From an uncultured Selenomonadales bacterium (lineage in GTDB: Bacteria > Bacillota > Negativicutes > Selenomonadales > Selenomonadaceae): DNA of 38,026 nucleotides. Positions 1 through 38,026 of this stretch are shown here, piece by piece; position 1 is the first letter of the stretch, and each line of letters begins with the position of its first letter. Under the pieces are notes generated by a model. It made no database searches and was not told where the DNA came from. It was given only the letters and a program-made list of their open reading frames with translations. The stretch is from positions 1-38,026 of the forward strand of contig OMWN01000050.1 in assembly GCA_900314765.1 (NCBI GenBank). Reading direction: 5' to 3'. Position numbers and translations under genes: made by a program.

Positions 1-124
1 GATTTTTGTGAGGGTATGTTATGGTATGACGCGGGCAACATTGAAAATTTGGCTCAAATTTGGTGCTTATTGAACTTACACTAGCTACAGAAAGCATTAA
101 GGGCGTGATTAATTGATTAAAAAC

Positions 125-390
125 CGAACCCCTCCGCCTCGCATTCGCTCGGCACCAGCCGCAAGGGCATAAGCGACCACTAAGCCGCTAAAGCGGCAAG
201 TGTCTGCTTATTCCCTTGACAGGGGAGGCTAAGACGTAAAGCCTTTTCGATTTGTGCAATAAAAGTTCTACTTGCTCAACCTGCAAAGTGAATGCTTATC
301 GTTCAATCTTCATCATATCGTAAAGCACTGCTTTCGCTATGCCTCCCACTATGGGGGAGGTGGCCCCGTAGGGGCCGGAGAGGGTCACTT
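125..390. repeat. Dispersed repeat, copy A, with imperfect inverted ends
   Basis: The left end carries CTCCGCCTCGCATTCGCT, found again in copy B at 4926. The right end has a 'tcatatcgtaaagca..gctttcg' block followed by nested hairpins (CCTCCC/GGGAGG and GGCCCC/GGGGCC) ending in ccggagaggg; copy B has the same block at 5183-5253. The right end read in reverse resembles the left end, so the unit looks like a miniature inverted-repeat element. The centres differ between copies. No coding potential is seen. Bases 1-124 hold nothing recognisable. Confidence 0.6.
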
Positions 391-445
391 TGATGAACAT
401 CAAACGTCGTCATCCTATCTAACTTTATCAAAATACTCACACTGT

Positions 446-964
446 TTACGCATACTTCCCAAGCAGCGGCACATCGTAGTGGAGCAGCGCGCAGTTGATG
501 AGATGCATGTCGTATATTCTTTTTTCGATGAAGTAGGCGACGATGATGTCGCGCTTTTGTATGCCGCTCAGCGCGTAGCCGGCCGCGCGCATGAGCTCGT
601 TCGTCTCGTCGAGCGTGAGGTGCATCGACACGGCGAGCGCGAGGACGTTGTCGCTTTTCGGCAGATGGTTTGGCTCGTTGCGTATTTTCGCGAAAAGCCG
701 CCTGTCCATGCCCGCGCCCTTGTAGACCTCCGCGTCCGTCAGCCCTTTCTCGTCTATGATGGCAAAGAGCTTTTCCCTGAAAGACGAGGCGTCATGCGCG
801 AGCCGCTTGTCGATTTCAGCGATGCCGGCCGCATCCATATAGTCCGCTTGGCGCAAAACGGTGCCTTTTTTTAAAATTGCGCCGCCCATGCGCGCGAGCG
901 GGCCGAGGCGCTTATCGATTTCGCAGTAAAACGCGGCAAGCTCATTATCGTCGTATTCAGCCAT
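446..964 (-). CDS. HTH-like DNA-binding protein of unknown role
   Basis: Small soluble protein of 172 residues. The C-terminal two thirds ('LTDAEVYKGAGMDRRLFAKI...', '...LTLDETNELMRAAGYAL...') has the look of a Cro/C1-type or related helix-turn-helix domain that occurs in Firmicutes beside phage-like or stress genes. The usual pattern of a recognition helix, a lysine-rich link, then a 'LDETNELLxxAGYAL' helix is visible. The start is supported by AGGAAGTG upstream of ATG. It is the last gene of a three-gene minus-strand unit, 18 bp after the metallopeptidase gene, so it may regulate or act with that protein. The family assignment is by motif memory only; the exact function is unknown. Confidence 0.75.
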   Translation of the reverse strand: MAEYDDNELAAFYCEIDKRLGPLARMGGAILKKGTVLRQADYMDAAGIAEIDKRLAHDASSFREKLFAIIDEKGLTDAEVYKGAGMDRRLFAKIRNEPNHLPKSDNVLALAVSMHLTLDETNELMRAAGYALSGIQKRDIIVAYFIEKRIYDMHLINCALLHYDVPLLGKYA

Positions 965-982
965 TCAAATCACTTCCTGCCG

Positions 983-1921
983 TCAATATTTTTCCCAACC
1001 TTTTTTCAGCTTGTTCGTCAATTTTGGCAAAATGGCGGTCATCTTGTCCACTGCATCGACGACGGCACGCATTGAGATATATGGCAGCGTTCCATTTTTT
1101 GCATATTGGTTCTTGTATTTGTCCGCGTCATGCGGTATGTCGTACTTTTTGCAGAAAAGCTGGCAGGCTGTTTCTGCCTCGCATTCCTCCTGAGCTTCCG
1201 TAAGCCTGAGGCCTTTTCTGTCGCGTATTTTTATCAATTTGTTTTCTTCATCAACTTTGACATGGCTGCAAAAGAGATGGCCGAGCTCATGGAGTACTAC
1301 CATGATTTTATTGTGGGCTTCATAACTACTGTTGACCGTGAGGAAATACCTCGACCTTATCGTTTCCGTTACATCCTCATATTTATATGTGTCATCCTTT
1401 TGCTTTATTCTTTTCCTCTTTATAATTTTCCAAGTTGCCGGCTTGTCTTCCCGTCTGATGCTGCCTCCATTTTTGCCACCGAACAAGCCTTCACTGTAAT
1501 AAATGCCATGTTCGCTTAAATCCCGCTTCACAAGTCCCAAGTCCACATCGTCAAGAGATCCCACGCTTTGAGCATCGCAAAGCACGTGCATGTCTATAAA
1601 TTTGTTAATATCTTCATTCTCATCGTCACTGTATGTGTCCAGCGCCTCGTATACGAACATGACGGGGCCAAACGTCCTCATCACGACAATCGGCGTAGCG
1701 TCCGGCTTGACAGACCGATGATACCTCGTTTTCCATTCACTTTCGGTAGCGGTGAGGACAGCGCCGGGCCTTTGTGCGTATATGAGGCAGCTGTTGAAAA
1801 CGGAAAGATTTCTGTGCATGCGCATAAAGAATGCAAAATCGACGAACGATTCGTATGTGTTGTTTTTCAGCAGTTGATCAAACAGCGTGTAGTAGCTTTT
1901 CTTGAGCTCGAGTTTATCCAT
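983..1921 (-). CDS. ArdC-like / ImmA-IrrE-type zinc metallopeptidase
   Basis: A 312-residue protein. The start was taken at the ATG at 1921, preceded by AAAGGAG at 9 nt, and not at the upstream in-frame start at 1963. The N-terminal part ('YESFVDFAFFMRMH...FNSCLIYAQRPGA', then 'ESEWKTRYHRSVKPDATPIVV') resembles the ssDNA-binding N domain of ArdC-type antirestriction proteins. The middle carries a zinc-protease site, VLHELGHLF (HExxH), with a downstream glutamate-rich helix (EAQEECEAETACQLF) that could give the third ligand. This is the layout of ArdC and of ImmA/IrrE peptidases, which occur on mobile elements and in phage-related stress switches. Neighbours are an unknown protein upstream and an HTH-like protein 18 bp downstream. 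Peptidase activity is inferred from the motif; the substrate is unknown. Confidence 0.75.
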   Translation of the reverse strand: MDKLELKKSYYTLFDQLLKNNTYESFVDFAFFMRMHRNLSVFNSCLIYAQRPGAVLTATESEWKTRYHRSVKPDATPIVVMRTFGPVMFVYEALDTYSDDENEDINKFIDMHVLCDAQSVGSLDDVDLGLVKRDLSEHGIYYSEGLFGGKNGGSIRREDKPATWKIIKRKRIKQKDDTYKYEDVTETIRSRYFLTVNSSYEAHNKIMVVLHELGHLFCSHVKVDEENKLIKIRDRKGLRLTEAQEECEAETACQLFCKKYDIPHDADKYKNQYAKNGTLPYISMRAVVDAVDKMTAILPKLTNKLKKGWEKY

Positions 1922-1987
1922 GTGATGACACTCCTTTGCAATGTTATATTCGCCATTCGTCATGTATTTTCCTGCAAAATGTGATGA

Positions 1988-2485
1988 CTACGCGCAAAAA
2001 AATCCGTATATGCGCCGCGCCATTTTGTCCGCGATGGCGGCGCGCATGTCGTCAATCGACGGTATGTCGTCGATGTCGTCAATCTCGCGCTTCACGTCGA
2101 CGAGCAGCACCCAATAAAGCCGTATCTCGTCGTCGCTCATCTCCGTCGTCAGATACTTCATGCACGCGCCCTGCGCCAGCTCCATCTCGGCCTCGGTAAA
2201 CCCGCCGATCTCCCTGCCGGCGAACATCCTGTCAGAAATCATCTCGCAGCTTTTGATGTAGTCAGCCGTCACGATGTCCTCCGCGAGATGCGCTATCACG
2301 TCGCATCTGTCCTTCTCCTCGATGTGGTGCTCCCACGTGTTGGGGTCCGTCACGACATCGACGAGCCAGCTGTGCTCGCGTATCTTCTCGCGCAGCCGCT
2401 CCTCGCCGTCGCTGTACAGCGGCAGGCTGTCGTAAAATGATTTTTTGTTTCGCTTCACAATGACCGCCTCACTTTCTATGCTCAT
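1988..2485 (-). CDS. Hypothetical acidic protein, first gene of accessory operon
   Basis: Not recognised. It encodes 165 residues from the ATG at 2485; a longer form could start at a TTG at 2521, and neither has a strong ribosome site. The product is soluble, charged and rich in Asp and Glu, with no membrane segment or signal peptide. It is predicted to be mostly helical, and the tail has repeated 'IDDIDDIPSIDD' acidic residues. It lies 66 bp upstream of the ArdC-like metallopeptidase on the same strand, so the two are probably co-transcribed. An acidic partner next to an ArdC-like protein could be a DNA mimic or an inhibitor, but that is only a guess. Confidence 0.6.
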   Translation of the reverse strand: MSIESEAVIVKRNKKSFYDSLPLYSDGEERLREKIREHSWLVDVVTDPNTWEHHIEEKDRCDVIAHLAEDIVTADYIKSCEMISDRMFAGREIGGFTEAEMELAQGACMKYLTTEMSDDEIRLYWVLLVDVKREIDDIDDIPSIDDMRAAIADKMARRIYGFFCA

Positions 2486-2889
2486 TATAAAGGAAAATCT
2501 GGTGGGGGAGGTCTCTTTCAAAGCGACATTTTCATCGTGAAGTCAATGAGATATTGTCGCCAATTTGTATGAAATCAAACGCGTCACGGTTAACCAGTGA
2601 TTGCATCGTCGGAGAATGAATATATGATGACAATCGTGATGATCCGTGCGTCTTCCTCGTTTGTTGATGTGCGTAAAGATTTATTGTATTTGATAATTTG
2701 AGGGCGTAACGTAGGATTTAGCGTTTTATTTATATCTGATAATTGAAGTTATACGATACAAGCACATTCGCCATCATTTATCCTAAATCCAAAAACTAGA
2801 ACCTACGCTATACAATCATCCAACAAAAGTAAAAGGAACAAAGTCCCACTCGAAATTACTTTGCTCCAATCATGAATAGCGCTATGAAA

Positions 2890-2973
2890 ATAAAAAAGAA
2901 AGGCGATACCACGGCCCCACTAGTAACTCCCATAAATGGTGTCGACCAAGCGGTTCAGGCGGTACGCCTTTCA
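2890..2973 (-). ncRNA. Candidate structured small RNA (~84 nt)
   Basis: On the minus strand a consensus-like promoter is followed by a short transcript whose ends pair. The 5' segment GAAAGGCGTACC (2961-2972) is complementary, with one bulge, to GGTATCGCCTTTC (2898-2910), which is followed by six T. The element therefore carries its own promoter, closing stem and intrinsic terminator. Inside lie short possible pairings such as ACC/GGT. A 25-codon hydrophobic reading frame (2856-2933, MGVTSGAVVS... ending FMIGAK) overlaps it and runs past the terminator, but has no ribosome site. The RNA family is not recognised. Confidence 0.55.
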
Positions 2974-2979
2974 AATGTA

Positions 2980-3008
2980 AGTATATCATAAAAGCTTAAT
3001 GAGGTCAA
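2980..3008 (-). promoter_or_regulatory. Sigma-A-type promoter of the small RNA
   Basis: On the minus strand TTGACC and TATACT are separated by exactly 17 bp. The predicted start falls at about 2973, just before the GAAAGGCG stem of the candidate RNA. Confidence 0.65.
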
Positions 3009-3063
3009 CAATAATGACAATCTGCACAGTGATTTTAAGTCAGATATGTGATTATCTCCGAGA

Positions 3064-3200
3064 CGATGCCAGTCCGAAGTAACTTAGCGATTTCATACAG
3101 GCTCTTTGGCTGGCTCCGAAGCGGCGTGTTTTCGCCTTTGCCGCGAGGAGCCCAGCATTAGAGCCTGTCGAAATTGCGCAGTGGATGAGGACTGGCATCG
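3064..3200. repeat. 137-bp nested palindrome
   Basis: Successive arms pair from outside inwards: CGATGCCAGTCC (3064-3075) with 3189-3200, ACAGGCTCT (3097-3105) with 3160-3168, GGCTCC (3112-3117) with 3147-3152, and GCGGC (3121-3125) with 3140-3144. The whole would fold as one long interrupted hairpin in DNA or RNA. It may be a miniature inverted-repeat element or a structured RNA. A 62-codon frame over it is an artefact of the repeat. Confidence 0.65.
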
Positions 3201-3253
3201 CCGAGGCATTTCCAATTTGACTTTGCGGACACATAGCCATAAAGTGAGATAAC

Positions 3254-3278
3254 TTCCGATAATGATAATTTATCGGAA
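3254..3278. repeat. Short perfect inverted repeat
   Basis: TTCCGATAA (3254-3262) and TTATCGGAA (3270-3278) form 9-bp arms around 7 nt. It lies just beyond the 3' end of the small gene at 3304-3516. It is AT-rich and lacks a U tract, so it is a weak terminator or a binding site. Confidence 0.5.
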
Positions 3279-3303
3279 CTCATTTGAAAGAGAGATTTTA
3301 TCG

Positions 3304-3516
3304 CTATTTGTTCACTTCAGCATCCAATGACGAATTCTTATCATCATCGTGATTTGTCGTTTTCCTCAAACCCTCGACTAATTCGCCATTCGCATCCTTC
3401 AACGCCTCGTCCAGTCCTTCCAAAATGGCCGCCGCTGCAGACGAAATGCGCTCACTCATTAAAATCGCCATCCTTTTCGCGAAATGCTCCACGACGCTGC
3501 GAAGCAAATTTTTCAT
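3304..3516 (-). CDS. Small hypothetical protein
   Basis: A 70-residue frame starting at ATG, with a weak ribosome site. The product would be a charged, alanine-containing helical protein (SSAAAAILEGLDEALKDANGELVEGL) with a polar tail. A different frame immediately upstream (ending around 3470) also encodes a charged peptide containing RVNLTEDEKF, so this may be the 3' part of a frameshifted gene. Not recognised. Confidence 0.35.
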   Translation of the reverse strand: MKNLLRSVVEHFAKRMAILMSERISSAAAAILEGLDEALKDANGELVEGLRKTTNHDDDKNSSLDAEVNK

Positions 3517-3628
3517 CTTCTGTCAAATTGACTCGTTCACGACAAGCATACAGCATTAACATACTCATTGCAACAATATTCCTACGCGAACGCCGAAAAT
3601 TCTCATGATAATCGATTTTCCATGCGCA

Positions 3629-3660
3629 CAAAAATAGCGCCCTCGATGTGAGGACGCTAT
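3629..3660 (-). terminator. Intrinsic terminator of the lipoprotein gene
   Basis: On the minus strand ATAGCGTCCTC pairs with GAGGGCGCTAT and is followed by TTTTT, 38 bp after the lipoprotein stop codon. Confidence 0.75.
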
Positions 3661-3697
3661 CGTTATGTTCACTTCACTGTCTCGCGCTCGCGACGCA

Positions 3698-4315
3698 TCA
3701 GAGGCCGAGGACGGCGGACATGAGCTTCTGGGAGAATGTGTCGATGTCGGCCGGCTCCCAGCGATTTGCTTTGTCGTTGTAGACGCAGTCGATGTTGAAG
3801 CTCGACGTGCCGTTCGGCTGCATGTTGCTGATGACGTTCGCCATCGCAGTCGCGATGAGGCCCGCAGCGGCAGTCGGATCGGTGATGTAGTCGGCGCGCG
3901 GGTTGATTTTGTAGACTTCGGCGATGATGTCCCTGTTGTCCATCATGGCGACGTCGAACTTTCCGACCGTGACTTTGACGACGGCGTTGTTGCCGTTTTC
4001 AGAGACGACAGCCGTATCGATGGAGGCTTTGTTGAACAGGAGCAGCACAGCCGAGCCGATGATCTTCATCTGGCCTGCGGAGAAAAGGCCGCCCGTGTAC
4101 TGATTGTACGCGCTCATGAAATTCGTCATGTACGTGCGGAACGCCTCGTTCGGGTCGACGCCGAGCTTCTCGAGGCTCTTGGAGTCCTGATGGAGTATCG
4201 CCTCGGCGTACGTCTTGATGCCGGCGTCCGGCTTCTCCCTTTTCGCGCAGCCCGACGCAAGCATCGCCATCATGATGACGCACATCATCATCGCTGTGAC
4301 TTTCTTCAAATTCAT
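3698..4315 (-). CDS. Lipoprotein, DUF5105-like
   Basis: A secreted lipoprotein of 205 residues. The N terminus MNLKKVTAMMMCVIMMAML is a signal sequence ending in the lipobox LASGC, so the mature protein starts at that Cys and is membrane-anchored. The remaining ~180 residues ('TYAEAILHQDSKSLEKLG...', '...VKVTVGKFDVAMM...') have the alpha-plus-beta look of DUF5105/DUF4878-type proteins, which resemble NTF2-like folds; the match is by feel. The ATG at 4315 has AAGAAGG at 10 nt; the in-frame ATG at 4336 has no ribosome site. It is monocistronic, with its own promoter and terminator. The role is unknown. Confidence 0.75.
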   Translation of the reverse strand: MNLKKVTAMMMCVIMMAMLASGCAKREKPDAGIKTYAEAILHQDSKSLEKLGVDPNEAFRTYMTNFMSAYNQYTGGLFSAGQMKIIGSAVLLLFNKASIDTAVVSENGNNAVVKVTVGKFDVAMMDNRDIIAEVYKINPRADYITDPTAAAGLIATAMANVISNMQPNGTSSFNIDCVYNDKANRWEPADIDTFSQKLMSAVLGL

Positions 4316-4357
4316 TTTGCAAATGCCTTCTTTCATTTAATTTTCAAACTGAGTTTT

Positions 4358-4386
4358 ATTCTAGCACATTATCGATTATCATACAA
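4358..4386 (-). promoter_or_regulatory. Promoter of the lipoprotein gene
   Basis: On the minus strand TTGTAT and TAGAAT are separated by 17 bp, about 45 bp upstream of the chosen start codon. Confidence 0.6.
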
Positions 4387-4490
4387 TAAATTGTCGTCAA
4401 ATCACATAAAATTATCATCAAATGTGTCGCTTCGCAACTTATTAATTTCATTAATAGAAATTACTGAAAATTATAACTGTGTGCGATACA

Positions 4491-4519
4491 TTTACATTTG
4501 CTGGATAATGCGGTAATAT
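4491..4519 (+). promoter_or_regulatory. Promoter of the small membrane protein gene
   Basis: TTTACA and TAATAT are separated by 17 bp. It gives a ~100-nt leader that contains an early AGGAGG (near 4532) not followed by a start codon at useful distance. Confidence 0.5.
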
Positions 4520-4624
4520 ATAAGGGAAAAATTAGGAGGCACTGGCTAATCGAAGCAGGCGGAAAATCCGATAAAGTGAACACGTCAACCATCAGTGACT
4601 CCGCATGTCAAGGAGGGAATCATC

Positions 4625-4834
4625 ATGATATTTTCACCGGAGCAGACACATTTCATACTGCTCATCGTCCTCGTCATCCTCGGCGTCACGCTCGTGCTCG
4701 ACGTCGTGAAGCTCGTGCTCGTGAGGCGCCTGCCGCCCGAGAAGCGCACGCTCCAGCCGCTCCTCATCATCATGATGGTCGTCAAGGCCGCAATCTGCGC
4801 CTACCTCGTCTGGCAGATGATGCAGCTCGAATGA
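4625..4834 (+). CDS. Small two-span membrane protein
   Basis: A 69-residue protein. The start is set at 4625 by AAGGAGGG seven bases upstream; the earlier in-frame ATG at 4595 lies before this ribosome site. Two hydrophobic stretches, about residues 8-28 (FILLIVLVILGVTLVLDVV) and 46-66 (LLIIMMVVKAAICAYLVW), are joined by a basic, proline-containing loop (VRRLPPEKRT), so the protein is probably an inner-membrane hairpin with the loop in the cytoplasm. It is transcribed alone, between a promoter and a strong terminator. The family was not recognised and the function is unknown. Confidence 0.75.
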   Translation: MIFSPEQTHFILLIVLVILGVTLVLDVVKLVLVRRLPPEKRTLQPLLIIMMVVKAAICAYLVWQMMQLE

Positions 4835-4847
4835 GCGGCGCCAATAT

Positions 4848-4887
4848 AAAAATCCTCGATGACAGCAACGTCATCGAGGATTTTTGT
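4848..4887 (+). terminator. Intrinsic terminator
   Basis: AAAAATCCTCGATGAC pairs with GTCATCGAGGATTTTT around a six-base loop and is followed by further T residues. Confidence 0.9.
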
Positions 4888-4919
4888 TTTTGTGATGTTG
4901 GTGGGAATTAGGATAATTA

Positions 4920-5255
4920 AACCCTCTCCGCCTCGCATTCGCTTGCGTAAACATGCCACTGGCATGTTTACCCCCCATTTGGGAGGCTGGCTCCACAGAT
5001 TCTGAAATTATTTACTCAAGCCAAAACGATTCATTACGAAACGCGAAATCATACATTATCCTTGTGATTAAAATCGTATAGTTTATCTTGATTGCAAAGT
5101 AAAGGAATATGGTGATTTTTTATATAACTCAATAGCGGCTTTACTTGCTCACCAAAAGTTAAAGGTCAGATATTCACTATTTATCATATCGTAAAGCATC
5201 GCTTTCGCGTTGCCTCCCACTCTGGGGGAGGTGCCCCGCAGGGGCGGAGAGGATC
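4920..5255. repeat. Dispersed repeat, copy B, with imperfect inverted ends
   Basis: Shares the left-end 18-mer and the ~70-bp right end (5183-5253) with copy A at 125-390. Here the left end also holds a GTAAACATGCC..GGCATGTTTAC hairpin. The last part lies directly downstream of the rubrerythrin gene and could serve as its 3' structure. No protein is encoded. Confidence 0.6.
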
Positions 5256-5284
5256 TTTATCTCTTGAATTTGTAGGAATATTTC

Positions 5285-5857
5285 TCAGTAGTTTTCCGCC
5301 TTTATCGAGAAATAGGAGCCAGGGTAGCCGCAGACGGGGCACTCTTTCGGCGCCTCGACGGATTCCTGCGTGTAGCCGCAGTTCCCGCAGATCCAGAGCT
5401 TTTTCTCGCCGCGCTTGTAGAGCTTCTCGTTCTGCACGTTCGCGAGCAGGATGCGATACCTCTTCTCGTGCGCCTTCTCGATGTCGCCGACCATGCGGAA
5501 CAGGCGCGCGATCTCGGCGAAGCCCTCTTTCTCCGCCGTCTCAGCGAAGCCCGGGTACATCGACGTCCACTCCTCGTGCTCGCCGTCGGCCGCAGCCTCG
5601 AGGTCTTTCTCCGTGCCGTTCTTGAGGTCGCCGAGCAGCCAGAACCAAATCTTTGCGTGAGCCTGCTCGTTTGCCGCCGACTCATTGAAAATATCTGCAA
5701 TCTGGCGCGACATCTTCGGGTTCTTCTCCGCCTCGAGCGCGAAAAGCGAATATTTGATGTGTGCCATCGACTCGCCGGCGAACGCCGCCTTCAGATTTTT
5801 CGCCGTCTGCGTGCCGTCGAGCTTCTTCATTTCCTCCATTGCCTTTGCTTCATTCAT
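5285..5857 (-). CDS. rbr: Rubrerythrin
   Basis: Non-haem iron peroxidase of anaerobes that reduces hydrogen peroxide using electrons passed through rubredoxin-type iron. It has 190 residues, the classic size and order. The ferritin-like diiron domain (about 12-145) carries ligand motifs GESMAH, NEQAHAK and EKAHE. A C-terminal rubredoxin domain has CGNC and CPVCG. The start codon has AAGGAGG at 9 nt. It is transcribed alone from an extended -10 promoter. A second, rearranged rubrerythrin lies at 30612-31244. Confidence 0.95.
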
Positions 5858-5905
5858 TGTAAATAGCCTCCTTATATAGCTTGTTACAAAATGTTTTGCG
5901 CCTTC

Positions 5906-5911
5906 ATTATA
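5906..5911 (-). promoter_or_regulatory. Extended -10 promoter of rubrerythrin
   Basis: On the minus strand TGATATAAT (a TGnTATAAT extended -10) sits about 50 bp upstream of the start codon. The -35 region is poor. No clear PerR palindrome is visible. Confidence 0.45.
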
Positions 5912-6072
5912 TCATAAAAGTGAGAAAATTTAATATTAGATTTCGGTTATTTTGGCGATATAGCGCCGACGCATATTGAATTAGAGCCACAAAGTATTTT
6001 ATTTTCTAACGCCGTTGTGGCACAATATAGCCATAAATATTTGAGGCTGAAAATATTTGAGGGTGATTTGAA

Positions 6073-6732
6073 ATGAAACGATTTGTCATCGACGTTGTTC
6101 TCTGGGCGCTCATGATTGCATGCATGAGCTTTCACACGTTCCCGCGCGGGACGCACGAAATGATTGGCACGGCGCTTTTCGTCGTGGCGGCCGCGCACAT
6201 TTTCATCAATGGAAAATGGTTCGGCGCACTCATGCGAGGGCGATGGAACGGCGTTAGGATTTTCTGGACAATCATGAGCATCGCGCTCGTCCTCAGCTTC
6301 TTGACCTCGTTCTTCACGGGCGCCATGATTTCATCGACCGTCTTCAAATCCATCGTCTCGTCGCTGCCGCTTCACAGGAACATCATCGTCCACCAGCTGC
6401 ACGTCTTCAGCGCGTACACGACGATCATCCTCGCGGGGCTTCACATCGGCTGCCACTGGACGGCGCTCTGGGCGCGCATCAAGGGGCTCATCCCCCCGCT
6501 CGCTTCATTCGAGCGATACAGCGGCCTGCGCGTGGCGGTAGTCGTCGCCATCGCCTGCATGGGCGTCATCGCGTCGCGGCTCGCTGCCGTCGGCGATCGT
6601 CTCATGATGCGCCACATATTCGGGACGCCGCTCACCATGCTCCCCACCCCCGCCGAGCCCGTCGGAATGCTGTTCATCATGGCACTCTACGCCATCGCCG
6701 CATGGGGCGTTATGCATTTCTTACAAAAATAG
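6073..6732 (+). CDS. DUF4405-type membrane protein, probable b-haem
   Basis: Integral membrane protein of 219 residues with five to six hydrophobic segments. Several histidines sit in or next to membrane helices (SFHTF, AAHIF, LHRNIIVHQLHVF, GLHIGCHW), the pattern of DUF4405 and related di-haem cytochrome b-like proteins that move electrons across the membrane. Haem binding is inferred from this pattern. The ribosome site is GAGGGTG. The sequence before it holds a near-tandem repeat of AAATATTTGAGG. It is followed after 54 bp by an exported flavodoxin-like protein, so the two may form an electron route to a surface flavoprotein. A 25-bp palindrome separates them. Confidence 0.75.
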   Translation: MKRFVIDVVLWALMIACMSFHTFPRGTHEMIGTALFVVAAAHIFINGKWFGALMRGRWNGVRIFWTIMSIALVLSFLTSFFTGAMISSTVFKSIVSSLPLHRNIIVHQLHVFSAYTTIILAGLHIGCHWTALWARIKGLIPPLASFERYSGLRVAVVVAIACMGVIASRLAAVGDRLMMRHIFGTPLTMLPTPAEPVGMLFIMALYAIAAWGVMHFLQK

Positions 6733-6736
6733 AACA

Positions 6737-6761
6737 AATTTGTACCCGTCGGGTACAAATT
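6737..6761. repeat. 25-bp perfect palindrome, copy 1
   Basis: Arms AATTTGTACCCG and CGGGTACAAATT flank a single central T. The near-zero loop argues against an RNA terminator and for a dimeric protein site. The same sequence recurs at 16777-16803. Here it lies between the DUF4405 gene and the flavoprotein gene, 25 bp before the latter's start. Confidence 0.8.
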
Positions 6762-6786
6762 CAAAATCCGAGAAAGGATGACGAAA

Positions 6787-7467
6787 ATGAACAGGCGCGA
6801 ATTCTTGAAAATTGCCTGCGGCGGGGCGGCGACGCTGCTGCTCTCGGGCTGCGGACTGCTCGCCGTCGGCGACACAAAAAGCAAGGCAAGTGCAACAGAA
6901 AAGTCTACCAATATTGGAGGAAATGGCAAAATGAAAATCGTAGTCGTAACGGGAAGCCCCCACTCCGAGGAAGAGTCAACGTCAAAATACATCACGGTGC
7001 AGTTCATTAAGGGCGCCGAGGAGGCGGGCCACGAAGTATACAGGTTTGACGCGGCCAGCGCGGACATCCACCCGTGCCACGGCTGCGACAGCTGCCACAT
7101 GGATGGCCCATGCGTTTTCAAAGACGACATCGAGACGAAGCTCATGCCGAAAATGCTTGAGATGGACATGATCGTCCTCTCGACGCCGCTCTACTACTAC
7201 GGCATGTCGGCACAGCTAAAGACCATCGTCGACCGCTTCTACTCGCACACCGGCCGCCTCACCGGCAAAAAATCGATGCTCATCGCGACCGCGTACAACA
7301 GCGCCGACTGGACATTCGAGGCGCTGATGGCACACTACGACACACTCGTGCGATACATGAACTGGACGGACGTCGGCACCGTCCTCGGCTATGGCTGCGG
7401 CTCGCGTGAACTCGCCGAACGCTCCGAATTCGGGCCAATGGCGTACAATATAGGGAAAGGATTATAA
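6787..7467 (+). CDS. Tat/lipobox flavodoxin-like NAD(P)H-dependent oxidoreductase
   Basis: Flavodoxin-fold oxidoreductase of 226 residues with an export signal. The start at 6787 has AAAGGA at 8 nt. Residues 2-5 give the twin-arginine NRREF, followed by a hydrophobic stretch ending LLLSGC, a lipobox. The flavin domain begins near residue 49 (MKIVVVTGSPH, phosphate-binding loop with SxxS-type residues) and contains HPCHGCDSCHMDGPC, the cysteine pattern of iron-sulfur flavoprotein or NADPH-FMN reductase relatives, and STPLYYYGMSAQLK, a flavin-contact loop. A second ribosome site inside the gene could start a form lacking the signal. It probably works with the upstream DUF4405 protein. Substrate unknown. 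Confidence 0.85.
   Translation: MNRREFLKIACGGAATLLLSGCGLLAVGDTKSKASATEKSTNIGGNGKMKIVVVTGSPHSEEESTSKYITVQFIKGAEEAGHEVYRFDAASADIHPCHGCDSCHMDGPCVFKDDIETKLMPKMLEMDMIVLSTPLYYYGMSAQLKTIVDRFYSHTGRLTGKKSMLIATAYNSADWTFEALMAHYDTLVRYMNWTDVGTVLGYGCGSRELAERSEFGPMAYNIGKGL
6916..6933 (+). promoter_or_regulatory. Internal ribosome binding site and alternative start
   Basis: GGAGG at 6916-6920 lies 10 nt before an in-frame ATG at 6931. Starting there gives MKIVVVTGSPH..., a complete flavodoxin domain without the Tat/lipobox signal. This is a stronger site than that of the full-length form. Confidence 0.55.
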
Positions 7468-7474
7468 CTGAACA

Positions 7475-7514
7475 TAAAAAATCCGACTGCGAAAAAATCG
7501 TGGTCGGTTTTTTT
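7475..7514. terminator. Bidirectional intrinsic terminator
   Basis: AAAAAATCCGAC pairs with GTCGGTTTTTTT. It serves the flavoprotein gene on the plus strand and the TPR-SAP unit on the minus strand. Confidence 0.85.
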
Positions 7515-7525
7515 ATCTCTCTCAT

Positions 7526-7693
7526 CTATTCCCCGAAAACAAACCTCACAATACGCTCGCTTGCCTCTTTGGTGGCAACCTTTATGTTATCCTTTTTTTG
7601 AAACGGTTCTGCATCGTTCTTATATTTTCGACCCTAATATTTCGCAATCGAATCATCGTTGTCGATATAGCCTGTTTTGTCCTTGAGCCTCAT
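7526..7693 (-). pseudogene. Small reading frame interrupted by an in-frame amber codon
   Basis: Seven bases after the TPR-SAP stop codon an ATG (7693) opens a frame encoding MRLKDKTGYIDNDDSIAKY. It meets TAG at 7634-7636, then continues in the same frame for 35 more codons (GRKYKNDAEPFQ... to RFVFGE) before a second TAG at 7526-7528. A GGGGAAA ribosome-site-like stretch precedes the ATG by 10 nt. Both halves look like ordinary charged protein sequence, and a terminator follows at once. The simplest reading is a 54-residue gene with a nonsense mutation; a readthrough product or a sequencing error remains possible. The family is unknown. Confidence 0.45.
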
Positions 7694-7699
7694 CTTTAT

Positions 7700-9811
7700 C
7701 TATTTCCCCATCATGGCTTTTGCCTTTGCATGTGCCGATTTTTTCCAAATCTCACGCACTTCGTCTGCATCGAATTTATCACTGAAAATGTGGCCGAGTA
7801 TCATTTTAAATGTTTCCTTGTCACACAGACTAAACGGCAACCACGGCTCATCATAAAGCTGGTCAACCATACTTTCATCGTAATAATCTTTCAATGATTC
7901 GATGCCACGGATAAAAGGCTGATACAACATAAAGCTTCTATCGACCGTTTCCAATACCCCATCTTCAGGAAGAAGTAACATCATTCTATTTGGGAGAACA
8001 TTAAAGGGAAGCTCATCTTTACGATTGATGCCGCTCAAATCTATGCACAATGCCCTCAACAGCGATGAGAGCGCAGCCTTGTGGTATCCTTCCTCTTCAA
8101 GCAGCGTGTACATATCATAGTAATGGTATTTGCCGAAGAAAATTTTGTCACGACTAATTCTTTCGTTAAATATCTTCAAAACCGCATCATGAAAATTAAA
8201 TCCATCTTTTTTGTATCCATCAAGCGTCTGCCATTTAATATTCCAACTTGGATGCTTGTAAAGCCGAATATAATCATCATGCTCCCCAACAAATTTTTCT
8301 CCCTTATCTGAGAGCACGTAAATTTTATTTTTGAAATATCGATTCAATCTATTTTCACCGCAATTATCTATCAGCCGCTCAACAAGCTCAAACTTTTTTC
8401 CGCTGACGTGCAGCCCTTGGTCTTTTAAAATCTTTTTCAAATCGACAACCTTTAAATATCCCAATTTTTCTTTCATCGAAGCCTCGACAAAATATCCTTC
8501 TTTAATTAATTTTTTGTGAAATTCCCGAAACTTTTTTACTCCATATAAAAATATTAAATCGGATCGATATTTCTTTTCACTTCTCAAAACGGGAGACGGC
8601 TTGCGATACGTCCACAGAAATATCGTCTTGGCATAGTCGTTTCCCTCTGGTGAATGCTCTAGTTCGGGCGCACTATCAGACGGTGCTTCAGACGTATGAC
8701 TAATATTTATTTTTTGCTCCGTGTCCTCATTATTTTCCTGCTCATTTTTTATTCCACTCTCCGCTTGCAGCTTTTCCAATTTTTCGCGTATTTCATCACT
8801 TATTGTCAGCTCGTACGCAATCCCATAAAAATATATCGCCATATCATCGTTGTGATTTTCCGCGCATTTTTCGCCAAGGAGCATCGCTAAGCCCATGATT
8901 TCTCCATCTGGTATCACGGGAAAATCATATTTCTCGCTGCATTTTTTAATATTTACGTTGCTCAATTCAGTCGATTTTATCCCAGTCTTCGTTTGAATAT
9001 AAAACAATTCGTTTTGCGATTTTTCTTTTCCCTTGTCATCACCATAAATTAAACTCATTGTATAGCAGGCAATCGCCGCATCCCATTGCTCTTTTTCTAT
9101 GTAATAATATCCGAGATTGCGATAGCAGCGCGCAACCTGCACCGCACGAAAACTTATTTTAAATATTTCGAGCGTTAATTTTCGGTACTCATCCATGTCG
9201 CCCTGTTTTTTGAATATCTCCGCATATTCAAAGGCAATATCTGCCGACACAGGATTATATTTTTTCGCTCTCGTCAGCGCCAATTTTGCTTCCTCGAATT
9301 TTTTCATTTCAAACAAAACCGAGCCATAAAGAAAATAAAGCATATCGTACGGCTCGGGCAGCTCGCGCACTTCCTTCGCTGGCTTATTTATCATCGTGTA
9401 AATATAATACGCCATCGGCTCATCAAAATGATGATATTCCGAAACCGCATCATCCCTATATAATCCTGCCTGCTCAACCTCATACACCATATTGCCCAAT
9501 ATTTCTGCCGCCACATCAAACCTCTTTTTGTAAATATTGAACTCGGCTTCCTCGAGCGTTTCCTTCACGCTGAGCTGATGATTGTCTATTATTTTTTCAA
9601 ATTTCTTTTTCATCTCATAGGGCGTCAATTTATATATGATGCGCCAACACGCTCTATTTATTTCCGTCTCGTATTTATGCCCCTTGTACTCATCAATTTT
9701 ATCCAAGAGATACGGGATGTCCTCTTTATCATTCCCCGTCAATTTTGACGTAATCGACTCCATGATATTGTTGAAATTTTCATCCGACGTATTTTCTTCA
9801 TCATGCATCAT
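7700..9811 (-). CDS. TPR-SAP domain fusion protein
   Basis: Large soluble protein, 703 residues. The start is placed at the ATG at 9811, or the next codon at 9808, because AAGGAGG lies just upstream; the in-frame ATG at 9838 is before that site. The N-terminal half is built of helical TPR-like repeats (e.g. LYFLYGSVLFEMKKFEEAKLAL, CYRNLGYYYIEKEQWDAAIACY). After an acidic linker of about 50 residues comes a SAP-type helix-loop-helix, LKVVDLKKILKDQGLHVSGK, known from nucleic-acid-binding proteins. The C-terminal ~200 residues are not recognised. The gene is much more AT-rich than its neighbours, suggesting acquisition. The function may be scaffolding on DNA or RNA, but nothing in the context proves it. 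Confidence 0.8.
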   Translation of the reverse strand: MMHDEENTSDENFNNIMESITSKLTGNDKEDIPYLLDKIDEYKGHKYETEINRACWRIIYKLTPYEMKKKFEKIIDNHQLSVKETLEEAEFNIYKKRFDVAAEILGNMVYEVEQAGLYRDDAVSEYHHFDEPMAYYIYTMINKPAKEVRELPEPYDMLYFLYGSVLFEMKKFEEAKLALTRAKKYNPVSADIAFEYAEIFKKQGDMDEYRKLTLEIFKISFRAVQVARCYRNLGYYYIEKEQWDAAIACYTMSLIYGDDKGKEKSQNELFYIQTKTGIKSTELSNVNIKKCSEKYDFPVIPDGEIMGLAMLLGEKCAENHNDDMAIYFYGIAYELTISDEIREKLEKLQAESGIKNEQENNEDTEQKINISHTSEAPSDSAPELEHSPEGNDYAKTIFLWTYRKPSPVLRSEKKYRSDLIFLYGVKKFREFHKKLIKEGYFVEASMKEKLGYLKVVDLKKILKDQGLHVSGKKFELVERLIDNCGENRLNRYFKNKIYVLSDKGEKFVGEHDDYIRLYKHPSWNIKWQTLDGYKKDGFNFHDAVLKIFNERISRDKIFFGKYHYYDMYTLLEEEGYHKAALSSLLRALCIDLSGINRKDELPFNVLPNRMMLLLPEDGVLETVDRSFMLYQPFIRGIESLKDYYDESMVDQLYDEPWLPFSLCDKETFKMILGHIFSDKFDADEVREIWKKSAHAKAKAMMGK

Positions 9812-10074
9812 TTCTTCCTCCTTCTGAATTTTCACCATGAAAATTTCTCATTTATCATCATAATTTACGAACGCCGTTTTCGCTCGCTGCTCATTTGCTC
9901 ACTTTGCGAATTTGTTTTGCGTAATATAATAATTCGCCGTTTGCGCGAAAATTCCTGCAAAAATTTGAGAAATAATGTCGAGCCATTGATTTTTATGGAT
10001 TTTACAAAGAAGTGTCATCAACAAATCACTAACAAAATTTTGTCGATTTCTTTTTGTTAATTCATTGTCGCTTC

Positions 10075-10128
10075 TTGACAACTTCTCCTCGTTCCATTAT
10101 AATTCATATAATATAAGTATGAATTATA
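10075..10128 (+). promoter_or_regulatory. Promoter and operator dyad of the Rrf2 gene
   Basis: TTGACA (10075-10080) and TATAAT (10098-10103) are spaced by 17 bp. A perfect dyad, TATAATTCATA and TATGAATTATA separated by 9 bp (10098-10128), overlaps the -10 box and start region. This is what an autorepressor site would look like. Confidence 0.8.
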
Positions 10129-10156
10129 TGTTTACGATGCAAGAAAGGAGTTCATC

Positions 10157-10603
10157 ATGCGACTATCAGCCAAAGGAAAATACGCGCTCGCTGCGATGGA
10201 AGTGCTCGCGAGGCGCCACTCATCCGGCACGCCCGTCACCATACTCAGCATTGCCGAGCAGCTCGGCATATCGAAAATCTATCTTGAGCAGGTCTTCTCG
10301 CTGCTCAAAAGGAGCGGGCTCGTGAGCTCGATAAAAGGCTCGCAGGGCGGCTACCAGCTCACGCGAATGCCGCAGAGCATCACGGCGTACGATGTGCTCT
10401 CATCCATAGAGCTCGGACTCACCGAGGAGACGCAGGCCGCGACGGGCGGCGGCGTCCCCGTGCTCGACGAAGCATTGCGCGACACCGTGTTCACTCCGCT
10501 CGATGAAGCGATAAAAAAGGTGCTCTCCTCCATCACACTCGAGGACATCATCACAGCGACAGAAAAGCACCTCAAAGACGAGCAACTCATGTATTATATT
10601 TGA
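10157..10603 (+). CDS. Rrf2-family transcriptional regulator lacking cysteines
   Basis: Dimeric winged-helix regulator, 148 residues, normal family length. The start MRLSAKGKYALAAME is the family signature, followed by the HTH (ILSIAEQLGISKIYLEQVFSLLKRSGLV) and the wing (SIKGSQGGYQL). Iron-sulfur members such as IscR and NsrR have three cysteines in the later helices; this protein has none at all, so it cannot bind a cluster that way and is closer in kind to CymR-like or ligand-sensing members. The ribosome site is AAAGGAG. The operator dyad overlapping its promoter suggests autorepression. The next plus-strand gene lies beyond the terminator, so other targets are not shown. Confidence 0.9.
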   Translation: MRLSAKGKYALAAMEVLARRHSSGTPVTILSIAEQLGISKIYLEQVFSLLKRSGLVSSIKGSQGGYQLTRMPQSITAYDVLSSIELGLTEETQAATGGGVPVLDEALRDTVFTPLDEAIKKVLSSITLEDIITATEKHLKDEQLMYYI

Positions 10604-10682
10604 GCGATGATGAAATTGAAATCGCTCGGCATAGCTCAATATTTCTGTAAAAATTTGCGCCATTATATTTGCTGTAAAATGC

Positions 10683-10718
10683 AAACACCGCCAAGGCATC
10701 TACCCTGGCGGTGTTTTG
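10683..10718. terminator. Intrinsic terminator between convergent genes
   Basis: AAACACCGCCA pairs with TGGCGGTGTTT around about ten bases and is followed by T on the plus strand and preceded by A residues useful on the minus strand. Confidence 0.8.
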
Positions 10719-10735
10719 TTTGACTTCATAATGTC

Positions 10736-11155
10736 CTAGTTATCGTAATCATCATCATAATCATTGTAATCATCGTAATCTGATGAATCGTATTCGTCAT
10801 TTTCATAGTCATCATGCGTGATATAGGAGTCGTCGTCACATCTATCGTAATCGTAATTATAATCGATATTATCACTTATATAATCATCATGACAAATATA
10901 ATTCGTCGTTTCACTATGTATATTTGCATTGTCTGAGTGGCCGTGATGGCCCGCCATATAGCCAATGCCCGCGCCAATGGCAGCCGCACCGACAAGTGGT
11001 GCAATGTTATCATTTCCCTGTGCTGCTTTCTGCGTTTGCACACGATCATGCGTGCCGCTCATAATTGAAGCGCCAACTGAGCGCGACCTGCGCTCGCGTC
11101 TATAAAGCCAAAAGCATCCCACGCCTAACATTATCAAACACAAGCCGATGAACAT
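10736..11155 (-). CDS. Small membrane protein with Asp/Tyr-rich tail
   Basis: A 139-residue protein with one N-terminal membrane span (IGLCLIMLGVGCFWLY) followed by a basic patch (RRERRSRS). A glycine-zipper-like segment (LVGAAAIGAGIGYMAGHHGH) lies near residue 60. The last ~55 residues are a low-complexity tail of Asp, Tyr and Asn. GGGGAG precedes the start. The tail could bind metal ions or be an entropic, negatively charged domain. It resembles in plan the protein at 37205-37834, which has a zinc ribbon in place of the N-terminal span. No family recognised. Confidence 0.7.
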   Translation of the reverse strand: MFIGLCLIMLGVGCFWLYRRERRSRSVGASIMSGTHDRVQTQKAAQGNDNIAPLVGAAAIGAGIGYMAGHHGHSDNANIHSETTNYICHDDYISDNIDYNYDYDRCDDDSYITHDDYENDEYDSSDYDDYNDYDDDYDN

Positions 11156-11230
11156 CGCTATTCTCCCCTATCGATTACGTATATGAACATAACCAAAATT
11201 TCGCATAAAACGGAAATGCGACGATTTACT

Positions 11231-11851
11231 TCACGCTTGGTCAGAACGCCACGGTACAAAATCTGATGCTGGGTGCTTGCAAATCGGACAGACGAAGTCC
11301 GGCGGCAGTGTGTCGCCCTCGTAGATGTAACCGCACACGGTGCAGATGAATCCTGTCTTGACGCCCGTGGGCGCGGCTGGCTTCTTCTTTATGTTTTTCT
11401 GGTAGTAGCTATACGTCACGGACTCATCGGGCGACAACACCTCGCAGTCCGTCACGTCCGCGAGAAAAAGTGTATGCGTGCCGAGGTCGGTCGTGGATAT
11501 GACGTTCGCAGAGATGTAGGCATTCGTGTGCTCCGTGAGGTATATGAGGCCGTTCGCGCTGCGCTTAAACGTGATGCCCGCTGCCTTGTCAACGTCCCTG
11601 CCGCTCTGAAATCCCCAATGCTTGAACGTCTGAAACTCCGATTGCTCTGTCAGTATCGACACGTTGAATTTCTTCGTCTTCATGATCATATCGTGCGTCA
11701 GATTTTCCTTGTTGACCGCGACCGTGATGCGGTTCGGCTGGCTCGTGACCTGCGTCACTGTGTTCGTGATGCAGCCATTGTCGCGCTCGCCGTCCTTCGC
11801 CGTCAGCACATACAAGCCATACGAAATTTTGAACATCGCTTTGTTGTCCAT
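11231..11851 (-). CDS. hrb: High-molecular-weight rubredoxin (flavin reductase-rubredoxin fusion)
   Basis: Electron-transfer protein of anaerobes: an FMN-binding split-barrel flavin reductase domain (about 1-150, starting with FKISYGLYVLTAKDG) fused to a C-terminal rubredoxin (FICTVCGYIYEGD, FVCPICKHPASDF). In acetogens such Hrb proteins pass electrons from NADH to flavodiiron proteins that reduce oxygen or NO. The start at 11851 has GGAGGGG at 5 nt; an in-frame start at 11884 lies upstream of that site. It has 206 residues. No flavodiiron gene lies beside it; rubrerythrins elsewhere in the window are possible partners. Confidence 0.9.
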   Translation of the reverse strand: MDNKAMFKISYGLYVLTAKDGERDNGCITNTVTQVTSQPNRITVAVNKENLTHDMIMKTKKFNVSILTEQSEFQTFKHWGFQSGRDVDKAAGITFKRSANGLIYLTEHTNAYISANVISTTDLGTHTLFLADVTDCEVLSPDESVTYSYYQKNIKKKPAAPTGVKTGFICTVCGYIYEGDTLPPDFVCPICKHPASDFVPWRSDQA

Positions 11852-12047
11852 GATTTCCCCTCCAATTTTGGTGAACATAATCACGCCAAATGATTTACGC
11901 GAATGAAATTCCTCGCTTATTCGCTATTCTATCATCTAATATTTCGCGTCGCAATGGCGAATTTTTGCTCCGGCAAAAGCAGGATTTCCCACTGCCGTTG
12001 TCGAATATACATGTATGCCATTCAGATGAAATCGAGGAGGAATGAAC

Positions 12048-12575
12048 ATGAACGACATTATAAAAAGCATGGTCGAACGCAGGAGTTGCCGCAAATACAA
12101 GCCCGACATGGTGCCGCCGGACGTCATCGACGAAATCATAAAAGCGGGGCTCTACGCCGCGAGCGGGCACAACACGCAGGACTCCATCATCGTCGCCGTG
12201 ACGGACAAAGAGACGCGCGACAAGCTCGCCGAGGCGAACCGCAAAATCGGCGGCTGGAAGGAAGGCTTTGACCCGTTCTATGGCGCGCCTGTCGTGCTCA
12301 TCGTGCTCGGAAAAATCGACTGCCCAACGCACGTCTACAACGGCAGCCTCGTCATCGGCAACATGCTGCTCGCCGCGCACTCGCTCGGCGTCGGCTCTTG
12401 CTGGATTCACCGCGCGAAGCAGGAATTTGAGCAGGACGAATATAAGGCACTGCTCAAAAAACTTGGCATTGATGGCGAATACGAGGGCATCGGCCACTGC
12501 ATACTCGGCTACGCCGACGCGCCCAATCCGACACCTATTCCGAGAGAAGAAAATAGAGTATACTATATAAAATGA
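12048..12575 (+). CDS. Nitroreductase-family protein
   Basis: FMN-dependent oxidoreductase of the nitroreductase superfamily, 175 residues. The N terminus MNDIIKSMVERRSCRKYKPD is the family signature (S-R-R/K flavin phosphate contacts). YAASGHNTQ, NGSLVIGNMLLAAHSLGVGSCW and GHCILGYAD match the other FMN-contact blocks. The start was set at 12048, seven bases after GAGGAGG; the ATG at 12042 abuts the ribosome site. It is transcribed alone with its own terminator. The natural substrate (nitro compound, quinone or flavin) cannot be told. Confidence 0.9.
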   Translation: MNDIIKSMVERRSCRKYKPDMVPPDVIDEIIKAGLYAASGHNTQDSIIVAVTDKETRDKLAEANRKIGGWKEGFDPFYGAPVVLIVLGKIDCPTHVYNGSLVIGNMLLAAHSLGVGSCWIHRAKQEFEQDEYKALLKKLGIDGEYEGIGHCILGYADAPNPTPIPREENRVYYIK

Positions 12576-12616
12576 TAATATCGTAACATTATTTAAAAAA
12601 GAAATACCATATATGC

Positions 12617-12666
12617 AAAGGCCTCAGCCAATCACCATAAAATGTGTTGGCTGAGGCTTTTTGTTA
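12617..12666 (+). terminator. Intrinsic terminator of the nitroreductase gene
   Basis: AAAGGCCTCAGCCAA pairs with TTGGCTGAGGC and is followed by TTTTTG. Confidence 0.85.
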
Positions 12667-12802
12667 TTATGCAAATTCATATTCGTAACATATCATATGA
12701 AATAAACCTGTACCCGATGCGACAAAGTTGTGATGAAGTTGCGATTATGTTGCGATTTATCACGCGAAATTTTATGTGAAGAGATGGTAAACACTTTCAT
12801 GA

Positions 12803-12852
12803 AAAAATCTGCCTTCAAGCGATTTGATTCGCCTGCGGGCAGGATTTTTTAG
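12803..12852 (+). terminator. Second terminator-like hairpin in an empty intergenic region
   Basis: AAAAAATCTGCC pairs with GGGCAGGATTTTTT, with GCGA..TCGC inside. No gene lies between it and the nitroreductase terminator, so it may end a small RNA starting after 12670, or be left from a lost gene. The rest of 12667-12988 shows only repeated TTGCGAT motifs. Confidence 0.5.
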
Positions 12853-12988
12853 TATCTCACAAAAAATTCTTTTAAAAATAACAATTTACATTTAAAATAT
12901 GTCTGTGACTATTGATCGCGCTGTATGCATCGCATAAATTCATGCACAATTTGGATAAAACATTTTGTTCCGAGAGGAGAGTTAAATT

Positions 12989-13483
12989 ATGATAACAATG
13001 ATGAATATAAGACCATTGCGTGTGATGGTGGTCGCGATGATGATAGCAGTGAGCATTTTCACGCCGCTGCACGTGCTCGCGATGGAGTCGGATGATGAGT
13101 GGACGCTCATGGCGGATGGCAAGTATTTCGCCGTCTACTGCGATCTCGACGGGCTCGCGAGCGAGACGAACGAGTTCGGCAGCATCGTACTGCGCGAAAA
13201 ATGGGTGCCAAAAGGCGAGGAAATCGAAAGCATGCAGGAGCTTTTCTCCGCCTTCAACTTCCCCGCCTACGCCATTCGCACAAGCCGCGTCAATATCCTC
13301 ACGCAAAGCAGCAGCATCGAATCGTTCGAGATATACGGCACGCGTGAGCTCATCTGCCGCATCGACAGCGAGGCGCTCTTAGCGTTCAGGGCGTTCATCC
13401 CTGACGGCCTCACAGACGACGTGGCCGGCATCGTGAAGGACGCGCTCATCGATTACCTTAGAATGCAGGGGCTACCCCTCTGA
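12989..13483 (+). CDS. Secreted hypothetical protein
   Basis: Exported protein of 164 residues. A signal peptide (about residues 7-31, hydrophobic core VMVVAMMIAVSIFTPL, cleavage near VLA-ME) precedes a ~130-residue domain starting DEWTLMADGKYFAVYCDLDGL. This opening (W..., then a Tyr/Asp-containing strand) recalls the surface-adhesin-E-like fold found in many Negativicutes secreted proteins, but the match is weak. One pair of cysteines in the mature part could form a disulfide. The ribosome site is GAGAGGAG. It is convergent with the c-di-GMP gene with no obvious terminator between. Role unknown. Confidence 0.75.
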   Translation: MITMMNIRPLRVMVVAMMIAVSIFTPLHVLAMESDDEWTLMADGKYFAVYCDLDGLASETNEFGSIVLREKWVPKGEEIESMQELFSAFNFPAYAIRTSRVNILTQSSSIESFEIYGTRELICRIDSEALLAFRAFIPDGLTDDVAGIVKDALIDYLRMQGLPL

Positions 13484-13540
13484 GCCGCCCATCGCTGTTG
13501 CCACGCGCAAAAGCCGCAAACAAACACTCCACGCCTTGAC

Positions 13541-16500
13541 TTACCATAATATCCTGCCGCCCAAATATTTTATGAGGTTTTCGCGCGTCTCGGACGGGAT
13601 CTGGCCGTTCGCCTTTACTTTGTACGCGAGCTCCATGACGTGCGGCTGTCCCTCTATCTCGAGGTACCGCGCCATGACCGCCACCATATTGCCCTCTATC
13701 ATGTCGATGCGCGCCGCCTGCGACTTCGTCTCGTACGCCATGCGCGATATGCAGGTCCTGCAATTCGTCCGCGCGTTCCACACGTCAAAGCACTGCCCAC
13801 TTTCGTAGTGCATGACGCCGTCTTCCTCAATCCTCAGCACCTTCGAATGCTTGAAATCGACGAGCCGCGCCATATCGAACACGCTCGCCATGTCCTCTAT
13901 GAACCCCGCCGCCTCGAGCGCTGAGAGTCGTATGACCTTCTCCCCGCCTTCCTTCGCCTCGAGGCGCAGCCTCTCGCGCTTCTTCAGCGCATTCTGCCAT
14001 ATCTTCGTCTGCGTGTCGCGCTCGAAAAGCAGCGCAAAGAACACATCGCCGTACGTCTTGTGGCTGATGAGCTGGCCCGCACCGAGGAGCAGCATCTCCG
14101 TGCCGTCCTTTTTCGTGGCGCGAAATACGAGGTAGCCGCGATTGGCATTTTTCGGGTCATTGATCTGCCGCCAGATGGAGTCCTCAATCCTCGCAATGTC
14201 GTCAGGATGCACGAGCGAATGGAAACTGCCCTTCGTCACATCCATGAATTCCGCCATATTCACACAGCCAAACATCTCGAAGCATTTCTGATTTGCAAAG
14301 AGAATATTTTCGTCACCGTACGCCTTGTATATGAACACGGCACTTGGTACACCGCCCGCGAGATCCTCGAAATTGAAATCGGCGGCAATATTGTCGTTTC
14401 TAAATCCTGTTACGAGAAACGCTCTGCGATTTTCAAATACAGTTATGAGCTGTATACGCATCTTGCCAGGGAATATCGCATCGTGAAAATATTCCTCCGT
14501 CACATCGCCGCGACGTCTCAGCTTTCTTATGCCCTCGCGCAGCGCCACGTAAGCATTGATCTCGCTCTTGTCGTTGCTCCTGTTCCGCTCCTCCTCCGTC
14601 TTTATGCCCTGCTTCGTGAGCCAGCGCGTACCCGTCTCATTCGTGTAGATTGTCTTGAGTTTTCCATTAATCTGCTCTATTATCGAAACAATTTTTGGAT
14701 CCTCGGACGGCTCGTAGCCCTTGCCGATATACGGGTCAGCCCTGAACATCAAATTCGTATGCGCGATTTCATTGAAAAACCTACGGTCGCTCTTCGTCTC
14801 CGTCTCGAGGCCGCTCTGCTTCATCATGGTCTCTATCTCCTCCATCGGCTTCGGCCGTGAGATATAGTAGCCCTGTATGTAAGAGCAGCCCGTGTCCATC
14901 AGGAACTTCATCTGCTCCTCCGTCTCGACGCCCTCCGTGAGGCACGAGATGCCGAGCTTTTTCGACATGTCGATGACGTCCTTCAGTATATCCTCCGTGC
15001 GCGACGTCGGATTGCGCAGGAACATCATATCAATTTTCATCATGTCGAAATCAAAATGCTGAAGCGCGTTCAGCGAGCTGTATCCGCTGCCGAAATCGTC
15101 GAGCCACACCTCGTAGCCGTCCTCGTGGAATATACTGATGTGCTGCTGAATCATATCCTCATGATCAACGAGTGCCGACTCCGTGATTTCCATCGCAATC
15201 GCATCATGCCACACATGATAGCGCCCGAGGATGGCGTTCACGCTCTGATGAAATCCCGGCACATCGAGGTCGTTGCGCGAGATATTCACCGACGCATGCA
15301 TCGTCACGCCCGCGCGGTCGAGCCGCTCAATGTCGCGGCAGACCTGCTCGAGCATGTAGAGGTCCACTTTGTAGAGCAGATGCGCTTCCTCGAGCACGTA
15401 GATGAACTCGCCCGGGTTCATGAACCCGTATTTCGGGTCAACCCACCGCGCCAGCGCCTCGAACGAGTACACCTTGCGGCTCAGCGTGTCGTAAACAGGC
15501 TGATAATAGACCTTTATCCAGCCATTTTCGATGGCCTCATCGACATTCTTTATGATGTAGGCGTTGCGCTTCTCCCTGTCCGCCATCTGCGACACGAAAC
15601 GCCTGTAGTACTTCACGAAATCATTCGACGCCTCATCCGACGCGAGCTCCGCGTAGCCCATCGCCTCCGCCGCGTCCTTCTCACGCCCCGTCATCGTGTA
15701 AATGCCCGCGTAAATGTCGACGCGACCCGAAACGTTCCTGAGCATAGCGTCATGCGCGCTCTGAATGACGTCCTCGGCGCGCACGTCCTCGACGATGCAA
15801 TAGAAATGATCCGCATGGCCGCGCGTGAGGTTGTCCTTGCCGACAGTTTCCATGAGCAGCGCCGCCATGTCGCGCAGCAGCTCATCACCCGCCGCGTAGC
15901 CGCGCTGGTCATTCACGACCTTGAAATTGCTGATATTGAAGCAAATGACGTCCCACGCGCCCGTCAGCGCGCCACGGCTCACATCGCCAGTTATCCGCGC
16001 GACATTGTGATGAAAAATGTTCAGATTGTAGAGGCCCGTGACCTTGTCGTAATGCGTGAGCTCATTGATGAAATTGCTGTTCTTCCTGTGGCGCAGCATG
16101 ATGCCGATGTAGTTCGCAACAATCTCGTAAATCGAGTCGCCCGACTGCATGAACTCCGCCGCAGGATTGGAGAACACGACGAAGCCGTACAGCTCATTTT
16201 CCAAAATGACGGGGCAGACGACGACCGACTGAATGCCGACGCGCCTGAGCTGCTCATACGCCGTTGGGCAACTCTCCCTGTACGCCTCCATGTCCGTCGC
16301 GAATACGATTTTGCCGCCGTGAATCGTCTCCCACCACTCCGGCACGAGGTCATGCTCATCGATGGCCTTCATCTCGTCCACGACAGGCACACTGCCGTCC
16401 TTCCAATGGAACACGCAGCGATACTTCTCCTTGCATGCGGCCACGTAGATGAAAATGCCGCACGCCCGAAGCGAGCGCCCAATGCTCCGTATGAACTCAT

Positions 16501-16594
16501 TGATTGAGTCCTCGGGGCTCCTCTCGCAGAGCGACTGCTTCATGCTCTGATTCACGATGTTGATTCTATCGATGATTTCATTCGCGGTTATCAT
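13541..16594 (-). CDS. Multi-sensor c-di-GMP phosphodiesterase (GAF-GGDEF*-EAL-PAS)
   Basis: Cytoplasmic signalling protein of 1017 residues, without membrane spans. Order: GAF-like sensor (about 30-170); GGDEF-type domain (181-330) whose signature is replaced by RGHADHF, so synthase activity is unlikely; EAL domain (345-590) with all key blocks (FEALARW, NISRND, EITES, LDDFGSGYSS, MMKID, EGVETEEQ, IQGYY), so c-di-GMP hydrolysis is expected; a linker; a PAS domain (about 770-880); and a C-terminal region with CFDVW and CRTC cysteines, possibly metal-binding. The start at 16594 follows GGAAGGGA; an in-frame ATG at 16645 lies before it. In a flagellated cell it would favour motility by lowering c-di-GMP. 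Confidence 0.9.
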   Translation of the reverse strand: MITANEIIDRINIVNQSMKQSLCERSPEDSINEFIRSIGRSLRACGIFIYVAACKEKYRCVFHWKDGSVPVVDEMKAIDEHDLVPEWWETIHGGKIVFATDMEAYRESCPTAYEQLRRVGIQSVVVCPVILENELYGFVVFSNPAAEFMQSGDSIYEIVANYIGIMLRHRKNSNFINELTHYDKVTGLYNLNIFHHNVARITGDVSRGALTGAWDVICFNISNFKVVNDQRGYAAGDELLRDMAALLMETVGKDNLTRGHADHFYCIVEDVRAEDVIQSAHDAMLRNVSGRVDIYAGIYTMTGREKDAAEAMGYAELASDEASNDFVKYYRRFVSQMADREKRNAYIIKNVDEAIENGWIKVYYQPVYDTLSRKVYSFEALARWVDPKYGFMNPGEFIYVLEEAHLLYKVDLYMLEQVCRDIERLDRAGVTMHASVNISRNDLDVPGFHQSVNAILGRYHVWHDAIAMEITESALVDHEDMIQQHISIFHEDGYEVWLDDFGSGYSSLNALQHFDFDMMKIDMMFLRNPTSRTEDILKDVIDMSKKLGISCLTEGVETEEQMKFLMDTGCSYIQGYYISRPKPMEEIETMMKQSGLETETKSDRRFFNEIAHTNLMFRADPYIGKGYEPSEDPKIVSIIEQINGKLKTIYTNETGTRWLTKQGIKTEEERNRSNDKSEINAYVALREGIRKLRRRGDVTEEYFHDAIFPGKMRIQLITVFENRRAFLVTGFRNDNIAADFNFEDLAGGVPSAVFIYKAYGDENILFANQKCFEMFGCVNMAEFMDVTKGSFHSLVHPDDIARIEDSIWRQINDPKNANRGYLVFRATKKDGTEMLLLGAGQLISHKTYGDVFFALLFERDTQTKIWQNALKKRERLRLEAKEGGEKVIRLSALEAAGFIEDMASVFDMARLVDFKHSKVLRIEEDGVMHYESGQCFDVWNARTNCRTCISRMAYETKSQAARIDMIEGNMVAVMARYLEIEGQPHVMELAYKVKANGQIPSETRENLIKYLGGRILW

Positions 16595-16674
16595 AAAAAT
16601 CCCTTCCCTGCGAAGATGTGCGAAACGTTTGTATACATTATGCAATGATGAATGTACATTGTCTGTTTGCGTTT

Positions 16675-16703
16675 ATAATACCACGAACTTCATTCGTGTA
16701 CAA
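16675..16703 (-). promoter_or_regulatory. Promoter of the EAL gene
   Basis: On the minus strand TTGTAC and TATTAT are spaced by 17 bp. The spacer holds a perfect dyad CACGAA/TTCGTG around 5 bp, a possible operator. Confidence 0.6.
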
Positions 16704-16776
16704 TAGATACGGGACGCATTTGTAAATTTGTAAAATTTTATAATGCAACATCAAAATCGAAAATACGCCCCAAAAT

Positions 16777-16803
16777 GAATTTGTACCCGTCGGGTACAAA
16801 TTC
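16777..16803. repeat. Perfect palindrome, copy 2
   Basis: The same 25-bp palindrome as at 6737-6761 (arms AATTTGTACCCG and its complement around T), here extended by one G/C pair. It lies in the intergenic region between the EAL gene start and the glycerate kinase terminator. Confidence 0.8.
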
Positions 16804-16830
16804 GGAACCCCGCGCCGTTATGGGATTCAC

Positions 16831-16885
16831 GCAAAAAGAAAGACTGCTAAAGCGATTAAATTAGTCACTTTAGCAGTCCTTTTGT
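16831..16885 (-). terminator. Intrinsic terminator of the glycerate operon
   Basis: On the minus strand GACTGCTAAAG and CTTTAGCAGTC pair around 13-14 bases and are followed by TTTCTTTTTG. Confidence 0.85.
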
Positions 16886-16931
16886 TATAAATAGATGAAT
16901 TTACTTTTATGGAATGGTGGCACCTTTTCCC

Positions 16932-18080
16932 TTACCTCGCCGCTGACCATAGTGTCATGACGTTTTGCACTGTGCGATAGAGGCCCTCGTCGCTGTGCTT
17001 TATGGCTTCGTCCATTGGGAGCGGCATGCGCTGTATGGAGAAAGCCGCCGCCACGCCCATGTCGCGTGCCTTGGCGCAGTCGACGTCGTCCTTGATGGAG
17101 CCCGCGACGACGATGACGGGGACGTTTCTTTTTTTCGCTCTGGCCGCGAGACCCGAGACGACTTTGCCCATGAGCGACTGCGCGTCGTAGCGCCCCTCGC
17201 CCGTGATGACAGCGTCCGCGCCGATGAGCATGTCGTCAAATCCCACGGTGTCGAGCACCACATCGATGCCGCGCATGAGGCGCCCGCCAAAGAACGCCGC
17301 CGCGCCCGCGCCCATGCCGCCCGCCGCGCCTGCGCCCGGCAGCTCGAGCACGGAGACGCCGATGTCCTGCATGATGATGTCCGCGAGGTGCAACAGTCCC
17401 GCGTCGAGCACGCGCACCATTTCCGCGTCCGCGCCTTTTTGCGGGCCAAATACCGCCGCCGCGCCGCGCTCGCCGCAGAGCGGGTTGTCGATGTCGCACA
17501 TGACCGTGACCTCGACGCCCTCGAGCCGCTTTTTGAGCGATGTCGTGTCGATGCGCACGATGCTTGAGAGCGTCGAGCCCGTCGGCACAATCGTATTGCC
17601 ATTTTCATCGAAGAACACAGCGCCGAGAGCCTCCGCCGCGCCGCAACCGCCGTCGTTCGTCGCGCTGCCGCCGAGCCCGAGGATGATGTGCTTTGCGCCG
17701 CGTTCTATGGCGTCATTCATGAGCTCGCCCACGCCGAATGTCGTGGTCTCGCCGACGAGGTGGCGCCCATGCGTGAGCGGGAGCCCCGCCGCAGCCGCCA
17801 TTTCGATGACAGCCGTCTCGCCATCGCCAAGCATCGCATAGTCGGCCTCGACCGCCTCAAAAAATGGTCCGTTGACCCTTTTCGTGATGCGTTCGCCGCG
17901 CGTCGCCGCGAGAAATGCGTCCACCGTGCCCTCGCCACCGTCTCCGATGGGCACACTCACCGTCTCGCATGCGGAAAAAATCGAGTGCACGGCGCGGCAC
18001 ATGATGTCCGCGACTTCGCGCGATGTCATCGTGCCCTTGAAAGAGTCTGGCACGACGATGATTTTTTTCATTTCATTCAT
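16932..18080 (-). CDS. glxK: Glycerate kinase (GlxK/GarK type)
   Basis: Phosphorylates D-glycerate with ATP, giving a phosphoglycerate that enters glycolysis. It has 382 residues, the normal length for the family. Signature blocks are KKIIVVPDSFKGTMTSREVA at the N terminus, GLGGSATNDGGCGAAEALGA (glycine-rich loop) and PGAGAAGGMGAGAAAFFGG. The start at 18080 has GAGG at 9 nt. It lies 15 bp downstream of a GntP-family permease on the same strand, so uptake and first step are encoded together. The regulator is not in the window. Confidence 0.93.
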   Translation of the reverse strand: MNEMKKIIVVPDSFKGTMTSREVADIMCRAVHSIFSACETVSVPIGDGGEGTVDAFLAATRGERITKRVNGPFFEAVEADYAMLGDGETAVIEMAAAAGLPLTHGRHLVGETTTFGVGELMNDAIERGAKHIILGLGGSATNDGGCGAAEALGAVFFDENGNTIVPTGSTLSSIVRIDTTSLKKRLEGVEVTVMCDIDNPLCGERGAAAVFGPQKGADAEMVRVLDAGLLHLADIIMQDIGVSVLELPGAGAAGGMGAGAAAFFGGRLMRGIDVVLDTVGFDDMLIGADAVITGEGRYDAQSLMGKVVSGLAARAKKRNVPVIVVAGSIKDDVDCAKARDMGVAAAFSIQRMPLPMDEAIKHSDEGLYRTVQNVMTLWSAAR

Positions 18081-18095
18081 AAAATGCTACCTCAA

Positions 18096-19436
18096 TCAGC
18101 AGAAAATCAGTGAGAGAATGAACACAAAGACGACCGTCACAATGCCCTCGACGAACGTGACGCCCGTCTGGCATTTGTACGCGACCTTCGTCGACATGTC
18201 GGAGAACTGCGAGACAACCCAGAAATATGAGTCATTCGCGTGCGAGACGCACATCGAGCCCGCGCCGATGGCCATGATGACGAGCGCCTTGCCGATTTCC
18301 GTCTCAAATCCGAGCGATGGCATGAGCGGCGCGACCATTGCAGACGTGACAATCATCGCGACTGTCGATGCGCCCATCGCGGTCTTCAGCAGTGCTGAGA
18401 TGATGAACGGCAGGAAAACGCCGACGGAGAGCGAGAGGAGCGCCGCAGAGAGCGCATCCGCGAGCGGGAGCGTCTTGAGGATGGCGCCGAACGAGCCGCC
18501 CGCGCCCGTGATGACGAGGATGGACGCAGAGTTCAGCACGCCTTTTGACATCCAGTCGAATACGTTGTCATGCTCCGAAGCCGGTATGAGCGTCATGGCG
18601 ATGAATATGCCGATGATGAGCGCGATGACAGGGTCGCCGATGAACGAAAGGAACGATTTGAGCGCGCCCGTGCCGAGTGGCTGTGATGGGAAATCAGCAA
18701 CGGATTTGATTGCGATGAGCACGATTGGCAGGACAATCGGGGAGAAGCTGTGAAGCACGCCCGGCAACTTGCCGTATTTCTCCATGAGCTCCTCGACCGT
18801 GTACTCAGGGTTCGCGGGGATGTCGTAGTTTTTCGCGACGTATTTCGCGTAGAGGAGTCCAGAGAGCATCGCAGGGATCGAGCAGACGAGGCCGACGATG
18901 ATGACGAGGCCAAGGTCAGCGTTCAGTGTGCCTGCCATCGCGATAGGGCCCGGCGTCGGCGGCACGAGGCAGTGCGTCGCGTAGAGGCCCGACGAGAGCG
19001 CTGTGCCGAGCACGGCAAGCGAGACGTTCGAGCGTGCGGCGAGTGCGCGGGCTATCGGCGAGAGGATGACGAAGCCCGAGTCGCAGAAAACGGGGATGCC
19101 CGTGATGTAGCCCGTGATGCTCATCGTGAGCGCCGAACGCGCCTTGCCGACGATGCCGAGTATCGTGTTCGCCATGACGAGCGCGGCGCCTGTCTTCTCG
19201 AGGATGGTGCCAATGATGGTTCCCGCGACGATGACAATGCCGATGCTCGAGAGGATGCCGCCAAAGCCGTTTTTGACGGTCTTGATGACGTCGGCGGCCG
19301 GCATGCCGCACGCGAGCCCGACGAAAATCGATACGATTATCATCACGAGGAATGGATGTTGCTTATATTTGCTGATGGCGACAATCATCGCGAGAACCGC
19401 TATGATGATGACCGCGCCCATGTATAATCCTGACAT
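18096..19436 (-). CDS. GntP-family organic acid permease (probable glycerate importer)
   Basis: Inner-membrane symporter of 446 residues with about twelve to fourteen hydrophobic segments. Typical GntP features are the N-terminal HPFLVMIIVSIFVGLACGMP, GGILSSIGIVIVAGTIIG, ITGIPVFCDSGFVILSPI and HCLVPPTPGPIAMAGTL. Members carry gluconate or glycerate with protons; the glycerate kinase 15 bp downstream makes glycerate the likely substrate. AAAGGAG precedes the ATG. A tandem 10-bp repeat upstream may be the control site. Confidence 0.93.
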   Translation of the reverse strand: MSGLYMGAVIIIAVLAMIVAISKYKQHPFLVMIIVSIFVGLACGMPAADVIKTVKNGFGGILSSIGIVIVAGTIIGTILEKTGAALVMANTILGIVGKARSALTMSITGYITGIPVFCDSGFVILSPIARALAARSNVSLAVLGTALSSGLYATHCLVPPTPGPIAMAGTLNADLGLVIIVGLVCSIPAMLSGLLYAKYVAKNYDIPANPEYTVEELMEKYGKLPGVLHSFSPIVLPIVLIAIKSVADFPSQPLGTGALKSFLSFIGDPVIALIIGIFIAMTLIPASEHDNVFDWMSKGVLNSASILVITGAGGSFGAILKTLPLADALSAALLSLSVGVFLPFIISALLKTAMGASTVAMIVTSAMVAPLMPSLGFETEIGKALVIMAIGAGSMCVSHANDSYFWVVSQFSDMSTKVAYKCQTGVTFVEGIVTVVFVFILSLIFC

Positions 19437-19493
19437 TTTCCTACTCCTTTGATATGGAAATCACTGAATATTCCTAAAATTAATGAGCCAATG

Positions 19494-19513
19494 TTTCCCT
19501 AGATTTCCCTAGA
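19494..19513. repeat. Tandem 10-bp repeat upstream of the GntP gene
   Basis: TTTCCCTAGA occurs twice back to back (19494-19503, 19504-19513), about 58 bp upstream of the permease start. One-helical-turn spacing would suit an activator or repressor bound to one face. Confidence 0.5.
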
Positions 19514-19529
19514 TTTTAATTTCTTTAAT

Positions 19530-20351
19530 TCAAAAATAAAGCATATCGCCTGTGCCGAGCGGACAGCCACGTCCGCCCATCTTGGAGAGCCGTTTCCTCA
19601 CGGCCTCACCAGAGCAATGGCAAAGCGCCATGCGATGCATGCCCATGCCTTGAAGCTCCGCAAGCGTCCTGTCGATGCGTTCATCCGACGCCTCCATGAG
19701 ATGCGTGCCACCAACGACGCTCGTGACGGGGAGCCCGAGCCGCTCGTGCACCGTCTCGACGATGTTCAGTATGCCGGGGTGCGAGCAGCCCGTGACGACG
19801 GCGACGCCATCACCCTCGCGCAGCACGAGGCAGACCTCATCGCGGAAATCGTCGGCGTGATGGTCATTGCCGCAGACGAAGCGCGCTGGTATCGTCTCGA
19901 AATCGTGCGTGCGACGGAAGCCCGACATGAGCCACGCCTCAGGCGAAAGCTCGAGCGTGTCCGTGCAGACGACGTGGCGCACGCCCCAGCGCAGCACATC
20001 ATCCGCGCCGAACCCCGCGCCGAGGTACGTGTATTTCAAGCCGCCATCAGACACGCCGAACTTCTCATCCCAAAATCCTTCGCCCGTGTAGAGCGTGCGT
20101 GGCTTCACGTGAGACAATAGCTTTGGGAAGCCGCCCGCGTGGTCGTAGTGCGAATGGCTGATGACGACGGCGTCAATCTTTGAGAGATCAGCGTGCATGA
20201 GCGGCGCATTCTCGAACGCGAGCCCCGTTGCGCCGCAATCAAACAAAAGCGTCATCGACGGCAGATCTACGTAGAGCGACAGCCCATGCTCCGAGCGCAA
20301 CGCCTTATGCTCCGAGCCCGTGTCCTCCACGAGCACCTTCAAAGAAATCAT
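19530..20351 (-). CDS. MBL-fold metallohydrolase (COG1237-like)
   Basis: Metallo-beta-lactamase-fold hydrolase of 273 residues. The metal site HSHYDH (HxHxDH) follows DAVVISHSHYDHAGGF; later ligands are in VVTGCSHPGI and the C-terminal LCHCSGEA. The opening KVLVEDTG...GLSLYVDLPSMTLLFDCGATG fits the family containing the archaeal methanopterin-pathway 'dihydropterin' enzymes and many bacterial relatives of unknown substrate. The start at 20351 has GAGGTGA just upstream; an in-frame start at 20408 is before it. It has its own promoter. Confidence 0.85.
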   Translation of the reverse strand: MISLKVLVEDTGSEHKALRSEHGLSLYVDLPSMTLLFDCGATGLAFENAPLMHADLSKIDAVVISHSHYDHAGGFPKLLSHVKPRTLYTGEGFWDEKFGVSDGGLKYTYLGAGFGADDVLRWGVRHVVCTDTLELSPEAWLMSGFRRTHDFETIPARFVCGNDHHADDFRDEVCLVLREGDGVAVVTGCSHPGILNIVETVHERLGLPVTSVVGGTHLMEASDERIDRTLAELQGMGMHRMALCHCSGEAVRKRLSKMGGRGCPLGTGDMLYF

Positions 20352-20428
20352 GACATTCACCTCTCTTCTATAAAAAATTTCACATAAATTTTTGCAAAAC
20401 GAAATCAAAAACTTTCGTTACCGTTATC

Positions 20429-20456
20429 ATTATAAGACTATATTAATTTATGTCAA
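20429..20456 (-). promoter_or_regulatory. Promoter of the MBL-fold gene
   Basis: On the minus strand TTGACA and TATAAT are spaced by 16 bp, about 80 bp before the start codon. Confidence 0.7.
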
Positions 20457-20550
20457 TAATTTTACACGATTTTACAAATTCTTTACACTCAAGCGAAATT
20501 TGCAGTCAACTGCATAAACTCACAAATTATAAAAGTTTTCGCTATTGACT

Positions 20551-20581
20551 GCAAAAACTTTCAAATCGTGGCAGTTTTTGC
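20551..20581. repeat. Inverted repeat in the intergenic region before the tRNA
   Basis: GCAAAAACT (20551-20559) and AGTTTTTGC (20573-20581) are perfect 9-bp arms around 13 bp. Function unknown; an operator is possible. Nothing else is seen in 20457-20737. Confidence 0.45.
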
Positions 20582-20737
20582 TATGCTAAACGAACGGATT
20601 GAAATTTGCAACGTAAAGTCAAATCCTCGTGGCATGAGAATCTTGCAAGAGTTTGTGTTGAAATTGACAGATTTAATTGCACAAAAATTTTTAAATACCG
20701 CTTGCTTTTTGCCAGCCATTATAGTAATATACTTCTC

Positions 20738-20812
20738 GGCTCCTTCGTCAAGTGGTTAAGACACCGCCCTCTCACGGCGGGTTCACCAGTTCGAATCTGG
20801 TAGGAGTCACCA
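20738..20812 (+). tRNA. tRNA-Glu (anticodon CUC)
   Basis: 75 nt including encoded CCA. The acceptor arm GGCTCCT pairs with AGGAGTC (one G-U). The anticodon stem CCGCC/GGCGG encloses the loop CTCTCAC, giving anticodon CUC. The T arm holds GTTCGAATC. It reads GAG codons. It stands alone with its own terminator. Confidence 0.96.
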
Positions 20813-20822
20813 AATGAAATCA

Positions 20823-20853
20823 CAGCCGTTCACGTATGTGGGCGGCTTTTTTG
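20823..20853 (+). terminator. Intrinsic terminator of tRNA-Glu
   Basis: AGCCG..CAC pairs with GTG..CGGCT and is followed by a run of T, eleven bases after the tRNA. Confidence 0.8.
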
Positions 20854-20988
20854 TTGTAAAATTTTTTAATCCATCACCTCAAAAATGAATATTGTTCATG
20901 AAAGTGGATATTATTCGTCTGTTGTGCTAGAATAAGATTTATAAACGTGGTCTATTAATATTATTATTGAAAGGGAAGGTAATATTGA

Positions 20989-23010
20989 ATGAGTTTCAAG
21001 AACATTAGGACGAAGTTTCTCGTCGTCCTGCTGCCGCTTTTCATTGTGAGCTTCATCGTGATGGCGGGATTCAGCTACTACCGCGCGAGCTCCGCGCTCA
21101 ATGCCGACGCCGACACTATGGCGCGCACGGTGGGCCTCCAGACGGCTGTGACGATACAGTCCGAGATCCACAACGCCGCCCAGCCGCTCATCACGAGCAG
21201 CCACAACCCGATATTCAGCTCGGGCAATGAGGCCGCCATCGTCAAGGCGCTCGACGCCCTCAAGAACGACAACAGATTTTACACGAAGGTGCAGTACGCG
21301 ACGCCCGATGGCCATTGCATCGATTACAAGGGCAAGCGCCTCGAGCGCGGCGACCGCGCTTATTTCAAGCAGGCGCTCTCGACGGGCGAGACCGTCGTCG
21401 CAAAGCCGTTCTTGGGCGAGACGTCGAAAAAGATGACGACGATCATCGTCCAGCCGATAAAGAACGATGCGGGCAGCATCACGGGGCTCCTCCTCGCGAC
21501 GGTGCCGCTCGACCAGATTGCGGCCGAGTCCGACACGGTGAAGTTTTTCGAGACGGGCTACACGTACATCACGGACACGGACGGCATGGTCATCGGCTAC
21601 AACAAGGTGCCGGAGCTCGTCGGCGTCATGAATATCTCTCAGCCGACAATCCCCGCATTCAACGATGAGCCAATCGACGCAAATCTCAATAATCTTTTCA
21701 AGGGCGCAATGTCATCGAAGGCGCAGGAGTCGGGCACGTGGAAGATGCCGGACGGCACAGCGTTCTTCTCCGTCGCGACGCCGTTCGACGTCGAGGGCAC
21801 GACATGGTGCGTCATTTCGGCCGCCCCTGTCAAAGAGGTCACGGCGCCCGCGCATCAGCTGCTCATTGCGATGGTCGTCATCGCGATTATCGTCATCGTC
21901 CTCGCAATCGTCGTCATCACGGTATTCTCGAAGAATGTCGCTGACCCGCTCGGCGCGCTCCTTGGCGCATGCCAGCGCATCAATGGCGGCGATCTCCGCG
22001 ACAATGACCTCGGCATCGACTCCGAGGATGAGATCGGCCAGCTTGCCGCAGGATTTGACGACATGAGGGAAAATCTCAAGCGTCTCCTCGGCAATGTGCA
22101 GGATCAGGCTCAGCAGGTCGCGGCGGCCAGCGAGGAGCTCACGGCAAGCGCCGCTCAGAGCTCCGAGGCGGCAAACCAAGTCGCGAACTCCATCATGAAC
22201 ATCGCGAACGGCGTCGAGACACAGGCCACGGCGTCAGAGAACATCAGCAGCAGCGCGACGGACGTCACATCATTCGCGCAACAGGTTGGGGGCAAGGCCG
22301 ATACCATTGTCACGACGGCGAACGGCGCTATGGAGCAGGTCAATGCGGGCCGCGGCGCCATTTCGACGGCAGTCGAGCAGATGCAGCAGATCACGCAGAG
22401 CACGGAGAGCATTCAGGCGTCCATAAAGAAGCTCAGCGAGAGCAGCACGCACATCTCCGAGATGGTCGACGTCATATCGAACATCACGTCACAGACGAAT
22501 CTCCTCGCGCTGAACGCCGCCATCGAGGCAGCGCGCGCGGGCGAGGCAGGCCGCGGCTTTGCCGTCGTCGCCGAAGAAGTCAGAAAGCTCGCTGAGCAGT
22601 CGAACACCGCATCACAGCAAATCGCGCAGATGGTCAACGGCAACACCGCCGACATGGAGGCCGCCGTCAAAGCGGGTCTCGAGGGCGCCGAGAACATCAA
22701 GAAAGGCATCAACACCGTCCAGCAGGCCGACGAGGCATTCCAGGCGATGGCGACGACCATCGGCGAGCTCGTCACGGGCATCGACAACGTTGCCGACGCC
22801 ATAAAGCAGATGGACGAGAAAAACGAGTCCATGCTCGCCGCAAGCCACGACATCAGCGACACGAGCAAGAAAAACTCCGACGACGCGCAGTCCGTATCGG
22901 CGGCGACCGAGGAGCAGACCGCATCCATGCACGAGATTGCGACCGCCAGTGACCAGCTCGCAAAGCTCGCGAACAACCTGCAGACAGAGGTGCAGAAGTT
23001 CAAGCTGTAA
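20989..23010 (+). CDS. Methyl-accepting chemotaxis protein (dCache-HAMP-MCP)
   Basis: Transmembrane chemoreceptor of 673 residues that controls CheA and hence flagellar rotation. First membrane helix about 8-28 ([19 protein letters not shown]); periplasmic dCache_1-type ligand domain about 35-285, including [14 protein letters not shown] and [15 protein letters not shown]; second membrane helix about 290-312 ([22 protein letters not shown]); HAMP; then a long coiled coil with the signalling tip [20 protein letters not shown]. The ribosome site is GGGAAGGT. No che genes are nearby, so it is an orphan receptor locus. Ligand unknown; dCache domains often bind amino acids. Confidence 0.95.
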
Positions 23011-23033
23011 GGCTCACTAAATCCAATACAAAA

Positions 23034-23070
23034 GAAAATAGAGTCGCCCAATGGTGACTCTATTTTTTAT
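23034..23070 (+). terminator. Intrinsic terminator of the chemoreceptor gene
   Basis: AAAATAGAGTC pairs with GACTCTATTTTTT. Confidence 0.85.
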
Positions 23071-23206
23071 ACAAATTTTCGCGCCGTGGCAGTGCACAAT
23101 GCACCGCATTTCACGCACACAATTATCCATTATTCGCCCAATGCGGCGCTCGATTTTCCCATATTATTTCACGCGAAAATTTATTTTTCAAATCAAAAAT
23201 AATTTC

Positions 23207-23235
23207 TTGTATTATGACTTCATTTATGCTATAGT
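23207..23235 (+). promoter_or_regulatory. Promoter of the APC permease gene
   Basis: TTGTAT and TATAGT are spaced by exactly 17 bp. The start would be near 23242, leaving a 222-nt leader. Confidence 0.6.
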
Positions 23236-23241
23236 TTGCAC

Positions 23242-23463
23242 GAAAAAAAATAACCGCGCCTGCCAAAGATGCAGAACAAAAAGCGGCACGCTCATGAAGC
23301 AGCATGTTTTCTTTTGCCCCCGTTTCTTTCATCGAATCAAAAGCAAATGGGGGCAATCCATGCCCTGATGATTTCAAGGCAAAATCATCCGGCTTTTGCC
23401 GGGACAATATTTTTCCCCCATCGCGGCTCGCCGCGATCAGGCCCAAGAAAGAAGGGATAAACC
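23242..23463 (+). promoter_or_regulatory. Long structured 5' leader of the permease gene
   Basis: The leader holds several possible hairpins: TTGCCCCC (near 23312) with GGGGGCAA (near 23349), GGCAAAA with TTTTGCC (23374-23400), and ATCGCGGC with GCCGCGAT (near 23420-23438), the last just before the ribosome site. No U tract is seen, so control, if any, would act on translation. No riboswitch class is recognised. Confidence 0.4.
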
Positions 23464-24813
23464 TTGTCTGAGAGCAAAAAAATGGGAGTGGTCCAGCTCA
23501 CAACAGTCACAGCCATCAACATGATGGGCTCAGGCATCATTCTGCTTCCGGCCACATTGGCCGAGATTGGCACAATTTCTATTTTTGCATGGATTCTGGC
23601 CTCCATTGGAGCAACGATTCTTGCTTTCGCCTTCGCCCGCTGCGGCATGCACACGAAGAAAGTCGGCGGCATGGGCGGATACGCCGAATACCATTTCGGC
23701 AGGGCAGGCAATTTCCTGTCAAATTTCTGCTACACCATCTCGCTCATCATAGCGAACGCGGCCATCGCCTCGGGCGTGGTCAGCTACTCATCGTACGTCT
23801 TCGGACTGAGGCTCAGCCCGCTCGAGGTCTGCCTCGCGACAATCGGCGTCCTCATCGTCGCCGCGACCATCAGCCTCGTCGGCCCGAAGAAATTCGGCAA
23901 ATTCACATCGTTCGGCGTCGCCTGCGTCGTGCTCCCTGTCATCGGTCTCATCGTGTTCGGGAGCTTCCATTTCGACTCGAGCATCTACCTCACGGCGTGG
24001 AACCCGCAAAATCTCCCGTTCAGTGAGACAATGAAATCGTCCATCGCCGTCATCATCTGGGCGTTCCTCGGACTCGAGACGGCCTGCGCGAACTCCGACA
24101 CCGTCGAGAACCCCGAGAAAAACGTCCCCATCGCCGTCATGGCGGGCACGCTTCTCGCGGGCCTCTGCTACACGACATCGACGGCCATCATCGGCGGCCT
24201 CGTGCCGTATCAGGAGCTCATGGTCTCAGGCGCGCCGTTTGGTCTCGCCTACGCCTCGATGTTCGGCGACAGAGTCGGCCACATCGTCTCCTGCATGCTC
24301 GTCTGCTCGTGCTTCGTCTCACTGACCGCATGGCAGTTCACCGTCTCCGAGGTCGCACGCGAAGCGTCAACGATTGGGCTTTTCCCGAAATTTCTCTCGA
24401 AAGTGAACTCTTTCCGCTCGCCGTACGTCGCCATCGGCACGCTCGTCGTCATACAGAGCGCGATGACGCTCTCGAGCATGAGCCCGACGCTTTTGAAGCA
24501 ATTCCACATACTCATAAATCTTGCAGTCATGGTCAACCTCATACCGTACCTCCTCGCGATGGCGTCTGTCTCCGACCTGCAAAAGGCCGAAGACATCCCA
24601 CCGAAAAAAGCGCGCATCGCGAACATCGCGGGCGTCGTCGGCGGCATCTACAGCGTCTACGCCGTCTATGGCTGCGGCTGGACCGTCATACTCTCGGGCT
24701 TCGCCGTCACAGGCATCGGCCTCATCATCTACGCGATGGTATCCTCCCGCCTGCGCTACATGCCAGCTGTACAGGTTGCAAGCGCAACAGCATTTCAATC
24801 TGATGGGAAATAA
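23464..24813 (+). CDS. APC-family amino acid/polyamine antiporter (PotE-like)
   Basis: Membrane transporter of 449 residues with twelve predicted spans. It starts with TTG after AAGGGA; the first helix has VTAINMMGSGIILLPA, the glycine-rich substrate loop of the basic amino acid/polyamine antiporter branch (PotE, CadB, ArcD-like), followed by AFAFARCGMHTKKVGGMGGYAEYHFG. IIWAFLGLETACANSDTVENPEKNVP is the conserved helix-6 block. It probably exchanges an amino acid for its decarboxylated amine. No decarboxylase is adjacent, so substrates stay open. Preceded by an unusually long structured leader. Confidence 0.9.
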   Translation: MSESKKMGVVQLTTVTAINMMGSGIILLPATLAEIGTISIFAWILASIGATILAFAFARCGMHTKKVGGMGGYAEYHFGRAGNFLSNFCYTISLIIANAAIASGVVSYSSYVFGLRLSPLEVCLATIGVLIVAATISLVGPKKFGKFTSFGVACVVLPVIGLIVFGSFHFDSSIYLTAWNPQNLPFSETMKSSIAVIIWAFLGLETACANSDTVENPEKNVPIAVMAGTLLAGLCYTTSTAIIGGLVPYQELMVSGAPFGLAYASMFGDRVGHIVSCMLVCSCFVSLTAWQFTVSEVAREASTIGLFPKFLSKVNSFRSPYVAIGTLVVIQSAMTLSSMSPTLLKQFHILINLAVMVNLIPYLLAMASVSDLQKAEDIPPKKARIANIAGVVGGIYSVYAVYGCGWTVILSGFAVTGIGLIIYAMVSSRLRYMPAVQVASATAFQSDGK

Positions 24814-24842
24814 AGGAAATAGCAGGACAATCACACACATAC

Positions 24843-24885
24843 AAAAATGCAGTCGCCAAACGAGGCGGCTGCATTTTTATTTGAC
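24843..24885. terminator. Bidirectional intrinsic terminator
   Basis: AAAATGCAGTCGCC pairs with GGCGGCTGCATTTTT. It serves both the permease and the convergent nucleotidase gene. Confidence 0.85.
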
Positions 24886-24889
24886 CCTA

Positions 24890-26515
24890 TTACTTTATAA
24901 TCGTAATCCTGCCCTGCGGCTTCGCGTAGACATCGGGCACGATGCCGTCGAGTTCTTCTTTGAGATAGTTCTCGATGGCGACTTTGTCGACGTAGCCGAT
25001 GCTGACGGACTCGACGACGCCTGGCTCTGTGGTGTGGCTGTAGGTGTCGCCGCCGCGCACGACGAATTCGGAGACGGCGACGCGATAGACTTTGTCCATG
25101 TCGAATGGCTCGCCGCCCACTTCGTCAATCTTCACGCGCGAGCCGAGATTCTTCGGCGCGTAGTACGTGCTGCCGGGGTACTGGCGGCCATTGACGTACG
25201 GGACGCGCGTGTCCACGGTGTAGCGCATGCCCGCAACCTGTGGGAAAGCGCCGATGGCGCGCGGCGTCGAGCACGTCGCGGCCTCGATGAGTTCGAGGAG
25301 GTCGCGCCCTTTTATCGTCATCACGTAGAGCACATTGTTGTATGGCGCCGAGCGCGAGATGTCGCCGAGTGTCACGGTGCCATTTTTGATGGTGGCGCGA
25401 ATGCTGCCGCCGTTGATGATGGCCGCATCGACCTTCACGCCGTCGATGACCATCGCGTTGTTTGCCTGCCAGAGAAATGCGTCCGCGATGAAATCGCCCG
25501 AGTTCATTTCCTGCGTCCTCACACCGGGGTCGCGCGTGCCGTCGAGGTCGAACGACGTCGTACCAATCGCGCGCGCGAGCTTATCATTGACATCGGCCGC
25601 GACGCGGTCAATGAGCTTCTTCACGCCATTGTCCTCGACATTCGTAGAGTCAAACGGCACGAGCTCCTCCTGCCATTTCCCGCCCGTGAAGACGATGTGG
25701 CCGATGTTGTGCGTGTAGCAGCCCGTCTCCGCGAGCAGCGCGCCCTTGATGCGGCGATTTTTCACGGCGTGGTCGTGGCCGTCGATGAAAATGTCGATGC
25801 CCTTCACATTTTCGAGCACATCATCCGAGCGATTGCCCGCGTTGAAATTCTCGCTGCCCATGTGGCCGACTGCCACGATGAGGTCACAGCCCTCGCCCTT
25901 CAGCCTGTCCACCTCGCGCTGGACGGCCTTGTAGAGCTCCTTGCCGCCGAGAAACTTGAGCCCCGCGACTGCCATTGGCGATGCGCTCGTCGCGGCCTCG
26001 GGCGTCGTGATGCCGATTACACCGATTTTGTGATTGCCCTTCTCAATGATGGTGGACGGCTGCGCGAAAAGCTCGCCCGTCGCCTCGACGACAATGTTGC
26101 ACGCGAGAACGGGGAACTTCGCCTCGCTCATGCGCTTCTGCGTCACGTCTTGACCGTAATCGAACTCATGATTGCCGAGGCACATCGCGTCGTAGCCCAC
26201 GGCGTTCATGAACTCAATGGCCGACGCGCCCTTGCTGAAATTCACGAGATTATTGTCCTGTATCGCGTCGCCCGCGTCGAGCAGCAGCACATTCTTGCCG
26301 TCGGCAATGAGCTTGTCGCGCAGTCCCGCGACCGCCGCCATGCCGTTCACGCCGCTTTCGTCCGAGCGCTGATCGTAGCCGTGCGTGTCATTCGTGTGCA
26401 AAATGACGAGGTCCGAGAAATCATGCTGCACCGCGGCCGCCGTGCAGCCGCCCGTCATGACCCCGAGCACGAAATAGAGCGCAAGGCCAAAACACATTAA
26501 CCATTTTCTCATAGG
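24890..26515 (-). CDS. Lipoprotein 5'-nucleotidase / UDP-sugar hydrolase-type phosphatase
   Basis: Exported phosphatase of 541 residues of the UshA/5'-nucleotidase family, which releases phosphate from nucleotides outside the cytoplasm. It starts at 26515 after GGGAGAG. The signal ends at VMTGGC, a lipobox, so it is membrane-anchored. The metallophosphatase domain (about 35-300) has ILHTNDTHG, LLLDAGDAIQD, LGNHEFDYG, VGHMGSE and IDGHDHAV (usual Ser of GHSH replaced by Asp). The C-terminal nucleotide-recognition domain (about 330-510) has INGGSIRA. A DUF4337 gene lies 39 bp upstream in the same unit. Confidence 0.92.
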   Translation of the reverse strand, partial: PMRKWLMCFGLALYFVLGVMTGGCTAAAVQHDFSDLVILHTNDTHGYDQRSDESGVNGMAAVAGLRDKLIADGKNVLLLDAGDAIQDNNLVNFSKGASAIEFMNAVGYDAMCLGNHEFDYGQDVTQKRMSEAKFPVLACNIVVEATGELFAQPSTIIEKGNHKIGVIGITTPEAATSASPMAVAGLKFLGGKELYKAVQREVDRLKGEGCDLIVAVGHMGSENFNAGNRSDDVLENVKGIDIFIDGHDHAVKNRRIKGALLAETGCYTHNIGHIVFTGGKWQEELVPFDSTNVEDNGVKKLIDRVAADVNDKLARAIGTTSFDLDGTRDPGVRTQEMNSGDFIADAFLWQANNAMVIDGVKVDAAIINGGSIRATIKNGTVTLGDISRSAPYNNVLYVMTIKGRDLLELIEAATCSTPRAIGAFPQVAGMRYTVDTRVPYVNGRQYPGSTYYAPKNLGSRVKIDEVGGEPFDMDKVYRVAVSEFVVRGGDTYSHTTEPGVVESVSIGYVDKVAIENYLKEELDGIVPDVYAKPQGRITIIK

Positions 26516-26554
26516 AAACTCTCCCTTGCTCTGCTGAAAACCCAAAACCACGCC

Positions 26555-27103
26555 TCACATCACCATGAGCGTCGACACGAAATAGAACACGCCGACAGCG
26601 CCGATGGCCAAACTTGCGTACCAAAAATAGATGAGCTTGATGAGCGCGGCAAGGGATGACAGCAAAATCGCAATCTGAAGATACGTCAGACCCTGCGAAA
26701 ATCCCGTGCGCAGCTCAAGCGAGCGGTCGCGCTTCGCCTCGAGCGCCTTTGCCTTCTCGCTGATGTCCTTTTCCTCGTCCTTGTACTCATCGACTTTCTG
26801 CTGATACTTCTCGATTGTCTTCTCGGCGGCCTCGCTGTCGAGGTTCCGCTGGTTGAGCGTTATCTCCTGTATCTGCGTCTTGTAGATGTTCTCCTTGAGG
26901 CTCTTCGCCTGATAAAAAGCCCACATGTCGGACGCCTGATTCTGCGCGAGGATGCCCGCATTCGTGAAGCCGCCCGCCTTGAGCGTCGAAAACGTCGCAC
27001 ATATTGCGAGCAGCAGTGCCGTCAGCGCAACAAGCTGCGTCGTTCGCTCCGACCACTTCTTGCCCTCGTCCTTCTTCTCCGCGTCTTTCTTTTCCTCTGC
27101 CAT
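26555..27103 (-). CDS. DUF4337-family membrane protein
   Basis: A 182-residue protein with a lysine-rich N terminus, a first membrane segment at about 24-43 (TQLVALTALLLAICATFSTL), a long charged coiled coil (about 60-125, rich in Glu, Lys, Gln), and two C-terminal membrane segments. The block NQASDMWAFYQAKSLKE is typical of DUF4337 proteins, whose function is unknown. GAGGGGG precedes the start. Same strand and 39 bp from the nucleotidase gene, so co-transcription is likely. Confidence 0.85.
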   Translation of the reverse strand: MAEEKKDAEKKDEGKKWSERTTQLVALTALLLAICATFSTLKAGGFTNAGILAQNQASDMWAFYQAKSLKENIYKTQIQEITLNQRNLDSEAAEKTIEKYQQKVDEYKDEEKDISEKAKALEAKRDRSLELRTGFSQGLTYLQIAILLSSLAALIKLIYFWYASLAIGAVGVFYFVSTLMVM

Positions 27104-27268
27104 TTGATTTCCCCCTCAAAATAATATGAAATCTGCCGCGCATCGCCGTATCCACACAGCCGCGCTTGACGGGCGCCGCGCAATGACGCTCTCATCATCG
27201 CGCAGAAGTCCTTCGTGATATAATACCATAAATTTTCAGCGCTGTGGGAAAAACAAGGATAAAACAGC

Positions 27269-27297
27269 TTGAGGAAATTTTTTCGCGATGATATAAT
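27269..27297 (+). promoter_or_regulatory. Promoter of the DUF554 gene
   Basis: TTGAGG and TATAAT are spaced by 17 bp, about 33 bp before the start codon. Confidence 0.65.
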
Positions 27298-27329
27298 CGT
27301 GGGAACACATTTCGAAAGGAGCGAGTGTC

Positions 27330-28070
27330 ATGGCGGGGACAGGCGTCATCGTCAACGTATTGGGCATCGCCATCGGCGGCATCATCGGCGCTGCGGCGGG
27401 GCGGCTCATCAGCGAGCGCTATCAGGAGACGCTCATGAAGGCAAACGCCATCGTCGTGCTTTTCCTCGGGCTCGGCGGTGCACTCTCGAAAATGCTCCGC
27501 GTGGGCGCCGACGGCACGACGCTCGACTTCGTCGGCGTCAATATGATGGTCGCAAGCTTCATCGTCGGCGGCCTCGCTGGCGAAATCATCAACCTCGAGG
27601 ACCGCATGGAGTCGTTCGGCGTGTGGCTCAAAAAGAAAGTCGTCAAAAAATCTAGCGGCGCGTCGGACAAAGACGCCATGTTCGTCGACGGCTTCGTCTC
27701 GACGTCGCTCACCGTCTGCATCGGCGCAATGGCCGTCATCGGCCCCATAAACGACCGCCTGCTCGGCGATCCCGCCGTGCTCTACATCAAGACCGTCCTC
27801 GACTTCATCATCGTCATGCTCATGGCGGCCTCCATGGGGCGCGGCTGCGCGTTCTCCGCCATCTCCGTCGGCGCGCTCGAGGGCGCAATCTACATATTCG
27901 CGGGCTTCCTCGAGCCCATCATGACCCCTGCCGCCGAGGCCAACCTCTCATACATCGGCAACATGCTGATATTCTGCGTCGGCGTCAATCTATTCTGGGG
28001 CAAGATGGTGCGCGTCGCCAACCTCCTCCCTGCTATCGTCATCGCCATCGCTTGGGCGTTTTTGCCGTGA
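27330..28070 (+). CDS. DUF554-family membrane protein
   Basis: Integral membrane protein of 246 residues with about seven hydrophobic segments. The opening GVIVNVLGIAIGGIIGAAAG and the block VDGFVSTSLTVCIGAMAVIGPINDRL are characteristic of DUF554 proteins (relatives of E. coli YdfK/YqgA-like proteins), thought to be transporters of unknown substrate. AAAGGAG precedes the start. It is transcribed alone. Confidence 0.9.
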   Translation: MAGTGVIVNVLGIAIGGIIGAAAGRLISERYQETLMKANAIVVLFLGLGGALSKMLRVGADGTTLDFVGVNMMVASFIVGGLAGEIINLEDRMESFGVWLKKKVVKKSSGASDKDAMFVDGFVSTSLTVCIGAMAVIGPINDRLLGDPAVLYIKTVLDFIIVMLMAASMGRGCAFSAISVGALEGAIYIFAGFLEPIMTPAAEANLSYIGNMLIFCVGVNLFWGKMVRVANLLPAIVIAIAWAFLP

Positions 28071-28092
28071 AGTGTAGTTGTACTACGCATAC

Positions 28093-28134
28093 AAAACCCT
28101 CTCATTCGTGCCAGCGAGTGAGAGGGATTTTTCT
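28093..28134. terminator. Intrinsic terminator between convergent genes
   Basis: ACCCTCTCATTCG pairs with CGAGTGAGAGGG and is followed by TTTTT. Its stem closely resembles the terminator at 30547-30594. Confidence 0.85.
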
Positions 28135-28142
28135 TTCTTATT

Positions 28143-29393
28143 TTATACGTGCGCAGGAATTTCCCTCGCGCGAATCATCGCGTTTTCATCATTCTCATCG
28201 TCCGCATCATTCGTCTTTGCCGATGTGACTTTGTGCATGAACGCAATGAAGGCACCGATGCTGAGGACGGTGAATAGGACAATCATTGCGACAAGCCCCG
28301 TCCAATGCAGATGGTGATAGAAAAATCCACCGAGAACGCTCAGGACACTGCCGCCGATGTAGTAGCAAAGCATATAAAGCGATGCGGCTGGCGCTTTGTC
28401 GATGCCGTCGAGTTGCCCGACCCAGCTTGCCGCCGTCGTGTGGCAGGCGAATATGCCCGATATGAAGAACCCGAGCCCCACGTATTTCGCGCAGAGCGGC
28501 GCTCCGAGCGTCATGACGCTGCCGCATATCATCAGCGCGAAGCCGAGCTTCAGCACGCGCCCCTTGCCCCAGTGGTCTGCCAATTTCCCTGCGACGGCGG
28601 AGCTCATCGTGCCGAATATCTGCATGAGAAAAATCGGCGCAAGCTCCACCTTTGTGAGAAAATACGGCGCATCGAGCAGAGCGTACGTTATATACGTGTA
28701 TACCGCGGCGAACGTTCCCATGAGCGAAAATCCGATGAAATTGAGCAGCAGCAGACGCGAGTCCTTCACAAGCGCGAAAACCGAGGCAAGCGAGCCCATG
28801 CGCGGGCGCGCAACAGCGTGGCGAGACGCAGGCATGAGCGAACAGTAGAGCACCGCCACCAACGCGCCGCACACGGTGAAGAGGAAAAACACCTCACGCC
28901 ACGACACCATGTCTGACAACAGCGTTGCGACGAACCTGCCGAGCATGCCGCCCGCCGCCGTGCTGCCGAGATACAGCCCGATTGTCGTCGCCGTGCGATT
29001 TGCGGGGAACTCCTCGTTGATGTACGCAATCATGAGTGCAGGAAACGTCCCGAGCAGCATGCCCTGCAAAAAGCGGCAGGCTACGATGACGTGAAATCCG
29101 ACGCCCGCACCCATGACGGCGTCGAGGATGGCCGCCGCGCCAAGCGACAGCCCCATGACCCATTTGCGGCTCAAAAAATCCGCAAACATGATGACGAGGA
29201 GCAGCGTCGCGGACATGCCCGCCATCTCCGCCGCGACGATGAGACTCCCCTCTGCGGGCATGAGCCCGAGCTCACCCGCGATGCTTGGTATGAGCGGCTG
29301 TGGCCCATGCTTCAGCGAGTACGCGACGACGCCGCTCATCATCATGAGCACGATTGCCCTCATATATCTGTTCCTTGAATTATCTTCATTCAT
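28143..29393 (-). CDS. MFS transporter (YnfM-like)
   Basis: Major facilitator exporter of 416 residues with twelve predicted spans. The start at 29393 follows GGGGGA; an in-frame codon at 29441 precedes the site. Helix 1 (GVVAYSLKHGPQPLIPSIAGELG), MFADFLSRKWVMGLSLG (motif A) and CRFLQGMLLGTFPALMIAYINEEF (motif around helix 4) fit the AraJ/YnfM drug or metabolite exporters. It is divergent from a LysR regulator with a 23-bp palindrome between; in E. coli ynfM is likewise divergent from a LysR gene. Substrate unknown. Confidence 0.9.
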   Translation of the reverse strand: MNEDNSRNRYMRAIVLMMMSGVVAYSLKHGPQPLIPSIAGELGLMPAEGSLIVAAEMAGMSATLLLVIMFADFLSRKWVMGLSLGAAAILDAVMGAGVGFHVIVACRFLQGMLLGTFPALMIAYINEEFPANRTATTIGLYLGSTAAGGMLGRFVATLLSDMVSWREVFFLFTVCGALVAVLYCSLMPASRHAVARPRMGSLASVFALVKDSRLLLLNFIGFSLMGTFAAVYTYITYALLDAPYFLTKVELAPIFLMQIFGTMSSAVAGKLADHWGKGRVLKLGFALMICGSVMTLGAPLCAKYVGLGFFISGIFACHTTAASWVGQLDGIDKAPAASLYMLCYYIGGSVLSVLGGFFYHHLHWTGLVAMIVLFTVLSIGAFIAFMHKVTSAKTNDADDENDENAMIRAREIPAHV

Positions 29394-29495
29394 AATCTTG
29401 TCCCCCTGTCTTATCTCTTGATGAAATCGATTTCCCTTCACGGAATAAATGATAGCGTCTTTTATCGTATAAGTAAAATATCAATCAATCATTCG

Positions 29496-29518
29496 TCTTA
29501 TATAATAATTATATAAGA
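29496..29518. promoter_or_regulatory. 23-bp palindrome between divergent MFS and LysR genes
   Basis: TCTTATATAAT and ATTATATAAGA flank one central base: a perfect AT-rich palindrome of the T-N11-A kind favoured by LysR proteins. It lies about 100 bp from either start codon. Confidence 0.6.
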
Positions 29519-29634
29519 TTAGCAATACCGCTGAAAGGAAATTTCATTTGACACGAATGTCATTCACGCCTATCATATAAGCAAAATGATTTCATGTCGC
29601 AAATCGTATATGAATATTTTATAGGAGGACAACG

Positions 29635-30534
29635 ATGAACCTCGAATATTTCAAGAATTTCATCACCATCGTCGAGACGGGGAGCATGAGTAAAGCGGCG
29701 GAAAAGCTTCTTGTCGCGCAGCCCGCGCTGAGCCGACAGATTCACATCATCGAGAGCGAATACGGCGTGCCGCTTTTCGAGAGCGGGCGCGGCGCGCACA
29801 GACTCAGGCTCACGGACGCGGGCTGGATATTCTACAGGCAGGCGCGCAAGCTGTGCCTGCTCGACGACGACACACGAAAGCAGATAGAGAACTACAGCGA
29901 GGGCGTGCAGGGGACGCTGCGCATCTCGCTCGCGCCGTCGCGCGCGCCGTTCTTCGTCAATCGATACGCGCTGCCATTCACGAAGAAATATCCGAACGTT
30001 CACTATGACCTGCGCGAAGCGGGCGCGGACGAGCTCATAGAAAACGTTCGGCGCGGCGACTCGGAAATCGGCATTGCGAACGCGATTGTGCCCGATTTGT
30101 CCATCTTCAAAATTTTATTCAAGCGCAAAGAGAACTTCGTCGCCGTCGCACCGATCGACAGGGCACAGCACATAAAGCGCGACACTGTCTCCATCGCCGA
30201 CCTCGCGACCGAGAACGTCGTCATCCCGCGCGCGCACGTCGCCATGTTCGACGCGGCCGCGAAATCGTCGTCCACGCGCATGAACATCATCGCGACGGTC
30301 GACACGCGCTCGACGGCGATGAGATTTGCCGAGGAAGGTCTCGCGTGGGCGCTGATACCGTGGGAAGCAATAGAGGCCCTGCCACCTCGCGTCGTGTCGT
30401 TCACGCTCGAGGGGCTTGACAACTCGGCACTCAAGACAATATTCTGCATGCGCGACCGCACCCTCTCCCCTGTCATGAAAACATTCCTCACCGTCTACGC
30501 GGAGGAGCTTCACCGTCAGCTGCCCGACGCATGA
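29635..30534 (+). CDS. LysR-family transcriptional regulator
   Basis: Regulator of 299 residues, normal size. The N-terminal HTH (MNLEYFKNFITIVETGSMSKAAEKLLVAQPALSRQI in family form) is followed by the linker helix and a periplasmic-binding-type effector domain from about residue 90 (QGTLRISLAPSRAPFF). AGGAGG precedes the ATG. The divergent MFS exporter is the likely target, with the 23-bp palindrome as probable binding site. The inducer is unknown. Confidence 0.93.
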   Translation: MNLEYFKNFITIVETGSMSKAAEKLLVAQPALSRQIHIIESEYGVPLFESGRGAHRLRLTDAGWIFYRQARKLCLLDDDTRKQIENYSEGVQGTLRISLAPSRAPFFVNRYALPFTKKYPNVHYDLREAGADELIENVRRGDSEIGIANAIVPDLSIFKILFKRKENFVAVAPIDRAQHIKRDTVSIADLATENVVIPRAHVAMFDAAAKSSSTRMNIIATVDTRSTAMRFAEEGLAWALIPWEAIEALPPRVVSFTLEGLDNSALKTIFCMRDRTLSPVMKTFLTVYAEELHRQLPDA

Positions 30535-30546
30535 GGAAATGCACGC

Positions 30547-30594
30547 AAAAAATCCCTCTCATTCATCGTGCTAGATGAACGAGAGGGATTTTTA
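30547..30594. terminator. Intrinsic terminator between convergent genes
   Basis: AAAAATCCCTCTC..TTCATC pairs with GATGAA.GAGAGGGATTTTT. Works for LysR and for the rubrerythrin. Confidence 0.9.
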
Positions 30595-30611
30595 TTTCAC
30601 ATCAATAACTC

Positions 30612-31244
30612 TCAATAATTTTCCTCGCGGACCTCGAAATAGCTCTGCGGATGCTTGCATACTGGGCAAATGTCCGGCGCTTTCGTGCCAACGACGATGT
30701 GGCCGCAGTTGCGGCACTCCCAGACCTTGACGCCCGACTTCTCGAATACCGTCTTCGTCTCGACATTTTTGAGAAGCTTCCTGTAGCGCTCCTCGTGCGA
30801 TTTCTCGATGGCGGCAACGCCGCGGAACTGCTCCGCGAGCTCCGTGAAGCCCTCAGCGTCCGCTTCCTTTGCCATGCGGTCGTACATGTCCGTCCACTCC
30901 GCATTCTCGCCCTCGGCCGCGTGCAGGAGATTTTCCTCCACCGTGCCGACGCCGCCGAGCGCCTTGAACCAGAGCTTCGCGTGCTCCTTCTCGTTGTCCG
31001 CCGTGCGGAGGAACAGCGCCGCGATCTGCTCGTAGCCCGCCTTCTTCGCGACCGACGCGAAATACGTGTACTTGTTGCGCGCCATCGACTCGCCCGCGAA
31101 CGCCTCCATCAGATTTTTCTCCGTCTTCGTCCCCGCGTACGGATTGACCGCCTTCATGACCCCTGCCTTCTTGCACTTTGGGCAGACCTCCGGCGCCTTG
31201 TCGCCCTCGAAAACCTCACCGCACACACTGCATACGAATTTCAT
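30612..31244 (-). CDS. Rubrerythrin with rubredoxin-like domains at both ends
   Basis: Peroxide-reducing diiron protein of 210 residues. It opens with a short iron- or zinc-binding knuckle ([20 protein letters not shown]), then the ferritin-like domain (about 40-165: [30 protein letters not shown]), and ends with a second rubredoxin ([21 protein letters not shown]). N-terminal placement is the 'reverse rubrerythrin' plan of clostridia; here both ends carry one. AAGGAGG precedes the start. It is last in a minus-strand run after the QueG-like and antitoxin-like genes. Confidence 0.93.
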
Positions 31245-31295
31245 AGCTTTTCCTCCTTATACTTTTGATACACTGTTACACTTGATATGAAAATA

Positions 31296-31517
31296 TCATA
31301 CCATACGCCAATGAAAAAATATAGAAAAATTATGACGAATGCGAATAAACCCCCTCGATTTTTTCACCTTGCGCGCAAATGCCTCGTACTGCTCCTCCGT
31401 GAGCTCGGGACAGTCATCATCATATGTGATTGGCAGCGACGACGCACGGCGAATGTGTTCTCGTTGCTCTTCTGTCGGCTTTTGCCCTGCTTTCATGGTC
31501 ATTTTATGAATTGCCAT
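31296..31517 (-). CDS. Antitoxin-like small protein, orphan
   Basis: A 73-residue protein. The block KPTEEQREHIRRASSLPITYDDDCPELTEEQ matches the pattern of short type II antitoxin-like proteins common in Firmicutes (x-PTxEQ...I.YDED.PELT.E). The last ~20 residues (RGFIRIRHNFSIFFHWRMV) are aromatic and unlike that family, so the end may be altered. It begins 22 bp after the QueG-like gene and ends 51 bp before the rubrerythrin start; no toxin partner is adjacent. GAGAGAG lies just before the ATG. Confidence 0.6.
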   Translation of the reverse strand: MAIHKMTMKAGQKPTEEQREHIRRASSLPITYDDDCPELTEEQYEAFARKVKKSRGFIRIRHNFSIFFHWRMV

Positions 31518-31539
31518 AATTCTCTCTCATTCGTCCTTA

Positions 31540-32520
31540 TCACTTATTCATATTTTCATTTTTAAGCGCTCGTTTTGCACTCGCGCGAACCATTGCGCCC
31601 TGCTTCGGGCTGACATGATGCTCCGTTTTCGGGACAATGTATTTTGCGATTTCCTCATCCGACGCGTTCACGAGGTGCGGCAGGTCGAAATGCGGCACAT
31701 ACTCGTCCAAATGCGGGTACGGCTCGCCGTCGTCCCAGTTTTTCCCGCGATTGTACGGACACGCGTCCTGGCAGGCATCGCAGCCAATCGTCCACGTGCC
31801 GAGCTGTTCGTCCGTCACATCGTCGGGATAGCGCCCATTGCCGAACGTCGTGCAGAACGAGACACAGCGCAGAGGGTTCATCATGCGCGGCCCCTTAAGC
31901 GCATGCGTCGGGCACGCGTCCTGACAGAAATGGCACTTCTCCGCGCACGGGTGAAACTCCTTGTGCTGATACAGGCGGCACTCGGCGTCGATGGCATAGG
32001 CGTCGAGCGTCGTGTACGAGCCATTCTCATCGTAGAAAAAATTATTTTTGCGCACAATGCCGAGCCCCGCCATCGCTGCGGCGTAGCGGTAGCCCGTGAA
32101 GCTCATCCTCAGTTCCTCATCCCTGTCCGTCCAGCGAATGCCGCGCTCCGTGAGCCACTCCGTAAATCCACGCTTTTCCCTGCGCAAATCCGGGTCGCTC
32201 TCGCGGCTCAGCAAAAACGCCTTGGCAAATTTTCCCTGAAGCTCCTTCGGATAGCGGTATTTGCGATAGCCCGACGTGCATATTATGATGGATTTCGCCC
32301 ACGGCAGACGCTCCTTCACCATCGTGAGCGTGCGAAAATGCTCATAAAACGGTGCGCTCTCGGGCACATCCTTGAGCCGCTTCTCGAATCGCTCAACAAA
32401 TCCGTCCAAATCGTCAAGCGAAATGATGCCGCACGACGAAAATCCATGCGCAAGCGCCGCCGCCTCGATTTCCCTCGCGAGCCCTTCATTCACCGTATAC
32501 TCCTTTTCCTGTTCCATCAT
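31540..32520 (-). CDS. QueG-like 4Fe-4S double-cluster protein
   Basis: Iron-sulfur protein of 326 residues related to epoxyqueuosine reductase QueG. Two ferredoxin-type clusters are bound by CAEKCHFCQDACPTHAL and by CVSFC plus GCDACQDACPYN. The N-terminal ~180 residues correspond to the cobalamin-binding domain (DUF1730-type) by position; RYAAAMAGLGIVRKNNFFY is the typical block before the clusters. It lacks a HEAT-repeat tail. It may be true QueG or one of the paralogues of unknown role. The start is 32520 or 32517, after GAAGG; a TTG at 32538 is earlier. Confidence 0.8.
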   Translation of the reverse strand: MMEQEKEYTVNEGLAREIEAAALAHGFSSCGIISLDDLDGFVERFEKRLKDVPESAPFYEHFRTLTMVKERLPWAKSIIICTSGYRKYRYPKELQGKFAKAFLLSRESDPDLRREKRGFTEWLTERGIRWTDRDEELRMSFTGYRYAAAMAGLGIVRKNNFFYDENGSYTTLDAYAIDAECRLYQHKEFHPCAEKCHFCQDACPTHALKGPRMMNPLRCVSFCTTFGNGRYPDDVTDEQLGTWTIGCDACQDACPYNRGKNWDDGEPYPHLDEYVPHFDLPHLVNASDEEIAKYIVPKTEHHVSPKQGAMVRASAKRALKNENMNK

Positions 32521-32676
32521 GCCGCCTTCTTTCCGCAAATTTTCATGTGATATATTTTATAATTCGCCACAAATTTCATTTTCCCTGCTTGTATGATGGT
32601 GAAATTTTTCACGAACGACACGACTATAAGAAACGCGTACCGAGCAAATTATCATACTCATCTTCAAACTTGATAA

Positions 32677-32718
32677 CAAACGACCTCGTCGCGAACTTTT
32701 TTGTGACGGGGTCGTTTT
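32677..32718 (+). terminator. Isolated terminator-like hairpin
   Basis: AACGACCTCGTCGC pairs with GTGACGGGGTCGTTTT in the intergenic space between divergent genes; no gene lies upstream of it on the plus strand, so it may end a small RNA starting near 32590. Nothing else is seen in 32521-32886 apart from a TATAAT at 32855-32860 likely serving the repair operon. Confidence 0.5.
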
Positions 32719-32886
32719 ATGTTGCAAATATTATCATTTCACGCTGACGGCACAATAAGCGTCCTTGCAAATTTTTATTCTGCGCATCAAATCAATGACG
32801 ATATTTTTATAATTTCTGCCGATATTTTCGCTGTGATTTTCGTTCATTTCATCGTATAATGAAGAAAACGAATTGGCGGTGGGACG

Positions 32887-33111
32887 ATGACGAGGGATGA
32901 AATGGTAAAAATCTGCAAGGCGCGGGACAAGAGCTACACGGGAAAATTCTATCTCGCGGTCAAGAGCACGAAAATCGTGTGCAATCCAGGCTGCCCGTCG
33001 CGTGTGCCGCTAGAGAAAAACATGGTGTTTTATGACACGCTCGAGGCTGCGATGGCCGATGGCTACAGGCCGTGCAAGGTGTGCATGAAGGACATGTGGG
33101 GACGAAAATGA
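32887..33111 (+). CDS. Stand-alone Ada metal-binding domain protein
   Basis: A 74-residue protein equal to the N-terminal zinc domain of Ada. The four metal cysteines are present with Ada spacing: C32, C36 (VCNPGC), C63, C66 (PCKVC). Flanking residues (YTGKFYLAVKSTKIVC, EKNMVFYDTLEAAMADGYRP) match the family. In Ada one of these cysteines takes a methyl group from DNA phosphotriesters and turns Ada into an activator; the AraC-type DNA-binding domain that normally follows is missing. It is the first gene of a three-gene repair operon; its stop overlaps the next start (ATGA at 33108). GGTGG serves as ribosome site. Confidence 0.88.
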   Translation: MTRDEMVKICKARDKSYTGKFYLAVKSTKIVCNPGCPSRVPLEKNMVFYDTLEAAMADGYRPCKVCMKDMWGRK

Positions 33112-33764
33112 GCGAGAAGTATTTCGAGTACGATGCGGCCGCGACGGACTATCTGAAGCGCAAGGACAAAAAACTCGGCGCAGTGATTGACACGATTGGC
33201 CACATCCATCGCGCCGTCGATACGGATTTATTTTCGGCCGTTGTCCATCATATCATCGGCCAGCAGATTTCGACGAAGGCGCAGGAGACGCTGTGGCGGC
33301 GAATGCGTGACGGGCTCGGCGTCGTCACGGCGGAGTCGCTCCTCGCGGCGGGGCGCGACAAAATTCAATCGTTTGGCACGACGTTCAAAAAGGCGGACTA
33401 CATCCTCGCATTCGCGGAGCGTGTGCACGATGGCACGTTTGACATCGCCGCTGTCGAACAAATGCCCGATGATGACGCCATCGCCGCGCTCGTGACGCTG
33501 CCCGGCGTTGGTGTCTGGACGGCGGAGATGCTTTTGCTATTCTGCCTTGAGCGACCAGACATCCTGAGCTACGGTGACCTCGCGATTTTGCGCGGCATGC
33601 GCATGGTCTACCACCATCGACAAATCGACAAAAAGAAATTCGAAATGTATCGCCGCCGATTTAGCCCATACGGCAGCGTCGCGAGCCTCTATTTTTGGGC
33701 GGTGGCGGGCGGCGCGATTCCCACCATGAAGGACTACGCGCCCGCAAAAAGGAAGGGGAAATGA
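33108..33764 (+). CDS. alkA: AlkA-type DNA-3-methyladenine glycosylase
   Basis: Base-excision glycosylase of 218 residues that removes alkylated bases. The HhH-GPD fold is visible: FSAVVHHIIGQQISTKAQET, then the hairpin LPGVGVWTAEMLLLF, and the catalytic aspartate in ILSYGDLAILRG. It is short compared with E. coli AlkA, lacking the N-terminal domain, as is usual in Firmicutes. Start and stop overlap both neighbours by ATGA, so translation is coupled with the Ada domain and Ogt. Confidence 0.92.
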   Translation: MSEKYFEYDAAATDYLKRKDKKLGAVIDTIGHIHRAVDTDLFSAVVHHIIGQQISTKAQETLWRRMRDGLGVVTAESLLAAGRDKIQSFGTTFKKADYILAFAERVHDGTFDIAAVEQMPDDDAIAALVTLPGVGVWTAEMLLLFCLERPDILSYGDLAILRGMRMVYHHRQIDKKKFEMYRRRFSPYGSVASLYFWAVAGGAIPTMKDYAPAKRKGK

Positions 33765-34303
33765 CGATGCAGTACACAAGCAAATACGATTCGCCGCTTG
33801 GCGAAATTCTCTTGGCGGCGGATGACGAGGGGCTGACAGGGCTCTGGTTTGACAAGGAAAAATACTACGCCATGAATCTCGCGCCCGAACACGAGGCAAA
33901 GGAGACGAAAGCGATAATCGCCACGAAAAAGTGGCTTGATGTCTATTTTTCGGGCAAAGAGCCCGACTTCATGCCACCGATGCACATGATTGGGACAGAC
34001 TTTCAAAAGGAAGTGTGGCACATCCTGCTCACGATACCGTACGGCAAAACGACGACGTACGGCGACATAGCGCGCCGCCTCGCCAAAAAGCACGGCAAAG
34101 CTACGATGTCGGCGCAGGCCGTGGGCGGCGCCGTCGGACACAACGAGATTTCCGTCATCATCCCGTGCCATCGCGTCGTCGGCAAAAGCGGCAGCCTCAC
34201 GGGCTACGCGGGCGGCATCGACAAGAAAATATACCTCTTGAAACTCGAAGGCGGCTACGAAAACGACAAATTCTTCGTGCCGAAGCACAGCACCGCACCA
34301 TGA
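33761..34303 (+). CDS. ogt: Methylated-DNA-[protein]-cysteine S-methyltransferase
   Basis: Suicide repair protein of 180 residues that takes O6-alkyl groups from guanine onto its active cysteine. The active site IIPCHRVVGKSGSLTGYAGG is complete, and the helix FQKEVWHILLTIPYGKTTTYGDIA with HTH-like ISARRLA-type sequence precedes it. The start at 33761 overlaps the glycosylase stop; 33767 is an alternative. With the two preceding genes it supplies all Ada activities in separate proteins. Confidence 0.95.
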   Translation: MTMQYTSKYDSPLGEILLAADDEGLTGLWFDKEKYYAMNLAPEHEAKETKAIIATKKWLDVYFSGKEPDFMPPMHMIGTDFQKEVWHILLTIPYGKTTTYGDIARRLAKKHGKATMSAQAVGGAVGHNEISVIIPCHRVVGKSGSLTGYAGGIDKKIYLLKLEGGYENDKFFVPKHSTAP

Positions 34304-34374
34304 GAGGGATAAGCAGCGATGCTTCAATGATTTTCTTTTATAGCTTATCATCAGCCGCAAAATCAACCGTATTT

Positions 34375-34592
34375 TTTTACAGCTGATTATAGGAAATGCT
34401 GATTATTTCAGCAGTCGTCTAGGCGGATCCTTTTCCGCCTAGCGTCGTCACAGCTCATCAACGTAGGCACCACTACGCTTCTTCGCTGCTCCTTGCTATA
34501 CGAAAAAATCTCTCGCCAATACTCCTACTTCAATTAATCATCATTTCCTTTACAGCTGATTTCAGCCGATTATTTTCTAATCAGCTGATTTA
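34375..34592. repeat. Hairpin-rich intergenic element
   Basis: Contains TGCTGA/TCAGCA (34397-34413), CTAGGCGGA/TCCGCCTAG (34419-34442), CGTAG/CTACG (near 34461-34477) and CAGCTGATT/AATCAGCTG (34553-34587). TTTACAGCTGATT occurs at both ends (34377 and 34549), so the block may be a miniature mobile element. No coding potential. Confidence 0.5.
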
Positions 34593-34665
34593 TATCGCAC
34601 GATATTTATTTTTCCCCACAAAAATTCCATACTCAAACGAATGCCACTGCTTCATTACCCACGAA

Positions 34666-34694
34666 TTGACAAATCGCATATCATCCATTATCAT
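34666..34694 (+). promoter_or_regulatory. Promoter of the SMR exporter gene
   Basis: TTGACA and TATCAT are spaced by 17 bp. The start would be near 34701, just before the structured leader. Confidence 0.7.
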
Positions 34695-34704
34695 AAATTT
34701 AATA

Positions 34705-34785
34705 TGATTTACGTGCCGCCGGGTGCGTCTCGCGGCTGTTCCATCAGGCCATAAAAGGAGCAGCGCAGGGCGCACCCTTTTTGTT
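34705..34785 (+). promoter_or_regulatory. Terminator-type leader, candidate guanidine riboswitch
   Basis: After ACGTGCCGCC the segment GGGTGCG (34721-34727) pairs with CGCACCC (34771-34777), which is followed by TTTTTG, a transcription terminator with a branched interior (GCTGTTCC with GGAGCAGC, loop ATCAGGCCATAAAA). The upstream GTGCCGCC could form part of an alternative fold. The downstream gene is a Gdx-type exporter; such genes are often under guanidine riboswitches. Terminator control and context suggest the guanidine-IV (mepA) type, but the class is not proven by sequence here. Confidence 0.5.
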
Positions 34786-34802
34786 TTGTGGGAGGTTATA
34801 TT

Positions 34803-35114
34803 ATGCATTGGGTTTATCTCGTCTTCGCGGGTCTTTTCGAGACGTTCTGGGTGGTCATGCTGAAGCTGTCGCACGGGTTCACTCGCCCGCTGCCGACAAT
34901 CGCCACGCTCGTAAGCATGACGTTGAGCTTTGTCCTTTTGTCACGCGCGCTGAAGGTGCTGCCGCTCGGCCTCGGCTACGCGATATGGACGGGCATCGGC
35001 ATTGTCGGCACGTTCGTCATCGGCATCGTCATGTTCCACGATGCGGTCACTTTAGGACAGGGGCTCTGCGTGCTTTTGATACTCATCGGCATCGTGGGGC
35101 TTCGGCTGATGTGA
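34803..35114 (+). CDS. gdx: SMR-family exporter, Gdx/SugE type (guanidinium)
   Basis: Four-span inner-membrane antiporter of 103 residues. The essential glutamate is in helix 1 (FAGLFETFWVVMLK); GFTRPLPT follows, and LPLGLGYAIWTGIGIVG is the mark of the SugE/Gdx branch, which exports guanidinium in exchange for protons, rather than of the EmrE drug exporters. The start at 34803 has GGGAGG at 7 nt. A single gene, so a homodimer is expected. The terminator-type leader fits guanidine control. Confidence 0.9.
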   Translation: MHWVYLVFAGLFETFWVVMLKLSHGFTRPLPTIATLVSMTLSFVLLSRALKVLPLGLGYAIWTGIGIVGTFVIGIVMFHDAVTLGQGLCVLLILIGIVGLRLM

Positions 35115-35130
35115 AAGAAACTATTTCCGC

Positions 35131-35172
35131 ATAAAAATCCCCACAGGCTAAGACTATTGCCTGTGGGATTAT
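35131..35172. terminator. Bidirectional intrinsic terminator
   Basis: ATCCCCACAGGC pairs with GCCTGTGGGAT; A/T runs flank both sides. Serves the exporter and the flagellin gene. Confidence 0.85.
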
Positions 35173-35188
35173 TCATTTTAACCTTTGT

Positions 35189-36943
35189 CTATTGGAGCAA
35201 ACTCAGCACACTCGACGCGCTTTGATTTGCCTGCGCAAGCATCGACTGTGCCGCCTGCAGCAGCACATTGTTCTTCGTGTAGTCCGTCATTTCCTTCGCC
35301 ATGTCCGCGTCGCGAATGGTGGATTCGCTGTTTTCGGTGTTTTCCCGTGCCGTGACGATATTCGCCGCCGTCTTTTCGAGCCTGCTCCGATACGCGCCCA
35401 TGCGTGTATGATTGTCGAGCGTGTATTCGATGGCATTCTCTATCACCGATATGGCATTGTTAGCACTCTCGCGCGTCTTGACGTCCGTGCCCGTGAGCCC
35501 AAGCGCATCGGAGCGCATGTCGCGGATGTAGATGTTTATGTTCTGATTCGCTTTTGGCCCCGTGTGGATAATGAGCGGCTTGTCCACCGTCGTCCCAACA
35601 TCGCTGGCTTTCATTATTCTTCCTTCGAAGCCCTCAGCGATGACCATTGGGAAGTCTCTCTTTGCAATATAATATTTCCCTTTTATTTTATGTAAATATA
35701 CAGAATGTAAACTCGCGAGTTCAACATAAGCAAGGTCCTTTTTATTATTCTGTCCAGTTGCCGCCGCAACGCCTTTCATGATGGCGTCAAGTATGTCGTC
35801 CACGCTCTGTATGCCATCAATTCCTATCATATAGGCAGTTGACGGAACAGTGTAACCATATACCCGGTCGATTTTATTTCCAACTAGCTTGCGCCCTTTG
35901 CCCACTTTCATACTAGCGTCAAATTTAAATGCGATATCCTGTGCGCATTGCGTACAGTAAATGGTCAATCCTTGATCGTTGAGATCATTCACAAGATTGC
36001 CTGTCTTGCCAGTGACATTGGAATAATCCTGTTCAGCACACGTATAAAAAAGTTTATTACCTTCATAGGGATAGTCTTGCGCTAATTTGCCTGTTGTATC
36101 CAGAAATAAACATTGTTGATTAATAGGATGTATAGCAATCGTCCCCTGATAAACCGACGATGAAGCAGGATTTTCATTTTTCAACTGAATAGATTGCCCA
36201 ACGTATTTGTGAATATCCATTCCTTTAATAGTATCTCCATTTTGGTCAATCATGTAATATTTTTCATAGTTCCTTCCATCCTTGGTAAATTCTATGTAAG
36301 GTTTGTTCGATTTCGTATCTCTGAAAGTATACATCGTGGCCGTCTGATAACCTCGAATACTTCCACTTTTGGGACTGCTTCTGCCTATAAAATCGCCGTT
36401 TGCAGGCGACGGCATAAATCCGCTGACTTTGCTGTTGTACGTGATGTAGACATTCGGGTCATACACGAGCCCATCAACAGGCTCGCCGGGAAGACTGCCC
36501 GCCAAAAAGCGCCTGTAATATCGCCCGTCCAAAAGGATTTTCCCGTTGTACTTTGTCTCCATCGCGATGTCATCTATCTCTTTTATACGCTGCTGGAATT
36601 CTTTGTCCAAGATGGCGCGGTCTACGTCCGTGTTGGTGTCATTCGCGGAGTTCAGCGCCTTCTCCTTCATGTCCCTTAAGTTTTCCAGTATGCTTTGCAT
36701 GCCGCCTTCCGCCGTCTTCACGAGATTGGCGCCCGTGCACACATTCCTTTCGTCTTGGTCCAGCGAGCGTATCATCACCCGCATGCGCTCAGAAATGGAA
36801 TACCCCGACGCGTCATCGTCTGCGCCGTTTATGCGCATGCCCGATGATACCTTCTTCAGCGACTCGGACAGCGCCGAGTGATTTTTCCACATCTGGTCGA
36901 GCGCCATCGTCGCGCTCGCATTGTTTCGTATCGCCATCGTCAT
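35189..36943 (-). CDS. Flagellin with large variable central domain
   Basis: Filament protein of 584 residues. The conserved N-terminal part (1-140: MTMAIRNNASATMALDQM, then KKVSSGMRINGADDDASGYSIS) and C-terminal part (about 499-584, ending QSMLAQANQSASSVLSLLQ) form the coiled-coil core. The ~350-residue centre is unrelated to known domains as far as seen and is clearly more AT-rich, suggesting exchange of the surface domain. It contains four cysteines (QQCLF, YTCAE, YCTQC) plus one at VCTGAN in the N part, unusual for flagellin. The start follows GGAGGT. No other flagellar gene is adjacent. Confidence 0.93.
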   Translation of the reverse strand: MTMAIRNNASATMALDQMWKNHSALSESLKKVSSGMRINGADDDASGYSISERMRVMIRSLDQDERNVCTGANLVKTAEGGMQSILENLRDMKEKALNSANDTNTDVDRAILDKEFQQRIKEIDDIAMETKYNGKILLDGRYYRRFLAGSLPGEPVDGLVYDPNVYITYNSKVSGFMPSPANGDFIGRSSPKSGSIRGYQTATMYTFRDTKSNKPYIEFTKDGRNYEKYYMIDQNGDTIKGMDIHKYVGQSIQLKNENPASSSVYQGTIAIHPINQQCLFLDTTGKLAQDYPYEGNKLFYTCAEQDYSNVTGKTGNLVNDLNDQGLTIYCTQCAQDIAFKFDASMKVGKGRKLVGNKIDRVYGYTVPSTAYMIGIDGIQSVDDILDAIMKGVAAATGQNNKKDLAYVELASLHSVYLHKIKGKYYIAKRDFPMVIAEGFEGRIMKASDVGTTVDKPLIIHTGPKANQNINIYIRDMRSDALGLTGTDVKTRESANNAISVIENAIEYTLDNHTRMGAYRSRLEKTAANIVTARENTENSESTIRDADMAKEMTDYTKNNVLLQAAQSMLAQANQSASSVLSLLQ

Positions 36944-37075
36944 GGTGATTACCTCCGTGTATATGAAAACCTTCCTGCGGACCATTTCCCTATAATCTGC
37001 ACATAATGACAGTCCGTCATCGATTCCGTGAAAATCTAATTTTACACTAATCCAAGTTAATTATACATCCTTTGT

Positions 37076-37086
37076 CCCCCCCCCCC
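37076..37086. repeat. Homopolymeric C11 tract
   Basis: Eleven consecutive C residues lie about 133 bp upstream of the flagellin start and 118 bp before the zinc-ribbon gene. Such tracts change length by slippage; here it is in the promoter region shared by divergent genes. Confidence 0.9.
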
Positions 37087-37204
37087 GCAAGACAAATGCG
37101 TATGAATTTGTCGATATATGTGAAAAATTTAAGGCACCCATTTTTGACGACATTCACATTTCCTGCACATTGCGCTGATATGATGATGGACGGGAGATGA
37201 TACG

Positions 37205-37834
37205 ATGAAATATTGCGAAAGCTGCGGCACGGCGATGAGCGACGGCGCGCGATTTTGCCCGCAGTGCGGAAAGCCAGCCGCGCGCCGCAAACAGACGGAC
37301 AGCGGTGATAACACATACAGGACGGAACACGACCGATACGACGATAATAGCCAAGACGCGCGGCGCGGGAAAAACGAGAGCGAGACGGAGCATCGCGACG
37401 GCGAGCGACAGTGGCGGCGCCAACGCAACGATGAGGAGCGGCGACGCGACCACAGCACTATAGGCAGCATACTCATGGGCACCGCGCTCGGCATGTTCAT
37501 CGGCCACATGCTCGGATGGGACAGACACTCCGCCGCGGCCGAAGCGCAGAGCCAAGTCTCACTGCCGCCCGCGGGCGCTGACCGCGTCCACGACTACGAC
37601 CACGATAGATTCGACAATGACGATGACCGCAACCACTACGATGACCACAATACATACGACGACGATGACGATTGGAATAGCGACGGCGGCGATGACTGGA
37701 GCAGCAACGACGACGACGACAGCGACAATGACGATTGGGGTAGCGACGATGACAGCTACAGTGGCAGCGATGGCTACGACGATAGCTACGATTGGGGCGG
37801 CGGCGACTGGGACGGTTCCGACGACGATTGGTGA
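37205..37834 (+). CDS. Zinc-ribbon protein with Asp-rich tail
   Basis: A 209-residue protein. It opens with a zinc ribbon (YCESCGTAMSDGARFCPQCGK), followed by a charged Arg/Asp/Glu-rich region to about residue 84, one short membrane or glycine-zipper segment (TIGSILMGTALGMFIGHMLG), and a long tail made almost only of Asp, Ser, Gly, Tyr and Trp. GGGAG precedes the start. It shares the plan of hydrophobic glycine segment plus acidic tail with the protein at 10736-11155. Function unknown; such tails may bind calcium or other ions. Confidence 0.75.
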   Translation: MKYCESCGTAMSDGARFCPQCGKPAARRKQTDSGDNTYRTEHDRYDDNSQDARRGKNESETEHRDGERQWRRQRNDEERRRDHSTIGSILMGTALGMFIGHMLGWDRHSAAAEAQSQVSLPPAGADRVHDYDHDRFDNDDDRNHYDDHNTYDDDDDWNSDGGDDWSSNDDDDSDNDDWGSDDDSYSGSDGYDDSYDWGGGDWDGSDDDW

Positions 37835-37871
37835 TGAGTTACGAGTGAACGATCAAACATGAAATGAACAA

Positions 37872-37914
37872 CAAAAAGCTCGGCAGAAACCATTTTGGTT
37901 CATGCCGAGCTTTC
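37872..37914 (+). terminator. Intrinsic terminator
   Basis: AAAAGCTCGGC pairs with GCCGAGCTTT around a loop that itself contains AACCA/TGGTT. Confidence 0.8.
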
Positions 37915-37928
37915 GCGTTAATTTATCC

Positions 37929-38026
37929 TTTTGATAAGAACAAATCTATGATATAATCCAATGCGGAAGGTGCGTGCCTAACGGTAGGCGGTCAATTCTC
38001 AGCCCCTGAAAGGGGGCAAAGGCCTA
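37929..38026 (+). promoter_or_regulatory. Promoter and leader of a gene beyond the window edge
   Basis: TATAAT at 37952-37957 with a weak TTTTGA 17 bp before it. The transcript would begin with hairpins GCCTA/TAGGC (37976-37989) and GCCCC/GGGGC (38002-38017); the last contains a GGGGG ribosome-site-like run. The window ends in 'ccta', so an ATG may follow at once. The pattern recalls leaders of small holin-like toxin genes, from memory only. Confidence 0.4.

Follow-up and report, generated by a model that had tools for sequence, protein, structure and literature searches.

A predicted stand-alone small RNA gene without detectable relatives in a Selenomonadaceae genome

Promoter, terminator and extent of the predicted RNA

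The question raised by this locus is whether a short intergenic segment that combines a promoter, a closing stem, and a terminator is a small RNA gene in its own right. The window, i.e., the whole stretch of DNA analyzed, is a complete contig of 38 kb (C71) from a genome of 2.33 Mb, and the rest of it is mostly ordinary chromosome with genes for flagellin, glycerate kinase, rubrerythrins, and an EAL/GGDEF protein. The predicted small RNA occupies part of a ~1.2-kb gap flanked by two minus-strand units, a lipoprotein-like gene of 212 aa (4336-3698) and an operon of three genes without assigned function (2521-446). A lineage-specific stand-alone small RNA gene is the best explanation of the segment and is considered moderately probable.

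The promoter described in the original prediction is present at its site (Table 1) and scored 10 out of 12 on the minus strand with the TG present. Seven nucleotides separate its -10 box from G2972, the first base of the closing stem, and this spacing puts the predicted +1 of the small RNA at G2972. While the transcript is a defined segment as proposed, its length was corrected from about 84 to 81 nt. The pairing of the 5' and 3' ends over ~12 bp was about right, the closing helix comprising 14 bp with one bulge, and the expected U6 directly follows its last base, C2898. A second terminator-like hairpin, absent from the original prediction, would end read-through transcripts. In genome G050, a stretch of 26 bp (AGCTTTTATGATATACTAGCATTTGA) is 92% identical to the promoter and occupies a promoter-like position before a gene.

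Table 1. Features of the predicted small RNA locus. Positions are given 5' to 3' of the minus strand except for the whole promoter.
Feature	Position	Strand	Remarks
-35 box TTGACC	3008-3003	minus	read directly from the sequence
Spacer, 17 nt		minus	TG one base 5' of the -10 box, i.e., extended -10 (TG-A-TATACT)
-10 box TATACT	2985-2980	minus	whole promoter spans 2980-3008
Predicted small RNA, 81 nt	2972-2892	minus	ends in U6
5' arm of closing stem, GAAAGGCGUACC	2972-2961	minus	from fold and sequence
3' arm of closing stem, GGUA-U-CGCCUUUC	2910-2898	minus	from fold and sequence; doubles as terminator stem
U-tract UUUUUUAUUUU	2897-2887	minus	U6 at 2897-2892, then AUUUU; terminator tail, possible Hfq tail
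Second terminator-like hairpin, then TTTTACTTTT	2867-2835	minus	
25-codon hydrophobic frame MGVTSGAVVSPFFFIFIALFMIGAK	2933-2856	minus	one possible start, AUG 2933

Fold and strand specificity

The minus-strand RNA folds as one rod with an apical loop of 4 nt and a minimum free energy of -35.9 kcal/mol (z -4.5), which none of 200 shuffled sequences reached. The antisense RNA of the plus strand folds only to -24.2 kcal/mol, 11.7 kcal/mol worse, because the four G-U pairs of the rod work on the minus strand only. The structure is therefore attributed to the minus strand. According to the base-pair probabilities, almost every base outside the tail is paired, and the accessible-seed analysis based on them found no unpaired run of at least 6 nt in the RNA except the U-tail. 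Ordinary seed pairing would thus need an opening of the rod, and the lack of an open seed of this length, which is unusual for a base-pairing small RNA, counts against a real small RNA gene.

An alternative is a promoter beside a strong terminator without any RNA function. Such a pair could be a short by-product, an insulator between the repeat and lipoprotein side and the operon, or a decaying remnant, and it is a serious rival, although its probability is limited. It is consistent with an RNA that consists almost entirely of the terminator hairpin, with conservation that was not found, and with surroundings that evolve fast (a repeat copy and an orphan gene). In a hairpin without function, however, there would be no need for the closing stem to start precisely at the predicted +1 or for G-U pairs to favor one strand.

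Two further classes of structured RNA were considered and rejected. A retron came into consideration since the 5' and 3' ends pair to close the RNA, as in retron msr-msd RNA, and since the neighboring 326-aa ArdC/ImmA-like protein has a weak match to PADLOC RT_III-A in the C-terminal part of that model. Unlike msr-msd RNA, the RNA is far too short and has its own terminator directly after the stem. No reverse transcriptase was matched among the window proteins scanned (the window being a whole contig, a gene beyond its end is conceivable), and the retron was rejected on this ground and for the shortness of the RNA. A CsrA sponge was rejected as the RNA contains, by reading, a single GGA-type site.

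Expectation by chance

The window was scanned for units composed of a promoter scoring at least 9 out of 12, a closing stem of at least 10 bp starting 4-12 bases after the -10 box, and a T-run, with 600 dinucleotide-shuffled versions of the complete window as the null set. In the real window the scan returned a single site, the small RNA unit. The 600 shuffled windows returned 21 matches at a promoter score of at least 9/12 and one at 10/12 or more, corresponding to 0.035 and ~0.002 expected units per window, respectively. A looser scan of 438 kb of real sequence of the same genome, made up of a 400-kb sample of stretches and the window, returned 29 matches, among which the small RNA unit ranked first by stem length and GC.

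A chance neighborhood of an unrelated promoter-like and hairpin-like part, with no transcription at all, is very improbable at these expected numbers, even though the unit was picked by eye out of 38 kb and no homologues were found in the collections searched. The gene-like architecture described in the original prediction is confirmed, exceeds chance expectation, and is specific to one strand; the interpretation as a whole is partly supported.

In the looser scan, one other extended -10 match of 10/12 occurs in the window, with a weaker, AT-rich stem (10 bp, 3 GC). This second candidate, at ~23191-23030 on the minus strand, has a promoter of the TTGAAA-17-TAATAT type with TG, a closing stem of 10 bp, and a strong terminator hairpin further on. 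It is a lesser sRNA-like candidate, antisense to the terminal part of a chemotaxis receptor gene.

Search for relatives

The family of the RNA had not been recognized in the original prediction, and neither Rfam threshold provided one. At the gathering cut-off the small RNA was without a match, the one detection in the window being a tRNA at another position, and the permissive search gave one chance match with an E-value of 1.9. The genome holds one copy of the small RNA sequence. Searches of 189 family genomes, 380 class genomes, phages, and viral contigs found no DNA relatives, and the plasmids yielded one 28-base match, judged to be chance, and otherwise no DNA relative. Over the family, class, phages, and plasmids, DNA similarity was confined to the sequence itself and to short promoter-like, terminator-like, or chance matches. 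A 31-bp match in genome G358, located toward the end of a frame that resembles a folylpolyglutamate synthase, was likewise attributed to chance because the plus-strand frame at the small RNA is without a family match.

The covariance search proposed in the original prediction was run in the family and the class with a model built from one sequence and hence of low sensitivity, and it returned weak matches and no relative. Matches in the 189 family genomes had E-values of 0.0098 or worse, and inspection of seven of them revealed ordinary terminators of short length, a gene end with a terminator (L045), and a tRNA 3' end (L043). The 380 class genomes gave only three weak matches with E-values of 0.003-0.01, of which two, at 34-48 nt, are short and additional to the family matches. 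A stem pattern matched 24 scattered sites of unrelated phyla in genome contigs, and the one examined further (L070) is a symmetric hairpin. In viral contigs, a stem pattern matched within the frame that encodes a phage protein.

By these searches the small RNA appears to be an orphan, without detectable relatives. The lack of a homologue in any collection searched, and with it of a sign of selection, weighs against a real small RNA gene. However, the only genome of the same genus is 82% complete. Together with the insensitive single-sequence model, this makes the absence of relatives weak evidence of true uniqueness. In the same-genus genome, the contig considered for synteny ends just past the rubrerythrin gene. 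The neighboring 177-aa gene, for which no relative was found in the 188 other family genomes, is an orphan as well, so the small RNA locus is regarded as lineage-specific.

Comparison with known small RNAs and possible mode of action

A bona fide small RNA gene has its own promoter, its own terminator, and no overlapping antisense transcription (PMC5826253). Judged by its sequence, the predicted gene fits this definition, with a consensus extended -10 promoter of 10/12, a stem followed by U6, and no plausible gene on the other strand. The 39-codon frame on the plus strand (2872-2991) had no Pfam or PHROGs match. With bona fide intergenic small RNAs of Firmicutes such as RsaE of Staphylococcus aureus, the predicted RNA shares the own promoter, the intrinsic terminator, the intergenic position, a length of ~100 nt or less, and the usual restriction to a species (PMC5826253). 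Unlike these RNAs, to which it has no sequence relation, it would form one closed rod without an open seed loop. Only 24% of 46 small RNA genes of S. aureus are conserved in other Staphylococcaceae (PMC5826253), so restriction to one species is normal for such genes. Given the lack of detectable relatives, the locus probably encodes a regulatory RNA of the ordinary kind that is confined to one species.

In the proposed mechanism, RNA polymerase would start at about G2972 from the extended -10 sigma-70 promoter and produce the 81-nt RNA. Its 5' end, locked in the closing stem, should be shielded from decay that depends on the 5' end, and the same stem would act as the intrinsic terminator and leave the U-tail. 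The RNA might then act in trans on mRNAs through a partial opening of the rod or the 4-nt apical loop. Hfq, for which the genome has a gene (C59), might help at the U-tail. Action in trans with Hfq is, at low confidence, the most likely mode, and it takes up only a minority share of the probability given to the small RNA gene.

If transcribed, the RNA would add a candidate to a class in which small RNAs have hardly been studied; the literature search found no survey of small RNAs in the class. The candidate is easy to test owing to its sharply defined start and end. By itself it opens no new kind of mechanism and would belong to the already known kind of bona fide intergenic small RNA genes.

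The hydrophobic frame and the type I toxin reading

The 25-codon hydrophobic frame noted in the original prediction is present, and both reservations made there hold, i.e., no purine-rich site precedes AUG 2933 (sequence ACACCAUUUAUG) and the terminator lies inside the frame. The peptide resembles a membrane segment, but its hydrophobic core is in part the terminator U-run read as Phe and Ile codons. Pfam, PHROGs, and NCBIfam gave no match for it, and no homologue was found in 40 other genomes. The frame is probably not expressed.

For the transcript to be the mRNA of a type I toxin-like or small membrane peptide, transcription would have to pass the first U-run and continue to the second hairpin (2867-2835). 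Only one of the 108 other terminator-like sites examined has an equally hydrophobic frame over its U-run. Moreover, Lys is the last residue of the peptide, the stop codon falls within the 5' arm of the second terminator hairpin, and the apical loop carries the AUG. These features are offset by the lack of a Shine-Dalgarno sequence and of an alternative start codon, by the strong terminator within the frame, and by the U-run, which alone predicts hydrophobic codons. No antisense promoter scoring 9/12 or more faces the frame from nearby; the nearest plus-strand candidate (9/12 at 2690) is within chance expectation. With 25 aa the peptide is also shorter than known type I toxins, which comprise 28-60 aa in Bacillus subtilis and 34-59 aa in Clostridioides difficile (PMC6563280).

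The locus shares with type I toxin mRNAs (Fst/Ldr, BsrG/TxpA, and CD0956.2-like) a small RNA gene, a short hydrophobic frame, and a positive last residue. It differs from them in lacking a ribosome site, a clear antisense antitoxin, and a match to a toxin family, and in having a shorter frame that is interrupted by a terminator. The type I toxin reading is accordingly disfavored and considered improbable, and it keeps this small probability because the second hairpin just past the stop codon allows a read-through form of 138 nt. A dual-function RNA, in which the rod acts as a small RNA and terminator read-through yields an mRNA for the 25-aa membrane peptide, with the AUG at the apical loop and no ribosome site, is more doubtful still.

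Genomic setting and the downstream operon

The original prediction saw no gene near enough for control in cis. This was a fair description, as the next gene on the same strand begins ~370-430 nt past the U-run with a terminator-like hairpin in between. The alternative that the segment is a leader or attenuator of the operon gains from the position of the small RNA upstream on the same strand and from a stem and U-run that could serve as an attenuator. The distance of about 400 nt and the second hairpin make a cis leader unlikely, however, and a TTTATAAT box stands directly before the plausible GTG start of the 177-aa gene.

The operon-like set encodes the orphan 177-aa protein, a 326-aa ArdC/ImmA-like protein, and a 172-aa protein, and its genes are lineage-specific. 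The 326-aa protein has a HELGH motif, matches Pfam M78 below the cut-off, and has a weak PADLOC RT_III-A match (E-value 4e-5) confined to the C-terminal part of the model. The set at 446-2521 is possibly mobile or defense cargo at the contig end.

In the gap downstream of the small RNA, nested inverted repeats (TAGCGTAGG...CCTACGTTA and GGATTTAG...CTAAATCC) occur at 2700-2810. They are single-copy, and their stability as RNA is not unusual. Upstream of the small RNA, at 3030-3240 (core ~3055-3215), lies a copy of a palindromic repeat that was absent from the original prediction. It is a long imperfect palindrome with a core of ~155 bp and a folding energy of -82 kcal/mol as RNA (z -7.5). At least 40 copies with 87-95% identity occur on many contigs of the genome (40 of the 83 candidates were scored). 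The aligned copies suggest short AT-rich inverted ends (ATGAGTTTGTGA... / ...TTTCACAAACTCAT), and the sequences suggest a MITE-like or REP-like family.
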